57,006 nucleotides of DNA. Origin: Phycisphaerae bacterium. GTDB lineage: Bacteria; Planctomycetota; Phycisphaerae; Sedimentisphaerales; Anaerobacaceae. The notes below the pieces were generated by a model. That model saw nothing but the letters and a program-made list of their open reading frames with translations. It did no database searches and was not told the DNA's origin. A program made the position numbers and the translations under genes. Where the stretch lies: positions 1 through 57,006 of the forward strand of contig JAPLMX010000123.1 of assembly GCA_026386805.1 (NCBI GenBank), in the 5' to 3' direction. Shown one piece after another: positions 1 to 57,006 of this stretch (its first letter is position 1; each line of letters opens with the position of its first letter).

Positions 1-203
1 GCCATCATGTCCGACTGATGGATCGGCTTCCAGCCGCGGATCGAAGAGCCGTCGAAGCCGAGACCTTCCTTAAAAGCCTTCTCGTCCAAGAAATCCACCG
101 GGAAAGTGCAGTGCTGCCAGGTGCCGAGCAGATCGACGAACTTGAGGTCCATCATCTCGGCCCCGTTCTTTTGGGCCAATTCAAAAACCTCTTTGGGTGT
201 CAT
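1..203 (-). CDS. glnA: Glutamine synthetase, N-terminal part (cut by window edge)
   Basis: Reads MTPKEVFELAQKNGAEMMDL at the start, then FVDLLGTWQH and EGLGFDGSSIRGW, the beta-Grasp N-terminus of type I glutamine synthetase, which makes glutamine from glutamate, ammonia and ATP. Only about 67 residues are in the window; the catalytic domain lies beyond the left edge. The start at 203 is preceded by an AAAGGA-like ribosome site. It is the last visible gene of amtB-glnK-glnA, 41 bases after glnK, so ammonium uptake, its PII regulator and assimilation are probably co-transcribed. Confidence 0.9.
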   Translation of the reverse strand, partial: MTPKEVFELAQKNGAEMMDLKFVDLLGTWQHCTFPVDFLDEKAFKEGLGFDGSSIRGWKPIHQSDMM

Positions 204-244
204 TTCTCATTCCTTTCTTCTTGCATTGGGTCTTGGTTGCACGG

Positions 245-586
245 TTATCCGATTGCATCGCCGCCCCGCTCACCGGTGCGGATGCGGATACATTCTTGTA
301 GATCGAGGATGAAGATCTTGCCGTCGCCGATCTGGCCGGTCCGGGCGCCTTCCGTGATCGCCTTGACGGTCTTCTCCACGAACGCTTCGTTGACGGCGAT
401 CTCCAGCTTGGTCTTCTTGAGCAGGCTGCCCTGCTCCTTATGGCTGCGATAGACCTCGGCAACGCCCTTCTGCCGGCCCCGGCCGACCACGCTGGAGACC
501 GTGACCAGATGAATCTCCTCGTCCGTCAGTCTCTTGAGCACCTCGTCCAACCGGTCCGGCTGGATGACGGCGACGATGTATTTCAT
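245..586 (-). CDS. glnK: PII nitrogen regulatory protein (GlnK/GlnB family)
   Basis: A 113-residue PII protein, the normal length. The family signals are all there: MKYIVAVIQPDRLDEV, the T-loop stem GRGRQKGV (residues 35-42), TGQIGDGKIF and a C-terminal IRIRTGE. PII trimers bind ATP/ADP and 2-oxoglutarate and plug AmtB when nitrogen is plentiful; the neighbouring amtB fits that role. The start at 586 was preferred to an in-frame ATG at 700, which would add repeat-encoded residues. In the T-loop, Tyr46 is kept but position 51, the uridylylated Tyr of E. coli GlnB, reads Glu (YRSHKEQGS instead of YRGAEYMVD), so control by uridylylation at that site is unlikely. Confidence 0.93.
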   Translation of the reverse strand: MKYIVAVIQPDRLDEVLKRLTDEEIHLVTVSSVVGRGRQKGVAEVYRSHKEQGSLLKKTKLEIAVNEAFVEKTVKAITEGARTGQIGDGKIFILDLQECIRIRTGERGGDAIG

Positions 587-610
587 ATGCCAATATCCTT
601 TCTCGTTCAT

Positions 611-686
611 GTCATTGCGAGCGTAGCGAAGCAATCTCCCATGCTGCGGATTGAGATTGCTTCGTCGCTGCGCTCCTCGCAATGAC
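611..686. repeat. Palindromic intergenic repeat, family A
   Basis: Two arms face each other across a 14-base spacer: 611-638 (GTCATTGCGAGCGTAGCGAA...) and 653-686 (GAGATTGCTTCG...CGCAATGAC). It sits between amtB and glnK, inside the presumed operon, and would form a hairpin in the mRNA. A second copy with the same arms lies at 8858-8935. Confidence 0.8.
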
Positions 687-699
687 ATGCAGCACGCCA

Positions 700-2079
<1,380 letters not shown>

Positions 2080-2170
2080 TTCCGTGCCTCCGTCATTCTT
2101 AGGCCAGTCATGCCAAGTGTCATCCGGATCGCTCACGAACGCCAAGGCGGATGCCGACTTGGAGATATGG

Positions 2171-2190
2171 AACGACAAATGGCGTGCCAA
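2171..2190 (-). promoter_or_regulatory. Candidate sigma-54 promoter of amtB
   Basis: On the minus strand this reads TTGGCACGCCATTTGTCGTT. The TGGCACG -24 element is intact and GG-N10-GT matches the -24/-12 spacing; the -12 dinucleotide is GT where GC is usual. Predicted transcription would start near 2164, giving a leader of about 85 bases. RpoN/NtrC control of amtB-glnK is well known in proteobacteria; its use here is inferred. Confidence 0.5.
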
Positions 2191-2470
2191 ACCATCCCTC
2201 CCCGCGCGAATTTCTCGCAAGCCCTTGCTATGTCGAGTCTTATGGAGAAATGCACCGCAAGGCAACGCATCGCAGAGACACACATTTATGTAGACTCCGG
2301 CTTCGCCAACTACACTTTTGTAGCTTCTCGCCTATTTCCCACAGGGGTGGTCCTGCCATGGATGCGTATTTCTCAGGTCCCACGACCATGCAGGGGCGAT
2401 TGCTTTACCCGCCGTCGTGGGCGTAAGGCTTCGCCGGGCTCTTCCGGGTGGAGGGGGCATACCGGGACTT

Positions 2471-2507
2471 GTCATACTGAACCGAGTGAAGCCTCCGGCC
2501 TGAGGAC
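2471..2507. repeat. Degenerate half-copy of palindromic family B
   Basis: GTCATACTGAACCGAGTGAA followed by a diverged stretch resembles one arm of the family B repeats at 5018-5106, 7170-7259 and 34440-34539. The opposing arm is not recognisable. Confidence 0.5.
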
Positions 2508-2576
2508 ACCACGTGCGTGGCAACCGCGATGTGGCGCCGCATCAGTTCATCGGTGTGCTACCGTCAGGAGGCCGCT

Positions 2577-3521
2577 TCAACTGAACGCTTTTCGCAGCAC
2601 GGTCAGACTCTTGGGAATCGCGGTCTTGTAGTCCTCGTTGCCTTCGAATTCGAGCGAGATGTAGCCGTGGTAATTGCCTTTCTTCATGATGCGGGCGATG
2701 CGCCCGTAGTCGAGGTCGAGGGTATACCACAGGCCGCCGCCGTAATAGGTCTTGGCCTGCATGAAGACCGTCTGCGGGGCGCACTTCTCGAGCTTGTCAT
2801 AGGGGTCTTCGAGGAAGTTGCCTGTGTCGAGCAGGACTTGGAGCCAGGGTGAATTGATGGTGTTGACGATTCGCAGCAACCCTTCGGGCGTCCGGGCCAT
2901 GCCCCAGTGGTTCTCCAGGCCGAGGATCACGCCACACTCTTGGGCCTTCGGCAGAAGTTTCTCGATGCAATCGATGACCCACTTGAAGCCGTCCTCTTCC
3001 GTGTAGCCGGGCAGGGGCGACTCGATGCCACGTTTGGCCATCAGGTCGTCGAAGCTGCCGCTCGTACCCCAGCGGCCCGTGTTGATGCGGATGATCGGAA
3101 TACCGAGCCTGTAGGCGGTTTCGATCTGGCCGAGCGTCAGATCGACGTTCTTCTGCCGTTTCGCCTCGTCCGGCGAGACGAAGGTCTGGTGCGTGGACAT
3201 GCAGCACAGGTCCAGACCGTTGATCAGCGCCCGGCGCTTGAGTGTTTGCAGATAAGTGCTATCGGTATTCTCCATCTGTATGAGCAGGATATCGACGCCG
3301 TCAAACCCCATGCGGGCGGCCTCGTCAATGCACGTCTCGATGGGCATTTTGAGACCGTCCTTGAACCGCCAGTACGAATACGTCGAGACGGCAATCGGGT
3401 TGCCGCGCTGGACCTGCGCTGGAGACTCAGATGGTTTTCCAGCGGCGTGACTCGCCACATTGGCCCCCGCCAACACCGCCATCGAACCCGCCATGAATGC
3501 TCTACGATCGACCTGTCCCAT
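2577..3521 (-). CDS. Tat-exported sugar phosphate isomerase/epimerase-like TIM barrel protein
   Basis: A 314-residue protein starting MGQVDRRAFMAGSMAVLAGA, a twin-arginine signal, so it is probably exported folded. The mature part is an AP-endonuclease-2 type TIM barrel (xylose isomerase-like): ISVSTYSYWRFKDG-like opening, GFDGVDIL, PIIRINTG, GVILGLENHWG and LLDTGNF, where the Glu, His and Asp are typical metal ligands of this fold. Substrate unknown; sugar keto/aldo isomerisation or epimerisation is the family theme. The start at 3521 puts the RR motif at the N-terminus, with GGGAG upstream. It fits the carbohydrate-degradation genes around it. Confidence 0.8.
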   Translation of the reverse strand: MGQVDRRAFMAGSMAVLAGANVASHAAGKPSESPAQVQRGNPIAVSTYSYWRFKDGLKMPIETCIDEAARMGFDGVDILLIQMENTDSTYLQTLKRRALINGLDLCCMSTHQTFVSPDEAKRQKNVDLTLGQIETAYRLGIPIIRINTGRWGTSGSFDDLMAKRGIESPLPGYTEEDGFKWVIDCIEKLLPKAQECGVILGLENHWGMARTPEGLLRIVNTINSPWLQVLLDTGNFLEDPYDKLEKCAPQTVFMQAKTYYGGGLWYTLDLDYGRIARIMKKGNYHGYISLEFEGNEDYKTAIPKSLTVLRKAFS

Positions 3522-3541
3522 ACCTCGACTCCCAGCAAGGA

Positions 3542-3773
3542 TGCGTTTATCGCTTTGTGGGCTACCAGCAGGACAAAGGAGGGCCCGGCCGAAGTCGAGC
3601 CCATCCTGCTGTATAGCCGTTGGACTCGGCGCTCGGGTCGCACGCCTGCGTTGCCCTATCTTCCGGCCCAACAGGAGAATCCTACGGTGAACACGGCCAA
3701 GATTCAAGAGCCTTGCTCAACGAATAGTGTCTCGTCCACGAGCCTGCTGGCAGCCCACAAGGCGATAAACGCA
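3542..3773. mobile_element. MITE-like element with 30-bp terminal inverted repeats
   Basis: Arms at 3543-3572 (GCGTTTATCGCTTTGTGGGC...) and 3743-3772 (...CACAAGGCGATAAACGC) are inverted copies differing at 2 of 30 positions, about 170 bases apart. The interior has no gene. This looks like a small non-autonomous element between the isomerase-like and anSME genes. No target-site duplication is clear and no matching transposase is in the window. Confidence 0.5.
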
Positions 3774-3786
3774 ATCTAACGGCGTC

Positions 3787-4983
3787 TCACTTCAATTGCC
3801 GGGGTCTGACAAGGGCGCCGCTGCGGATTTGTGCGGCCACCTGCATGAACCGAGGCAACGCGTAATCGAAGAACTGCCGGTAACTCTCGCAGAAGCGGCT
3901 TTCGCGGCCGTAGGGTGGGCTGTGCCCACCATCCATGGCCGAGATGTGCTCTGTGGAATTGGTGGGCACAGCCCACCCTACCGGGGCACGGTCCTTCATA
4001 CACCCGCCCCGGCAGATGGCCAGGTGCCGGCAGACGAGGCACTTGTTGGACAGATCCTGCTTCCGGCGGGCGAAGGCCTTCTTCTGAGCACAAGCCGCAA
4101 GTTGCTCGATTGGGGTCTCGAAGATGTTGCCCAGCCGCCACTTCGGCTCGACGAAGAAGTCGCACGGGAAGACGTCCCCCGTGTGCTCGACGACGATGTA
4201 CTGGCTGCACTGCCGGTCGAACGTGCAGATCGTGGGATGGCCGCGGATACAGTAGCTCAGGAGGGAATCGAAGTCACGGATGCTGAGCCTCTGCGGACCG
4301 AACTGGATCCACCGGTCGAAAACCCGGCATTGAAAGTCCCCGTACTGCTTCGGCGAGACGGAGAACTCGGCGATTTGCCCCGTCTGCGGGTCCACTTCGA
4401 CGCAGGGGATGAATTGCAGATAGCGAACGCCCAGGCCGATCAGGCAATCGAAGACCTCGTCCGGATGATCCGCAGTCAGATGGTTAACCAGCGTGAGCGT
4501 GTTGAATTCGACCTTGTGCTCTTTGCAACAGCCGATGGCCCGCATGACGCGGTCCCACGTGCCGTGGCCGCCGAGATCGAGCCGGTAGTGGTCGTGCAGT
4601 TCTTTCGGCCCGTCGAGGCTGATGCCGACGAGAAACTTGTTCTCATGCAGGAATCGACACCACTCGGCGCTGTCCAGCAGGATCGCATTCGTCTGGAGTG
4701 AATTGCCGACTTCCTGGCCGGCGATGCCGTACTTCTTCTGCAGCTCGACCGCCCTCTGGTAGAAATCCAGACCCATCAAGGTCGGCTCGCCCCCCTGCCA
4801 GGCGAAGCCGGACATTGGGAAACGCAGGCCCAGGTAGTCTTTGACGAGCCTCTCCAGTACCTCGCCGCTCATACGCTGACGGCCCGTGCCGACCTGCGGG
4901 GCGCGGCATTTGTAGAAGCAGTACGTGCAATCGATGTTACAGTCAGAACCGGATGGCTTAATCAAGAGAGTAAATGGCTGCAT
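3787..4983 (-). CDS. Anaerobic sulfatase-maturating enzyme (radical SAM/SPASM)
   Basis: A 398-residue radical SAM enzyme. MQPFTLLIKPSGSDCNIDCT is the anSME opening; CNIDCTYCFYKC carries the CxxxCxxC cluster ligands, followed by FAWQGGEPTLMG and SLDGPKELHD. C-terminal SPASM cysteines (CTFDRQC, FPCDFFVEP, CLVCRHLAICRGGC) bind two further Fe-S clusters. These enzymes convert an active-site Cys or Ser of sulfatases to formylglycine before export. No sulfatase is in the window, so it must serve targets elsewhere. Unusual: a palindromic repeat at 3910-3982 lies in frame and adds about 24 residues (VGWAVPTNSTEHISAMDGG...) between CMKDR and SRFCESYR, where related proteins have a short link. Confidence 0.92.
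   Translation of the reverse strand: MQPFTLLIKPSGSDCNIDCTYCFYKCRAPQVGTGRQRMSGEVLERLVKDYLGLRFPMSGFAWQGGEPTLMGLDFYQRAVELQKKYGIAGQEVGNSLQTNAILLDSAEWCRFLHENKFLVGISLDGPKELHDHYRLDLGGHGTWDRVMRAIGCCKEHKVEFNTLTLVNHLTADHPDEVFDCLIGLGVRYLQFIPCVEVDPQTGQIAEFSVSPKQYGDFQCRVFDRWIQFGPQRLSIRDFDSLLSYCIRGHPTICTFDRQCSQYIVVEHTGDVFPCDFFVEPKWRLGNIFETPIEQLAACAQKKAFARRKQDLSNKCLVCRHLAICRGGCMKDRAPVGWAVPTNSTEHISAMDGGHSPPYGRESRFCESYRQFFDYALPRFMQVAAQIRSGALVRPRQLK
3910..3982. repeat. Palindromic repeat, family C, inside the anSME gene
   Basis: Perfect 22-bp arms (3910-3931 and 3960-3981) with a 28-base loop. The arms start GTAGGGTGGGCTGTGCCCAC. It is translated in frame in the SPASM region of anSME. A related copy lies at 20356-20419. 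Confidence 0.85.
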
Positions 4984-5017
4984 GGGAGAGTATCAAGAAT
5001 CAGATGCCGGTGCCTCT

Positions 5018-5106
5018 GTCATCCTGAGCGACAGCGAAGGATCTCGGCCGAGAATGAGAGGTTGCTCTCGTGCGCGGGCCAGATGCTTCACTTCGTTCAG
5101 CATGAC
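5018..5106. repeat. Palindromic intergenic repeat, family B
   Basis: The left arm begins GTCATCCTGAGCGACAGCGA and the right arm ends CTTCGTTCAGCATGAC, framing a variable centre. It lies between anSME and the heparinase-like gene. Related copies are at 7170-7259 and 34440-34539. Confidence 0.75.
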
Positions 5107-5130
5107 AAGTGAGGCCATTTGCTGCATCCT

Positions 5131-7134
5131 TCAATTTGCCTTATCTTCCGCCGGTTCGATTCGCACCGTCCAACTGTCCTGTACGGCGGGCGTCTCGGCC
5201 TTCAGGAGAATCCGGGTAAGCCGTTCGGGCCAGACCGAGCGGAGCTCATCGTCTTCGATTGCAATCGTCTCCAGGACCGACTTGAGCTTGGCCCCGTCAA
5301 ACAATACTTGCACGCTCGAGCGAGGTTCGGCCCGATCCGCCACTTCCAGCAGCAGTTGGCCCTCCTTCTGCACCGTCGCCTTGCACGGCGTCAGCAGGGT
5401 CAGCGTGATTTCCTTGGCCGGTTTTTCAAGCGTGTAGTCCTCTGTAATCGCGACGTCTTTGCCGCGATTGAAGCGGATCGTGCGAAGCCAAGATTTGACG
5501 CTCGCCTGCTTCGGATACGCACCGGCGATGTCGAGCTGAAGCTGGGCGTGATCGTCGTTCGCCTCGTACCGCAGGTCGCGGGCGGCGAACTGCCGGCCGG
5601 GGCTTTGCATCACGCCATCGATGGTCGGCAGGTTGTGGTATGCCGACTGCATCGTCCAGATTTCATACCGTCGCGAGCTGAAGGTCTTGCGGCTGTAGGT
5701 TTCGACGCCGGCGTCGATGAGAATGGGCCGGCCGTCCCGATAGACGATGAAGTTGCCCACGTCGTTATGGTTGTGGCTCTCGGCGTTATGGCCACCTTTG
5801 GCCGCGACGAAGAATCCCTTCGTTGTCCCTGTAGTACAGCGGGCCGTCATCACCTGAATGCCGTCGAGCCAGGCATCCCGCACCAGCGGCGGCTTGGCCT
5901 GGGCCGTGCAAAGCTCGGCGTCGTTGAAGATCTCCGGCAAATAGCGGCCCACCGTGTACCCGCCCTTGCCGGCAAAGCCGGAGCCCTCGCCCCGGTCCAT
6001 GTCGCTGAGATAGGCACCAAAGGAAGCGAGCCGGTCATCGCCGATCCGCTTGCCATACCGATACACCAGCTCGCCCGGCGGACGCACCTTCGCGGAGGCG
6101 TCGGCGAAGTTCACGAAGTAATCGTCTGCGATGTGCACACGATAGATGTACCGGCCCATCTCCTTGACCAGCGGCTGGTCATAGACGTTAATTGCGCCCT
6201 TCGTGGCGCTGTACAGCAGTTCGAGGCCGTCGAGCAACGAGGCGGGCGCCCGGCCCCAGTAGCCGGGACCTTCATCGCAGCCGCCATCGTCGGCGTAGGC
6301 ATCGAAGAAATTATCCAAGCTCCGCACAATCTTGGCGACGGCCTTGATCCGTCGGGCCTCGTCCGGCTCGACCAGCAGCACACAGGTGAGCCAGTTCGAA
6401 TTGCACCAAGGGTTCCAGTTGTTGACGCGTCCGCCTGTGAAGCCCATCCAGCCGAAATCATCCCGCTCCAGGCACGGCGTCAGAATCCGCCGGTCGATCT
6501 CGTGGTGAATCCGCTTGCGAACCAGCGGGGAAACACGGTCGAGCTGCTCGCCGAGCAGGTAATACGTCCACGCCAGGCTCTCGCCCGTCTCGGCGGCGAA
6601 CAAATCGACGACAGGCTCGGCGGGATCGGGCAGGCCCGAGCCGGCCTTCTGTGCCCCGACGTGAGCGGGCACACCCCAGAACGATTCCTCGCAGATGACC
6701 CAGACGCCATTGACGATATCATCGAGAAAGCGGCCCTTGCCCTCGACGCACTCCGCGACGATCAGGTCAGTCAGGGCCGTCCGGCGGGCGAAGTGCTCGT
6801 GTTCGTACCGGCTGCGATTGCCGTTGCGGGCGTATTCAAGAAAGAGCGTCGCGGGCAGGTCGGGCCACTGGTAGCCGAGATACTGCTCGCCGTTGGCGAT
6901 CAGGTCCTTGCGCACCGGCTCGGGCAGAGCCTCCCACGACCGGCGATCGCTCCACTTCGGCCACGGATGCCACTGCTCGCGCGGGACCAGGACCTTCTCG
7001 ATCTTCTCCTGCGGATACAACTCGCGGAGCTTGAATCGGCCTTCCTTTGCCGGCGTCGGGTTCACGAGAATTGCCGCAATGAGCGTCCCGAAGACGATGA
7101 CGCTCGATTTCATGGAATGCCTTGGTGTCTGCAC
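5131..7134 (-). CDS. Secreted heparinase II/III-like polysaccharide lyase
   Basis: About 667 residues with an N-terminal signal (MKSSVIVFGTLIAAILVNPT). An alpha/alpha-toroid part (YLGYQWPDLPATLFLEYARN, GRFLDDIVNGVWVICEESFW, NNWNPWCNSNWL) is followed from about residue 430 by the heparinase II/III-like beta domain with ESHNHNDVGNFIVYRDGRP and DAGVETYSRKTFSSRRYEIW. This is the layout of PL families that cleave uronic-acid glycans by beta-elimination; the exact glycan cannot be read from sequence. GTG at 7134 has GGAGG eight bases upstream and is taken as start; ATG at 7113, right at the signal peptide, is the alternative. It lies next to a GH39-like gene on the same strand. Confidence 0.8.
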   Translation of the reverse strand: MQTPRHSMKSSVIVFGTLIAAILVNPTPAKEGRFKLRELYPQEKIEKVLVPREQWHPWPKWSDRRSWEALPEPVRKDLIANGEQYLGYQWPDLPATLFLEYARNGNRSRYEHEHFARRTALTDLIVAECVEGKGRFLDDIVNGVWVICEESFWGVPAHVGAQKAGSGLPDPAEPVVDLFAAETGESLAWTYYLLGEQLDRVSPLVRKRIHHEIDRRILTPCLERDDFGWMGFTGGRVNNWNPWCNSNWLTCVLLVEPDEARRIKAVAKIVRSLDNFFDAYADDGGCDEGPGYWGRAPASLLDGLELLYSATKGAINVYDQPLVKEMGRYIYRVHIADDYFVNFADASAKVRPPGELVYRYGKRIGDDRLASFGAYLSDMDRGEGSGFAGKGGYTVGRYLPEIFNDAELCTAQAKPPLVRDAWLDGIQVMTARCTTGTTKGFFVAAKGGHNAESHNHNDVGNFIVYRDGRPILIDAGVETYSRKTFSSRRYEIWTMQSAYHNLPTIDGVMQSPGRQFAARDLRYEANDDHAQLQLDIAGAYPKQASVKSWLRTIRFNRGKDVAITEDYTLEKPAKEITLTLLTPCKATVQKEGQLLLEVADRAEPRSSVQVLFDGAKLKSVLETIAIEDDELRSVWPERLTRILLKAETPAVQDSWTVRIEPAEDKAN

Positions 7135-7169
7135 TGCACGAACCTCCATTTTGAAACATCGCACTATTT

Positions 7170-7259
7170 GTCATGCTGAACGAAGTGAAGCATCTGGCCT
7201 GCGTACGTGAGAAGCCTCTCATTCGGTAGCCAGATCCTTCGGCTGCGCCTCAGGATGAC
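7170..7259. repeat. Palindromic intergenic repeat, family B
   Basis: It starts GTCATGCTGAACGAAGTGAA and ends CTGCGCCTCAGGATGAC, with a variable centre. It lies between the heparinase-like and GH39-like genes. Confidence 0.75.
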
Positions 7260-7284
7260 AAGAGTCTTTGCCTGCATGTCCAAC

Positions 7285-8676
7285 CTATTGCGGGGGCGTC
7301 ACAGCGGCTTGGCGAGGTCTGGCGATGACATCAACAACCGACACGGTGGACAGGTCGTTGCCGATCAGACAGGGCCGAGGGCCGACGACAATCGAGAGGC
7401 GATTCGGGACAACCTCGGCGCCTCTATCCGTCCAATCCCGGAAACCCCAGAGCGTCAGGTACATATCGTGCCCCGCCTGTTGGATCATCACGGGCTGCGG
7501 CGGCGACTTGGTTTGCAGGATCACCTGGCGGTCCTGATCGTCCGCCGACCAGAGAGCCCAGCAATCCTCCCGACCTATCTTGAATCGCAAGGCCCAGAGG
7601 TTCTCATCCTTGGTGGGCAGGCGGTCAACATATTGGGCATTGGCCACCACGGGCGAGATATCCATGAGCACGTCATACGCCGGCTTCGGCGTTAGGTCCG
7701 GCCGGACCAGGCCGAAGTTGTCCTCGTTGTACTCAGCCTTCCACCCGTCGTCCTGAAAGTCGTACCACCACAGTCCCCTGAAGGAGGGCGACGTGCGGGC
7801 CAGCAGGTACAGCCTCGCCAGGTACGATGCCGAAAGCTCCGGGTCGGTCCCGTTCTTGCCGACGTGCGTCGGCCAGCCCATCTCCGTGACGTAGAACGGC
7901 ACATCGTCACCCTTGTACTTGCGGAGCATCTCCTGCACGCCGGTCATCCACGCCGAGCACGCCTCGGGGCCGCGCTGCGGGAATTTGTCGCTGTAGTTGT
8001 AGCTGTGGATCGAGATCGCATCGCAGGAGTCGAGGGCACCGAGCTTGACGGTCTCTTCGAGCCAGCCTTTCTTGACGCCGCCGCTGGTGCAGGCCCCCGC
8101 CATCACCGTGACACCGGGATCGGCGGCCTTGATCCTCGGATAAACGGCCTTGAGCAGCTTCACGTAATCGTCGGCCGAACCGCCCTTTCGATACTGCTGG
8201 GGCATGCCGATGCTGATGTCCCACTCGTTCCAGATCTCGTACAAACGCACAGTCTTGCCAAAGTGCCGGACGACGAATTCCGCGTACCGGCAGAAGCCCT
8301 CAATCGCCTCCGGCGAGCGGGGCCGGTCGCCGTCATCGTAGAAGCGATTGGCATAGTCCAGGATGAGCAGGACGTCCACACCCTGGGCGGCCGCCCGGCG
8401 GACATAGGGGTCGAATTGCTCCGGCATGGCGAGCTTGCCCTTCTCCCGCTCGACCGCACCCCAGCCCACCTCGTCGCGGATCGAGCTGATGCCGGCCCGC
8501 TTGATCCGGTCGAGGTTCAGGTCGAGGATGCCCTTGCCTTGACTGAAGTGCGTGCACGCCCCGACAATAAACGCACGCTCCTGTGATGCACGTGGCTGCG
8601 CGTCTTGCGCACGAGCCGCACCGATGAAACACAAGACCGCCAACAGAAGACACATCAGAGCATTGATTCTTCGCAT
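7285..8676 (-). CDS. Secreted GH39-like (clan GH-A) glycoside hydrolase
   Basis: A 463-residue protein with a signal peptide (MRRINALMCLLLAVLCFIGA). The TIM barrel opens with GACTHFSQGKGILDLNLDRI and carries the clan GH-A catalytic pair: acid/base Glu151 in EIWNEWD and nucleophile Glu265 in VTEMGWPTH, plus RGLWWYDFQDDG. A small beta domain follows from about residue 340. The layout resembles GH39 and related xylosidase/glycosidase families; substrate not assigned. AGGAG sits nine bases before the ATG at 8676. The last residues (RQAAVTPPQ) run into sequence that may be repeat-derived. Confidence 0.75.
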   Translation of the reverse strand: MRRINALMCLLLAVLCFIGAARAQDAQPRASQERAFIVGACTHFSQGKGILDLNLDRIKRAGISSIRDEVGWGAVEREKGKLAMPEQFDPYVRRAAAQGVDVLLILDYANRFYDDGDRPRSPEAIEGFCRYAEFVVRHFGKTVRLYEIWNEWDISIGMPQQYRKGGSADDYVKLLKAVYPRIKAADPGVTVMAGACTSGGVKKGWLEETVKLGALDSCDAISIHSYNYSDKFPQRGPEACSAWMTGVQEMLRKYKGDDVPFYVTEMGWPTHVGKNGTDPELSASYLARLYLLARTSPSFRGLWWYDFQDDGWKAEYNEDNFGLVRPDLTPKPAYDVLMDISPVVANAQYVDRLPTKDENLWALRFKIGREDCWALWSADDQDRQVILQTKSPPQPVMIQQAGHDMYLTLWGFRDWTDRGAEVVPNRLSIVVGPRPCLIGNDLSTVSVVDVIARPRQAAVTPPQ

Positions 8677-8986
8677 GCCCGGCCACTCCTTGCTATCCTT
8701 CACGACACGCTCAAGCCCCGCAGACAGACAGGCCGCAAGGCATGGCCCACATGATACCAGAGGAACAGCAAATCAGCCACCCATCAGCCAGCACGTTCAA
8801 ATCGCTGCCAGCGAGAACAGTGGCACCACCTCTTGCAAGCTCAATGGCTCTGCGCGGGAGATTGCTTCGTCGTTTCGCTCCTCGCCGTGACAGGACTGGG
8901 CGCTGGATGTCATTGCGAGCGTAGCGAAGCAATCTATGGGCGAACGATATCCGACACGCCGCGATGATCTCACAGGTGCCTGGGCA
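8677..8986. other. Intergenic region with family A repeat
   Basis: No gene seen. The only recognisable content is the palindromic family A copy at 8858-8935. Confidence 0.6.
8858..8935. repeat. Palindromic intergenic repeat, family A
   Basis: The left arm GAGATTGCTTCGTCGTTTCG... and the right arm GTCATTGCGAGCGTAGCGAA then GCAATCT match the copy at 611-686, with the arm order reversed. Confidence 0.8.
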
Positions 8987-11935
8987 TCAATGGGGGCATT
9001 CGATGGACTCGTCGAAGCCGTAGAAGCGGACCAGGGGCGGCGTGTCCTGCCACTCGGTGGGCCGGCATTCGCGGGCACCGGTGGTGTAGTAGATCAGCCG
9101 GATATTCTTGGCTCGAAGCTCGTCCAGGGTCTTTTGCGGGATCCCAGGCTCCAAACCCGGCTCGAAAAGGAAATTCTTCGGGCACAAGTGGGCCCCGCCG
9201 CCGACGCTCTGGGAGAAGTAGCCGGTCAAGACGATCGGCTCGGCTGTCAAGCCTTCGATCCGCGTCTGCTCGAACTGGAGGCACGTGGGCGCGTCCCATC
9301 CCCAGCCCCAGCGGGAGTAGAACCGCGTATTGATGGACACGCCGAGATTGGGGTCCGAGAACGAACATTCCTCGGGCGCATCCTGGTCCGTCGGCTGCCA
9401 CGGCTCGTAAAGGGCGGCCTCCTCGACCGTCGTGGTCTGCTCGCTGTCCAGAGGCACGGGACGCTGGTATTCGACCTCCACGCCGAGGCGGAAATCGCCA
9501 AGCGTCACGACCGGGTCGGGCAGCGTAGCCTGGTACAAAGGCATGGTTCGCAGCCGATACGTGCGCGGGTTGCACAAATCCGGGAACTGCCAACTGTCCA
9601 TGAGATCATACCGGTCGAATTCCCCTTGTGGCGGCTCATAGACGTGCTTAGCGCCGGCCAACAGCGGCAGCTCGCGTGTCTCGTGGCGAATCTGCCCATC
9701 GGCGGCGTACTCGACGATCGCCTCGCCGTAGATGCAGTTCTTGAGATTCTCCTCGCTGAGCCAGAGGCTCTTGGGCCTGAGCGTCCAGAGGGACTTGAGC
9801 CTGTGGTTGGTGAGGACGTTGCTGCCGCGGCCCTGAAGTGTCCGGTACTGCTTGGACTGGGCCAGGAGGAACGGCGTCGTGCACTGGGCAGCGCCGGGCC
9901 TGGGAATCTCGCGAATCTGCTTGAGGAGCAGCTTGCCCTCGGGGGTGGTTTTCTTGAATTCGAGGTCAAGAACGATATCGTCCTTCTGCGTTTCTTCGCA
10001 GTACCGTTCAGCCGAAGCCACGAGCAACTCGTACAACTGGAGGTACTCCGCGTCCCATTGAAGCACGGTGTCTTCCCGCAGGGACACGAGGCTTGAACGC
10101 CGGACCACCCACACCGAGGGTTCCTGGAAGCCGGCGTCGATCCGGACCTCCTCCGGCACGGCATCCATCGGCGGGTTCGTCACGGAGACCGCCCCCTTCT
10201 GACTGACAACACTGACCGACCAACCCGAGCCACGAGTCTTCTCCATCGTCGCGACGCCGTTGGCCAGTTCGATGTCGTCGGGGAACGAGTAGTGCACGAG
10301 CAGGGCCATGCCCACCTGGGCCTCGTCGATCTTGTGCTTGAGCCGCTCCAGGTAGGCGTTGTCGTTGTAGAAGCTGGCGAAGACCTTACGGATCGCCCGA
10401 AAGACGCCCCGCTCGCTTGTCTCCGCCGGATCGCACACACACGGGCCGGCCGTGTCGTTGTCCAGATCGTCCGCGAGACAGCCGCTGAAACTGTCGTACA
10501 GCCCCGCCCCGGTGAACTGCTCGCTGTCCTCCACGTTCGTCGAGCTGCGAAAGCGCAGGTTCCTGCTCGGAGCGAATCCGAACTCGCGCAGGGCATTGAT
10601 GACGCCGGGGCCTGCCTGGCTGAATCGGGTTGCGTCTGTGTCCTTGAACAGATCCCGAATCGCCGCCAGATCGGCAAAGAGGGCCTGCATATCGGCGGGC
10701 GGATAGGTCGGATACTTCGCCAGCCGCCGGGCGATCTCCGCCCGTAATGTCCCGCCGGGATACGCCGTCGGCAGCGGCTGATCCAGAAAGCCCGTCCACA
10801 GATCGAAGGAAAAAGCCAGCGCCGGCTGGGAGCTGTCCGGAATGGCGCGGCACAGAACGCCATAGTTCGATGCTTTGCCGCCGAAGGAGCCGATATCGGC
10901 GGAATGCAGATCGTTCGTATCCGCCCAGAGCCGACCCGGCGAAACCAGCGGACGGATCACCAGCGGCGGCGCCTTCTTGAGCGCCAGCAGTGAGGACCGC
11001 TCGGCCTCCGAGAGAAAGCCAATGTCGAACAGCTTGACCGTGCACGAGGAGCTATACGCGTCCTTCGTGACGGCGAAGTAAACGGTATGGCCGACGAGCG
11101 TTTTCGCCGCCTCGGGTCCTTGCGCCAAATACACAAACGGCACGCCCTGGGAGCGGGACAGGATCGCCACGTGCGAGTTGGGCGTCGAGGGCGCCAGCGA
11201 GACGATCCCCGCCACGGAGGGGACTTCCGCCGGCACGCCGTCGGTCAGCAGAATGTCGTCGGGCAGCAGCTCGCCGGCGGCATACGCCGGCTGGATCTCA
11301 CTGCCGGGGACGAACACGAGCCGCCCCAACGCCCAACCTTCCGAGTAGCTCGCATTGCCCTCGGCCCATTGGGCGGTCGAGCCGACGGGTATGCCCTGGC
11401 CCTCGAACCATTGGCGATTCTGTTCCGTGACCGGGTACTGCTCATAGGTCGGGAAGTAGAAAGCCTTGACATTCGGGTCCGCGATGACGGCGGCCTTCAC
11501 AAGGTGGAAGAACCTCACGGTCTCTTCTCGCGTGTACGGATCGTTGCGAGCGAGTTGGATGCCGTACTCCTGGAAAGGCGGATCGTGCCACGGCGGCAGG
11601 ATGACCGCGCCGAGCACGGCCTGCTGATTGGCCGCGTGGAGTGTGACCGCGTCGAACTGCTCGATGGTCATGCCCAGGAAGGGTTCCAGGCATTCGAGCG
11701 CGAAAGCGAAATGGAATTCATACCGCGCCGAATCCTGGAAATAGACGACGTTCGGATCGAAGAGCGGCTTCGTGATGATCGTGAACTTGACATACGGCGG
11801 CGCGGTCCAACTCTGGAATGGTTCATCGGGCAAGCCGATCTGGTTCTTCCACGGCGGCCCTGGCGGCTCCTCCTGGGCCAAAGCAGAGGACCAAGTGAGC
11901 AATAGAGACAAAGCCGAAACGACCTTCCAAACCAT
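8987..11935 (-). CDS. Secreted protein with phosphohistidine swivel and PPDK-like ATP-binding domains
   Basis: A 982-residue protein with a signal peptide (WKVVSALSLLLTWSSALAQ). Residues 30-220 have no family I recognise. About 225-290 resemble a PEP-utiliser swivel domain, with candidate phosphohistidine His255 in TPNSHVAILSRSQGVPFVYL. From about 345 comes a pyruvate phosphate dikinase N-terminal type ATP-grasp part: FGGKASNYGVL, then RFRSSTNVEDSEQFTGAGLY around Arg463. Swivel before ATP-grasp is the order in glucan water dikinases, the reverse of PEP synthase. An exported dikinase would lack cytosolic ATP, so the role is unclear; the domain may be repurposed. ATG at 11935 has GAGGAG seven bases upstream; GTG at 11941 is the alternative. 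Confidence 0.7.
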   Translation of the reverse strand: MVWKVVSALSLLLTWSSALAQEEPPGPPWKNQIGLPDEPFQSWTAPPYVKFTIITKPLFDPNVVYFQDSARYEFHFAFALECLEPFLGMTIEQFDAVTLHAANQQAVLGAVILPPWHDPPFQEYGIQLARNDPYTREETVRFFHLVKAAVIADPNVKAFYFPTYEQYPVTEQNRQWFEGQGIPVGSTAQWAEGNASYSEGWALGRLVFVPGSEIQPAYAAGELLPDDILLTDGVPAEVPSVAGIVSLAPSTPNSHVAILSRSQGVPFVYLAQGPEAAKTLVGHTVYFAVTKDAYSSSCTVKLFDIGFLSEAERSSLLALKKAPPLVIRPLVSPGRLWADTNDLHSADIGSFGGKASNYGVLCRAIPDSSQPALAFSFDLWTGFLDQPLPTAYPGGTLRAEIARRLAKYPTYPPADMQALFADLAAIRDLFKDTDATRFSQAGPGVINALREFGFAPSRNLRFRSSTNVEDSEQFTGAGLYDSFSGCLADDLDNDTAGPCVCDPAETSERGVFRAIRKVFASFYNDNAYLERLKHKIDEAQVGMALLVHYSFPDDIELANGVATMEKTRGSGWSVSVVSQKGAVSVTNPPMDAVPEEVRIDAGFQEPSVWVVRRSSLVSLREDTVLQWDAEYLQLYELLVASAERYCEETQKDDIVLDLEFKKTTPEGKLLLKQIREIPRPGAAQCTTPFLLAQSKQYRTLQGRGSNVLTNHRLKSLWTLRPKSLWLSEENLKNCIYGEAIVEYAADGQIRHETRELPLLAGAKHVYEPPQGEFDRYDLMDSWQFPDLCNPRTYRLRTMPLYQATLPDPVVTLGDFRLGVEVEYQRPVPLDSEQTTTVEEAALYEPWQPTDQDAPEECSFSDPNLGVSINTRFYSRWGWGWDAPTCLQFEQTRIEGLTAEPIVLTGYFSQSVGGGAHLCPKNFLFEPGLEPGIPQKTLDELRAKNIRLIYYTTGARECRPTEWQDTPPLVRFYGFDESIECPH

Positions 11936-12061
11936 CACCACACTCCTCGTTCCTACAGGTGACCCACCGCGTTCGTAAGTAGCGTTGCTTGCAGGATTTG
12001 ATTATACCGGAAAGCGGCCGAAGAATCAACCGTTCGGATCGGCCTGACCCACGTGGAGATG

Positions 12062-12093
12062 AAAAAGGGCTGCGGATATTGCACCCGCAGCCC
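12062..12093 (-). terminator. Rho-independent terminator of the PKD-type gene
   Basis: On the minus strand GGGCTGCGG pairs with CCGCAGCCC (9-bp perfect stem, 9-base loop), followed by five T. It lies about 35 bases after the stop at 12127. Confidence 0.85.
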
Positions 12094-12126
12094 AGGAGCA
12101 GCCTGTTTTCGACCAGGCAAGCCGGT

Positions 12127-13545
12127 CTATTTCTTCTTGTCGTGCGGCACCCGAATGTCCACGGTCGCAATGGATTGGTTGCCGCTCGCATCGGTCGCTG
12201 TGAGTGTGACAGTATAGACCCTCCCGTCACTCCCGCCCGCTCGCTCGGCACGGAGACGCAACGCGACCGTACCGCTGGCATTGTCGATGGAGTCGAGATA
12301 CCAGTCCGGCTCACTTGCACCGTCATTCTCATTGGACTGGATGCTCGCCGTCAGGACGAGATTGCCTCTGCTATTGTCCGCGTCGCCCGCGCGGATCGTG
12401 ACGGGAACAAGCTGATGGTTGGGCGGCCAGAGCAGGGTCGTGCTCGGCTTGGGCGCCAGCGTGGGCGCCGTGGTGTCCTGCATCCTAACGATCACGCTGT
12501 ACGTCACCGCCGGGTTTACGCCGTCATCTACGACGAATTGCAGATTGTTCGACCCGAGCGGGAACCGCGTGTCCCCTGCCGGGATCGTCAACTGCGCCAC
12601 ATTGTCCAGCGCCGCACCGCCCGCCGGCGGGGTCACCACGCCTGAAGCAAGCACGGCGCCATCCTTCACCCACTGGTAACTCACCGCGTCGCCATCGAAG
12701 TCCGCTACAGACGCACAGACGCTGATCGGATCAACACCGATCTCAAACGCCTGGTCCGTCGGCGTCGGCTGCCCCTCCGGGGGCGTGTTGGCGATCGTCA
12801 GAACCATCGTGTCGGAGACCGTGTCCTGTCCATCTGTGACCTCCAGCGTCAGAGTATGCGTCCCGATCCTGGGAAGCGGCACAAGGGTGGACAGCGCCAG
12901 AGGCGCGGAGCCATCCGTCCCGACGGCCGTCGGCCCCTTGAGCTCCGTGCTTCCCTCCAGCCAGCGATACGTCAGCCCACTCGGACCTGGACTCGGATCG
13001 CTGGCGGTACCATTAAGCGTTTTCGAGCTCTCCTGGGAGGTATAGATCGAGACATCCGGACCGGCATTCGCCACCGGCAGAGGAGGCAGCCTGGGATCGC
13101 GCCCGGGGAAGAGGGGTTCCACCGCCGTCAACACGATGTCGCCACCGTTGGCGGTATTGCGGATGCGTATGTACTTCGCCCAGTCGGTCGGGTCCCACGA
13201 ATCGCCGGAAAACCTGAACTCAACGACGGGGTTCTGTGCTGATAGCATCCAGTTGTCCTTGCTTCCCCAAGTCCAGTTGGTGCCATCCTTGCTCGTCCAC
13301 AGAGTCGTCATCGGCCCGTCAACATAATATGCGAATGTGATGATGATGTCTATACCGGAAGGATCGCCCTCCCTGATGCCATTGAATGCGACCGTGTCAT
13401 CCGGGAATTGATAGTCTGCGGTCCCGTTCGAAGGAATCGTGTACGGTAGCGTGTCTATCGTTGCGGCGTCCGTCGCAGCGATGCCCGTTAGCAAAGCTGC
13501 CCCCACCAACACCAACCATCCGGGTTTCCACCATGTTGTTTTCAT
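12127..13545 (-). CDS. Secreted PKD/Ig-like repeat protein
   Basis: A 472-residue exported protein (signal KPGWLVLVGAALLTGIAATD). Residues 35-150 form a beta-rich module (SGIDIIITFAYYVDG, KYIRIRNTANGGDIVLTAVE). About 160-250 is a PKD domain (PVANAGPDVSIYTSQE, TLTLEVTDGQDTVSDTMVLT), 260-350 a second Ig-like domain (VSYQWVKDG), and 360-470 a third resembling choice-of-anchor/HYR modules (LWPPNHQLVPVTI, VTLTATDASGNQSIATVDI). The tail DIRVPHDKKK has no sorting signal. Probable role is surface or matrix binding; no catalytic motif. GGGAG upstream supports 13545. Confidence 0.75.
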   Translation of the reverse strand: MKTTWWKPGWLVLVGAALLTGIAATDAATIDTLPYTIPSNGTADYQFPDDTVAFNGIREGDPSGIDIIITFAYYVDGPMTTLWTSKDGTNWTWGSKDNWMLSAQNPVVEFRFSGDSWDPTDWAKYIRIRNTANGGDIVLTAVEPLFPGRDPRLPPLPVANAGPDVSIYTSQESSKTLNGTASDPSPGPSGLTYRWLEGSTELKGPTAVGTDGSAPLALSTLVPLPRIGTHTLTLEVTDGQDTVSDTMVLTIANTPPEGQPTPTDQAFEIGVDPISVCASVADFDGDAVSYQWVKDGAVLASGVVTPPAGGAALDNVAQLTIPAGDTRFPLGSNNLQFVVDDGVNPAVTYSVIVRMQDTTAPTLAPKPSTTLLWPPNHQLVPVTIRAGDADNSRGNLVLTASIQSNENDGASEPDWYLDSIDNASGTVALRLRAERAGGSDGRVYTVTLTATDASGNQSIATVDIRVPHDKKK

Positions 13546-14195
13546 GTTCGTTTCTCCCTAATCACCAGTTGTCTCTACGTCGTATGGGACTCTGCGCCCT
13601 GGGGCACGCGCCCGGCAGGGCCTCCCTTTTCTGTGCGCAGACCGCATGCACCTACGGTCCCCTTGGTCTTGCGGTGAGCCGCCAACCTCGGCACATAGTG
13701 CACCTCCCGGAGCTGCTGAGAACTTCTCTTGGTGTGGCCCCTCACCGTTCAGTGGAGTGCCCACCTATAGTTATGGCGGGGGCCGTCAGGTATTGTTGAT
13801 TCGCAAATGGCGAATTTCTCTGGCCTGGTTCAATTCAGGGTAACACTTTCACAGAGCCATGGAGGACGCATCGATTTATAAGTATTGCAAGACAAACAAC
13901 TTACGATCATTTCTGGGCCAGATGGATTCGAACAAGTGTTACCCTGGGCAGTGACGGCATGAACCATGGCGAATTTCTTGAGCTCATAGGGCGAAGGGAG
14001 CCTTGCCGGGATGGGCCGGGGCCGGTACGATGGTGGACAATGGCGGACGTGCACGAAACCCTGAACCTGTGAAGAATCCTCCCGCTCAGGCGTCTGTGAG
14101 AATGAGGGCCGCGTCCTGTACTTCGGCCGGCGTTTTTGATAGGATATCGGAAGGCCCGAGGCTGCGGGCACGCCGTTCCGAGAGGACCCAGACGG
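13546..14195. other. 650-base region without a clear gene
   Basis: It divides the minus-strand PKD-type gene from the plus-strand zinc-ribbon gene and should hold promoters for both. 13550-13760 is GC-rich and could fold into a long leader for the PKD-type gene, but I could not match it to a known riboswitch. An inverted repeat spans 13836-13946, and a 13-base direct repeat ATGGCGAATTTCT occurs at about 13807 and 13966. Confidence 0.5.
13836..13946. repeat. Inverted repeat with 13-bp perfect arms
   Basis: CAGGGTAACACTT at 13836-13848 faces AAGTGTTACCCTG at 13934-13946. The 13-base direct repeats ATGGCGAATTTCT lie just outside both arms, so the whole could be a small inserted element. Confidence 0.5.
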
Positions 14196-14801
14196 ATGTT
14201 CTTGATGCCGTGGAAAGTCGATGTCCCGCAGGACCGATGGCCGGTGATGAACTGGAAGGGCTGGATCACGATGGAGAGACACGAGAAGTCCCTGCTCCAG
14301 GTGTGGCAGGAGCACCAACGCGGCAGAGAAAAGGAGCCGCTGGCGGCGGCGTATGCCCACCTCGACCTGCCCAGGACGGAAGAGGACCGCCGACAAGAGG
14401 TATCACCTCAGGCACAAACCCCGGCCCCCGAGCACGAGCCAATCCCGCTGCCCCCGTTGGAATCGGAGCGTGCACTGGGACACCCTGGGACGGATGGACT
14501 CATTCGCACCGCCTGCGCCTGCGGCAATACGATCCGTGTGACACGGCAGTACGCCGGCCGGACCGTCCGCTGTCCGCAGTGCCGACAGCCGGTCGTGATC
14601 CCGAACCAGACCGATTTCTTCGGCCCCGCCCCGCCGCAACCCGACACCATGACCGGCGTCCTGAAAAAGGCGCAGGACAACGGCATCCGGTTCATGTGCA
14701 CCTGCGGCAAAAGAATGAAAGTGCCCGCGCGGTACGCCGGGCGTAACGCCAAATGCCCCCGCTGCGGCACGAGACTCAAGATCCCAACCCTCGCGCCGTA
14801 A
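14196..14801 (+). CDS. Protein with two C-terminal zinc ribbons
   Basis: About 201 residues. The N-terminal half is hydrophilic and proline-rich. The C-terminal half has two similar zinc ribbons: CACGNTIRV...VRCPQCRQP and CTCGKRMKV...AKCPRCGTR, each CxC then CPxC. Such paired ribbons are common in planctomycete proteins of unknown role. Start choice is uncertain: ATG 14196 has AGAGGA nine bases upstream; internal ATGs (for example MERHEKSLLQ) are possible. It stands alone on the plus strand between two minus-strand genes. Confidence 0.65.
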   Translation: MFLMPWKVDVPQDRWPVMNWKGWITMERHEKSLLQVWQEHQRGREKEPLAAAYAHLDLPRTEEDRRQEVSPQAQTPAPEHEPIPLPPLESERALGHPGTDGLIRTACACGNTIRVTRQYAGRTVRCPQCRQPVVIPNQTDFFGPAPPQPDTMTGVLKKAQDNGIRFMCTCGKRMKVPARYAGRNAKCPRCGTRLKIPTLAP

Positions 14802-14848
14802 GGCAACCCATGGAACACGGATCAGCCACCAGCGACGGTTGCGCAACT

Positions 14849-14924
14849 CGTGGCGAGGGCATCTTGCCCTTGCTCCTTCCCTCCGCAGGCCGCTTGCAGC
14901 AAGGGCGGGACGCCCCTCGCCACG
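14849..14924. repeat. Palindromic intergenic repeat, family D
   Basis: CGTGGCGAGGGC...TTGCCCTTGCT faces AGCAAGGGCGG...GCCCCTCGCCACG. It lies between the convergent zinc-ribbon and PEP-CTERM-like genes. Confidence 0.7.
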
Positions 14925-15007
14925 TTGCGACGAGCGGCACCAGCGACACTCCACGACCAACGCAACTGACACGAGCCTCGCAACCCCAACCGCTTGACGG
15001 TAGTTGC

Positions 15008-15042
15008 AAAAAGGGGCTGCGCGGGGACGCAACGCAGCCCCC
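15008..15042 (-). terminator. Rho-independent terminator of the PEP-CTERM-like gene
   Basis: On the minus strand GGGGCTGCG pairs with CGCAGCCCC, followed by five T, 27 bases beyond the stop at 15069. Confidence 0.85.
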
Positions 15043-15068
15043 AAATTCCGATGTCTGCCAACAATCGG

Positions 15069-15689
15069 TCAGATTGTCTTGCGTTTCAGCCGCCACCCAG
15101 CGACGCTCAAGCCAGGTACGCCGAGCAACACTGCACCGGGGACAGGGACAGGGGCAACGGACGTCATCCATTCAAACTGGGCACCGTCAGTAAATTGGAC
15201 GCGAAGGCCGATGACAAACGCTCCGCTGCTGAGGTCTGCCAGAAGCTGATCGACGGTATGCGAAGTAAGCGTACTGTGTACTGTGAAAAAATCACCACCT
15301 GGATTCACCCCGTAGGCCGATCCGCCGTCGTTAATGAACCCAAGCTTCCCGTAGGGATCCACCCCGAACGGCGGATAACCGCTGGTTGGTGTATATATCG
15401 ACCCCACGCCTAAGCTTGAAAACCCTTGCACTGTGGCGCTGGTAAATGCTCCCCAATAAAAGTACATCTTGGTAAGCATAGCGGTTGACGTGCCGACTCC
15501 CGACACGTTCCTGAACGTGAAGTCTACCAACTGACCAGCCCCATCGCCAACCACATCCACAGTAAACTGGGATTCAAGATCATAGGCTGTATTGCTCGAA
15601 AACTTGTAGAACGTGTAGAGGTCCGCACTCGCAACCGATGGACCGGCCATAACAGACAGCGCAGCCATGACAACACCCAGCTTCTTCAT
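15069..15689 (-). CDS. PEP-CTERM-like sorted extracellular protein
   Basis: A 206-residue exported protein. Signal peptide MKKLGVVMAALSVMAGPSVASA, then a beta-rich body without a known domain (YTFYKFSSNTAYDLESQFTV, FINDGGSAYG). The tail VPVPGAVLLGVPGLSVAGWR followed by LKRKTI has the PEP-CTERM layout: a Pro-Gly turn, a short hydrophobic helix, a basic end. Such tails are cut by exosortases when proteins pass to the outer surface; none is in this window. Here PEP is replaced by PVPG, a variant seen in planctomycetes. AGGAGG five bases before 15689 fixes the start; the frame is open to 15809 upstream. Confidence 0.75.
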   Translation of the reverse strand: MKKLGVVMAALSVMAGPSVASADLYTFYKFSSNTAYDLESQFTVDVVGDGAGQLVDFTFRNVSGVGTSTAMLTKMYFYWGAFTSATVQGFSSLGVGSIYTPTSGYPPFGVDPYGKLGFINDGGSAYGVNPGGDFFTVHSTLTSHTVDQLLADLSSGAFVIGLRVQFTDGAQFEWMTSVAPVPVPGAVLLGVPGLSVAGWRLKRKTI

Positions 15690-15856
15690 CTTGCCCTCCT
15701 CTGAGGTCATCAGCAAACCAAGGTTTCCTCGTGCTTTGCCGTCCCTTGTGGCTATTACGTCGGCCTGTGATGGGTGGCGAACAAGTGTCTCCCTACGGTC
15801 TCCCGTCACTCCACGTTAAATCCAACCAAAACCACGATTCCCGTGTCAATTCGTAC

Positions 15857-15868
15857 AAATACGTATTT
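15857..15868. promoter_or_regulatory. Perfect 12-bp palindrome AAATACGTATTT
   Basis: This AT-rich dyad stands out in a GC-rich region, about 170 bases upstream of the PEP-CTERM-like start. It could be an operator; no partner regulator is evident. Confidence 0.3.
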
Positions 15869-16042
15869 TATCGGAATCTCGAAGAATCTTTCGAGAGGTG
15901 AATCGGTCTGCGTGGCAACTCAAGGGGGCGTGGAACTACGTGATTCTGGGAAGGATTTGGGCAGAACGGATGGTGGGCGGCCTGCGGGTTCTACGTAGAC
16001 GATGGCCGAAAGAGGGGAAGAAAGAGGTTTGCCGAAAGAATA

Positions 16043-16089
16043 CGAAAGAAGAAGGCCGCTCGTTGCCTCGCGGCCCCCTCTTCTTTTTT
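16043..16089 (-). terminator. Terminator of the beta-glucosidase gene
   Basis: GGCCGC (16054-16059) pairs with GCGGCC (16070-16075); flanking AAGAAGAA and TTCTTCTTT-type runs extend the stem and give a T-rich tail on the minus strand, 35 bases past the stop. Confidence 0.6.
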
Positions 16090-16123
16090 CGCCCCTTTTT
16101 CGTTTCTTTCGGCTACAGCGTCA

Positions 16124-18382
16124 CTACGAACGGCCCTCGCGGGCGGTGAAGCTGACGGACATCTTGCCGACTTGGGCCTTGAACTCGCCCGGCTCGACGA
16201 CTGGTTTGTTGTCGAGGCCGATGAAGGCGAGATCGTCCCAGGTCAACTCGAAGCGCACAACCTTCATTTCGTTGGGCTTGAGCTCCACCTTCTGGAACCG
16301 CTTGAGCACTTTGACCGGCGGCGTGATCGACGCGACCACGTCGGACAGATAGAGCTGGACCGTTTCCTTGCCGGCACGAGCGCCGGTATTCGTGACTTCA
16401 ACCGTGACGGTCAGCTTGTCCTTCGGCGTCATCTCACTGGCATCGGCCCGCAGGCCGCGATACTCGAACGTCGTGTAGGATAGGCCATAGCCGAACGGCC
16501 ACTGCGGATCGTACTTGTTGCCGCCCTTCTCTTCGCTGGTTTTGTGATCGTACGACGTGAAGCCGGCGGAATACTTCGGATAGGTGAGCGGGAGTTTTCC
16601 GCTCGGGTTGGCGTCGCCGAAGAGGACGTCCGCGACCGCCTGCCCACCCTCCAAGCCGGGCAAATAGGCCATCAGGATCGCCTTGGCGCTATCCGCGATC
16701 GTGCGAATCACGCGGGGCCGGCCCTCCACCAGGACCAAGACGACCGGCTTACCCGTGGCGGCCAGCTCTTTGACCAGCTTCAACTGCGGCTCGGTCATCG
16801 TCAGGTCGTTGATGTTGCCCGGCGTCTCGCAATAGCACGGCTCGCCGACGCAGGCGATGATCGCCTCCACATCCGCCGCCGCGGCAACGGCCTTGGCGAT
16901 ATCGATCTCCTTGTCGAACGCCACGGCGTCAACATAGGTGACGTTGTCCTTGCCCAACTTCTCCTGGATTGCTTCCAAGATCGTGTTCTTCTCCTGCGGG
17001 TAGAGCTGTTCCTGGTCGCCCTGCCAGGTGGTGGACCAGCCGCTGTTGAGGAGGGACAGCTTGTTGGCGGCCGGCCCGGTCACGAGGACCTTGCGGCCCT
17101 TGGCCAGCGGCAGCACGTTGCCCTCGTTCTTCAGCAGCGTCATGGCCTCCTGGGCCGCCTGGAGGTTCACCTGGCGGGAGCTCTCGGCCCCGACGGTGCC
17201 GGCCAAGTCCTTCCTCGGATACGGGTCCTTGAACAGGCCGAGCATGTACTTGACCTGGAGGATGTTGCTCACCGCCTCGTCGATCCGCTTCATCGGCACC
17301 TCGCCACTCTGGACGAGCTCCAGCAGCGTGTCATAGAAGCTGTAGTCATACGGCACCATGCTCATATCGACGCCGGCCATGACGGCCATCTTGACCGCCT
17401 CGCGCCGGTCCTTGGCCACCATCTCGCGGGTGTAGAGGTTCTCGATATCGGCCCAGTCGCTGACAACCAGGCCCTGGAAGCCCAGCTCGCCCCGGAGCAG
17501 GTCCGTCAGGTAGAACTTGCTCGCATGGACGGGGATGCCGTTGATCTCGGAGGAGTTGACCATGCAGGTCACGGTGCCCGCCTGGACCGCCGCCTGGTAG
17601 GGCTTGAGGAACCACTCGCGCAACTGCCGGTCCGGGATGTACGCCGGCGTGCGGTCCTGCCCCGACCAGGGGAAGCAGTAGCCCAGGTAGTGCTTCATGC
17701 ACGTCGCGACCTTGACGGGGCTGGAAAGATCCTTGCCCTGCTGGCCTTGAATGTAGGCGGCTCCCATCGTCGAGGCGAGGTACGGGTCCTCGCCGAAGGT
17801 CTCGAACACGCGGGGCCACATCGGCTGGCGGGCCAGATCGAGCACCGGGCCGAAGTTCCACGGGATGCCCGCCGCCCGCGTTTCCAGGGCGGCGATCTCA
17901 CCGCTTTTTTCCATCAAGGCCACGTTGCCGGTCGCGGCCATGCCAATATTGTGCGGGAACAGCGTCGCGCCGAGCACGTAGTTGGCCCCGTGGATCGTGT
18001 CGATGCCGTAGATGATGGGGACGCCGAGCCGAGTTTCCTTCGTCGCGACGTCCTGCATCCTGGCAATGATCTCCTGCCAGTTCTTCACGGTACGGGCCTG
18101 CCCGCCGCAGTTGAGGATCGAGCCGAGATGGTGGTTGACGATCCCGTCGCGCAGCTTCTGCTCGTCGAGAACGAAATAGCCGTCCGGGCCGCTCTTGCCG
18201 AACTGCTCCAGCGTGATCTGCGTCATCTGCCCGACTTTCTCCTCCGGCGTCATCTTCGCCACCAGTTGCCGGGCCGCGCTGTCAAACCGGGCCTGCTTCA
18301 CCTTGTTCTCCTTGCTCTTGTTCGCACTCGAACACCCCAACAACAGCATAACCGCCATCAACGCAACCGCCGTTTTCTTCAT
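16124..18382 (-). CDS. bglX: Beta-glucosidase, GH3 family, lipoprotein
   Basis: 752 residues, the length of BglX-type GH3 enzymes. MKKTAVALMAVMLLLGCSS has a lipobox with Cys17, so it is likely membrane-anchored in the periplasm. The GH3 N-domain (about 35-355) holds IIYGIDTIHG, FPHNIGMAAT, GPVLDLARQP and nucleophile Asp309 in LVVSDWADI. The C-domain (about 410-650) follows with MTLLKNEGNVLPL and YLPGLEGGQAVADVLFGDANPSGKLP, then a Fn3-like domain (VEVTNTGARAGKETVQLYLS). It removes terminal beta-glucosyl units from oligosaccharides. AAGGAGA lies eight bases before the start. Confidence 0.93.
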   Translation of the reverse strand: MKKTAVALMAVMLLLGCSSANKSKENKVKQARFDSAARQLVAKMTPEEKVGQMTQITLEQFGKSGPDGYFVLDEQKLRDGIVNHHLGSILNCGGQARTVKNWQEIIARMQDVATKETRLGVPIIYGIDTIHGANYVLGATLFPHNIGMAATGNVALMEKSGEIAALETRAAGIPWNFGPVLDLARQPMWPRVFETFGEDPYLASTMGAAYIQGQQGKDLSSPVKVATCMKHYLGYCFPWSGQDRTPAYIPDRQLREWFLKPYQAAVQAGTVTCMVNSSEINGIPVHASKFYLTDLLRGELGFQGLVVSDWADIENLYTREMVAKDRREAVKMAVMAGVDMSMVPYDYSFYDTLLELVQSGEVPMKRIDEAVSNILQVKYMLGLFKDPYPRKDLAGTVGAESSRQVNLQAAQEAMTLLKNEGNVLPLAKGRKVLVTGPAANKLSLLNSGWSTTWQGDQEQLYPQEKNTILEAIQEKLGKDNVTYVDAVAFDKEIDIAKAVAAAADVEAIIACVGEPCYCETPGNINDLTMTEPQLKLVKELAATGKPVVLVLVEGRPRVIRTIADSAKAILMAYLPGLEGGQAVADVLFGDANPSGKLPLTYPKYSAGFTSYDHKTSEEKGGNKYDPQWPFGYGLSYTTFEYRGLRADASEMTPKDKLTVTVEVTNTGARAGKETVQLYLSDVVASITPPVKVLKRFQKVELKPNEMKVVRFELTWDDLAFIGLDNKPVVEPGEFKAQVGKMSVSFTAREGRS

Positions 18383-18733
18383 GACACAGTCTCCTTTCCT
18401 GGCCCTTGACCGGTGCCCTGTCCGGCCATGACGCTCCTACACCAAGGGCGCGTCGGCCGCAGGTCTTTCCATAGCCCGAGATCGTAGCAGAGAAATCCCG
18501 CCATGAGAATACAAAACTGACCCACTCAGGCCCCCATCATCTCTCCCATCCCCCAAGGCCAACGCAACGTCGGCGGACATGGTGGGGTGGCAGCGTCAAG
18601 CGGAGCCTTCGGGACTTTGCGTTTACCCTGTCACATCCCTCCTCTTAGGGCTTGAATTCCCCGGCCGCACGTGGCACACTGTCGGCGTAAGGTCCCGCGT
18701 CACAATGGAACGGGTATAGACAGGAAGCCCCGC
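18383..18733. other. Divergent promoter region
   Basis: It separates the minus-strand beta-glucosidase from the plus-strand TolB-like gene. I see no repeat, RNA or clear promoter motif here. Confidence 0.5.
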
Positions 18734-20287
18734 GTGGCACAGAAGATAAGAACACGATTCGCCGGTATGGCCGTCTTTTGCACCGTCGTTGCCGCTTTGG
18801 GATCGTGGATGGTCTCCCGCTCTCCCCAAGCCATTGACAGCTTCACCGAAGTCGGCCGCGAGCCCAACATGAGTCCCGATTACGCCGGGACCGTCATCCC
18901 CGCCAATATCGCCCCGTTGAATTTCCGGATTCTCGAAGACGGGCGGGCCTATTTCGTCACGGTCCGCTGCGACCGTGGCAGTCCGATCCGCATTTTCAGC
19001 AAGACGGGGCAGATTCGCATCCCCATCCGCCCGTGGCACGCCCTGCTTGACGCCAACCGGGGCCAGAGCGTCTTCTTCGACGTCTACGCCCAGGACGCCA
19101 ACCGCCAATGGCGACGATTCCAGCCCGTCATCAATACCGTCGCCCGCGAGGACATTGACGAGACCCTGGTCTTTCGGTTCATGAAACCTCTCTACAGTTG
19201 GTGGAAAGACATCGGCATCTATCAGCGCAATCTCACGACCTACGGCGTGTCCGTGGTCCTGCACGGCCGGTCGTTTGGCAGCGGGTGCCTCAACTGCCAC
19301 AGCTTTGTGGGCAACGACCCCAAGACCATGACGATTTGCCTGCGGAGCGCGACCTACGGCAGCGATACGCTCCTGGCCCGCAACGGCGCCGTTGACCGGA
19401 TCGGCGCCAAGTGGGGCTATACCGCTTGGCATCCGAGCGGCCAACTGGCGGTGTATTCCATCAACAAGGTGACCCAATTCTTCCACGCCGGGGGAATGGA
19501 GGTTCGGGACGTGGCGGATTTGGACTCGGCCCTGGTCTGTTATCGAGTCGAGAGCCGCAAGGGCGTGTCTCCCAAAGAACTGGCCGACAAGGACAGGCTC
19601 GAAACCTATCCGGCCTGGTCTCCGGACGGCAAGTATCTCTATTTTTGCAGCGCGCCGATCCTGTGGAAGGACCGCAACACCGTGCCGCCCGAGAACTATG
19701 ACAAGCTCCAGTACGATCTTCGGCGGATTCCCTATGACATCGCCACGGACCAGTGGGGAAAGGCCGAAACCGTCCTGTCCGCCCAAGAGACGGGCCAGAG
19801 CATCCTGCTGCCGAGGATCTCGCCGGATGGACGATTCCTCGTTTTCTGCATGTGCCAGTACGGGTGCTTCCCCGTCTATCAGCCCAGCAGCGACCTTTAC
19901 CTCATGGACCTCGCCACCAGACAGTATCGCAAGCTCTCAGTCAACAGCGAGTTCTCCGAATCATGGCACAGTTGGTCCAGCAACAGCCGGTGGATCGCCT
20001 TCAGCAGCAAGCGTCAGGGCGGCCTGTTCACCCGGACCTATTTCAGCTACCTTGACGACGCAGGAACGGCACACAAGCCCTTCGTCCTGCCGCAAGAAGA
20101 CCCGGTCTACTACGATTCGTTGGTCGAGACGTACAGCGTCCCGGAGTTGGTCGCGGGACCGGTCGCCGTGAGTAAGTCCGCGCTCGCTCGCGCCGCCCGC
20201 GCCAGGCCCTCCGTAGCGCCGGAAATCCCCCTCACGGGGGCGACGCCAAAGGCTGTGCCATCCGATCCTTGGCAGGAACGAGAATAG
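18734..20287 (+). CDS. TolB-like beta-propeller protein with a CxxCH site
   Basis: About 517 residues with an N-terminal membrane anchor or signal (RFAGMAVFCTVVAALGSWMV). Residues 60-150 form a beta domain, then SFGSGCLNCHSFVGNDPKTM gives one CxxCH that could bind haem c. From about 220 come WD40/PD40-type repeats (AKWGYTAWHPSGQLAVYSIN, ETYPAWSPDGKYLYF, ILLPRISPDGRFLVF, SESWHSWSSNSRWIAFSSKR). Such proteins are often labelled TolB-like. The GTG at 18734 has AGGAAG six bases upstream; an upstream in-frame start at 18671 is less likely. Its stop overlaps or abuts the DUF6057-like gene, and I recall the same pairing in Bacteroidetes, suggesting a joint envelope function. Confidence 0.7.
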   Translation: MAQKIRTRFAGMAVFCTVVAALGSWMVSRSPQAIDSFTEVGREPNMSPDYAGTVIPANIAPLNFRILEDGRAYFVTVRCDRGSPIRIFSKTGQIRIPIRPWHALLDANRGQSVFFDVYAQDANRQWRRFQPVINTVAREDIDETLVFRFMKPLYSWWKDIGIYQRNLTTYGVSVVLHGRSFGSGCLNCHSFVGNDPKTMTICLRSATYGSDTLLARNGAVDRIGAKWGYTAWHPSGQLAVYSINKVTQFFHAGGMEVRDVADLDSALVCYRVESRKGVSPKELADKDRLETYPAWSPDGKYLYFCSAPILWKDRNTVPPENYDKLQYDLRRIPYDIATDQWGKAETVLSAQETGQSILLPRISPDGRFLVFCMCQYGCFPVYQPSSDLYLMDLATRQYRKLSVNSEFSESWHSWSSNSRWIAFSSKRQGGLFTRTYFSYLDDAGTAHKPFVLPQEDPVYYDSLVETYSVPELVAGPVAVSKSALARAARARPSVAPEIPLTGATPKAVPSDPWQERE

Positions 20288-20310
20288 TCCAGTCGGGCTG
20301 GGAGATGCTA

Positions 20311-22362
20311 ATGAGAGACGAAGGTAAGAAGGTAAGAACGAACGAAGGTGAACCTGTAGGGTGTGCTGTGCACACCAACCACATGCTGGCGAGTTGGTGG
20401 TGTGCACAGCACACCCTACGTCCTACCTTCTTACCTTCTTACCTTCTTACCTTCCTGCTGTGCTTCGTTTACCTGTGGCTGGTGGTCGAGCCGGACCTGA
20501 TCTACTACTGTTTCGGCACGATCCTGCCCGACGCCCCGCCGTTCGCCACCGGATGGGCATTTCTGCGAGACTCCCTCGGCACCCCGGGCGGACCTGTTGC
20601 CTATGCCGCCGGGTTTCTCTCCCAGGGCTACTACTACGCGTGGCTGGGGGCCGCGCTCATCACCCTGGCGGGATTGGGCCTGAGCGAGCTTTGCCGGCGG
20701 CATCTGGTGACGGCCGGGCTGGTGCGGGCCTCCGTTTTGGCCACTTTCCCGGCGATCATGCTCTTTCTGGTCTACAGCCACTACAAGCACCCGTTGACCG
20801 TCTGCCTGGCCGTGTCGTTGGGACTGGCCTTGTCCCTTGCTTTCGAGAGGCTGCCCATGCGCCAACCTCTCGTTCGCGTCGCCGTATGCTGCCTCGTAGC
20901 CACGGCCGGCTTCTGGCTGGGCGGCGCAGGGACTCTTCTCGTTTTCGCAATGATGGCCGCGGTTCACGGGATTCTCGTTCGCCGGGACTGGACGACGGTC
21001 GCTCTTGCGCTGCCGGCAAGCGCCGCGATCGTCTGGGCCTTTGCCCAATATGTATTCCTGATCCCGGCCCGCCAGGCATTCGTCATTCTTACGCCTTTTG
21101 TGGCGACCCAGGGGGCCGACATAGCCCCCTTCCTGAAGGTCCTGACTTCCCTCCTGTACGCCTTCGCGCCCCTGGCCGTGCTGCTTGTGCTGCTCGGCAA
21201 GAGACTGCTCAGCGGGCGAGGACGAGCGCCAAGCGTCCCTCCCAAGAAGATCAAGGGAAAGGAAAAGTACGCCGCGGCACAGCCATTGCCAAGACCCGAT
21301 TCGAGGGCGTCCCGCCCTCGAATCGCGGGCTGGAAGCCCGCGACACACCGATCTTGGGCGGTCTTCGCGAGGCTGGCCTTGTCCGCCGTGCCGGTCGTGT
21401 TGATGGCCCTGGGGCTGTACTTTGGCGGCGATGAGCTCCGCAAGCCCTATGTCCTGTCCAACTACTACTCCCGCCAAAAGCAATGGGACAAGGTGCTCGA
21501 GCTCGCCGGCGGCTTGCCCAAAGGCAAAAACAATGTCTACGTCAATCATGACATCACCCGGGCCCTGTATCACACGGGCAGGCTCCCCTACGATATGTTC
21601 CGCTACCCCCAGGATCCGCAAGCGCTTCTGCTGACGCACGAAAAGAGAGAGTCCGACCTGACCGAATGGAAACTGAGCGACATCTTTCTGGAGCTGGGAC
21701 ACGTCAACATGGCTCAGAAGCTGGCCTCCGAGCTGCTGACCACCAAGGACCATTTCGGCGTCGCGCTCGAAGAGCTGGGGTGGATCAGCATCATCAAAGG
21801 ATACCCGAGCACCGCCCGGGTCTATCTGACGGCCCTGAAGAGGGACCTCCTCTATCGGGAGAGGGCCGAGTCCCTGCTCCGCGGCTTGGACAGCGGTTTT
21901 ACGCCGGCCCAGGCGGCCTATATCGGCAGAATCCGTTCCTATCTGCGCGACGAGATGGCCCCCGTGACCGGCACGGAACCCGTGGATCAGACACTGGCCG
22001 CACTGCTGAAGCACAATCCTCACAATAAGATGGCCTTTGAGTACCTCATGGCCTGCTACTTGCTGACCGGCCGGGTGGACAAGATCGTCGAGAATATGGA
22101 AAGGCTCCCCGGCCTTGGCTATCAGACCATTCCGACGCTCTATGAAGAAGCCATATTGATCTACTATGGATCTCGCCAGCAGGCCGTAGACCCGGCCAAA
22201 TTCAACATAAGTCAAGAAACACTCCACAGATATGAAACATTCGCGCAGATCCGCGGCACCGCGGGACCTCAGAACAGCCAGGCCGTGCTCACCCGCCTGA
22301 TCCGCGATTTCGGCACCAGCTACTTCTTCTATTACGTCTTCGGCCAAGTCGGGTTGATGTGA
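20311..22362 (+). CDS. DUF6057-like multi-pass membrane protein with TPR-like C-terminus
   Basis: About 683 residues. After a repeat-derived N-terminal stretch come about nine or ten hydrophobic segments (LLTFLLCFVYLWLVVEPDLI, VLATFPAIMLFLVYSH, VRVAVCCLVATAGFWLGGAG, VVLMALGLYFGGDELRKPYV), then a soluble helical region (about 400-680) with TPR-like pairs (LSDIFLELGHVNMAQKLASE, FEYLMACYLLTGRVDKIVEN). I assign it to the DUF6057 type from this layout and from its TolB-like neighbour; function unknown. Start uncertain: ATG 20311 has GGAG upstream, TTG 20269 overlaps the previous gene. Two palindromic repeats are translated in frame, at 20320-20455 and 21292-21354. Confidence 0.65.
   Translation: MRDEGKKVRTNEGEPVGCAVHTNHMLASWWCAQHTLRPTFLPSYLLTFLLCFVYLWLVVEPDLIYYCFGTILPDAPPFATGWAFLRDSLGTPGGPVAYAAGFLSQGYYYAWLGAALITLAGLGLSELCRRHLVTAGLVRASVLATFPAIMLFLVYSHYKHPLTVCLAVSLGLALSLAFERLPMRQPLVRVAVCCLVATAGFWLGGAGTLLVFAMMAAVHGILVRRDWTTVALALPASAAIVWAFAQYVFLIPARQAFVILTPFVATQGADIAPFLKVLTSLLYAFAPLAVLLVLLGKRLLSGRGRAPSVPPKKIKGKEKYAAAQPLPRPDSRASRPRIAGWKPATHRSWAVFARLALSAVPVVLMALGLYFGGDELRKPYVLSNYYSRQKQWDKVLELAGGLPKGKNNVYVNHDITRALYHTGRLPYDMFRYPQDPQALLLTHEKRESDLTEWKLSDIFLELGHVNMAQKLASELLTTKDHFGVALEELGWISIIKGYPSTARVYLTALKRDLLYRERAESLLRGLDSGFTPAQAAYIGRIRSYLRDEMAPVTGTEPVDQTLAALLKHNPHNKMAFEYLMACYLLTGRVDKIVENMERLPGLGYQTIPTLYEEAILIYYGSRQQAVDPAKFNISQETLHRYETFAQIRGTAGPQNSQAVLTRLIRDFGTSYFFYYVFGQVGLM
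20320..20455. repeat. Nested palindrome (family C core in a GAAGGTA repeat frame)
   Basis: The core arms 20356-20379 and 20393-20419 resemble family C (GTAGGGTGTGCTGTGCACAC...). Around them, GAAGGTAAGAAGGTAAG at 20320-20336 faces a run of CTTACCTT units at 20424-20455. The whole is read through by the DUF6057-like gene near its start. Confidence 0.8.
21292..21354. repeat. Palindromic repeat, family E, inside the DUF6057-like gene
   Basis: GATTCGAGGGCG faces CGCCCTCGAATC (perfect 12-bp arms, 21298-21324), followed by GCGGGCT-GGA-AGCCCGC (21325-21341). Translated in frame as PDSRASRPRIAGWKPATHR between two membrane segments. Confidence 0.8.
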
Positions 22363-23063
22363 GTGTCCCGGTGGAGATGACGTATCCGAGCTTACTTGAG
22401 CGAGGGCGAACGCCCCTTCGCGCACCAATTCTGGCGGTCATGTCAAACAAAGCCAATTCTTCCCGCGGCCAAACGGTGATGCAGCCGCAGGCCGAGAATG
22501 CAAAACAAAGCGAATTTCCCCGACGGCACGCCTGTGACCGGTGCCCCTTTGCAGAAGTTCCGTGTAACGTCCGAGAAAATACGCTTGCGAATCGTGAGTT
22601 CATCTGGTACAAATATACTGGATTGTTCGGACCAAGCCTTGGCGTCGTTTGCCGCGGCGGCCGCACCGGAGAACGGGACGCTGCCGAACGCCCAAGACCA
22701 GCATGAAACTACATATCCAGTCAGTATCGGAGGACCTGGCGCTGTGTGCCCTGGGACGCACGTAGCAGAGGTGGGGTGTGCCTTGCGCGACGCCGTCGCA
22801 AGCCGAATCTCTCCTGCCTATTTTCCGCACGGTCCATCTTCTACAGGAAGGAGGTGATTCGGCCGATACTTTCGTTTGAAACACTCGGAGGATGGTGAGA
22901 AGTACTCGCCCGTGGCAGTGCGGGCGCACAGATGACGAGTATCCTTCTGTGACGCGGAGGGATGAAGGCCCCCCCCCACTGCGGGAAAGCGTAGTGGGGA
23001 TCCCAACGCTCTGATGTGTGGTCGGAGCAACGTGAGAATCAGCTTGTGTGAAGGAGGAATCTT
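22363..23063. other. 700-base region upstream of the LamG cluster
   Basis: No convincing gene. At 22440-22545, CAAACAAAGCCAATTC and CAAAACAAAGCGAATTTCCC are imperfect direct repeats; comparable repeat-encoded NKANF/KQSEF strings are, as I recall, frequent in planctomycete genomes. 22960-23000 contains a CCCCACT/AGTGGGG hairpin. The last 51 bases are conserved in front of the third LamG gene. Confidence 0.5.
23013..23063 (+). promoter_or_regulatory. Conserved leader of LamG gene 1
   Basis: It begins GATGTGTGGTCGGAGCA and ends GTGAAGGAGGAATCTT at the start codon. The same 51-base layout precedes LamG gene 3 at 29172-29222, so this leader was duplicated with the gene. It contains the ribosome site AAGGAGG. 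Confidence 0.65.
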
Positions 23064-25964
23064 ATGTGGAAACGATGTACGTGTTTTGTCTCGTTGGTTG
23101 CGGTGCTGGCCCTGGCTTCCGGGGGCACCGCGTATGGTGCTTTCGATATCCTCAAGGACCCGGCCCTGGTCGGCTGGTGGACGTGCGATGATGGCACCGG
23201 CACCAAGGTGGCCGACTCCTCTCCCAACAAACGCGACGGGACCGCCTTTCAGGGATCTTTAATATGGGGGCCTGGGGTTTACGGCGGCGCCATTGAGCTG
23301 AAGATCCCCACGCTGGTCCAAATCCCCGCCATCAACATCACGATGACGCAAGCCACCATGGCGGGATGGGTCAAACCCATTGGCGCGCAGGCTGCGTGGG
23401 CATCAGTCATGATGACCCGCGGCAGTGCCACCGGCCTGAACATGAACCCCGATACGGGCAACCTTCAACTGGCCTATCACTGGGGCGATGCCTCGACCAC
23501 CTGGGGTTATCGGCCCACCGCCTCCCTGGTCAGCAATGAGTGGCACTTCGCGGCCGTGACAGTCGATCCCGCCAAGGCGGTCTTCTACTTCGATGGTGTC
23601 CAGGCCAGTGTCAACACGGTCGCTCATGCCGCCGTCACCTGGAACGCCCCCATCTTCCTGGGGGGTGATGGGTCCGGCAGCTTCGACACGCGGCGGATGA
23701 CGGACGGTTGGCTGGACGATGTCTCGCTCTGGAGCCGGGCCTTGACGGCGGACGAGATCCAGGTGATCATGAAGGGTTTGGTCAAACCGGAACTGGCGGC
23801 CGCTCCGAGCCCCGCCGACGGGGCGACCGATGTGCCGCAGGACACGTCGTTCAGTTGGACGCCGGGCACGGGCGCCACGGCACACGACGTATACCTGGGC
23901 CAGACCTTCGCGGATGTGAACAGTGCCAGCGTGGCCAGCCCGAAGGGCGTGCTGGTCAGCCCGGGCCAGACGGCGACCACCTACACCCCGGCCGCACTCC
24001 TCGATTACGGGCAGACGTACTCCTGGCGTATCGACGAGGTCGGCGCCAGCACCTTCAAGGGCAACGTGTGGTCCTTCACCGTCGAGCCGTATTCTTACCC
24101 CATCACGAACGTCACGGCCACAGCCTCGAGCAGTCAGCCCAGCATGGGACCGGAAAAGACAGTCGATAGCTCCGGCATGACCGGGGACCTGGCCGGCACC
24201 GACACGACGACCATGTGGATGAGCAAAGGCGTGCTGCCGAACTGGATCCAATATGAGTTCGACGCCGTCTACAAGCTGGACAAGCTGCTCGTGTGGAACT
24301 CCAACCAGATGATCGAGCCGTTCATCGGCTTCGGCGCCAAGGACGTCACGGTTGAATACTCCGTAGATGGCGTTACCTGGACAACGCTGGCCGGCGTGCC
24401 TCAGTTCGGCCAGGGAACCGGCGCGGCAGGCTACGCGGCCAACACCACCGTCAATTTCGCCGGAGCGATGGCGAAATACGTCAAGCTGACCATCAACAAG
24501 AGCTGGGGCGGCATCACCGCGACGACCGGCTTGGCGGAGGTGCGGTTCACCTCCATCCCCGTCCAGGCGCGAGCGCCGCAGCCAACCGCCGGAACCGCGG
24601 GCTTGAGCCTCACTCCCACCCTGAACTGGCGGCCCGGCCGCGAGGCAACCTCGCACACGGTGTACCTCGGCACCGACCCGAACGCCGTGGCCACTGGCGC
24701 GGCGACCGCCTCGACGGTGACCGGGCATACCTTCGATACCGGCGCACTTGCCTACGGTACGACGTACTACTGGAAGGTCGATGAGATCGGTGGGGCCGGC
24801 CCCTACGCGGGCAACGTCTGGAGCTTCACCACCCAGGAATTCACGGCCATAGACGATTTCGAGAGCTACAACGACGATGACAATCGCATCTATGACACCT
24901 GGATCGATGGCTACACTGACGGGCTGAGCGGCTCGACCGTTGGCTACATGAATGCACCGTTTGCCGAGAAGACGATCGTTCACGGCGGCACGCAGTCCAT
25001 GCCGATGGCGTACGACAACTCCGTCAAGTTCTTCAGTGAGACGAACCGGGAGTTCGCGACGGCCGAGGATTGGACTCTCAACGGGGCCACGCACCTGGGT
25101 CTGTGGTTCCGGGGCAATCCGGCGCCGACCAGCGTCGCGGTCACGGAGACCGCCGGCAAGATGACCCTGACCGGCGCCGGCACGGACATCTGGAACAACT
25201 CCGACGACTTCGTCTATGCCTACAAGACCCTTACCGGCGACGGCACCATCGTCGCCCGCGTCACCAGCGTCGGCACCGGCACCAACACCTGGGCCAAGGG
25301 CGGCGTGATGATTCGTGACAGTATCAACGGCGGCTCGACCTTCGTCGATACGGTCATCACCGGTGGCGGCGGCAACGGCGCCATCTTCCAGTTCCGACCG
25401 GTGGCCGATGCGGCCTGCGGGACCTCGACCGACGCGGCGACGGTTCTGACGGCGCCCTACTGGGTCAAGATCGAGCGTATTGGCGACAACATCGGCGGCT
25501 ACATCTCCGCGAATGGCACGGCGTGGACGCCGCTGGGCGTTCCCCAGGCCATCACGATGACCGCTCCGGTCCTGATCGGCATCTGCATGACCTCGCACGC
25601 CGCGGGCGAAGATCGAACTTTCCAGTTCGATAGCATCACCACAACAGGCGGCGTCACCGGCGCCTGGCAGGGCGTCCAGATCAACAGCCCGGCGTATAAC
25701 GATGCGGCGGGTCTGTACGTGATCGTCGAGGACAGCACGGGCAAGAGCAAGGTCGTGACCCATCCGGACCCGGCGGCGGCCGCCACGGGGACCTGGACAC
25801 GATGGGCCATCCCGCTCAGTGACTTCACTTCGGCCGGTGTCAAGACGACCAAGGTGAAGAAGTTGACCATCGGGGTAGGCGACCGGAACAATCCGAAAGC
25901 CGGCGGCAGCGGAATGCTCTACATCGACGACATCGGATACGGAACGCCGGCGGCAACGAAGTAG
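23064..25964 (+). CDS. LamG/discoidin-type extracellular protein, paralog 1
   Basis: 966 residues with signal peptide MWKRCTCFVSLVAVLALASG. LamG (concanavalin-like) domain about 27-237 (DPALVGWWTCDDGTGTKVAD ... WLDDVSLWSRALTADEIQ). Fn3/Ig-like module about 245-340 (PSPADGATDVPQDTSFSWTP). F5/8 type C discoidin domain about 346-498 (TATASSSQPSMGPEKTVDSS, NWIQYEFDAVYKLDKLLVWN). A second Ig-like module (LNWRPGREATSHTVYLGTDP), the marker DDFESYNDDDNRIYDTWIDG near 597, and a DUF1349-like beta domain (GDGTIVARVTSVGTGTNTWA) with tail YIDDIGYG. No catalytic motif; carbohydrate or surface binding is likely. Confidence 0.85.
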   Translation: MWKRCTCFVSLVAVLALASGGTAYGAFDILKDPALVGWWTCDDGTGTKVADSSPNKRDGTAFQGSLIWGPGVYGGAIELKIPTLVQIPAINITMTQATMAGWVKPIGAQAAWASVMMTRGSATGLNMNPDTGNLQLAYHWGDASTTWGYRPTASLVSNEWHFAAVTVDPAKAVFYFDGVQASVNTVAHAAVTWNAPIFLGGDGSGSFDTRRMTDGWLDDVSLWSRALTADEIQVIMKGLVKPELAAAPSPADGATDVPQDTSFSWTPGTGATAHDVYLGQTFADVNSASVASPKGVLVSPGQTATTYTPAALLDYGQTYSWRIDEVGASTFKGNVWSFTVEPYSYPITNVTATASSSQPSMGPEKTVDSSGMTGDLAGTDTTTMWMSKGVLPNWIQYEFDAVYKLDKLLVWNSNQMIEPFIGFGAKDVTVEYSVDGVTWTTLAGVPQFGQGTGAAGYAANTTVNFAGAMAKYVKLTINKSWGGITATTGLAEVRFTSIPVQARAPQPTAGTAGLSLTPTLNWRPGREATSHTVYLGTDPNAVATGAATASTVTGHTFDTGALAYGTTYYWKVDEIGGAGPYAGNVWSFTTQEFTAIDDFESYNDDDNRIYDTWIDGYTDGLSGSTVGYMNAPFAEKTIVHGGTQSMPMAYDNSVKFFSETNREFATAEDWTLNGATHLGLWFRGNPAPTSVAVTETAGKMTLTGAGTDIWNNSDDFVYAYKTLTGDGTIVARVTSVGTGTNTWAKGGVMIRDSINGGSTFVDTVITGGGGNGAIFQFRPVADAACGTSTDAATVLTAPYWVKIERIGDNIGGYISANGTAWTPLGVPQAITMTAPVLIGICMTSHAAGEDRTFQFDSITTTGGVTGAWQGVQINSPAYNDAAGLYVIVEDSTGKSKVVTHPDPAAAATGTWTRWAIPLSDFTSAGVKTTKVKKLTIGVGDRNNPKAGGSGMLYIDDIGYGTPAATK

Positions 25965-26007
25965 GCAACCCAGAGGTCAAGGATGTGACCTGTAACCTGT
26001 TGTGAAC

Positions 26008-26050
26008 CCGCTCCCTGCGTCCTCCAGACGCAGGGAGCGGTTCCTTTTCT
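26008..26050 (+). terminator. Terminator of LamG gene 1
   Basis: A 14-bp perfect stem CCGCTCCCTGCGTC / GACGCAGGGAGCGG with a 5-base loop and a T-rich tail. Near-identical terminators follow the other two LamG genes. Confidence 0.95.
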
Positions 26051-26120
26051 TCCGCCGCTGGGCGGCCCAGTCTCTGTGAACCTCAGGTGAAACGCTTCAA
26101 GGCAAAGAAGGAGAAATGTT

Positions 26121-29027
26121 ATGTGCAAACGATCGATTCTCGCGGTTTTCTGTCTTCTGCTGTTGGCGCCGGTCGGGTCGGCGTTGGCCGCTGCGGACCC
26201 AACTCTCGTCGGCTGGTGGTGGTTCAACGAGGGCGCCGGGACCGTCGCAGCGGATTCGAGCAGCTATAAGAACAATGGGACCCTCACGAACGGAGCGACG
26301 TGGGCCCTCGGCAAGTTCGGCAAGGCGGTGCAACTCGATGGCGTGGATGACTACGTCACGGTGCCGCACAACCCGATCCTATGTGTCACGACCGGCGTCA
26401 CGGTCATGGCGTGGGTCAATACGCCCCGGTGGGAGATGCCCGGCCAAGGGTACCAGGGAGTCATCTCCAAGGGCAACACCCTTCGATCCTACAGCCTCTA
26501 CACCACTTCCGCGGGCGTCTTGCACTTCAGCACGACCAGTACGGCGACGAACGCTTACGTCGGGACGACCAGCTCGGCCACGGTGCCGCAGAACCAATGG
26601 GTGCACGTCTGCGCGATGGTCAGTGGCGGCAATCAATTCTACTACATCAACGGCGTGGCGGCCGGCACCAACACCGGCCAAGGCATCGTACTGCCGGGGA
26701 CGGCCGATACGGAGACCGTTGTCATTGGCCGGTCAAACGAAGGGGCCACCCGCTCCTGGGGGGGACTGATCGATGACGTCCGCGTCTACAACCGCGGGAT
26801 GACCCAACAGGAAGTCCAAAAAATCATGACCGGCGCGGACCTCGTCACCGGCGGCGCCACAAACCCCTCTCCCAGCGATGGTGCCACGGATGTGCCGCAG
26901 GACACGTCCGTCACTTGGACGGCGGGACCCTACGCCGTTACCCATGATGTGTACCTGGGCAAGACCTTCGCGGACGTGAATAACGCCAGCCGCACCCAGC
27001 CGGGGACGGCACTGGTCAGCCAGGGACAGACGGCCACCGCCTACACCCCGGCCGCCGTGCTCGACTACGGGCAAACCTATTACTGGCGTGTCGATGAAGT
27101 CAACGCGGCGCCCAGCACCACCATCTTCAAGGGCAACGCCTGGTCCTTCACCGTCGAGCCGTATTCCTACCCGATCACGGGCATCACGGCCACGGCTTCG
27201 AGCAGTCAGCCCAGCATGGGTCCGGAAAAGACGGTCGATGGCTCCGGCCTGACCGGAGACCTGCACGGCATCGAGTCTACGACAATGTGGATGAGCAAAG
27301 GCACGCTGCCGAACTGGATCCAGTACGAGTTCGACGCCGTCTACAAGCTGGACAAGCTGCTGGTGTGGAACTCCAACCAGATGATCGAGACGTACATCGG
27401 CTTCGGGGCCAAGGACGTCACGGTTGAGTACTCCGTGGATGGCGTCACGTGGACGACGCTGGCCGGCGTGCCCGAGTTTGCCCGGGCGACCGGTTTGCCG
27501 GGGTATGCGGCGAACACCACGGTCGACTTCGGCGGCGCCCTGGCGAAATACGTCAAGCTGACGATCGATAAGAACTACGCCGCCATGGCAACGCAGACCG
27601 GTCTGAGCGAAGTTCGGTTCACCTATATCCCCGTCCAGGCGCGAGCGCCGCAGCCGGTGACCGCCGCGACGGCCATCAGCCTGGATGCCAGCCTGAACTG
27701 GCGGCCGGGCCGCGAGGCGACCTCCCATCAGGTGTTCTTCGGCACCGACGCGAATGCCGTCGCCAACGGCACCGCCTCGGCCCAAACGGTCACCGCTCAC
27801 GCCTTTACGCCGGGCTCTCTGAACCTCGGCACGACCTACTACTGGAAGGTCGATGAGATCGGCGGGACCGGCCCCTACACCGGCAATGTCTGGAGCTTTA
27901 CGACGCAGGAATACGCGGTCGTGGATGACTTCGAGAGCTACAACGACGACGACAATCGCATCTACGACACCTGGATCGACGGCTATACCGACGGCAAGAG
28001 TGGCTCGTTTGTCGGCTACCTGAGTGCCCCGTTTGCCGAACGAACGATCGTTCATGGGGGCGCACAGTCCATGCCGTTCGAGTACAACAACGTCAAGGCG
28101 CCCGACTATTCTGAGGCCACGCGGACCTTCGACACGACCCAGAACTGGACGACCAACGGCGCCGACACCCTGTCGCTGTGGTTCCGCGGCCAGGCCGCGG
28201 GCTTTGCCGACAACGGGGACGGCACCTTCACCATGAGCAGCAGCGGCACAGACATCTGGAACAACGGTGACCAGTTCCGCTTCGCCTACAAGTCACTCAA
28301 TGGTGACGGCACGATCGTGGCCCGCGTGGACAGCATCGTCAACACCAACGTCTGGGCCAAAGGCGGCGTCATGATCCGCCAGAGCATCGATACCGGTTCG
28401 ACCCATGCCTTCATGCCCATCACGGCGGGCGGCTCAGGCGCCGGCAACGGCGCCAGCTTCCAGCGGCGTTTGACGAACGCCGGGGCCTCGACCAACGACG
28501 ACAACCCCGGCGCGGCTGTGGCGGCGCCATATTGGGTGAAGGTCGAGCGCAAGGGCAACAGCTTCACGGGTTCCATCTCTCCCGATGGCAAGACCTGGAC
28601 GCAGTTGGGCACGGCCCAGACGATCGTGATGGCCAATCCGGTCCTGATCGGCCTGGCCCTGTGCAGCCATGATGCGGCCCTGACCACCGTGGCGGGATTC
28701 TCGAATGTCTCCACCACGGGCACGGTCACCGGATCGTGGCAGTCCGCGGCCATCGGTGTGGCTATGCCGACCAATGGTGCGGCGCCGCTGTACCTGACGG
28801 TCACCGACAAGGCCGGCAAGACCAAGACGGTGGTCAATGCCAATCCGTCGGCCAGCACCACGGCGGCCTGGACCGAGTGGCGGATTCCGCTGAGCAGTCT
28901 GACGGGCGTCAGCCTGACGGCCGTGCAGAAGATCACGCTTGGCGTCGGCGATAAGGCCAGCCCGAAGGCGGGCGCCGCCGGCATGATGTACTTCGACGAC
29001 ATCGGGTACGGCCATCCGGCGAAGTAG
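26121..29027 (+). CDS. LamG/discoidin-type extracellular protein, paralog 2
   Basis: 968 residues, signal peptide SILAVFCLLLLAPVGSALAA. Same module order as the first paralog: LamG (GWWWFNEGAGTVAADSSSYK ... GLIDDVRVYNRGMTQQEVQ), Ig-like, discoidin, Ig-like, DDFESYNDDDNRIYDTWIDG near residue 602, DUF1349-like domain, tail YFDDIGYGHPAK. The LamG domain is diverged from paralog 1. The C-terminal 350 residues are nearly the same as in paralog 3 (shared DTLSLWFRG/DTLSLYFRG, VNTNVWAKGGVMIRQSIDTG, AFMPITAGGSGAGNGASFQR), pointing to recent duplication or gene conversion. AAGGAG lies eight bases before the start. Confidence 0.85.
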   Translation: MCKRSILAVFCLLLLAPVGSALAAADPTLVGWWWFNEGAGTVAADSSSYKNNGTLTNGATWALGKFGKAVQLDGVDDYVTVPHNPILCVTTGVTVMAWVNTPRWEMPGQGYQGVISKGNTLRSYSLYTTSAGVLHFSTTSTATNAYVGTTSSATVPQNQWVHVCAMVSGGNQFYYINGVAAGTNTGQGIVLPGTADTETVVIGRSNEGATRSWGGLIDDVRVYNRGMTQQEVQKIMTGADLVTGGATNPSPSDGATDVPQDTSVTWTAGPYAVTHDVYLGKTFADVNNASRTQPGTALVSQGQTATAYTPAAVLDYGQTYYWRVDEVNAAPSTTIFKGNAWSFTVEPYSYPITGITATASSSQPSMGPEKTVDGSGLTGDLHGIESTTMWMSKGTLPNWIQYEFDAVYKLDKLLVWNSNQMIETYIGFGAKDVTVEYSVDGVTWTTLAGVPEFARATGLPGYAANTTVDFGGALAKYVKLTIDKNYAAMATQTGLSEVRFTYIPVQARAPQPVTAATAISLDASLNWRPGREATSHQVFFGTDANAVANGTASAQTVTAHAFTPGSLNLGTTYYWKVDEIGGTGPYTGNVWSFTTQEYAVVDDFESYNDDDNRIYDTWIDGYTDGKSGSFVGYLSAPFAERTIVHGGAQSMPFEYNNVKAPDYSEATRTFDTTQNWTTNGADTLSLWFRGQAAGFADNGDGTFTMSSSGTDIWNNGDQFRFAYKSLNGDGTIVARVDSIVNTNVWAKGGVMIRQSIDTGSTHAFMPITAGGSGAGNGASFQRRLTNAGASTNDDNPGAAVAAPYWVKVERKGNSFTGSISPDGKTWTQLGTAQTIVMANPVLIGLALCSHDAALTTVAGFSNVSTTGTVTGSWQSAAIGVAMPTNGAAPLYLTVTDKAGKTKTVVNANPSASTTAAWTEWRIPLSSLTGVSLTAVQKITLGVGDKASPKAGAAGMMYFDDIGYGHPAK

Positions 29028-29069
29028 TGGACCGACGGGTCAAAGAGGCGACTTCGTAACTTGTTATGA

Positions 29070-29111
29070 AACCGCTCCCTGCGTCTCCAAGGCGCAGGGA
29101 GCGGTTCCTTT
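29070..29111 (+). terminator. Terminator of LamG gene 2
   Basis: AACCGCTCCCTGCG / CGCAGGGAGCGGTT with a 9-base loop, then CCTTTG; almost identical to those at 26008 and 32142. Confidence 0.93.
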
Positions 29112-29171
29112 GTGCCCACATTAGGGAACATTCGCGCGGATCAGGCCCGCTGTTGTTCCGGCCGGTAGTCG

Positions 29172-29222
29172 GATGTGCGGTCGAAGCATCATAAGAATCA
29201 TTTGGAGTGAAGGAGGAATCTT
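29172..29222 (+). promoter_or_regulatory. Conserved leader of LamG gene 3
   Basis: It begins GATGTGCGGTCGAAGCA and ends GTGAAGGAGGAATCTT, matching the leader of LamG gene 1. Gene 2 lacks it. Confidence 0.65.
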
Positions 29223-32099
29223 ATGTGGAAACGATGCATTTGGTTTGCCTTGTTGATGGCGCTGCTGGGGGGCACCGCGTATGGCGCGTTCGATCCTCTC
29301 AAGGACGCCGCCTTGGCCGGCTGGTGGTCCTTTAGTGAGGGGAAGGGAACCACCGTAGCCGACTCATCCTCCTATCACAGGAGTGGTACGTTGCAGGGTG
29401 GCGCAACGTGGGTGCCGGGCCGCTTTGGCAGTGGTATCCAACTGGATGGGACGAGTGGCTACATCTCGATTCCCACTTTCCCACTCACGACCGACAAGAT
29501 CACGATGGCGGCCTGGATCAAAGGCTGGAAAGCAGCCGATTGGGCAGCCATCATCACCGGCCAACCGGCACGTCTCGAGCTGTGTTTTGGCGACAACACG
29601 ACGTTGCACTACGCGTGGAATGGCGATTCTTCGGCGACGTGGAGTTGGGCGGGTGGTCCCGTCATTCCCCAGGACACCTGGGCCATGGTGGCGTTGACCA
29701 TTGATCCCACTCAGGCAGTTGCCTATGTCTACACCGATCAAGGAGGGCTAATCCAAGGCACCAACGCGATTGCCCACATTTCCCAGACGTTTAGTCAACT
29801 GGAACTTGGGTTTTCTTTCAGTCCGCGGTACTTCCGTGGAATTATGGACGAGGCGTGCGTCTATAGCCGCGCTCTGACGAGAGACGAGATTCTGGTTTTG
29901 GCCAAGGGTCCGACAAACCCGGCGTTGGCGGTTGCACCGAGTCCTGAGGATGGAGCTATGGATGTGCCCCGGGACACCTCTATCCGTTGGACGGCGGGGA
30001 CTTACGCCGTCACGCACGATGTATACTTGGGCAAGACCCTCGCGGACGTGAACAGCGCCAGCCTAACCAAGCCGGCGGGTGTTCTGGCCAGCCAAGGCCA
30101 AACGGCGACCAGCTACACTCCGGCCGCCCTGCCCGATTTCGGCCAGACCTATTACTGGCGTATCGATGAGGTCAACAAGGCGTCCGACAATACCACTTTC
30201 AAGGGCAACGTGTGGTCCTTCACTGTCGAGCCGTATGCCTACCCGATCACGGGCGTGATCGCCACGGCCTCCAGCTCGGCGGCCAGCATGGGCCCGGAAA
30301 AGACCATCGACGGCTCCGGCCTCACCGGGGACCTGCACGGCACCGAGGGGACGACGATGTGGTTGACCGGTGGCGCCAAGCCGAACTGGATCCAATACCA
30401 GTTCGACAAGGTCTACAAGCTGTATGATCTGAAGGTGTGGAACTCCAATCAAATGATTGAGAGCTTCCTGGGCTTCGGCGCCAAGAAAGTCACGATCGAG
30501 ACCTCTGCCGATGGCACGACCTGGACCGCGCTGGCTAACGTGCCCGAGTTTGCCCGGGCGACCGGCCTGCCGGGCTACGCCGCCAACACCACGGTCAACC
30601 TGGGCGGCGTCATGGCCAAGTACGTCAAGCTGACGATCAACAGCAACTGGGGCGGCATGGCGCCGCAGACGGGCCTGAGCGAAGTGCGGTTCTCCTACAT
30701 CCCCGTCCAGGCTAGGCTGCCGCAGCCGGCGACCATGGTTGCCGGGATCGCGGTGGACCCCACGCTGAATTGGCGGCCCGGCCGCGAGGCGGGCTCGCAT
30801 CAGGTGTTCTTCGGGACCGACCCGAACGCCGTCGCCAACGGCACGGCCTCAGCCAAGAGCGTGACCGATCACGCTTTTACCCCCGGCACGCTCAATCTCG
30901 GCACGACCTACTACTGGAAGGTCGATGAAGTCAACACCGTCACTTATCCGGGCGACGTCTGGAGCTTCACGACGCAGGAATACGCCGTCGTGGATGACTT
31001 CGAGAGCTACAACGATGACGACAACCGCATCTACGACGCCTGGATCGACGGCTACACCGATGGCAAGAGCGGCTCGATTGTCGGGAACATGACCGCCCCG
31101 TTTGCCGAGCAGACGATCGTTCATGGCGGTGAGCAGGCCATGCCGTTCGAGTACAACAACGTCAAATCACCGTACTATTCTGAGGCTTCGCGGACCTTCG
31201 ACACGGCCCAGAACTGGACGACCAACGGCGCCGACACCCTGTCGCTGTACTTCCGCGGCCGGGCCGTGGGCTTTACCGATGACGGCAACGGCACCTTCAG
31301 CATGAGCAGCAGCGGCACCGACGTCTGGAACAACGGCGACCAGTTCCGCTTTGCCTACAAGTCGCTCAATGGCGACGGCTCGATCGTGGCCCGCGTGGAC
31401 AGCATTGTCAACACCAACGTCTGGGCCAAAGGCGGCGTGATGATCCGGCAGAGCATCGACACCGGCTCGACCCATGCCTTCATGCCCATCACGGCGGGCG
31501 GCTCGGGCGCCGGCAACGGCGCCAGCTTCCAGCGGCGCTTGACGGCCGCCGGGGCCTCGACGAACGACGACAACGCCGGCGCGGTCGTGGCGGCTCCGTA
31601 CTGGGTCAAGGTCGAGCGTAAGGGCAACAGCTTCACCGGTTCGATCTCCCCGGACGGCAAGACCTGGACGCCGTTGGGCACGGCCCAGACGATCACGATG
31701 ACCAATCCGGTCCTGATCGGCTTGGCTCTGTGCAGCCATGATGCGGCCCTGACCACCGTGGCGGAGTTCTCGAATGTCTCCACCACGGGCACGGTCACCG
31801 GCTCGTGGCAGGACGTGGCCATCGGTGCGGCGATGCCGACCAATGGACCGGCGCCGTTGTACCTGACGGTCCAAGACAAGGCCGGCAAGACCAAGACGGT
31901 GGTCAACCCGAATCCGTCGGCCAGCGCTACGGCGGCCTGGACGCAGTGGCGGATTCCGCTGAGCGACCTGACGGGCGTCAGCTTGACGGCCGTGCAGAAG
32001 ATCACGCTCGGGGTCGGCGATAAGACCAGCCCGAAGGCGGGCCCCGCCGGCATGCTGTACTTCGACGACATCGGGTACGGCAAGCCTGCGACCAAGTAG
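29223..32099 (+). CDS. LamG/discoidin-type extracellular protein, paralog 3
   Basis: 958 residues; signal MWKRCIWFALLMALLGGTAY closely matches paralog 1. Modules in order: LamG (AGWWSFSEGKGTTVADSSSY ... IMDEACVYSRALTRDEIL), Ig-like (PSPEDGAMDVPRDTSIRWTA), discoidin (TASSSAASMGPEKTIDGSGL), Ig-like, DDFESYNDDDNRIYDAWIDG near residue 590, DUF1349-like, tail YFDDIGYGKPATK. The N-terminus and leader go with paralog 1 while the C-terminal third goes with paralog 2, so the gene looks mosaic. Likely an exported glycan- or surface-binding protein. Confidence 0.85.
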   Translation: MWKRCIWFALLMALLGGTAYGAFDPLKDAALAGWWSFSEGKGTTVADSSSYHRSGTLQGGATWVPGRFGSGIQLDGTSGYISIPTFPLTTDKITMAAWIKGWKAADWAAIITGQPARLELCFGDNTTLHYAWNGDSSATWSWAGGPVIPQDTWAMVALTIDPTQAVAYVYTDQGGLIQGTNAIAHISQTFSQLELGFSFSPRYFRGIMDEACVYSRALTRDEILVLAKGPTNPALAVAPSPEDGAMDVPRDTSIRWTAGTYAVTHDVYLGKTLADVNSASLTKPAGVLASQGQTATSYTPAALPDFGQTYYWRIDEVNKASDNTTFKGNVWSFTVEPYAYPITGVIATASSSAASMGPEKTIDGSGLTGDLHGTEGTTMWLTGGAKPNWIQYQFDKVYKLYDLKVWNSNQMIESFLGFGAKKVTIETSADGTTWTALANVPEFARATGLPGYAANTTVNLGGVMAKYVKLTINSNWGGMAPQTGLSEVRFSYIPVQARLPQPATMVAGIAVDPTLNWRPGREAGSHQVFFGTDPNAVANGTASAKSVTDHAFTPGTLNLGTTYYWKVDEVNTVTYPGDVWSFTTQEYAVVDDFESYNDDDNRIYDAWIDGYTDGKSGSIVGNMTAPFAEQTIVHGGEQAMPFEYNNVKSPYYSEASRTFDTAQNWTTNGADTLSLYFRGRAVGFTDDGNGTFSMSSSGTDVWNNGDQFRFAYKSLNGDGSIVARVDSIVNTNVWAKGGVMIRQSIDTGSTHAFMPITAGGSGAGNGASFQRRLTAAGASTNDDNAGAVVAAPYWVKVERKGNSFTGSISPDGKTWTPLGTAQTITMTNPVLIGLALCSHDAALTTVAEFSNVSTTGTVTGSWQDVAIGAAMPTNGPAPLYLTVQDKAGKTKTVVNPNPSASATAAWTQWRIPLSDLTGVSLTAVQKITLGVGDKTSPKAGPAGMLYFDDIGYGKPATK

Positions 32100-32141
32100 T
32101 TGACCGACGGGTCAAGGAAGTGACATAGTAACATGTTATGA

Positions 32142-32186
32142 AACCGCTCCCTGCGTTCCCAAGACGCAGGGAGCGGTTCTTTTTTT
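32142..32186 (+). terminator. Terminator of LamG gene 3
   Basis: A 15-bp perfect stem AACCGCTCCCTGCGT / ACGCAGGGAGCGGTT followed by CTTTTTTT. Confidence 0.96.
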
Positions 32187-32381
32187 GCCATCCCCATTTG
32201 CAGGAAGCTATGGTATCATAAAACCGGTGTGTGGAGTCATCTGTCGCAGCGAGCAACCGTGACGCCTGACTTGGCAGGGGACCCCAAACGCGATCCGTCG
32301 CGTTTGGGAACCCCAGTCGAGGGTCTCTTCTGTTGGCCGGGTGAGTGAGTCTAAATCGGTCCTGAGGACGGGAGGCTGAAC

Positions 32382-33920
32382 ATGAGCAGCAAGAGTACAC
32401 GCCGGATGTGGTTCCCCTTGGCGATTGGTCTGGCCCTCGTGGTACTGGCCCGGCCTTCGGCTCGTGGGTCCGTGCAAAGCAGCATCGATGGCGTCGCGAG
32501 GAATCATCCTTTCCTAGGCAACACGATCAAGGCCGTCGCCGCCATATCGGGCGGATACCAGCGCGAGTATGAATGGGGAATCATCTACTATGACAACACG
32601 AATCCCCATGCGACCAGCGAAGTAAATGGCCAGATCCTCGCCAAGTACCTGTCGTCAGGGGGGCCTGCAGGCTCTCTGGGATTTCCGCGCACCAGTGAGA
32701 TGACGGGCACCCACGGTGCGGGACGGTACAACCATTTCGCGAGCGGCTCGATCTACTGGTTCCCTCTGCTTGGCAGTTACATCGTTTCCGGAGTCATCAA
32801 GGACAAGTGGTTTGAGTTGGGCGCCGAGGGCGGGCCGTTAGGGTACCCGATGAGCGACGTGCAGGACCTGGGCCTTCGCGGCGGCGTCATGTGCCGTTTC
32901 CAGTATGGCTCGATCTACTACTCCGCCCTACGTGGGGCGCACTATCTGTACGGCCCTATTCTGCAGAAATGGACCGATGCCAGCAACGAGCGCGGGGCCT
33001 ACGGGTACCCCCTCGAAGACCCCTACACGATCGGCGACAAGTGGTATCAGAGGTTCGAGAACGGAACCCTCGCCATGGATAGCCGGTCCAGGGACCTCCG
33101 CACCGAGATTGCCCGCAGAGGCATCGGCATCCGCAACCAAGGGGGCCGGGGCACGTGCTCAATCTTCGCCATGACGTTTCTTTTGGAGTACGCGTACACC
33201 GAGATGCTCGGCAGCGGCTATGCGGACCTGTCCGAGGAGTACATGAACCACGTGGCGAACGTGGCCGCGGGCAAGACCGATGACGGCGACATCTTCGGCT
33301 CCGTTGCCGCCGGGTATGGGAACTTCGGGGTGATCCAAGAGAGCGAGATGCTCTACAATCCCAACAAGGTGTACGATTTCAACGCGGTCACGATCACACC
33401 GCAGATGTACGCCGAGGGGCAGTCCCTGCTTCAGAACGGTCTTCGTTTGGAGGGACATTTTGTTGTGCCGTTGGGGGAAGCAGGGGCAACGCAGGAGCAA
33501 TTCGACGCGATTCTTGACTATCTCGCGCGAGGGATTCCCGTGGCGGTGGGCCGCAGCCATTCCCTGGGGGCCGTCGGGTACAAGTACGATCCAACCTGGG
33601 AGGGCGGCGGATACCTGATCTTCAAGAACAGCTACGGCCCCACGGCGGACGAGAACGGCTATAAGCGGGAGTCCTTTGCGAGTGTCAAGAGCACGGTGAA
33701 CGACGCCTACGTGTACGAGCAGCCGTACCAGGTGGATTGGACGCCGCCTGAGGAGATCGCCGCGTACTGGAAGCTCGACGAGGGGTCCGGGGACCACCGT
33801 TGCGGATTCGGGCAGCAGCGGGCACACCGGTACGCTCAAGGGCGGGCCAACCTGGGCCACGGGAATGAGAGGCGGCGCTCTGGTGCTCGATGGCAAGGAC
33901 GACTACGTCGATTTTGGTGA
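32382..33920 (+). CDS. Exported papain-like (C1) cysteine protease with LGFP repeats, frameshifted 3' end
   Basis: Signal-like N-terminus (MWFPLAIGLALVVLARPSAR). Residues about 80-240 contain LGFP-type repeats (GSLGFPRTSEMTG, GPLGYPMSDVQD, GAYGYPLEDPYT), which bind cell-wall glycans in other proteins. A C1 peptidase domain follows with the full catalytic set: Cys259 in NQGGRGTCSIFAMTF, His393 in GRSHSLGAVGYKY, Asn416 in LIFKNSYGP. At about residue 465 a LamG domain begins (AAYWKLDEGSG) but the frame breaks at 33789-33792; the last 40 or so residues are out-of-frame noise. The LamG domain continues in another frame from 33793 to 34392. Confidence 0.8.
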   Translation: MSSKSTRRMWFPLAIGLALVVLARPSARGSVQSSIDGVARNHPFLGNTIKAVAAISGGYQREYEWGIIYYDNTNPHATSEVNGQILAKYLSSGGPAGSLGFPRTSEMTGTHGAGRYNHFASGSIYWFPLLGSYIVSGVIKDKWFELGAEGGPLGYPMSDVQDLGLRGGVMCRFQYGSIYYSALRGAHYLYGPILQKWTDASNERGAYGYPLEDPYTIGDKWYQRFENGTLAMDSRSRDLRTEIARRGIGIRNQGGRGTCSIFAMTFLLEYAYTEMLGSGYADLSEEYMNHVANVAAGKTDDGDIFGSVAAGYGNFGVIQESEMLYNPNKVYDFNAVTITPQMYAEGQSLLQNGLRLEGHFVVPLGEAGATQEQFDAILDYLARGIPVAVGRSHSLGAVGYKYDPTWEGGGYLIFKNSYGPTADENGYKRESFASVKSTVNDAYVYEQPYQVDWTPPEEIAAYWKLDEGSGDHRCGFGQQRAHRYAQGRANLGHGNERRRSGARWQGRLRRFW

Positions 33921-34392
33921 TCTGCGGGACCTCCCGGCGGGTCGAGCGGCGCACAGCATCTGCGCCTGGGCCAAGACGGACACCGTCGCCGCCGGCTGGC
34001 GGTGGATCGTCGCCTACGGAACCGCGGGCCAAGGTCAGGCCATGTTTCTCGGCGCCAACGGCAACGCCCTCTTCGGCGGGGGCTATACCGACGACATCCA
34101 GTTGAACGGCTTCTGGAGTCCGGGCGTCTGGCAGCACGTCTGCCTGACCTGCGATGGGACCACGGCCAAGCTGTACGCGAACGGCCAGCAAGTCGCGTCT
34201 TTGCTCAAGACCTGGAACCTGGTCCTCAATCGCGTCTGCATCGGACGGCAGGTGAACGATGCGGCCGAATTCTGGGACGGGGCGGCGGACGACGTCCGCA
34301 TCTACCGGCGGGCCCTGCCGCAGAGCGACGTCAAGGCCATCATGGACGGCAAGGCAGTCCCCGACTCCGCCGGCATAGCTGTCACTCCATAG
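33793..34392 (+). pseudogene. Out-of-frame LamG tail of the preceding protease
   Basis: In this frame the sequence reads TTVADSGSSGHTGTLKGG..., GALVLDGKDDYVDFGDL, WQHVCLTCDGTTAKLYANGQ and DDVRIYRRALPQSDVKAIMD, a complete LamG domain joining directly to YWKLDEGSG of the upstream frame. One extra G in TCCGGGGACC (around 33789-33792) separates them. Without it one protein of about 669 residues would run from 32382 to 34392. A real mutation, an assembly error at a G run or a programmed shift are all possible. Confidence 0.8.
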
Positions 34393-34439
34393 CACAACAG
34401 AATCTGATATTGACTGAGTTGGATTTCTGCGCCGCGTTT

Positions 34440-34539
34440 GTCATCCTGAACGTAGCGCAGCGGAGTGAAGGATCTGGGCTGCGAGAGTGAGAAACCTCCT
34501 ATTCAGTGGCCAGATCCTTCGGCTTCGCCTCAGGATGAC
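34440..34539. repeat. Palindromic intergenic repeat, family B
   Basis: It opens GTCATCCTGAACGTAGCGCA and closes CTTCGCCTCAGGATGAC, lying between two convergent genes. The centre matches that at 7170-7259 (CAGATCCTTCGGCT). Confidence 0.8.
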
Positions 34540-34547
34540 AGAGCCAG

Positions 34548-36002
34548 TCACCGCTCAATGCGAAAGACAATAGATCTGGTGAACGCCGGCAGGGACAATT
34601 TGCCGTCCTCGACCTTGCCTTGGGACCACGCGTCAGCCCAGGGGTCGTAGAAGCGAACCGTCACTGGCTGTTTCGGGGCGACATCCCGCGGCAGCGTGAT
34701 GGACTGGTCCTTCAGCAGATCGGGAGCTTTGCCTTCGGCCAGCTCGGTCTTCCAGGTGTTCTGACTATCGCGGCACCAGGCCAAGAGCGTGTGCTGCCCT
34801 GCCAGCAGGTAGATTCGCAGACGCGGGTGCTCGATGCGGATCGGGCGGAAACGCTCGGCGGGCGGATCGATGTCCTTGACGGCTTGGGCAAACCGGCCGA
34901 AGTGACGCCACAGGTCATTTTGGGCCACGTAGGAATCCCAGTGCCAGCACTGGCCCGACCCCGCCGCCCCGGCGAAGAACGGTGCGAATAGGATGTCATG
35001 CAGGATAATGCCTGCCTTGTCCTGCTCGTAGAGCTTGAACGGACCGCTGTGGCTCGGCTCGACCGCCCCGCTCTCGGCCAGCAGGACGGGCTTGCCCGAA
35101 TTGAACTGGATCAAGGTCGTCACGGCGTCGGCCGCCAGGATATCCACCGGGCCATGGCAGACCTCAAGCCTTGCTCCCAAGTCCAGGTAGCGGTGCACCT
35201 GGGCGATGTCGTTCTTCGGGATCAGGCAGAAGGTTCGGTACATGTCCGTTTCGCGGGCGTCGTCGAAGCTGCCGAGACTCTGGACCGCCAGGTTCTTCGG
35301 GAATCGCTGGTGCAGGGCCTCCAGCATGACCCGCGTCCAATTCAGCGCGAGGCCGCCTTCCTGCCACTGCTCGGGCTTCCACATGTCCTGGACCGCGTTG
35401 AACTCGTTCCACAGTTCCCAGGCAAAGATCGTGGGATCGTCGCCGTACCGTTTGGCGTACCAGTCCAGCTTCTTCTTGAACTGCTCGCGAGAGGCAGGAT
35501 TGGCGAAGAAGTCCGCGATGTCCTTGGCCGGCCCGCCGCGTGACACGTGGTGGATCGGTTTGCCTGCCCACGTCTGCTTACCATCGCCAAGGTGCCGGAA
35601 GTGCTCAAGGGTCATCTTCACCCGGATGTTGTATTTGCGGGCCAGCGCCAGTACGGCGTCGATCCGTTTGGCCTTTTCCTCGTCGTATACACCGCTCTTG
35701 TCGTGCTCGACGTCGAAGAAGGGATTACTCAGCCACAAACGGATGTAGTTGCCGCCGTTGGCCGAGAGTTTACGCATCCAGTCCTCCATCTGGGCCAGGG
35801 CCTGCTTCTCATCTCGGCCGGGCGGGGCGATCAGGTTCAGCCCGATGGGGACATACGGCTGCCCGTTTGACAATTCGAAATACCTGGCGTCGCGGGGACT
35901 GACGCGAACGTATGACTGGCTTGATTGGGCGTCGGCGAAGACCTCGTTTGTACCACACAGGCCCAGGAGACACAGCGATGCGGCAAGGTGCAAGCGGTTC
36001 AT
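34548..36002 (-). CDS. Secreted GH5-like (clan GH-A) glycoside hydrolase
   Basis: 484 residues, signal MNRLHLAASLCLLGLCGTNE. The TIM barrel shows FELSNGQPYVPIGLNLIAPP, NGGNYIRLWLSNPFF, YNIRVKMTLEHFRH, then acid/base Glu200 in FAWELWNEFNAVQD and nucleophile Glu310 in KPVLLAESGAVEPS, with GQCWHWDSYVA later; a C-terminal beta domain follows from about 390. It resembles GH5/GH5-like mannanase and cellulase relatives; substrate not assigned. GGAGG lies nine bases upstream of the start. Confidence 0.8.
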   Translation of the reverse strand: MNRLHLAASLCLLGLCGTNEVFADAQSSQSYVRVSPRDARYFELSNGQPYVPIGLNLIAPPGRDEKQALAQMEDWMRKLSANGGNYIRLWLSNPFFDVEHDKSGVYDEEKAKRIDAVLALARKYNIRVKMTLEHFRHLGDGKQTWAGKPIHHVSRGGPAKDIADFFANPASREQFKKKLDWYAKRYGDDPTIFAWELWNEFNAVQDMWKPEQWQEGGLALNWTRVMLEALHQRFPKNLAVQSLGSFDDARETDMYRTFCLIPKNDIAQVHRYLDLGARLEVCHGPVDILAADAVTTLIQFNSGKPVLLAESGAVEPSHSGPFKLYEQDKAGIILHDILFAPFFAGAAGSGQCWHWDSYVAQNDLWRHFGRFAQAVKDIDPPAERFRPIRIEHPRLRIYLLAGQHTLLAWCRDSQNTWKTELAEGKAPDLLKDQSITLPRDVAPKQPVTVRFYDPWADAWSQGKVEDGKLSLPAFTRSIVFRIER

Positions 36003-36476
36003 TGTAGCAGACCTCCGAATGCTCGTGTACGTTCGTGACTACAGCACAGTGAGATGATACCAGGGATGCACGGGCGTGTCGAGAGACACGCCGGGACGAA
36101 GAAACCGAGTTTATGATCCCCGCCCGGGATCGGTGAACCATAACCTTGACTCGATCTTCCCGATATTGATGTCGCGCGTCATCTTGATTATTCACAGCCC
36201 CCGTGGAATATGCGGGTTGGAGCGTCTGAGGGGGGGCGTGTGAGAAGCCGGTGTTGTCCGGGTGGCAGCCTCAAGGCCGAAGGCCTTGGGGATGGTTGGA
36301 CCCTGACCGCAGGCAAATCCGCGTTCATAGGCAGGCCATCCCCAATCCTTCGACAGGCTCAGGAGGGGCGCTGCGCTTGAGGCTGCCACCCAGTACCAGG
36401 GTACTGGTGAAATGTGAGCGTGCCATGTGATGAGTGCTTCGCACACACCCTTTGAGTCGCACACTGTAAGATGGGT
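36003..36476. other. Intergenic region between GH5-like and helicase genes
   Basis: No gene seen. It contains the palindromic element at 36260-36391 and otherwise nothing I can name. Confidence 0.55.
36260..36391. repeat. Palindromic intergenic repeat, family F
   Basis: Perfect 16-bp arms (GGGTGGCAGCCTCAAG at 36260-36275, its complement at 36376-36391) enclose a second pair around TTGGGGATGG / CCATCCCCAA. Confidence 0.8.
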
Positions 36477-38915
36477 TCAGAGTTTCTCCGCCAATTGGGT
36501 GAGGAAGCTCGCGATGCCACGCAGTACCTCTCCGGACGGCACAGGCAGTTTGAGATGACGCTGACCGGTGGATTCATCCGTCTCGATCCTGAGCCCAGCC
36601 CCCACGTCGGCTGGCGTCTTAGCTTCACCCGACAACGTGCCGCTGAGCCGGTTCAGCAGGGTCAACCCCGCCGAGATCAAGTTCTCCCAATTCGGCTCGG
36701 CTGGGGTCCCCGATGGCGTCGTCTCCTCTTCGCGAGCCTTGTCGGGTTCGCCCCGGGCCTTCTCCTCCGGCGGCATGGCGGCGGGAATGGCCTGTGTGAC
36801 CTTGTCCACGGAGTCCATGAAGCGTTTGAGCCGGGTGCCGCCGAGGAAGACCTCGTTCATGCCGCCGTCCAGGACCCCGGCGAACAGGGACTGCTTGAAC
36901 GCGAGCACCGAGAGCATGCCGTGCTCAATCGTTCCCTGCGCCACGAAGTTGATGACGCGAACGGGCCGGTGCTGGCCCAGGCGATGGACCCGGCCGACCC
37001 GCTGGTCCAGGACTGCCGGGTTCCAGGGCAGGTCCATGTTGACGACCGTCGAGGCGTTCTGGAGATTCAGCCCCACGCCGCCGGCGTCCGTGGAGAGGAA
37101 GATGCGGCAATTGGGGTCCTGTTTGAATCGTGCGATGAGGTCCCTGCGGTCTCTCGAAGCCACGCCGCCGTGGAACAGCACATGACCCAGTTTGGCAGCT
37201 TCGAGGCGACTCACGATCAGTTCATGGGTCCGCACCCATTGACTGAAGACAACGGCCTTGTCGCCCGGCTGCTCAAAACACTCCTGAAGAACGGAGAGCA
37301 GCTCGTCCGCTTTGAAGCCGAAATCAGTCTTCTTGTCGAGCAGATAGGTGCTGTTGCAGCTCATGCGCATGTTCTGGAGGGCAATCATCAGCCTTCTCTG
37401 GTCGGCTTCGGACAGGAACCCGAAGCGCCGCCACTTGGCCGCGATCCGCGCAGCGATCTCGCCATCCTCCTCGTGGTGCGCCATCTGCTCCTTCGTCATC
37501 GGCACGAAATAGTTCTTGTCGAGGCGCTCCGGCAGTTGCTTGAGGACCTCCTTCTTCGTCCGGCGGATCAGGATCGACGCGAGGGTCCGCCCGATCGTGT
37601 CCAGGTTCCGGTAGCCGACAATCAGACCGTCCTCATCCACGTGCTGATGCTCCGCGAGGAAGCGGAACACCGGCCCCAGGCGAAAGCGGTCGACGAATTC
37701 CACAATCGAATGAAGCTCTTCCAGGCGGTTCTCCAGGGGCGTCCCCGTCAGAACGATGGCGTACTTCGAATTGAGTCGTTTGATGGTCTGGGCCCGGCGG
37801 GTCCTCCAATTCTTAATCCGCTGGGCTTCATCGAGAATGATGACCTCGGGGCCCCACTTGGCAATCGCGTCCAGGTCCCGATGCACGACCTCGTAGTTGG
37901 TGATTTTGTAGAACGACTCGGCGGCGTACGAGTCGGCGCGTCTCGCCAGCGCCCCCTCGACCACCAGCACCGGACGGACGCAGAACTTCTCAATCTCTTG
38001 CTTCCATTGATACTTCAGCGAGGTGGGGCAGACGATCAGGATCCGCTCGACGCCCGCCGTCTGGGCCAGAATCTCGCAGGCAGCAATCGCCTGGATCGTC
38101 TTGCCGAGGCCCATGTCGTCGGCGATCAGACTGCGTCCCGCCCGGGCGGCAAAGAGGGCCCCTTCCCGCTGGTACGGATACAGCGGGACCTTCAGCAGAT
38201 GCGCGAACGCAGCGCTCTCGATGCCCGCAGGGAACGCCTTGTCGATCCGCGCAGCCAGGGCCGCGCGATCCCGGACCTCCGCGATGAAATCCAGCGCGTC
38301 ATCATAGCATCGCAGATCGTGGGCGAACGCGCCGGCCTGTTTCAGGAAGGCGTCGAACCGCCCATACGCGTCGGCCTGGAGGACCCCATCGCCATCGAAG
38401 TAGCTCCCGGCGAGCTCGTGCAGTCCGGCGGGACACTCGACGCCGGGCCGGAAGACGACTTCACGCCGGGCCCCGTAGCGCAGATACACCTCCGAATAGA
38501 CCGGATGAAATCCTCGTGCAAAGGCCCGCGCGGCACCGGGTCTGCGCTGCAGCTTGCCGAGAACCCATTCGATGTGCTTGCAGGTCCCCAGCGTGTTGAC
38601 GGCGAAATCGGGGCAGGAGCAGTAGTTGTCGCCGAGCCCCAGCCCGCGAATCGCCACGCGGTATTCGCCGCCGGTCTGCGGGTTGGCGACCGTGAACTCG
38701 GAAAAGACCGGCTCATCGCCGACGTTCGTCAGCCGGAAACTCTGCTTGCGGGCAAACTGCTTTCGCAGGGCGATCTGCCACTGTTCAAGCGACATTTCCT
38801 CCGGCTTTCGCAGCCGCGAAACCTTGGCGCCCTGGAACGCCCCCTTCGACGGTTTGCGCCGGACGGCCTTCGCCGCCGGGGCATCGGCCTCGGCGGCAAC
38901 TCGTGCGTTCGCCAT
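36477..38915 (-). CDS. SWIM zinc finger / SNF2-family helicase
   Basis: 812 residues. A SWIM-type zinc finger near residues 100-125 (NYCSCPDFAVNTLGTCKHIE: CxC then CxH) is followed by a Swi2/Snf2 ATPase: Walker A DDMGLGKTIQA with Lys272, motif II ILDEAQRIKN with Asp362, LTGTPLENRLEEL, and in lobe 2 VVFSQWVRTHEL, LSTDAGGVGLNLQNAS and QRVGRVHRLGQ. These use ATP to move along DNA or remodel protein-DNA complexes; such genes are common stand-alone bacterial genes and also occur in defence islands, but nothing nearby supports defence here. ATG 38915 has GGAAGG eight bases upstream; an earlier TTG in frame is unlikely. Confidence 0.88.
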   Translation of the reverse strand: MANARVAAEADAPAAKAVRRKPSKGAFQGAKVSRLRKPEEMSLEQWQIALRKQFARKQSFRLTNVGDEPVFSEFTVANPQTGGEYRVAIRGLGLGDNYCSCPDFAVNTLGTCKHIEWVLGKLQRRPGAARAFARGFHPVYSEVYLRYGARREVVFRPGVECPAGLHELAGSYFDGDGVLQADAYGRFDAFLKQAGAFAHDLRCYDDALDFIAEVRDRAALAARIDKAFPAGIESAAFAHLLKVPLYPYQREGALFAARAGRSLIADDMGLGKTIQAIAACEILAQTAGVERILIVCPTSLKYQWKQEIEKFCVRPVLVVEGALARRADSYAAESFYKITNYEVVHRDLDAIAKWGPEVIILDEAQRIKNWRTRRAQTIKRLNSKYAIVLTGTPLENRLEELHSIVEFVDRFRLGPVFRFLAEHQHVDEDGLIVGYRNLDTIGRTLASILIRRTKKEVLKQLPERLDKNYFVPMTKEQMAHHEEDGEIAARIAAKWRRFGFLSEADQRRLMIALQNMRMSCNSTYLLDKKTDFGFKADELLSVLQECFEQPGDKAVVFSQWVRTHELIVSRLEAAKLGHVLFHGGVASRDRRDLIARFKQDPNCRIFLSTDAGGVGLNLQNASTVVNMDLPWNPAVLDQRVGRVHRLGQHRPVRVINFVAQGTIEHGMLSVLAFKQSLFAGVLDGGMNEVFLGGTRLKRFMDSVDKVTQAIPAAMPPEEKARGEPDKAREEETTPSGTPAEPNWENLISAGLTLLNRLSGTLSGEAKTPADVGAGLRIETDESTGQRHLKLPVPSGEVLRGIASFLTQLAEKL

Positions 38916-39047
38916 ACGTTGGACCTTCCCGTGAACAGACTCGTCAAACCCGCCAATAGACAACGACGGTGAGTATACTATACTGTCGCAGGAGGGGGAA
39001 TGGAGATCGCAATCGTGAAAAGGAATGGAGATCGAGAGGAGGGATGG

Positions 39048-39992
39048 ATGCGTGGACCACGCGTTCTGACCGCCGCTCTGCTGTCACTGGCGTCGCTGAG
39101 TTTTTCCTGCGCATCGTTCGCGAGATCGGATGCCTTCGCCTCGGGCCGAGCGATGGGCGTCGTCCAGAGCGACTCTCTCAGCGAGCTTTCGGGTATCGCG
39201 GCCAGCCGTCGCAATCCCGGCGTGCTCTGGGTACACAACGATTCGGGCGAGGCGCCGAGGATCTACGCGATCAACGAGAAGGCCGAACTGCTCGGCGCGT
39301 GCAACATCCGGGGCGCCGGCGAGCGTGACTGGGAGGATATCGCCGTCGGGCCGGGCCCCGATCCCAATCAATCGTACCTGTATATCGGCGATATCGGCGA
39401 CAACACAGCCAAGTACCCCGAGGTCATCGTGTACCGGGTGCCGGAGCCGAGAGTGGACGCCGCCACGCCCTTTGGCCCAATGACGACCGGTCCGGCCGAC
39501 GCGATCCGGTTGACGTATCCCGATGGACCGCGCGACGCCGAGACCCTGATCGTCGATCCGCTGACCCGCGACATCTACGTCATTTCCAAGCGAGAACTGG
39601 TCCCGAAAGTGTACCGTGCGGCCTATCCGCAATCCCTGAGTCAACAGACCAAGCTGGAACAGGTGGCCGTCATACCGTTCGCGTCGTTCCCCACCGGCGG
39701 CGACGTCTCGCCCGACGGCCGCCGCGTGATTATCCGGGGCATGTTCAGCGCGGCCCTCTGGGAGCGCCCCGCCGGTGAGAGGCCCCCCAACGCAGAACAT
39801 CGCCTTGGGAACCCCGTGCCTCTCTGGCGTGCCTTCTCCGGCAAGCCGAAGGCGATCCCCGTGGCCAGCGAACCCCAGGGCGAGGCCATCTGCTTCGACC
39901 GCAAGGGCGAGGGCTATTTCACCATCAGCGAAGGGAAACACCCAACCCTCTATTACTTCGCCTCCGCCGAACCCAACACCCCGAGCCGGTGA
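39048..39992 (+). CDS. Secreted beta-propeller-like protein
   Basis: 314 residues with signal peptide (MRGPRVLTAALLSLASLSFS). The body reads like a beta-propeller related to SdiA-regulated or esterase-like phytase domains: LSELSGIAASRRNPGVLWVH, DSGEAPRIYAINEKAELLGA, DWEDIAVGPGPDPNQSYLYI, DAETLIVDPLTRDIYVISKR, EPQGEAICFDRKGEGYFTIS. The residues for phosphate-ester hydrolysis cannot be confirmed. Two in-frame starts have good ribosome sites, 39000 and 39048; the latter puts the signal peptide at the N-terminus. It is divergent from the SNF2 gene, with a TATACTATACT stretch near 38972 that may hold a -10 element. Confidence 0.65.
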   Translation: MRGPRVLTAALLSLASLSFSCASFARSDAFASGRAMGVVQSDSLSELSGIAASRRNPGVLWVHNDSGEAPRIYAINEKAELLGACNIRGAGERDWEDIAVGPGPDPNQSYLYIGDIGDNTAKYPEVIVYRVPEPRVDAATPFGPMTTGPADAIRLTYPDGPRDAETLIVDPLTRDIYVISKRELVPKVYRAAYPQSLSQQTKLEQVAVIPFASFPTGGDVSPDGRRVIIRGMFSAALWERPAGERPPNAEHRLGNPVPLWRAFSGKPKAIPVASEPQGEAICFDRKGEGYFTISEGKHPTLYYFASAEPNTPSR

Positions 39993-40009
39993 TGCCATTG
40001 TGGATTGAT

Positions 40010-40073
40010 GATTGCGGATTGCGGATTTGCATCGTGAGCCGAATCTGCAATCCGCAATCCGAAATCCGCAATC
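40010..40073. repeat. Palindromic intergenic repeat, family G
   Basis: GATTGCGGATTGCGGATTTG at 40010 faces CAATCCGCAATCCGAAATCC ending near 40073. It is built of GATTGCG heptamers. Confidence 0.75.
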
Positions 40074-40239
40074 GGTAGGCGGCTTGGCGTGCGGGAAAAC
40101 GTGGTCTATAGTTTAATCGGGGTCTTGATATTGCCGATAATCGCACTGAATGGTGTGTCGGTTTTGCCGTGGGCGAAATGGGCACGGACATCGGATGCAG
40201 GCCCGTGAGCGTAACGGGCCGCCAAGAGGTAGGTCAATC

Positions 40240-40740
40240 ATGTCCTCACAAACCACAAGACTGGAGTTGGTCATCGTCGCCGCCGCGTTGCTGGTCCTGT
40301 TCTTGTGCCGGCAGCCGCCGAAGTCCGGAAATGCCGGGGTTCGCATGAATGTCGGCCAGATACCGGAGACCGGACAGAGAACCGATGACGAAAAGCAAGT
40401 CGGGGAGGACGTCACTGCCTCCAAACAGGGACCATCAAACTCCCAACTGCAAGCCATCGATCCGCCGTCGGACGTCGGCACGCCCGATAACACATCCACC
40501 CAATCAGCCGTGCCGCCGCGGCCCAAGATGAAGCGGATCGCCGTCGTGGACGCGAGAAAATGCGACGGCCTCAAGTATAAGGAACTCATGTACGGCGAAG
40601 TCACCGTCCAATGGGTCTGGGAGGGCGGTAGACTCGTGCCTAAGAAAGTCTGCCAAGTCCGGGAGCCGAGCGGCGCCATCAGCACCTGGAGCTTCGACAA
40701 CCACGACGGCATCATCATATCCGAAATCCCGCAGGAGTAG
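40240..40740 (+). CDS. Small exported or membrane-anchored hypothetical protein
   Basis: 166 residues. One N-terminal hydrophobic segment (LELVIVAAALLVLFLC), a polar proline-rich linker, and a C-terminal part with DARKCDGLKYKELMYGEVTV and REPSGAISTWSFDNHDGIII. No family recognised. An AGAGGT-type site precedes ATG 40240. Its last 237 bases are antisense to the run-on end of deoC, and its TAG stop (40738-40740) is exactly where native deoC sequence stops. Confidence 0.6.
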   Translation: MSSQTTRLELVIVAAALLVLFLCRQPPKSGNAGVRMNVGQIPETGQRTDDEKQVGEDVTASKQGPSNSQLQAIDPPSDVGTPDNTSTQSAVPPRPKMKRIAVVDARKCDGLKYKELMYGEVTVQWVWEGGRLVPKKVCQVREPSGAISTWSFDNHDGIIISEIPQE

Positions 40741-41358
40741 GACGCCGATGGCCCGGACCTCCAGAAGCTTGTCAAGATCGCGGACCCCCCCTGCCGCTTT
40801 GACCTGCACGCGTGCCGGCGAGTGCTGCCGCATCAGCTTGAGGTCCTCGATGGTCGCCCCGCCGGTGCCGTAGCCGGTGGAGGTTTTCACCCAATCGACG
40901 CCGAGATCGCCGCAGATTTCGCACAGCTTGATTTTCTGATCGTTGTTCAGGTAGCAATTCTCGAAAATGACCTTGACCTTCTGGCCTTTCTGGTGCGTCA
41001 CGTCAATCACGGCGGCGATGTCTGAGCGGACGTAGTCCCAATCGCCGCTGAGGACCTTGCTGATGTTGACGACCGTGTCCAGCTCCTGCCCGCCGTCCGC
41101 CAGGGCCCGCTTGGCCTCGGCGACCTTGATCGCCGTCGTGTGCCCGCCATGGGGAAAACCAATCGTCGTGCTCGCCTTGACCGTGCTGCCCCGGAGGATC
41201 TCAGCGCACCGCTTGAGGCCAAAGGGCATGATGCAGACACTGCCGACATCGTAACGCAAGGCAAGCTGGCAGCCGGCCTCAAGATCGCGGTCGATCAGCG
41301 TCGGATTCAGCAGAGAATGGTCGATCATCTTGGCGATGTCGCTGTACGTGTAATCCAT
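40504..41358 (-). CDS. deoC: Deoxyribose-phosphate aldolase with lost C-terminus
   Basis: Residues 1-206 are a typical class I DERA: MIDHSLLNPTLIDRDLEAGC, VCIMPFGLKRCAEIL, IGFPHGGHTTAIKVAEAKRA, VIFENCYL, Schiff-base-type Lys158 in DWVKTSTGYGTGGAT and Lys187 in VQVKAAGGVRDLDKLLEVRA. It cleaves deoxyribose-5-phosphate to acetaldehyde and glyceraldehyde-3-phosphate. After IGV the expected phosphate-binding end (a G-A-S/T-R/S type motif) is missing; the frame runs 78 more residues antisense to the neighbouring gene. A deletion or recombination at about 40740 is the simplest reading, so activity is doubtful. AGGAG lies upstream of the start. Confidence 0.8.
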   Translation of the reverse strand: MDYTYSDIAKMIDHSLLNPTLIDRDLEAGCQLALRYDVGSVCIMPFGLKRCAEILRGSTVKASTTIGFPHGGHTTAIKVAEAKRALADGGQELDTVVNISKVLSGDWDYVRSDIAAVIDVTHQKGQKVKVIFENCYLNNDQKIKLCEICGDLGVDWVKTSTGYGTGGATIEDLKLMRQHSPARVQVKAAGGVRDLDKLLEVRAIGVLLLRDFGYDDAVVVVEAPGADGAARLPDLADFLRHESTALPDPLDGDFAVHEFLILEAVAFSRVHDGDPLHLGPRRHG

Positions 41359-41378
41359 CGAATACTCCTGTCGAGAAA

Positions 41379-41414
41379 GACCCATAGGACCGATAGGACC
41401 TACGGGACCTATGT
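41379..41414. repeat. Four tandem 9-mers upstream of deoC
   Basis: GACCCATAG, GACCGATAG, GACCTACGG and GACCTATGT follow one another directly. Read on the minus strand the unit would encode GPV/GPI/GPM-like triplets, but it sits before the deoC start and is not thought to be translated. Confidence 0.7.
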
Positions 41415-41417
41415 GCT

Positions 41418-41495
41418 GGGTGCCATGTCCACGCTTGCGTGGACATGGCTTCCCAGTGGCAGAAGCATGCGTACGCAAGCGTAAGCATGGCACCC
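41418..41495. repeat. Palindromic intergenic repeat, family H
   Basis: GGGTGCCATG...CACGCTTGCGT faces ACGCAAGCGTAAGCATGGCACCC, with an inner CCACGC-TT-GCGTGG hairpin. Confidence 0.75.
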
Positions 41496-41512
41496 GCCGC
41501 CACCAAGACTGT

Positions 41513-42427
41513 CTATGGCAGGTACTGAAGCAGGTATCTGCCGCTCTGACGCAGGGCGGCCTTTCGCGTCTCCAGCGACGCCTCATAGGCGCGGTCCTCC
41601 ACTTCCACGCAGACCGGTCCGGCGTAGCCGGTGTCGCCCAGCACGGAGATGAACCGGCCCCAGTCAATCTCGCCGAGTCCGGGCAGCTTGGGCGTGTGGT
41701 ACTGCAGCGGCGCCGCGAGGATGCCGACCTCGCTGAGCCTCTCCCGGTCCAGCCGGACATCTTTCGCGTGGACGTGATAGATGCGATCCTTGAACTCCCA
41801 CAGCGGCTTGAGGTAGTCCATCTGCTGCCAGACCATGTGCGAGGGGTCATAGTTGAGCCCGAGATGATGGGACGGAATGTCCTCGAACATACGACGCCAG
41901 ATCTTCGGGCTGGTCGCCAGGTTTTTGCCGCCCGGCCACTCGTCGTTCGTGAACAGCATGGGGCAATTCTCAATGCCGATCCGCACATCGCGATCCTCGG
42001 CGTACTTCACCAGCGGCTTCCAGACCTTCAGGAATCGCGGCCAATTCTCGTCCACCGACTTGGTCCAGTCCCGGCCGATGAAGGTCGTGACGCGACCGAC
42101 TTCAAGCAGGGCCGCCGCCTGGATCACCTTCTTGAAGTGGGCCAACACTGCCTTGGCCTCGTCCGAATCGGGACTGAGGTAGTTCGGATAGTAGCCGAGC
42201 GAGCTGATGCTCACGCCGGCATTCTCCATCAGTCGGCGGACCTCCTCGGCCTGGTGCCGGCCGAAATCCACGACATCGAGATGCGTCACACCGGCGTACC
42301 GCCGCTCCGCTTTGCCTTTCGGCCAGCACATCAGCTCGACACAGGAATACCCCGCTTCAAACGCAAACTCGACCACCCGCTCCAACGGCAGGTCCGGTAA
42401 GATCGCACTGACAAATCCGAGCTTCAT
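41513..42427 (-). CDS. Sugar phosphate isomerase/epimerase (TIM barrel)
   Basis: 304 residues of the xylose isomerase-like/AP-endonuclease-2 fold without a signal: [70 protein letters not shown] and PVCVEVED; the Glu, Asp, His and Glu are likely metal ligands. Substrate unknown, probably a hexulose or inositol derivative. ATG overlaps the stop of the upstream oxidoreductase by four bases (ATGA), so the two are translationally coupled and probably act on the same sugar. AAGGAG precedes the start. Confidence 0.85.
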
Positions 42428-43590
42428 TGTCGTTCTCCTTTTTTCACGGGCACCCATCGGCCCTCCCGGTGACTTTGCAGGATGGCTTCGCACAGCAGGA
42501 TCTCGCGGTGGCCGTCGGCAAACGTGGGAAAGCTTGCGGGCGCCGAGAAGTCCCCCGCCTTGATGTAATCGTAAAACGCCCGGAAGCACTGCTTGAAGGT
42601 GTCCGGGAAGCCCTCGTTGTGTCCGCCGGGATAGTTGGTGAACCGCCGGGCCTTGTCACCGAGCAGCGAAGGATCGCGGATCAGGCTCTCGTTCGCCTTG
42701 TCACGATGGCCGACCCACATCTCATTCGGCTGCTCGCTGCACCAGGCCAGGGCCTGATTCGAGCCAGCGATCTCGTACCGCAGGCAGTTCTTGCGCCCCG
42801 CCGTCACCTGCGAGACCCACAGACACCCCCGGGCCCCGCCCGCAAACCGAAGCAAAACGCAGCCATAGTCCTCGGTGGCGATATTGACCGATTCCGTCTT
42901 GACGGCGGCCTTCTCCTGCTTGCCTTTGAACGTCTCCACCTCGCCCAGGGACCTCTGCCGTACAGGGTGCACGGTCGAAAGGTCCGCACAGACAGCCTCG
43001 ACCTCCAAACCCGTGATCGCACGGATCAAATCCAGCCAGTGCGTCCCAATATCGGCGATGGCCCGCAGCTCGCCGCCCTCCTCGGCCAGCACCCGCCAGT
43101 TGTAGTCGGTGGGATGGAACAGCCAATCCTGCACATAGCTGCCGCAGACGGAGAAGACGCGGCCAAGAGTACCGCGTTTCATCATATCCGCGGCTTCGAT
43201 GTTGAGCGGATAATACCGGATATTGTAGTTCACGCCCGCCGCAAGACCGCTGCGCCGAGCCAGCTCGATCAGCTCAGCAGACTCGGTGGAATTGATCGCC
43301 AGCGGCTTCTCGCACAGCACATGCTTGCCCGCATTCAACACCGCCTTAGCCATCGGATAATGCAGCCGGTTCGGCGTGGCAATGTGCACGACCTGCACAC
43401 TCTTATCGCCCAGAATCTCCTCGAAGTCCCGGTACGCCTTGGGCAGCCCCAGGGTCTTGGCCGCCAGCTCCGACTCGCCTTTCGAGACCCCAAGAATTCC
43501 CGTGACTTCAACACCGATGCGTCCCAGGGCTTCCACGTGCACCGGCCCAATGAACCCCGCCCCCACCACCGCCGTGCGAATCTTCTGCAT
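42424..43590 (-). CDS. Gfo/Idh/MocA family oxidoreductase
   Basis: 388 residues. N-terminal Rossmann fold with [56 protein letters not shown] (the EKP motif holds the catalytic Lys) and [12 protein letters not shown]; the C-terminal alpha/beta domain has [16 protein letters not shown] and [20 protein letters not shown]. Such enzymes oxidise or reduce sugars and inositols with NAD(P). ATG 43590 has GGAG eight bases upstream; ATG 43596 is too close to it. It forms a coupled pair with the downstream isomerase-like gene. Confidence 0.9.
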
Positions 43591-43636
43591 ACCCATGTCT
43601 CCTTTTGGCCACTCTGTACCGGTTCAAACGGTAGCA

Positions 43637-43849
43637 TCACACACGGGTTCTGTCAATCGCCACAGAGGAATACTTCGGGGGCAATTCAATCCGCAGATTG
43701 GGGAAGATGAACCGCTTGAATTCGAGACTCGCGGGACCGAAGTTCCGCAGCAGACCACGCTCCGGGCGTGTGGCCTTCAGGTAATTGAGCCACTGGGCTT
43801 CCTCAATGCCGGTGCCGGTACGGCGAGAATACTCTGGATCGGCGTCTGA
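43637..43849 (-). pseudogene. C-terminal remnant of a GxxExxY protein
   Basis: In one minus-strand frame the sequence reads GTGIEEAQWLNYLKATRPER, GLLRNFGPASLEFKRFIFPN and RIELPPKYSSVAIDRTRV before a stop at 43637. EAQxLNYLK, GLLxNFG and LEFKR are the conserved C-terminal motifs of GxxExxY proteins. The N-terminal two-thirds with the GxxExxY motif is absent, so this is a relic. Confidence 0.65.
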
Positions 43850-43870
43850 CAGGGGTCTGTCTGCGGTTCA

Positions 43871-44830
43871 TCACACGCTGGGACTGGGTCGGGCCTGCTC
43901 CGGCGACGGTGCGGCCTTGAGGTGCTGCTGAGCCCAGATGGAGGAGGCGCAGCCCATCAGGAGGACGACACCCGAAAGCAGTTGCATGCCGTTGAGCCGT
44001 TCGTGGAAGAAAACGCTCGACATGCTCAGAACGATGAGGGGCTGCGCGAGGACGACCAGCATCGGAATCGTCGTGCCGATCCGCCGAATCGCCGCATAGA
44101 AGAGAACGTGGGCCAAGGCGATGGAGGTGATGGCCGAGACCACGATGGCGGTCCAGGCGGGGAGGCCCATGTGCAGGGCCTGCCCCGGCCGGCCGAGCAA
44201 GGCCGCGCAGATCCACAGACCGACCGTCGTGTAGAGACTGATCACGGAGAAACCGCTGCGCGAGTCGATGTCCCGCAGGGCGATCTTCACGGAAACCGCG
44301 TACACACCCCACATGAAGGCCTCCGCCAGGGCAATCGCGATCCCGATCCGCGTGCCCACCGCCGTGAAATCCTTCTGGAAGTACAGGACGCCGAGCAGGC
44401 CCGCCAGCGACAGCCCAAGACCCAGCCAAAAGCGGGGACTTCGCATCAAGGGCCTCTCCTCTGCGAAGAACAGCAGAGAAAAGCCCGTCACCCACAGAAC
44501 CGAGGTGTTGGTCAGCAGGGTCATGAAGGCGGGCGTGATGTAGTAGAAGCCCGCCCCCCACAGGCTCTGCATTGCGACGTTGGCGAGGGAGGGCACGATG
44601 GCTCGACGCCATGTTCTTTGGGGGAAGCTGCCCCGCGCCGCGACATACGCCACAAACGGGACCCAGAACACACAGGCGGCCGAGTAGCGAAGGGCGTTCT
44701 GGGTCCAGGAGTCCGTGAATCCCGTAAGGTACTTGATGAAGATGGGTCCCAGGGCCCAGAAAAAGACGGCCCCCAGGCAGGCGGACGTGGCGACCGTGTT
44801 CACCCGGCTCGTTTTCGTCGAGCGGCTCAT
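43871..44830 (-). CDS. EamA/DMT family transporter
   Basis: 319 residues with ten hydrophobic segments in two EamA repeats: ACLGAVFFWALGPIFIKYLT, WRRAIVPSLANVAMQSLWGA, LLTNTSVLWVTGFSLLFFAE, then AIALAEAFMWGVYAVSVKIA and ITSIALAHVLFYAAIRRIGT with LLSGVVLLMGCASS. Members export metabolites by proton exchange; substrate unknown. The start ATG overlaps the lpxB stop by four bases (ATGA), so expression is coupled to lipid A synthesis. The role could be export of an envelope precursor, but that is only context. Confidence 0.88.
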   Translation of the reverse strand: MSRSTKTSRVNTVATSACLGAVFFWALGPIFIKYLTGFTDSWTQNALRYSAACVFWVPFVAYVAARGSFPQRTWRRAIVPSLANVAMQSLWGAGFYYITPAFMTLLTNTSVLWVTGFSLLFFAEERPLMRSPRFWLGLGLSLAGLLGVLYFQKDFTAVGTRIGIAIALAEAFMWGVYAVSVKIALRDIDSRSGFSVISLYTTVGLWICAALLGRPGQALHMGLPAWTAIVVSAITSIALAHVLFYAAIRRIGTTIPMLVVLAQPLIVLSMSSVFFHERLNGMQLLSGVVLLMGCASSIWAQQHLKAAPSPEQARPSPSV

Positions 44831-45969
44831 GACAGCATCTCGACAACCACCCGGGCCACTTCCTCGCCGGCCTTCTTGTGCGTCAGCGACTCGACCATGT
44901 CGATCAGGTCGTTGCTGGTCCGGGTCAACAGATGGGCGTCTCGCAGATAGCCGTCGATCCTTTGCACGATCGGCTCGGTCGAGGTGAAGTACGGCATGAA
45001 CTCTGGGACCAGCTCGCGGTCGGCCAGGAGATTGACCAGCGTGAAGAACTTCGGGTGCACCAGCCAGCGCCCGACAAGCTGCCACAGGAGGCGATTGGTC
45101 TGGTACATGACCACCATCGGGCAGCCGGAGGAGGCCACCTCCAGCGTGGCACTGCCGCTGGCGACGAGGGAGAAATCCACCGCCGCCGCCGTCCGGCGGA
45201 CCGTGTCCACGGAGTACTCGCACGTGAAACTGGGGATCTGGGTCCGCTCCAGCAATCGCCGCCTTTCCCGGCTGGCCGGGACGGCGACGAAGATCATGCC
45301 GGGATTCCGGAGCTCCAATTCCACCGCGATTTCCTGCATCGGCCGCCATAGCGATTCGATCTCCGCCAGCCGGGAACCCGGCATCAGGGCGATCTTGGCA
45401 TCCTGGGGGTCAAACTGCGAGTAGTCCTTGCGAACACCCGTCAAGTCGTTGGGCAGTCCATCCAGCAGCGGATTCCCGACAAAGGTCGTGTCCACGCCCC
45501 TGTGCCTGAACCAATCCTCCTCGAACGGCAGGATGCAGCACAGCCTGTCGCAGAGCCGGCGCAGCTTGTGAATCCGCCAGCCGCCCCAGGCCCAAAGCTG
45601 CGGGGCGACATAGAACAGCGTTTTGAGGCCGGCCCGCTTGGCGGCCTTGGCCACGTGAAAGTTGAAGGAAGGCGAATCGCACACGATGACCAGATCGACC
45701 GGATGCTCCTGCAAGTACCGCCGGACCCGCTGCACAAGCCTGTAGTAATGTCCGACATGAGCGACGGCGGTGTAGGTCATTACCGCCCTGCCAACGGTGC
45801 TCTCGATCAGCTCGCACCCAGCCGCCGCCATCTTCGGCCCCCCGATCCCCACGAACTCCACGGGCGAGCCTATCCGCTTGAGCGCAGAAATCAGCCCCGC
45901 ACAGTGCACATCGGCACTGGGATCGTTCACGCTGACAAAAATGCGTTTGTTCTTCTTCACATCCACCAT
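44827..45969 (-). CDS. lpxB: Lipid-A-disaccharide synthase
   Basis: 380 residues, typical LpxB length. Landmarks: VEFVGIGGPKMAAAGCELIE, VDLVIVCDSPSFNFHVAKAA, LFYVAPQLWAWGGWRIHKLR, FVGNPLLDG, ALMPGSRLAEIESLW, FSLVASGSATLEVASSGCPM and VNLLADRELVPEF. It joins UDP-diacylglucosamine and lipid X into the lipid A disaccharide at the inner membrane, implying the host makes lipid A. The opening glycine motif, usually GExSGDxHG, is NDPSADVHC here. No strong ribosome site precedes 45969; an upstream in-frame ATG at 46014 is less natural. Confidence 0.9.
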   Translation of the reverse strand: MVDVKKNKRIFVSVNDPSADVHCAGLISALKRIGSPVEFVGIGGPKMAAAGCELIESTVGRAVMTYTAVAHVGHYYRLVQRVRRYLQEHPVDLVIVCDSPSFNFHVAKAAKRAGLKTLFYVAPQLWAWGGWRIHKLRRLCDRLCCILPFEEDWFRHRGVDTTFVGNPLLDGLPNDLTGVRKDYSQFDPQDAKIALMPGSRLAEIESLWRPMQEIAVELELRNPGMIFVAVPASRERRRLLERTQIPSFTCEYSVDTVRRTAAAVDFSLVASGSATLEVASSGCPMVVMYQTNRLLWQLVGRWLVHPKFFTLVNLLADRELVPEFMPYFTSTEPIVQRIDGYLRDAHLLTRTSNDLIDMVESLTHKKAGEEVARVVVEMLS

Positions 45970-46170
45970 AGCCAGAGAACGCCACTTCTTACCACGCCCG
46001 CCCCAAAACATCAATCACCAACACGACGCAATCAGTAGCATGGCAGACGAGATTGAAAACAGAGACGCCGGATGCTACCATGACAGCATGGGAATGCTCG
46101 ACATGAGTTGTGCGATCACGAATCGGCATCTCCAACGATGTACTCATCCCTGTTTGAATGGGGAAGAACG

Positions 46171-46674
46171 ATGGTTAGACGCAAAGGAGAATACAAGCCC
46201 TCTGGCAAGCTGATCGGCGTCGTATCCCCAACGTTGTATTTGGGTCCGGGGGCAGTTCTTTCCTTAGGTGGGGTAGTATTGCTCGGTCTTGTTCTGATCG
46301 CTCCGAGGCAGCACAGCAGGACAGATCGGATAGTCACGGGGGCAGGGGGCATGGCATGGGCTGTGGTTGGGGCGAGCCTGTTCGGGGTTGGCTACCGGCA
46401 ACGCAAACGCCTGGCCCGGGAAGGCCAGACAACGCAAGCGGAAGTGATCGGGCGATGGTGGAGTAGGTGGGGTGGCCGTGGACCTCACCACCATGTTGCC
46501 TACGAGTTTGTGGCGCAGCTTCCTGATGGCTCCACGCTGACCGTCGCTTGCCGCGTGTTCGGCAAGAAGCACTATGACCAACTCCAGATTGGGGATAAGT
46601 TCACAGTGCGGTACTTACCCTCGAACCTCAGGGTCGGCGAGCCTGTGATGGAGAGTCATGGGGCCGAGCAGTAA
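46171..46674 (+). CDS. DUF3592-like small membrane protein
   Basis: About 167 residues with two membrane helices (VLSLGGVVLLGLVLIAP and GGMAWAVVGASLFGVGY) and a C-terminal beta domain (TQAEVIGRWWSRWGGRG, HHVAYEFVAQLPDGSTLTVA, YDQLQIGDKFTVRYLPSNLR) like the DUF3592 family. Function unknown. ATG 46171 has GGGGA six bases upstream; in-frame starts at 46108 and 46138 are alternatives. It sits alone just before the ars island. Confidence 0.65.
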   Translation: MVRRKGEYKPSGKLIGVVSPTLYLGPGAVLSLGGVVLLGLVLIAPRQHSRTDRIVTGAGGMAWAVVGASLFGVGYRQRKRLAREGQTTQAEVIGRWWSRWGGRGPHHHVAYEFVAQLPDGSTLTVACRVFGKKHYDQLQIGDKFTVRYLPSNLRVGEPVMESHGAEQ

Positions 46675-46730
46675 GGCAGGAAACTGACCACCGGTCGAGA
46701 GGTGAGTGGCGAGACGGTGGACGAGCAACG

Positions 46731-46763
46731 GCCGTTTTCGCCATACTATTGGCGAAAAGCGGC
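46731..46763. terminator. Strong hairpin before the ars island
   Basis: TTTTCGCCA / TGGCGAAAA (9-bp perfect stem, 6-base loop), extended by GCCG and GCGGC with a bulge. There is no U-tract, so it may be a terminator for the upstream gene or a binding site. Confidence 0.45.
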
Positions 46764-46864
46764 ACATGCCAGGGTTTTGTGGATAGAGCCACCAGCTTGG
46801 TCCGGGAGGTTCATCGCGTCGACTTGGCTCGTGCATGTCGTTCGCGCCGTGTAATGAAATACTC

Positions 46865-46913
46865 TTGACTTTGCCGTGAACTCTTTGTTACTATGTGAGT
46901 ATATTATCACATA
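46865..46913 (+). promoter_or_regulatory. Promoter and ArsR operator of cassette 1
   Basis: TTGACT (46865-46870), a 17-base spacer, then TTACTA (46888-46893). The -10 overlaps a perfect dyad TATGTGA-N8-TCACATA at 46892-46913. A repressor on this dyad would block RNA polymerase. The same arrangement recurs at 48635-48683. Confidence 0.75.
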
Positions 46914-46924
46914 TTCGGAGTTTC

Positions 46925-47257
46925 ATGAGGATGGACAATAAGAAGGCTCTTGTCTTTGAGCGGCAGGCAGAGATCGCTAAGGCGGTCGCGCATCCCTTGC
47001 GGGTGGCGGCGATCGATTTCCTCAAAGACGGCGAGAAGTGCGTCTGCGAGATCGCCGAGCACCTTGGCTCGGAGCGGTCGAACGTCTCGCGTCATCTGGC
47101 CGTGATGGTCCGCGCGGGAGTGCTAAGCTGTCGAAAGGATGGGCTCAAGGTCCTCTACACTCTCAAGACGCCGTGCGTGGCCGAGTTCCTCTCCTGTGCC
47201 ACCCGGGTCCTGAAACACCAGGCAAAAGAGAACGAGAAACTGCTGGCCTCGCTGTGA
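46925..47257 (+). CDS. arsR: ArsR/SmtB family metalloregulator, cassette 1
   Basis: 110 residues, winged helix-turn-helix: FERQAEIAKAVAHPLRVAAI, DGEKCVCEIAEHLGSERSNV, SRHLAVMVRAGVLSCRKDGL, VLYTLKTPCVAEFLSC. CVC in the third helix is the As(III)/Sb(III)-type sensor position; more cysteines lie at LSC, TPC and the later LSC. It should repress its own cassette from the dyad overlapping the promoter and let go when metalloid binds. ATG 46925 has GGAG four bases upstream; ATG 46931 is the alternative. Twelve bases separate it from the permease gene. Confidence 0.9.
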   Translation: MRMDNKKALVFERQAEIAKAVAHPLRVAAIDFLKDGEKCVCEIAEHLGSERSNVSRHLAVMVRAGVLSCRKDGLKVLYTLKTPCVAEFLSCATRVLKHQAKENEKLLASL

Positions 47258-47269
47258 CGGAGATTTCGA

Positions 47270-48607
47270 ATGGATTTTAAGGGCGAGTGGAAAAAGCTCC
47301 TTTTCATCGCCGGGCTGTTTTTCGCGTGTTTTTACCTGCCGGTCGGGGCGCCACGGTTCGACAGTGCCGTCACGGAATCACTCCAGTTGGTGAAATGGTA
47401 CGCACGGGAGCACGTCCTCCTGTGCCTCATCCCGGCGTTCTTCATCGCCGGGGCAATTGGGGTCTTTGTCAGCCAGGCTTCCGTCATGAAGTATCTCGGC
47501 GCCGGGGTCAACAAGTTTTTGGCCTATGGCGTTGCCTCCGTCTCGGGAAGCGTTCTGGCCGTGTGCTCGTGCACAGTGCTGCCCTTGTTTGCCGGCATCT
47601 ACAAGATGGGCGCCGGCTTGGGCCCCGCCACTGCGTTCCTCTATGCCGGGCCGGCGATCAACGTCCTGGCGATCATTCTGACCGCACGAATTCTCGGCTT
47701 GGAGATCGGCATCGCGAGGGCAGTGGGAGCCGTCGCCTTCAGCATCATCATCGGCTTGTTGATGCATCTGATCTACCGCAAGGAGGAGACGGCAAGGGCA
47801 ACCATCCAAATGGCGATGCCCCAACCCCAGGTGAAAAGGCCGCTGTGGAACAACGCCCTCTATTTCGGCTCGATGGTCGGCATCCTCGTCTTCGCCAACT
47901 GGGCTCAGAGCGGCGACATGCGAGCCATCTTCCTCTGCTGTCCGGGCGGTCTGACCACGTATCAGGTCGAGGGCAAGCTGGTCAACAAGACCGAAGAGAC
48001 TGTCACGATTGTGGACACCGGGGGCAAGACCCAGCAGCTTCCGGCCGAACTCATGCAGGGCGTCGAAGAGGTCCAGAAGAACGGTCTCTATGAGTTGATC
48101 TACCGGCTTCGGTGGGCCCTCGTGCTGACCCTGCTGGCGGCATTCGCCTACATGGCCAAATCGTGGTTCAGCCGGGAGGAGTTGGGGGAGTGGGTCGAGG
48201 CGACGTGGGGCTTTGCCAAGCAAATCCTGCCTTTGCTTCTGATCGGCGTACTCGTGTCCGGCTTTCTCCTGGGCCGGCCCGGGCCAAGCCACGAAGGCGT
48301 CATCCCGAACGCCTGGATCAATGCGGCGGTCGGCGGCAATTCCCTCTGGGCCAACCTCTTTGCCTCGGTCGCCGGTGCGTTCATGTACTTCGCCACGTTG
48401 ACGGAAGTCCCGATCGTGCAGGGACTTCTGGGCGCCGGGATGGGCAAAGGCCCGGCGCTGGCCCTGCTCCTGGCCGGTCCCGCCCTGTCGCTGCCCAGCA
48501 TGTTGGTCATTCGCTCGATCATGGGCACGCAGAAGATGGTTGTGTATGTGTCGCTCGTAGTCATCATGGCAACGATTTCGGGTATGGTTTTTGGGGCGTT
48601 CTTTTAG
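47270..48607 (+). CDS. ArsP_1-type permease, cassette 1
   Basis: 445 residues, a predicted permease of the ArsP_1 (DUF318) family. About eight to ten membrane segments: EHVLLCLIPAFFIAGAIGVF, SVLAVCSCTVLPLFAGIYKM, GPATAFLYAGPAINVLAIIL and, near the end, FMYFATLTEVPIVQGLLGAG and LALLLAGPALSLPSMLVIRS. The CSC site in the membrane and the repeated GP motifs mark the family, which includes exporters of trivalent organoarsenicals. A soluble insert of about 60 residues (213-275, YQVEGKLVNKTEETVTIVDT) divides the halves. Co-transcribed with the ArsR in front. Confidence 0.88.
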   Translation: MDFKGEWKKLLFIAGLFFACFYLPVGAPRFDSAVTESLQLVKWYAREHVLLCLIPAFFIAGAIGVFVSQASVMKYLGAGVNKFLAYGVASVSGSVLAVCSCTVLPLFAGIYKMGAGLGPATAFLYAGPAINVLAIILTARILGLEIGIARAVGAVAFSIIIGLLMHLIYRKEETARATIQMAMPQPQVKRPLWNNALYFGSMVGILVFANWAQSGDMRAIFLCCPGGLTTYQVEGKLVNKTEETVTIVDTGGKTQQLPAELMQGVEEVQKNGLYELIYRLRWALVLTLLAAFAYMAKSWFSREELGEWVEATWGFAKQILPLLLIGVLVSGFLLGRPGPSHEGVIPNAWINAAVGGNSLWANLFASVAGAFMYFATLTEVPIVQGLLGAGMGKGPALALLLAGPALSLPSMLVIRSIMGTQKMVVYVSLVVIMATISGMVFGAFF

Positions 48608-48634
48608 GATACAGGAGCATGACGAGAAAAAGTC

Positions 48635-48683
48635 TTGATTTTGCTGCGAACCATTTGTTACTATGTGAGTATATTATCACATA
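48635..48683 (+). promoter_or_regulatory. Promoter and ArsR operator of cassette 2
   Basis: TTGATT (48635-48640), 17-base spacer, TTACTA (48658-48663), overlapping the same perfect dyad TATGTGA-N8-TCACATA at 48662-48683. The identity with cassette 1 suggests both ArsR proteins can act on both promoters. Confidence 0.75.
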
Positions 48684-48697
48684 GTCAGGGACCCATC

Positions 48698-49027
48698 ATG
48701 CTAGATAATACGAAAGTTCTCTTGTTCGAAAGGCAGGCGGAGATTGCCAAGGCGGTGGGACACCCGCTGCGAATTGCGGTCATTGATTTCCTCCGGGACG
48801 GCGAGAAGTGCGTCTGCGACATTGCCGAGCACATCGGTTCCGAGCGGTCGAATGTCTCACGTCACCTGGGAGTCATGGTCCACGCAGGGGTGCTGATCTG
48901 CAGGAAAGACGGGGTGAAGGTGTTCTACAGTCTCAGGACGCCCTGTGTGGCGGACTTCCTTTCCTGCGTCGGCCGCGTCCTGAAGCACCAAGCCGAGGAA
49001 AATGGGAAGCTCCTGGCCTCTCTATGA
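48698..49027 (+). CDS. arsR: ArsR/SmtB family metalloregulator, cassette 2
   Basis: 109 residues, a close paralog of the first ArsR: LFERQAEIAKAVGHPLRIAV, DGEKCVCDIAEHIGSERSNV, HLGVMVHAGVLICRKDGVKV, FYSLRTPCVADFLSC. The CVC sensor cysteines and the TPC...LSC cysteines are kept; LSC of the first protein at the wing is LIC here. The start at 48698 matches the paralog's N-terminus, with AGGGA upstream. Thirteen bases separate it from the second permease. Confidence 0.9.
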   Translation: MLDNTKVLLFERQAEIAKAVGHPLRIAVIDFLRDGEKCVCDIAEHIGSERSNVSRHLGVMVHAGVLICRKDGVKVFYSLRTPCVADFLSCVGRVLKHQAEENGKLLASL

Positions 49028-49040
49028 TAGGAGATTCTGA

Positions 49041-50582
49041 ATGAGTTGGAAAAGCGAGTGGAAGAAACTCGCCTTGATCGCCGTCATATTTCTCGCATTC
49101 TTCTGGCTGCCCATCGGCTGGGGACGATTCGACAACGCGGTCATGGAATCTCTTCACCTGACCAAATGGTACGCCCGCGAGCATGTGCTGCTGTGCCTGG
49201 TGCCGGCCTTCTTCATCGCCGGGGCCATTGGCGTCTTTATCAGCCAGGCGTCCGTCATGAAGTACCTGGGAGCCAAGGCCAATAAGGTGCTGGCCTATGG
49301 TGTAGCCAGCGTTTCCGGCTCAATCCTGGCGGTCTGTTCCTGCACGGTATTGCCGCTGTTTGCCGGCATCTGGCGGATGGGGGCGGGGCTGGGTCCGGCG
49401 ACAGCCTTTCTCTACTCCGGCCCGGCCATCAACGTCTTGGCCATCATTCTCACGGCCCGCATTCTCGGACTGGAACTGGGCATTGCCCGAGCCGTCGGTG
49501 CCATCAGCTTTTCCGTCGTCATTGGCCTGATCATGCACCTGATCTACCGCAAAGAGGAATTGGCCAAGGCGGATGAGCAGCTTACCATGCCTGAGCCGGA
49601 GGTCCGCCGACCGTTGTGGCAAAACACCCTGTTCTTTGCCGTCATGATCGGCATCCTCGTCTTTGCTAACTGGGGCGCGCCGAATGAGTTCGCCTTCAAG
49701 CTCAACGATGGTCGGCAGTTCAACGCCGCTGTCGTCAAGGCTCCGGAGAATCCCGCCGCCGAGGGAGCTTTCTATTCCCTAAAGGTCATCACCGGTGCAA
49801 GTGAGGGCGCGCAAGTATCCGTGCCTGCCGCCGCAATCGCATCCAAGACACCGACACCCGGCACGTGGACGACCCTTTGGCAGAACAAATGGCTCGTGAC
49901 GGCCGGCTTTGCGCTTGCCTTCTCGCTGATCCTGGTCTTCTGGTTCGGCATCCGATGGTGGAAAGTGGCTTTGGCTGCGCTGCCGGCCGTGGTTCTTGCT
50001 CTTGTTCTCCCCATGCAGGGCATAATGGTCATGATTCCCTTTGCAGCGGCCGTTGTCGGGCTATCGGCCATCACCAGCACCCACGAAGGAGAGGCCGGCG
50101 AGTGGTTCGCTTCCACGTGGACGTTCGCCAAGCAGATTCTGCCGCTGCTGTTCTTCGGGGTCCTGGTGGCGGGCTTTCTGCTCGGCCGAGTGGATCACGA
50201 GGGGATTATTCCCAGCAAATACATCGAGATGCTGGTCGGCGATAGTCCGAACACCCTGTTCGCCATCACTGGTTGGGGCGGCGGTGGATTCGAGAGCTTT
50301 GTCCGTGTCATCTGGCTGTTCTGGACAAATTTCTTCTCGTCGGTCTTCGGTGCATTCATGTACTTCGCCACGTTGACCGAAGTGCCGATCCTCCAGGGCC
50401 TGATCGGTTCGGGGATGGGCAAAGGTCCGGCTCTGGCGCTATTGCTGGCCGGCCCGGCGCTGTCGCTGCCCAGTATGTTGGTTATTCGCAGCATCATGGG
50501 GACCCAAAAGACTGTCGTTTTCACTTCGCTGGTCGTCGTGATGTCCACGATCACCGGCATGATTTTCGGGGCGTTGGCCTGA
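49041..50582 (+). CDS. ArsP_1-type permease, cassette 2
   Basis: 513 residues, paralog of the first permease with the same landmarks: KWYAREHVLLCLVPAFFIAG, SILAVCSCTVLPLFAGIWRM, LYSGPAINVLAIILTARILG, FMYFATLTEVPILQGLIGSG. The insert between the halves is longer (about 210-355): a soluble beta part (NEFAFKLNDGRQFNAAVVKA) plus extra hydrophobic segments (WLVTAGFALAFSLILVFWFG, VALAALPAVVLALVLPMQGI). Different inserts on a conserved core suggest different partners or substrates. It leads the run of thiol-protein genes downstream, with a 14-base gap to the first. Confidence 0.88.
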   Translation: MSWKSEWKKLALIAVIFLAFFWLPIGWGRFDNAVMESLHLTKWYAREHVLLCLVPAFFIAGAIGVFISQASVMKYLGAKANKVLAYGVASVSGSILAVCSCTVLPLFAGIWRMGAGLGPATAFLYSGPAINVLAIILTARILGLELGIARAVGAISFSVVIGLIMHLIYRKEELAKADEQLTMPEPEVRRPLWQNTLFFAVMIGILVFANWGAPNEFAFKLNDGRQFNAAVVKAPENPAAEGAFYSLKVITGASEGAQVSVPAAAIASKTPTPGTWTTLWQNKWLVTAGFALAFSLILVFWFGIRWWKVALAALPAVVLALVLPMQGIMVMIPFAAAVVGLSAITSTHEGEAGEWFASTWTFAKQILPLLFFGVLVAGFLLGRVDHEGIIPSKYIEMLVGDSPNTLFAITGWGGGGFESFVRVIWLFWTNFFSSVFGAFMYFATLTEVPILQGLIGSGMGKGPALALLLAGPALSLPSMLVIRSIMGTQKTVVFTSLVVVMSTITGMIFGALA

Positions 50583-50596
50583 TCAAGGAGACATAT

Positions 50597-50830
50597 ATGA
50601 AGAAGATACAAATTTTGGGCACCGGATGCCCCAAGTGCAAGAAGCTGGCGGAGAACACGGAGACAGCCGCCAAGGCGCTGGGCATCGAGTGTGCCATTGA
50701 GAAGGTTACCGATATCAACGAGATCATGAAGTTTGGCGTGATGATAACCCCAGCGCTCGCCATTGACGGCCAAGTCAAGGTCGTCGGCAAGGTGCCCGCG
50801 CCGGATGAGATCAAGAAAATGCTGGTGTGA
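50597..50830 (+). CDS. Small thioredoxin-like redox-active disulfide protein
   Basis: 77 residues: MKKIQILGTGCPKCKKLAEN with the CPKC active site, then FGVMITPALAIDGQVKVVGK with the cis-Pro loop. This is the compact TM0996/MTH895-type thioredoxin often found behind ArsP-type permeases. It lacks a signal, so it acts in the cytoplasm, probably delivering or reducing thiol-bound metalloid for the permease. AAGGAG six bases before the ATG. Confidence 0.9.
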   Translation: MKKIQILGTGCPKCKKLAENTETAAKALGIECAIEKVTDINEIMKFGVMITPALAIDGQVKVVGKVPAPDEIKKMLV

Positions 50831-50863
50831 GCAGTGTCGGACAAGAGGCAGAAAGGGTAGCAG

Positions 50864-51241
50864 ATGAGCAACCAACAATCCTGTGGATGCAGTGGTGGAC
50901 CCAGATTGATCTTTGCGTGCAGCGGTGCGGCGGATGTGGGGGAAATTGCCGATAGGGCCGCCAGAAAGTTGACGCGCGACGGGGCGGGCCGTATGTTTTG
51001 TACAGCCGGATTGGGCGGACGGATCAGCGGTATTCTCAAAACCACGGAGGCGGCCGATGGAGTTCTTGCGATTGACGGTTGCCCGCTGAACTGTGTCAAG
51101 TCCAGCCTGGAGCAGGCAGGGTTCACAGCCTTCAAGCATCTGCAACTGGCGGACCTGGGGCTGGAGAAATGCAAAAGCCCGGCGACGGAGGAGAGTATCA
51201 ATAGAGTGGCGGCACGGGCGGTGGAGATGATCGGCTCATAG
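50864..51241 (+). CDS. DGC-domain putative zinc-binding protein
   Basis: 125 residues. SCGCSGGPRLIFACSGAADV, then AGRMFCTAGLGGRISGIL and VLAIDGCPLNCVKSSLEQAG; DGC followed by PLNC is the family signature. Eight cysteines in all could bind metal or metalloid. DGC proteins recur in arsenic/selenium and metal clusters, but their chemistry is not established. AAAGGG six bases before the start. Confidence 0.82.
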   Translation: MSNQQSCGCSGGPRLIFACSGAADVGEIADRAARKLTRDGAGRMFCTAGLGGRISGILKTTEAADGVLAIDGCPLNCVKSSLEQAGFTAFKHLQLADLGLEKCKSPATEESINRVAARAVEMIGS

Positions 51242-51253
51242 AAAGGATCGCCA

Positions 51254-51745
51254 ATGGCCATTCGATGCTTCCTACTGATAGCGGCGTGCTTGTCATGCCT
51301 GGGCTGTCGGGCAGCAGACCCTTCGAATCCCAAAGATCCCGTATCCTCGGCGAACGATTCGCCAGCCGCTGGTACTCAGACCCAATCCGCTGCCGGCAGT
51401 ACCGTGGTTTACGCCTACTACTTCCATCAGACTTTTCGTTGCCTTTCGTGCCAGTTGATGGAGGAGACGGCCGCCCGCGCGATCCAGGAGAACTTCGCCC
51501 AACCGATCCAGGCTGGGCAGGTGGTTTGGATGCCCGTGAATATCGACAAGCCGGAGGGCAAGGTTCTCCGGCAGCAGTTCCATGTGCGGGCAAGTGAGCT
51601 GGTGCTGGCCCGCAGGGAAAATGGCGTGTGCAAGGAGTCCAAGAAACTGGATGAATTGTCGAGGCTCGTGGACCGCCCGGACGCCTTCTCGAAGTACCTG
51701 GTCGATGAGGTTAATGCGTGCCTGGGGGCGGCGGGAGGCAGATGA
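51254..51745 (+). CDS. ArsF-like thioredoxin-fold lipoprotein
   Basis: 163 residues with a lipoprotein-type N-terminus (CFLLIAACLSCLGCRAAD). The mature part is VYAYYFHQTFRCLSCQLMEE, AARAIQENFA, WMPVNIDKPEGKVLRQQFHV: a thioredoxin-like fold with CLSC. It matches what is annotated as ArsF family (nitrophenyl nitroreductase subunit ArsF-like) in other ars clusters; the exact reaction is unsettled. Likely a periplasm-facing thiol carrier. AAGGA six bases before the start. Confidence 0.75.
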   Translation: MAIRCFLLIAACLSCLGCRAADPSNPKDPVSSANDSPAAGTQTQSAAGSTVVYAYYFHQTFRCLSCQLMEETAARAIQENFAQPIQAGQVVWMPVNIDKPEGKVLRQQFHVRASELVLARRENGVCKESKKLDELSRLVDRPDAFSKYLVDEVNACLGAAGGR

Positions 51746-51875
51746 GATGATGATACTGGCACAGTGTTGCAGTCCCGGTCCGGCAAATACCGTGCTTCTG
51801 CTGGCTACGGCGGTAGGTATGTGGTGCCTCTTCGTGTGGGTCCCTTCGGTATTGAGATCGAAAGGAGATGGTATT

Positions 51876-53162
51876 ATGAGTAAGACGCTAAAGATCGTGG
51901 TGGTCGCGGGTCTGATTTTATCCGTGGCAGCCATCGTGCGTATCAAGCAACAAAGCAAACAAACAGACGCCGTCCAGAGCTTGTCAACACCGGCCGTCGC
52001 TGCCACACCAACGGCATCGGGCCTGCCCCGCTTAGTGGACCTGGGAGCGGATAAATGCATCCCGTGCAAGATGATGGCCCCGATCCTCGCGGAACTGAAG
52101 GAGCAATATAGGGGCAAGCTGGACGTGGTCTTCATCGACGTGTGGAAGAACCCCAATGCCGGCAAACAGTACGGCATCCAACTGATCCCGACGCAGATCT
52201 TTTACGACGCCACGGGTAAGGAGCGGTTCCGGCATGAGGGATTCTTCTCCAAAGACGACATCCTGGCCAAGTGGAAGGAGTTGGGCGTGGACCTGTCGGG
52301 ACCCAGCGCGGTCGCGTCAGCCTTCGAACGGCTTACACCTGTCAAGTTCGATGAGCGCCCGAAGGACACCGTCTGCTATATGTGTGACGGGGACATCAAT
52401 CCCAAGACTCTCGTGACCATTCAGACGGATAAAGGTCCGGTCCGGTTGTGCGGTCCGCACTGCTATTTCATCCTGCACTCGTGTCTGACTGAAGATAAGA
52501 CCGGCTTGGAGAAGAAAGTCACTGTCACGGATTGGGCGGCGGGTAAACCTGTCCCGCTTTCCGAGGCCGCATTTCTGTATGGTGAAGATGAAACCACCGG
52601 CAAACCCTGGATCAAAGCCTTCGCCGTCCGGGAGGCCGCCGGCGCGGAGCGGGCCGCCGGCGGCGGAAGTGTTCTGGCCCTTGCGGCACTCCAGCAGAAA
52701 GAATTGTCCCATCGCTGCGGATTCTGCGACCGTGCCTGCTATCCCCAGGATGCGGCGGAGGTCATCGTGGAAGGCGGGGTACATACCTGGGGCTGCTGCT
52801 CTCACTGCGCGTTGGGCGTGGCGGCCCGGACCGGCAAGAATATCGAGGTGCACGAGAAAGACCGCCTGACCAAGCAAGCGATTGTCGTCAAGACGCTCGA
52901 TGGCAAAATCGCCTCCCTGGAACCGGCGGCAGCGGTCGCGTGGTTCGGCCAGCGCAAGAAGCCCGACGGCACGTGGGCTTCCGCCGGCTGTTTCCATCAG
53001 GGCTTCTTCACGAGCGCCGACAATCTCAAGAAGTGGGTCGAGCAGAACCCTTACGAAACGGGCCGGCTGATCAGTATCAGCCAAGCCCTGGCCGACAAGA
53101 TGAAGCTGTCGGCGGACCAAATCCAGAAAGCCTGCAAGATCGGCGAATGTGCACCGAAATAA
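51876..53162 (+). CDS. Membrane-anchored thioredoxin fused to cysteine-rich metal-binding-like segments
   Basis: 428 residues. An N-terminal helix (LKIVVVAGLILSVAAIV) anchors or exports it. About 50-145 is a thioredoxin domain with CIPC (LVDLGADKCIPCKMMAPILA) and cis-Pro (IQLIPTQIFYD). About 165-205 resembles a TRASH/NosL-type metal site (VCYMCDGDINPKT ... LCGPHCYFILHS). About 280-325 holds RCGFCDRACYPQD and TWGCCSHCALG, and later ASAGCFHQGFFTSADNLKKW; the tail ends CKIGECAPK. I do not recognise the C-terminal half. Probably an envelope metalloid/thiol handler. AAAGGAGA precedes 51876; an in-frame ATG at 51747 with GGGAGG would add a second helix. Confidence 0.75.
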   Translation: MSKTLKIVVVAGLILSVAAIVRIKQQSKQTDAVQSLSTPAVAATPTASGLPRLVDLGADKCIPCKMMAPILAELKEQYRGKLDVVFIDVWKNPNAGKQYGIQLIPTQIFYDATGKERFRHEGFFSKDDILAKWKELGVDLSGPSAVASAFERLTPVKFDERPKDTVCYMCDGDINPKTLVTIQTDKGPVRLCGPHCYFILHSCLTEDKTGLEKKVTVTDWAAGKPVPLSEAAFLYGEDETTGKPWIKAFAVREAAGAERAAGGGSVLALAALQQKELSHRCGFCDRACYPQDAAEVIVEGGVHTWGCCSHCALGVAARTGKNIEVHEKDRLTKQAIVVKTLDGKIASLEPAAAVAWFGQRKKPDGTWASAGCFHQGFFTSADNLKKWVEQNPYETGRLISISQALADKMKLSADQIQKACKIGECAPK

Positions 53163-53195
53163 CCATGTATGGATTCGCATGTGAAGGGTACCACC

Positions 53196-54146
53196 ATGAT
53201 GGCAAAAAGCGTTCTTCCAGCCGCCATTGCGCTGTTCGGATTATCTACCCTCTGGGTCCAGGCAAGTGAACCAGCGGCACCCAAGGCCAAAGTCGACAAG
53301 AAGCCTGGACTTTTGCACGAGGTCTATCCCGGTTTGGCTTCGAGCAGTTTGACCTACGCGAAACTGTCTGATCTGCCTGCCGGTGTGATCCTCAAGGCAC
53401 AAGGGCTTACCATCAGTGAAACGGATGTCGCTGCCGAGATGGGCAAAGCACCCCAGGAAATACAGGCCCAGATCAAGAAGAACGCCTTCTTCCTGCTGGA
53501 GAATCTGGCGACACGTCAGCTCCTGGTCCTGCTGGCCAAAGCGAAGGCACCCGAACCGAAGGCGACGGCGGCATCTGACGAGCGTGCGTCAATCCAGCAG
53601 TACCTCAAAGGGCTGGTCGCCAATGTGCAGGTCAGTGATGCGGAAATCGCCAAGTTCTACGAGGAGAACAAGGACGCCTGTGGCGGCGCGACCCTGGACC
53701 AGGTGAAGGACCAGTTGAAACAACTCGTGCTCCAACAGAAGCAACAGAACCTGGTGGATGAGCATGTCCGCACTCTGGGCCAGCGTATGTCCATTGAGGT
53801 CTCCGCAGCCTGGACGAAGGAACAGGCCGTACTGGCCAAAGACAACCCGGTGGACAAGGCCCGGTCCAGCGGCAAGCCCTCGCTGGTGGATTTCGGCTCC
53901 ACCGGCTGCCGTCCGTGTGACATGCTGGCTCCCATCCTGGAGACCCTGAAGGACAAGTACGCCGGCAAAGTGAACGTGCTGTTCATTCACGTCGGTCAGG
54001 AGCAGATCCTGGCCGCGCGGTACGGCATTCAGAGCATTCCCATGCAGTTCTTCTTTGACAAAGACGGCAAAGAGGTGTTCCGTCACGTGGGCTTTTGGCC
54101 ACAGGAGGAGATCGAGAAGAAACTGGCGGAAATCGGGGTCCAATAG
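53196..54146 (+). CDS. Exported SurA-like/thioredoxin-fold protein
   Basis: 316 residues, signal AKSVLPAAIALFGLSTLWVQ. The middle (about 80-220) is helical and charged (AAEMGKAPQEIQAQIKKNAF, VQVSDAEIAKFYEENKDACG) like peptidyl-prolyl isomerase/SurA helices. From about 230 comes a thioredoxin domain with CRPC (LVDFGSTGCRPCDMLAPILE) and cis-Pro (YGIQSIPMQFFFD). It resembles the thioredoxin part of the preceding gene, so the two may be a relay or paralogous oxidoreductases. CcdA, encoded three bases downstream, is the natural electron donor. GAAGGG seven bases before 53196. Confidence 0.8.
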   Translation: MMAKSVLPAAIALFGLSTLWVQASEPAAPKAKVDKKPGLLHEVYPGLASSSLTYAKLSDLPAGVILKAQGLTISETDVAAEMGKAPQEIQAQIKKNAFFLLENLATRQLLVLLAKAKAPEPKATAASDERASIQQYLKGLVANVQVSDAEIAKFYEENKDACGGATLDQVKDQLKQLVLQQKQQNLVDEHVRTLGQRMSIEVSAAWTKEQAVLAKDNPVDKARSSGKPSLVDFGSTGCRPCDMLAPILETLKDKYAGKVNVLFIHVGQEQILAARYGIQSIPMQFFFDKDGKEVFRHVGFWPQEEIEKKLAEIGVQ

Positions 54147-54149
54147 GTC

Positions 54150-54848
54150 ATGGAGCAATTGTTCACAACTCTGACGCACGCGGTTGAGGGCTCGCCTGCT
54201 ATCGCTGTGACAGCGGCTGTCGTGTGGGGGATTCTGAGCATCGTGCTCAGTCCGTGCCATCTGTCCAGTATTCCTCTGATTGTCGGATTCATTGACAAAC
54301 AGGGCCAGATGTCCACGAAGCGGACGTTCGCCATCTCCGCGCTCTTTGCGGGTGGGATTTTGATTACGATTGCGGCCGTGGGCGCTGTCACGGCCGCCGC
54401 CGGCCGGATGATGGGGGACGTGGGACGCTATGGCAACTATTTCGTAGCTGTCATCTTCTTTCTCGTGGGTCTATATCTGCTGGATATTCTGCCGATGCCT
54501 TGGTCAGGCCCCGGCCAGATCGGGATGAAGCGCAAGGGTCTGCTGGCCGCCTTGATCCTTGGCTTGGTCTTCGGCATTGCCTTGGGGCCTTGCACATTTG
54601 CCTACATGGCCCCCATGCTGGGCGTGACGTTCCGAGTCGCGTCCACCAGCCTGCCCTATGGAATCATCCTGCTGGTTGCCTATGGCGTGGGCCACTGCTC
54701 GGTCATCGTCCTGGCAGGCACGAGCACCGAACTGGTCCAGCGCTATCTGAACTGGAGCGAGAAATCCAAGGGCACCACCCTTGTAAAGAAGGTCTGTGGC
54801 GTCCTGGTCATATTGGGCGGGCTCTACCTGATTTACGCTGCCCCGTAA
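54150..54848 (+). CDS. ccdA: CcdA/DsbD-type thiol-disulfide transmembrane transporter
   Basis: 232 residues with six hydrophobic segments. Redox cysteines lie in SIVLSPCHLSSIPLIVGF and IALGPCTFAYMAPML, one in each half, as in CcdA/DsbD. It moves electrons from cytoplasmic thioredoxin across the membrane to exported thioredoxin-fold proteins, here most likely the neighbouring ones. It is placed in the ars run, three bases after the previous stop, rather than in a cytochrome c locus. Confidence 0.9.
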   Translation: MEQLFTTLTHAVEGSPAIAVTAAVVWGILSIVLSPCHLSSIPLIVGFIDKQGQMSTKRTFAISALFAGGILITIAAVGAVTAAAGRMMGDVGRYGNYFVAVIFFLVGLYLLDILPMPWSGPGQIGMKRKGLLAALILGLVFGIALGPCTFAYMAPMLGVTFRVASTSLPYGIILLVAYGVGHCSVIVLAGTSTELVQRYLNWSEKSKGTTLVKKVCGVLVILGGLYLIYAAP

Positions 54849-54925
54849 TGGCAGGCAACCGGTCGTGCCGCAGGACCATACCGTCATAGATGGAGCACAT
54901 CGTTATCATAAAAGGAGGTAGAAGA

Positions 54926-55606
54926 ATGGACAGACGTAAATTCCTGGCAACCACACTCGCAGCGGGTACAGCGGTGTCGGCGACCTCAACTACCGCCATC
55001 GCTCAGGACCGTAAGGCCGTCAAGATTGTGGGCGTATCGTGCAGTCCCCGCAAGGGCAAGACTACAGCGGCCGCACTGAGCATCTGCCTTGAAGCTGCCA
55101 AAGCCGTCGATCCGGGCGTGACCACAGAGATGATCGAACTGGCAGGTCGCAACATCGGCGTTTTCGACCCGGCTAATCCCAAGGCCACCCAGGGTGGTTT
55201 TGCGGACCTCATTGGCGTTCTGTCGGACCCGAACGTGGGCGGCATTGTCATCGGAACGCCGGTCTACTTCGGCAACATGACCTCCCTGTGCAAAGCCTTC
55301 CTCGACCACTGCATGGCTTTTCGCCAGCAGAAATTCGCCTTGGGCAACAAGGTCGCCGGGATCGTCGCCGTCGGTGCCGCCCGCAACGGCGGCCAGGAAC
55401 TGGCGATCCAATCCATCCATGTCGCTCTGCTATGCCAGGAGATGGTTATTATCGGCGACGGCCGGCCCACGGCACATTTCGGAGCCACGCTGGTCAACGA
55501 CGGCAACGATAGCATCAGCGGCGACGAATTCGGCATTTCCACGGCCAAGAACCTCGGCCGCCGCATCGCCGAAGTCGCTCTCAAGCTCGCGCGAACCGGC
55601 ACTTGA
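54926..55606 (+). CDS. Tat-exported flavodoxin/FMN-reductase-like protein
   Basis: 226 residues. MDRRKFLATTLAAGTAVSAT is a twin-arginine signal, fitting export with a bound flavin. The body is a NADPH-dependent FMN reductase/flavodoxin fold: VKIVGVSCSPRKGKTTAAAL (phosphate-binding loop), GGIVIGTPVYFGNMTSLCKA, KVAGIVAVGAARNGGQELAI. Related proteins without Tat signals reduce quinones or organic arsenicals (ArsH-like), so a redox role on metalloid is possible; this is inference. AGGAGG seven bases before 54926. It closes the second cassette; a new promoter follows. Confidence 0.8.
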   Translation: MDRRKFLATTLAAGTAVSATSTTAIAQDRKAVKIVGVSCSPRKGKTTAAALSICLEAAKAVDPGVTTEMIELAGRNIGVFDPANPKATQGGFADLIGVLSDPNVGGIVIGTPVYFGNMTSLCKAFLDHCMAFRQQKFALGNKVAGIVAVGAARNGGQELAIQSIHVALLCQEMVIIGDGRPTAHFGATLVNDGNDSISGDEFGISTAKNLGRRIAEVALKLARTGT

Positions 55607-55625
55607 TGGTGAACAAATTTCGCTG

Positions 55626-55669
55626 TTGACACGTAAGTTCTTCTACAGTACAATTCGTTATATGGCGAA
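55626..55669 (+). promoter_or_regulatory. Promoter and probable operator of arsR-arsC-arsM
   Basis: TTGACA (55626-55631), 17-base spacer, TACAAT (55649-55654): close to the sigma-70 consensus. Directly after it, TTCG-N8-CGAA (55654-55669) is a dyad placed like the operators of the other cassettes but with a different sequence, so this unit probably has its own repressor. Confidence 0.75.
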
Positions 55670-55684
55670 ATATGAAGGATGTGT

Positions 55685-56050
55685 ATGCGTGATGTTCTGG
55701 ATGTGACTAAGGCGTTGGCGGATGGCAGCCGGCTTCGAGTCCTGATGGCGCTCGGGGGCGGCGAGCTGTGCGTCTGTCAGATCGTGGAATTGCTGCAACT
55801 GGCCCCTTCAACAGTCTCCAAGCACATGTCCATCCTGCGGCAGGCCCGGCTGGTGGAGAGCCGCAAGGACGGCCGTTGGATGTACTATCGACTTCCTGAT
55901 CAGGATGCACCGAGAGCCATCGGAGAGGCCATTGCGTGGGTTCAGCGTCATCTGGCACAATCGCCACAGACGCAGCGCGATGCGAAGAAGCTGCAAGAGA
56001 TCCTCGCCATGGATCCGGAGAAACTATGCAAGAGACAAAACGGAAGCTGA
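55685..56050 (+). CDS. arsR: ArsR family arsenic-responsive repressor, cassette 3
   Basis: 121 residues: DVTKALADGSRLRVLMALGG, GELCVCQIVELLQLAPSTVS, KHMSILRQARLVESRKDGRW, MYYRLPDQDAPRAIGE. ELCVCQI is the classic As(III) sensor site in the recognition domain. It is of a different subtype from the other two ArsR proteins and has its own operator-like dyad. ATG 55685 has AAGGA five bases upstream; ATG 55679 is the alternative. The 3' end overlaps arsC by 25 bases. Confidence 0.92.
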   Translation: MRDVLDVTKALADGSRLRVLMALGGGELCVCQIVELLQLAPSTVSKHMSILRQARLVESRKDGRWMYYRLPDQDAPRAIGEAIAWVQRHLAQSPQTQRDAKKLQEILAMDPEKLCKRQNGS

Positions 56051-56478
56051 AGGTGTTGTTTTTGTGCACGGGCAACTCGTGCCGGAGCCAGATGGCCGAG
56101 GGCTGGGCGAGGCGCCTCAAGGGCGATGAGATCGAAGCCTATTCGGCGGGCATCGAGCCGCACGGACTCGATCCCAAGGCTGTCCAAGTCATGGCCGAAG
56201 CCGGCGTCGATCTCTGCGGCCATCGCTCCAAGCACCTCGACGAGGTCAAGCACATTGCCTTCGACTACATCGTGACCGTCTGCGACCAGGCCCATGAATC
56301 ATGCCCCCTGTTTCCGGGCAAGACGAAGGTGATTCACGCCGGGTTCGACGATCCGCCCAAGTTGGCCGAGAACAGCGAGAGCGAGGAAGAGGCACTCAAC
56401 CATTACCGGCGGGTGCGGGATGAGATCAGAACGTTCGTTGAAAAGGACTTGGGAAAGGGGTTGGAAAATGGTCGATGA
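56026..56478 (+). CDS. arsC: Arsenate reductase, low-molecular-weight phosphatase type
   Basis: 150 residues: VLFLCTGNSCRSQMAEGWAR carries the C-x5-R-S P-loop, followed by YSAGIEPHGLDPKAVQVMAE, YIVTVCDQAHESCPLFPGKT (the two resolving-type cysteines) and HAGFDDPP. It reduces arsenate to arsenite using thioredoxin. GGAG five bases before the ATG; it overlaps the arsR end by 25 bases and arsM by 11, indicating tight translational coupling. Confidence 0.94.
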   Translation: MQETKRKLKVLFLCTGNSCRSQMAEGWARRLKGDEIEAYSAGIEPHGLDPKAVQVMAEAGVDLCGHRSKHLDEVKHIAFDYIVTVCDQAHESCPLFPGKTKVIHAGFDDPPKLAENSESEEEALNHYRRVRDEIRTFVEKDLGKGLENGR

Positions 56479-57006
56479 TTCCGGTGCGGACAAGAAGGAG
56501 CGAATCCGGGAAACGGTCCGTGAGGGCTATGGCAAGATCGCGAAGACGGGGGGCACCTGCGGCTCAGCATCGTGCTGTGGTTCGGGAACAGCCAAGCAGG
56601 TGGCCCACGTCGTTGGATACAGCGACGCGGACCTCGCCGCACTGCCGGAGGGGGCCAATATGGGCCTTTCCTGCGGGAACCCGACGGCTTTGGCCTCGCT
56701 CAAGGCGGGCGAGGTGGTCCTGGACCTGGGTAGTGGCGGCGGTTTCGACGTGTTCATCGCGGGACAAAAAGTCGGCCCGGCCGGGCGGGTGATCGGCGTG
56801 GATATGACACCCGACATGGTGAGCAAGGCACGACATGGCATATCGGCATACAAGGAGCGCACCAGACTCGACAACGTCGAGTTCCGGCTGGGCGAGATCG
56901 AGCACCTACCCGTGATCGACGCCAGCGTGGACGTGGTGATCTCGAACTGCGTGCTGAACCTTTCGCCGGACACGCCACAGGTCTGGCACGAGATCGGGCG
57001 GGTGCT
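56468..57006 (+). CDS. arsM: Arsenite methyltransferase (cut by window edge)
   Basis: The first 179 residues of an ArsM: GGTCGSASCCGSG near the N-terminus, GLSCGNPTALASLKAGEVVL with the first conserved substrate Cys, the SAM-binding DLGSGGGFDVFIAGQKVGP, VDMTPDMV, and the second conserved Cys in VVISNCVLNLSPD. It methylates As(III) to methyl- and dimethyl-arsenicals with SAM and thiols. The third As-binding cysteine region is beyond the right edge. ATG 56468 overlaps the arsC stop by 11 bases. Confidence 0.93.
   Translation, partial: MVDDSGADKKERIRETVREGYGKIAKTGGTCGSASCCGSGTAKQVAHVVGYSDADLAALPEGANMGLSCGNPTALASLKAGEVVLDLGSGGGFDVFIAGQKVGPAGRVIGVDMTPDMVSKARHGISAYKERTRLDNVEFRLGEIEHLPVIDASVDVVISNCVLNLSPDTPQVWHEIGRV

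Follow-up and report, generated by a model that had tools for sequence, protein, structure and literature searches.

A gene set encoding a thioredoxin-NosL-MerB fusion protein, a CcdA membrane protein, a small thioredoxin of the ArsE family and a permease of the ArsP type is found in ars clusters of planctomycetes and of several other bacterial groups. Together, these proteins may form a relay that keeps the cysteines of the fusion reduced for extracytoplasmic binding of trivalent arsenicals, a reading of the sequence data that we regard as evenly balanced.

Organization of the locus

The window, i.e. the whole stretch of 57,006 nucleotides that was analysed, ends with the ars genes listed in Table 1. 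Family models and a check of the open reading frames confirmed that the thiol and redox genes named in the original prediction are real and placed as it had claimed, all relay-region genes lying on the plus strand. Both permeases belong to the ArsP_1 family. Cysteines are kept in several of the proteins: C52 of permease 1 in 49 of 49 aligned rows and its C99 and C101 in 50 of 50, four cysteines of the DGC protein in 44-45 of 45 rows, and the CLSC cysteines of the ArsF-family protein in all 23 rows.

The operator-like palindrome matched twice in the window and never in 100 shuffles. The short gaps between genes and the palindrome upstream suggest that the run is co-transcribed, and ArsR is predicted to turn it on with metalloid via the duplicated operator. 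The window contains no tRNA, and a tRNA-flanked island was rejected on this ground; neither the window nor the island gave an Rfam match for RNA elements.

Table 1. Features of the ars locus, with positions in the window and the matches on which each assignment is based.
Feature	Position	Strand	Evidence
Promoter-like TTGACT-18-TACTAT	46865-46894		9/12 matches
Operator-like 22-bp palindrome TATGTGA-N8-TCACATA	46892..46913	.	5' of first arsR, overlaps promoter-like -10
ArsR-type regulator 1	46931..47257	+	NF033788 77.9 bits, cut-off 55; upstream start used
ArsP_1-type permease 1, 445 aa	47270..48607	+	PF03773 252.7 bits, cut-off 32.3
Second, identical operator-like palindrome	48662..48683	.	Precedes arsR2 and the long run of genes
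ArsR-type regulator 2	48698..49027	+	NF033788 77.1 bits; upstream start used; heads the relay-holding run
ArsP_1-type permease 2, 513 aa	49041..50582	+	PF03773 211.9 bits, cut-off 32.3
ArsE-family small thioredoxin (CPKC)	50597..50830	+	TIGR00412 'MTH895/ArsE family' 111.4 bits, cut-off 62; PF13192 97 bits
DGC-domain protein	50864..51241	+	PF08859 99.1 bits, cut-off 27
ArsF-family protein, lipoprotein-like start (by eye)	51254..51745	+	NF040494 82.2 bits, cut-off 60
Thioredoxin-NosL-MerB fusion of 428 aa, N-terminus with a predicted membrane anchor	51876..53162	+	PF00085, PF03243, NosL-like fold, MerB2 match, AF2 models
Thioredoxin domain of fusion (CIPC, C61/C64)	52008..52295	+	C61, C64 in 180/180 aligned sequences
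NosL-like domain of fusion (C167, C170, C192, H195, C196)	52338..52700	+	Residues about 155-275
MerB-like domain of fusion (C281, C284, C307, C308, C311, C372)	52704..53126	+	Residues about 277-417; PF03243 65.7 bits, cut-off 27
Signal-like start + C-terminal thioredoxin (CRPC) protein	53196..54146	+	PF00085 51.4 bits
CcdA/DsbD_TM membrane protein	54150..54848	+	PF02683 40.0 bits, cut-off 27.1
FMN_red-family protein, Tat-like start MDRRKFLATTLA (by eye)	54926..55606	+	PF03358 83.0 bits
Promoter-like site 5' of ArsR regulator 3	55626-55654		11/12 matches
ArsR-type regulator 3	55679..56050	+	NF033788 93.6 bits
ArsC, thioredoxin-type arsenate reductase family	56026..56478	+	TIGR02691 144.9 bits, below cut-off 174.3; PF01451
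ArsM, truncated by contig end	56468..57006	+	NF008823 231.9 bits over first 172/272 positions, cut-off 263

Domain composition of the fusion protein

The genes at 51876-53162 and 53196-54146 had been described as encoding two large exported thioredoxin-fold proteins. The thioredoxin part of this description stands for both, but in the first protein it covers the N-terminal third only, the remainder being NosL-like and MerB-like, and the N-terminal two thirds of the second are not a thioredoxin (a short stretch there gives a weak match to a peptidyl-prolyl isomerase model). The NosL- and MerB-like domains, missed in the original prediction, belong to the most informative gene of the locus. Its reading frame is open to a TAA stop and encodes cysteine, not selenocysteine, at the relevant sites. 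By eye, the predicted anchor carries positive charges on both flanks, and the orientation in the membrane is a prediction.

The whole fusion was modelled by AF2 with a pLDDT of 88.4 and a pTM of 0.67. Since VIA-align of this model matched the thioredoxin part alone, among the matches listed, the C-terminal part was modelled separately (pLDDT 93.6). The MerB-like domain has the MerB fold and passes the Pfam MerB model, and the fusion matches MerB2 (E 2.2e-12), while it falls far under the cut-off of the NCBIfam MerB models (26.8 bits versus 200 for NF033555). C308 and C372 correspond to the catalytic residues Cys96 and Cys159 of MerB, and both are kept in 180 of 180 aligned sequences. The position of MerB Asp99 is occupied by a cysteine (C311), again in 180/180; MerB2 carries a serine there. 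C307, C372, C420 and C425, which lie outside the four-cysteine clusters, are likewise invariant in these 180 sequences.

The predicted structure of the middle domain points to a NosL fold. By sequence, the window fusion reaches 15.7 bits with the NosL family (cut-off 24), 18 of 24 fusion members match at E <=1 (best 3.5e-7), and a comparison of this part with solved structures gave no significant match. As judged from sequence and secondary structure, both C-terminal domains follow the order of elements known from treble-clef zinc fingers (CxxC-hairpin-cysteine pair-helix), and their cysteine clusters might have a structural, zinc-binding role.

Conservation across genomes

Conservation was surveyed in the 79 best among 377 relative loci from public genomes, whose record titles name about nine phyla. 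The full fusion is present in 59 of these best 79 loci. Because it is missing from the other 20, the relay can serve without the fusion; two of these 20 hold the NosL-like part, one of which runs off its contig. arsE is a neighbour of the fusion, or of its thioredoxin, in 72 of the best 79 loci, and so is ccdA in 72. In the reverse test, which started from CcdA, the thioredoxin lies within 3 kb in 41 of the 42 genomes that encode this CcdA. Taken together, the arsE/ccdA linkage and this reverse test show that the genes are grouped beyond chance. Nearby, the best 79 loci contain an ArsP-type permease (56/79), an ACR3-like arsenite pump (26/79), ArsF (21/79) and arsC (25/79, the stretch examined showing no same-strand arsC in the other 54). 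The core of the set is conserved together; dgc, arsF and the genes for the second thioredoxin and the FMN_red protein are patchy across the best 79 of 377 loci. Because the core set is conserved, the objection that the genes are not kept together elsewhere, raised with the original prediction, is removed.

By raw counts, arsM shows a modest association with the fusion: it is present in 10/16 genomes with the fusion, in 9/26 with CcdA but no full fusion and in 3/19 with neither. Correlations of sequence distances were weak in two first attempts and cleaner in a later one, in which the thioredoxin domain does not track its own C-terminal part (rho 0.14); they lend minor support, shared ancestry being a confounder. 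None of 61 related genomes (own included, genomes incomplete) has a MerA over the TIGR02053 cut-off of 454.45; weaker matches were found in 49 of the 61, the best at 390.8 bits. A mercury role is therefore unlikely and, Asp99 being replaced as well, mercury resistance was rejected as the main reading.

Electron carriers and proposed mechanism

CcdA acts elsewhere as a general reductant. The CcdA protein of the locus belongs to the DsbD_TM family with conserved membrane cysteines (C36, C148, C183 and C216 in 81 of 81 aligned rows), and both CPKC cysteines of the ArsE-family protein are kept in 81/81 rows. The cysteines required for the proposed route from cytoplasm through CcdA to exported thioredoxin are thus invariant in the aligned rows, and this part of the original prediction is sustained. 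A CcdA-thioredoxin fusion, suspected from long open frames, was not seen among the CcdA frames listed.

The ArsE-family thioredoxin is predicted to be the cytosolic electron donor: once reduced in the cytosol, it would hand electrons to CcdA, as suggested by the conserved CxxC and membrane cysteines. From the known function of CcdA/DsbD, CcdA would then reduce the exported thioredoxins, i.e. the fusion domain and, where present, the 53196-54146 protein. These could in turn hold C167/C170/C192/C196, C281/C284/C308/C311 and C372 as thiols, by comparison with TlpA acting on ScoI. In the least certain step, the clusters might bind trivalent arsenicals, e.g. those that the ArsP-type permease would export, for periplasmic storage or hand-on.

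Alternative explanations

The ArsEFG system, said to have been described by Chen, Zhang and Rosen in 2019, has in common with the locus ArsE- and ArsF-family proteins and a DsbD_TM membrane protein with ArsG as best match. If the locus worked in that way, ArsE and ArsF would reduce nitro or pentavalent organoarsenicals, and the CcdA-like protein would be the organoarsenical efflux permease ArsG and not an electron carrier. We find this rather doubtful. ArsE and ArsF are over their model cut-offs, ArsG (NF040495) is the top NCBIfam match of the CcdA protein, and action of ArsEFG on organoarsenicals is reported in the accessible part of PMC9144182. However, the ArsG match of 48.9 bits (48.4 in the genome search) is far under the cut-off of 200, ArsF occurs in 21 and CcdA in 72 of the best 79 of 377 loci, the electron-transfer cysteines of CcdA are invariant in the aligned rows, and the locus has a separate permease. 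The locus also differs from ArsEFG in its thioredoxin-NosL-MerB fusion. In another reading, the relay would serve arsenate reduction by ArsC, as Castillo and Saier proposed, and its exported parts would be incidental. According to the accessible part of their paper, arsC accompanies the same gene trio in 7 of 8 instances; it is also present in 25 of our best 79 loci. We judge this reading very unlikely indeed: the same text makes the point that ArsC is cytosolic, exported thioredoxins cannot supply it, and 54 of the best 79 loci are without same-strand arsC in the stretch examined.

The fusion could instead be an exported carbon-arsenic lyase working without oxygen, its MerB-fold thiolates C308, C311 and C372, of which C311 would stand in for the proton donor Asp99, cleaving methyl- or aryl-arsenite delivered by ArsP and its own thioredoxin resetting the site via CcdA. 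The invariant Cys96/Cys159 counterparts within a MerB fold and the distribution of arsM are consistent with such an activity, which appears unlikely given that Asp99, essential in MerB according to a partly accessible source, is a cysteine in 180/180 sequences, that the NCBIfam MerB models are missed by far and that the arsM association is modest. Copper or zinc handling by a NosL-like chaperone and an SO_0444-related permease, the location in an ars island being coincidental, seems distinctly improbable: NosL is a copper chaperone according to the title of 7og7 and permease 1 matches the SO_0444 Cu/Zn efflux transporter model, but at 116.6 bits for a cut-off of 300, and many loci have ACR3, arsC, arsM and arsR around the set. 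We see as little likelihood in a fusion that binds no metalloid, its clusters being structural zinc sites and the other proteins a general periplasmic reductase that matures cytochrome c or repairs disulfides when metalloids cause stress. The treble-clef pattern of both domains, as far as partly accessible descriptions go, and the general role of CcdA elsewhere agree with it, whereas the invariance of C307, C372, C420 and C425 beyond the four-cysteine clusters and the frequent linkage to ars genes argue against it.

Relation to known systems

The original prediction regarded the pathway as not described. This did not hold, as the accessible part of Castillo and Saier reports the identical three redox genes adjoining ars genes in 8 instances, with support of arsenate reduction as the proposed role; we equate their redox-active disulfide protein 2 with the TIGR00412 family (ArsE). 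NosL- or MerB-like domains are not mentioned in that part of the paper, whereas they are present here. The Sec-assisted organometallic (SAO) system, as far as PMC13188914 is accessible, comprises a MerB-like SaoL and a thioredoxin-like SaoT. Common to both systems are a MerB relative and a thioredoxin-like protein, together with a permease (SaoE, NCBIfam name) sharing matches with ArsP_1 proteins; here, in contrast, selenocysteine is absent, the domains are in one protein and the setting is ars genes instead of the ABC-transporter subunits of SAO. Two cuts of the window fusion reach 13.7 and 15.0 bits with SaoL (NF040728, cut-off 140), and the permeases 102.3 and 96.1 bits with SaoE (NF040736, cut-off 325), permease 1 being below both the SO_0444 and SaoE cut-offs.

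With MerB and MerB2, the fusion shares the fold and the Cys96 and Cys159 counterparts, but it has Cys for Asp99 and Asp for Cys117, is fused and predicted to be membrane-anchored, and occurs without a MerA over cut-off in the 61 genomes. TlpA reduces the copper chaperone ScoI in the periplasm, as stated in the accessible part of PMC6696091, whereas here a single polypeptide of an arsenic operon combines thioredoxin and metal-site-like domains. Some such proteins are labelled 'organomercurial lyase' in public records, a name that contrasts with their arsenic setting and with the 61 related genomes, where no MerA is over cut-off.

Among the papers listed in the literature searched, none dealt with a thioredoxin-NosL-MerB fusion, most subscription papers being outside its scope. 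The system joins CcdA/thioredoxin genes of ars operons (seen since 2010), the ArsE and ArsF families and an Asp-to-Cys relative of MerB. Should the fusion bind or cleave trivalent organoarsenicals, arsenic detoxification would gain an extracytoplasmic branch. An oxygen-independent lyase, if true, would match the dioxygenase ArsI on the anaerobic side and be a candidate for an arsenic demethylation step, the mechanism of DMAs demethylation being termed unclear in the accessible part of PMC10579292.

Gene organization of the arsenic island

Gene calls and family matches on the window's plus strand bore out the gene run described in the original prediction. Two arsR-arsP units are followed by genes for an ArsE-type thioredoxin, a DGC protein, an ArsF-family protein, two large thioredoxin-containing proteins, CcdA and an FMN_red protein, and then by arsR-arsC-arsM, which is truncated by the contig end at the window's far end. 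The window is a complete contig of a 5.55 Mb genome in 279 contigs. Close relatives of the thioredoxin-NosL-MerB fusion protein that carry a name come from Planctomycetes, Sedimentisphaerales and Phycisphaerales.

Features of the arsenic island and their window positions
Feature	Position	Remarks
22-bp palindrome, copy 1	46892-46913	5' of first arsR; overlaps promoter-like -10
ArsP_1 permease, first	47270-48607	445 aa
22-bp palindrome, copy 2	48662-48683	5' of second arsR; identical to copy 1
ArsP_1 permease, second	49041-50582	513 aa
ArsE-family thioredoxin	50597-50830	
Fusion protein	51876-53162	428 aa; thioredoxin, NosL-like and MerB-like domains; predicted N-terminal membrane anchor
Thioredoxin-containing protein	53196-54146	ppi profile
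CcdA	54150-54848	
FMN_red-family protein	54926-55606	Tat-like (twin-arginine-like) start

The two upstream arsR-arsP units match at 77% over 300 nt and look like a tandem duplication. Palindrome matches were found in none of 100 shuffles, and the paired copies make a clean candidate ArsR operator. Because the intergenic gaps from the second arsR to ccdA are short (maximum 130 bases, just 5' of the fusion gene), a single transcript across this stretch is plausible. Both ArsP_1 permeases, measured against a 294-position model, carry a long insertion that separates two conserved halves, and the insert sequences differ between the two; Castillo and Saier mention an ArsP type with an insertion of about 100 aa.

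Conservation of the gene set

The genome collection scanned, 84,980 species by its description, yielded 377 relatives. The best 80 were retained and correspond to 79 distinct loci, a sample that favours close relatives; the full fusion is present in 59 of them and absent from 20. The NosL-like part was detected in two of these 20, one of which runs off its contig. Same-strand neighbours, counted as lower bounds with many contigs being short, were arsE and ccdA (at least 72 loci each), arsR (at least 62), arsP (at least 56), dgc (at least 39), fmn (the FMN_red family, at least 27), arsC (at least 25), arsM and arsF (at least 21 each) and the second large thioredoxin type (at least 19). The accessory genes dgc, arsF, this last type and fmn are patchy across the 79 loci. 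The commonest additional gene, found by sequence clustering in 26/79 loci, encodes an ACR3-like pump, one member of which reached 389 bits (cut-off 282.8).

Record titles place the full fusion in Planctomycetota, Verrucomicrobia, Kiritimatiellae, Hydrogenedentota, Sumerlaeota, Omnitrophota, Armatimonadetes, Firestonebacteria and one alphaproteobacterial bin, a distribution resting on metagenome bins of which some are possibly misplaced.

The reverse test was performed on 61 genomes, the window's own and 60 relatives. This CcdA was present in 42, with the set's thioredoxin within 3 kb in 41; in the exception both share a contig but lie 4.1 kb apart. ArsP lay within 12 kb of CcdA, on the same contig and strand, in 33/42 genomes, and 33 of the 49 ArsP places had CcdA within 12 kb. 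The full fusion was detected in 16/61 genomes; it was not found in three of the eight other genomes of the genus, in one of which the contig ends inside the set. ArsM was encoded in 10/16 genomes with the fusion, 9/26 with CcdA only and 3/19 with neither, a modest link.

Two attempts at distance correlation gave weak results and a third gave moderate ones, with rho at 0.53 for the fusion C-terminus with CcdA, 0.58 for the C-terminus with ArsE and 0.55 for CcdA with ArsE (permutation maxima 0.21, 0.23 and 0.25 respectively). Within the fusion, distances of the thioredoxin domain hardly track those of the C-terminal part (rho 0.14), which could reflect domain exchange or too little variation.

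Cysteine sites of the fusion protein

In the HMMER alignment, C308, C311 and C372 of the fusion face MerB Cys96, Asp99 and Cys159 (chain numbering), and D329 is opposite Cys117. These four residues are identical in 180/180 aligned sequences, a set made up of the window's own sequence, those of 59 loci and 120 listed database relatives, the last two possibly overlapping. Since C311 is among them, the fusion carries a cysteine throughout at the Asp99 position; PMC8261052 describes the MerB aspartate as essential together with the two cysteines.

Both domains combine a CxxC motif and a beta hairpin with another pair of cysteines where a helix begins (C167/C170 and C192/C196 in the NosL-like domain, C281/C284 and C308/C311 in the MerB-like domain), a layout suggesting treble clef geometry. 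In PMC4999995 the NosL/MerB fold is taken to descend from a treble clef. Besides the two four-cysteine clusters, C307, C372, C420 and C425 are also invariant in the 180-sequence alignment.

Proposed function and relation to known systems

ArsE keeps its two conserved cysteines, CcdA its four and each of the two thioredoxin types its two in 81/81 aligned rows (query plus best 80 hits, some loci included twice). A cytoplasm-to-periplasm electron route would need these residues. Outward electron transfer by CcdA is established for its family. Electrons would reach a fusion predicted to be exported and outward-oriented, whose cysteine clusters would be what the relay keeps reduced; roles of the ArsF, DGC and FMN_red proteins in it are presumed. 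The analysis directly shows the gene set, its domains, the conserved residues and both operator copies, whereas the electron flow, the fusion's export and orientation, and its ligand are inferred. As ArsR, ArsP, ACR3, ArsC and ArsM surround the set, trivalent arsenicals would be the likely ligand of these clusters. Against this reading stand the 20/79 loci without the full fusion, the patchiness of the accessory genes, the permease and CcdA scores below narrower family cut-offs, the uneven distance correlations, the modest arsM link and the sub-threshold MerA matches.

The trans-envelope thiol relay had been proposed as undescribed. This does not hold for the relay core, which was already reported in 2010 by Castillo and Saier, who give outward electron passage by CcdA as a possibility. 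ArsE and ArsF are named families linked to organoarsenical resistance. For a MerB relative paired with a thioredoxin-like protein the nearest idea is SAO, which also includes, by name, an ArsP_1-like permease (SaoE), but the window proteins score below the cut-offs of the SAO models. The window permeases and CcdA fell below the SaoE, SO_0444 and ArsG cut-offs in the profile search, so no narrower name is justified for them. A MerA search gave weaker matches in 49/61 genomes (best 390.8 bits versus a cut-off of 454.45). A thioredoxin-NosL-MerB fusion with cysteine replacing Asp99 was not found among the literature matches listed.

Other arsenic loci and recurring neighbours

A second arsenic cluster of the same genome (locus L123, contig C175, 1-9456) encodes ArsM, a protein with a cysteine-rich tail, a DsbD_2-family membrane protein, ArsD, a P-type ATPase (by eye), a DUF6951 protein and ACR3. 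Five relative loci (L069, L075, L090, L109 and L111) also encode an OsmC-like protein and a lipoyl protein resembling GcvH, accompanied by two or more DGC genes and, in three of the five, by a pyridine-nucleotide-disulphide oxidoreductase (family assignments from one member each); these loci perhaps represent a lipoyl thiol branch. A pyrroline-5-carboxylate-reductase-like gene recurs in 12/79 loci (L073, L078, L079, L084, L087-L090, L094, L097, L099 and L109) and, in the one member examined (L087), sits between arsE and the fusion gene.
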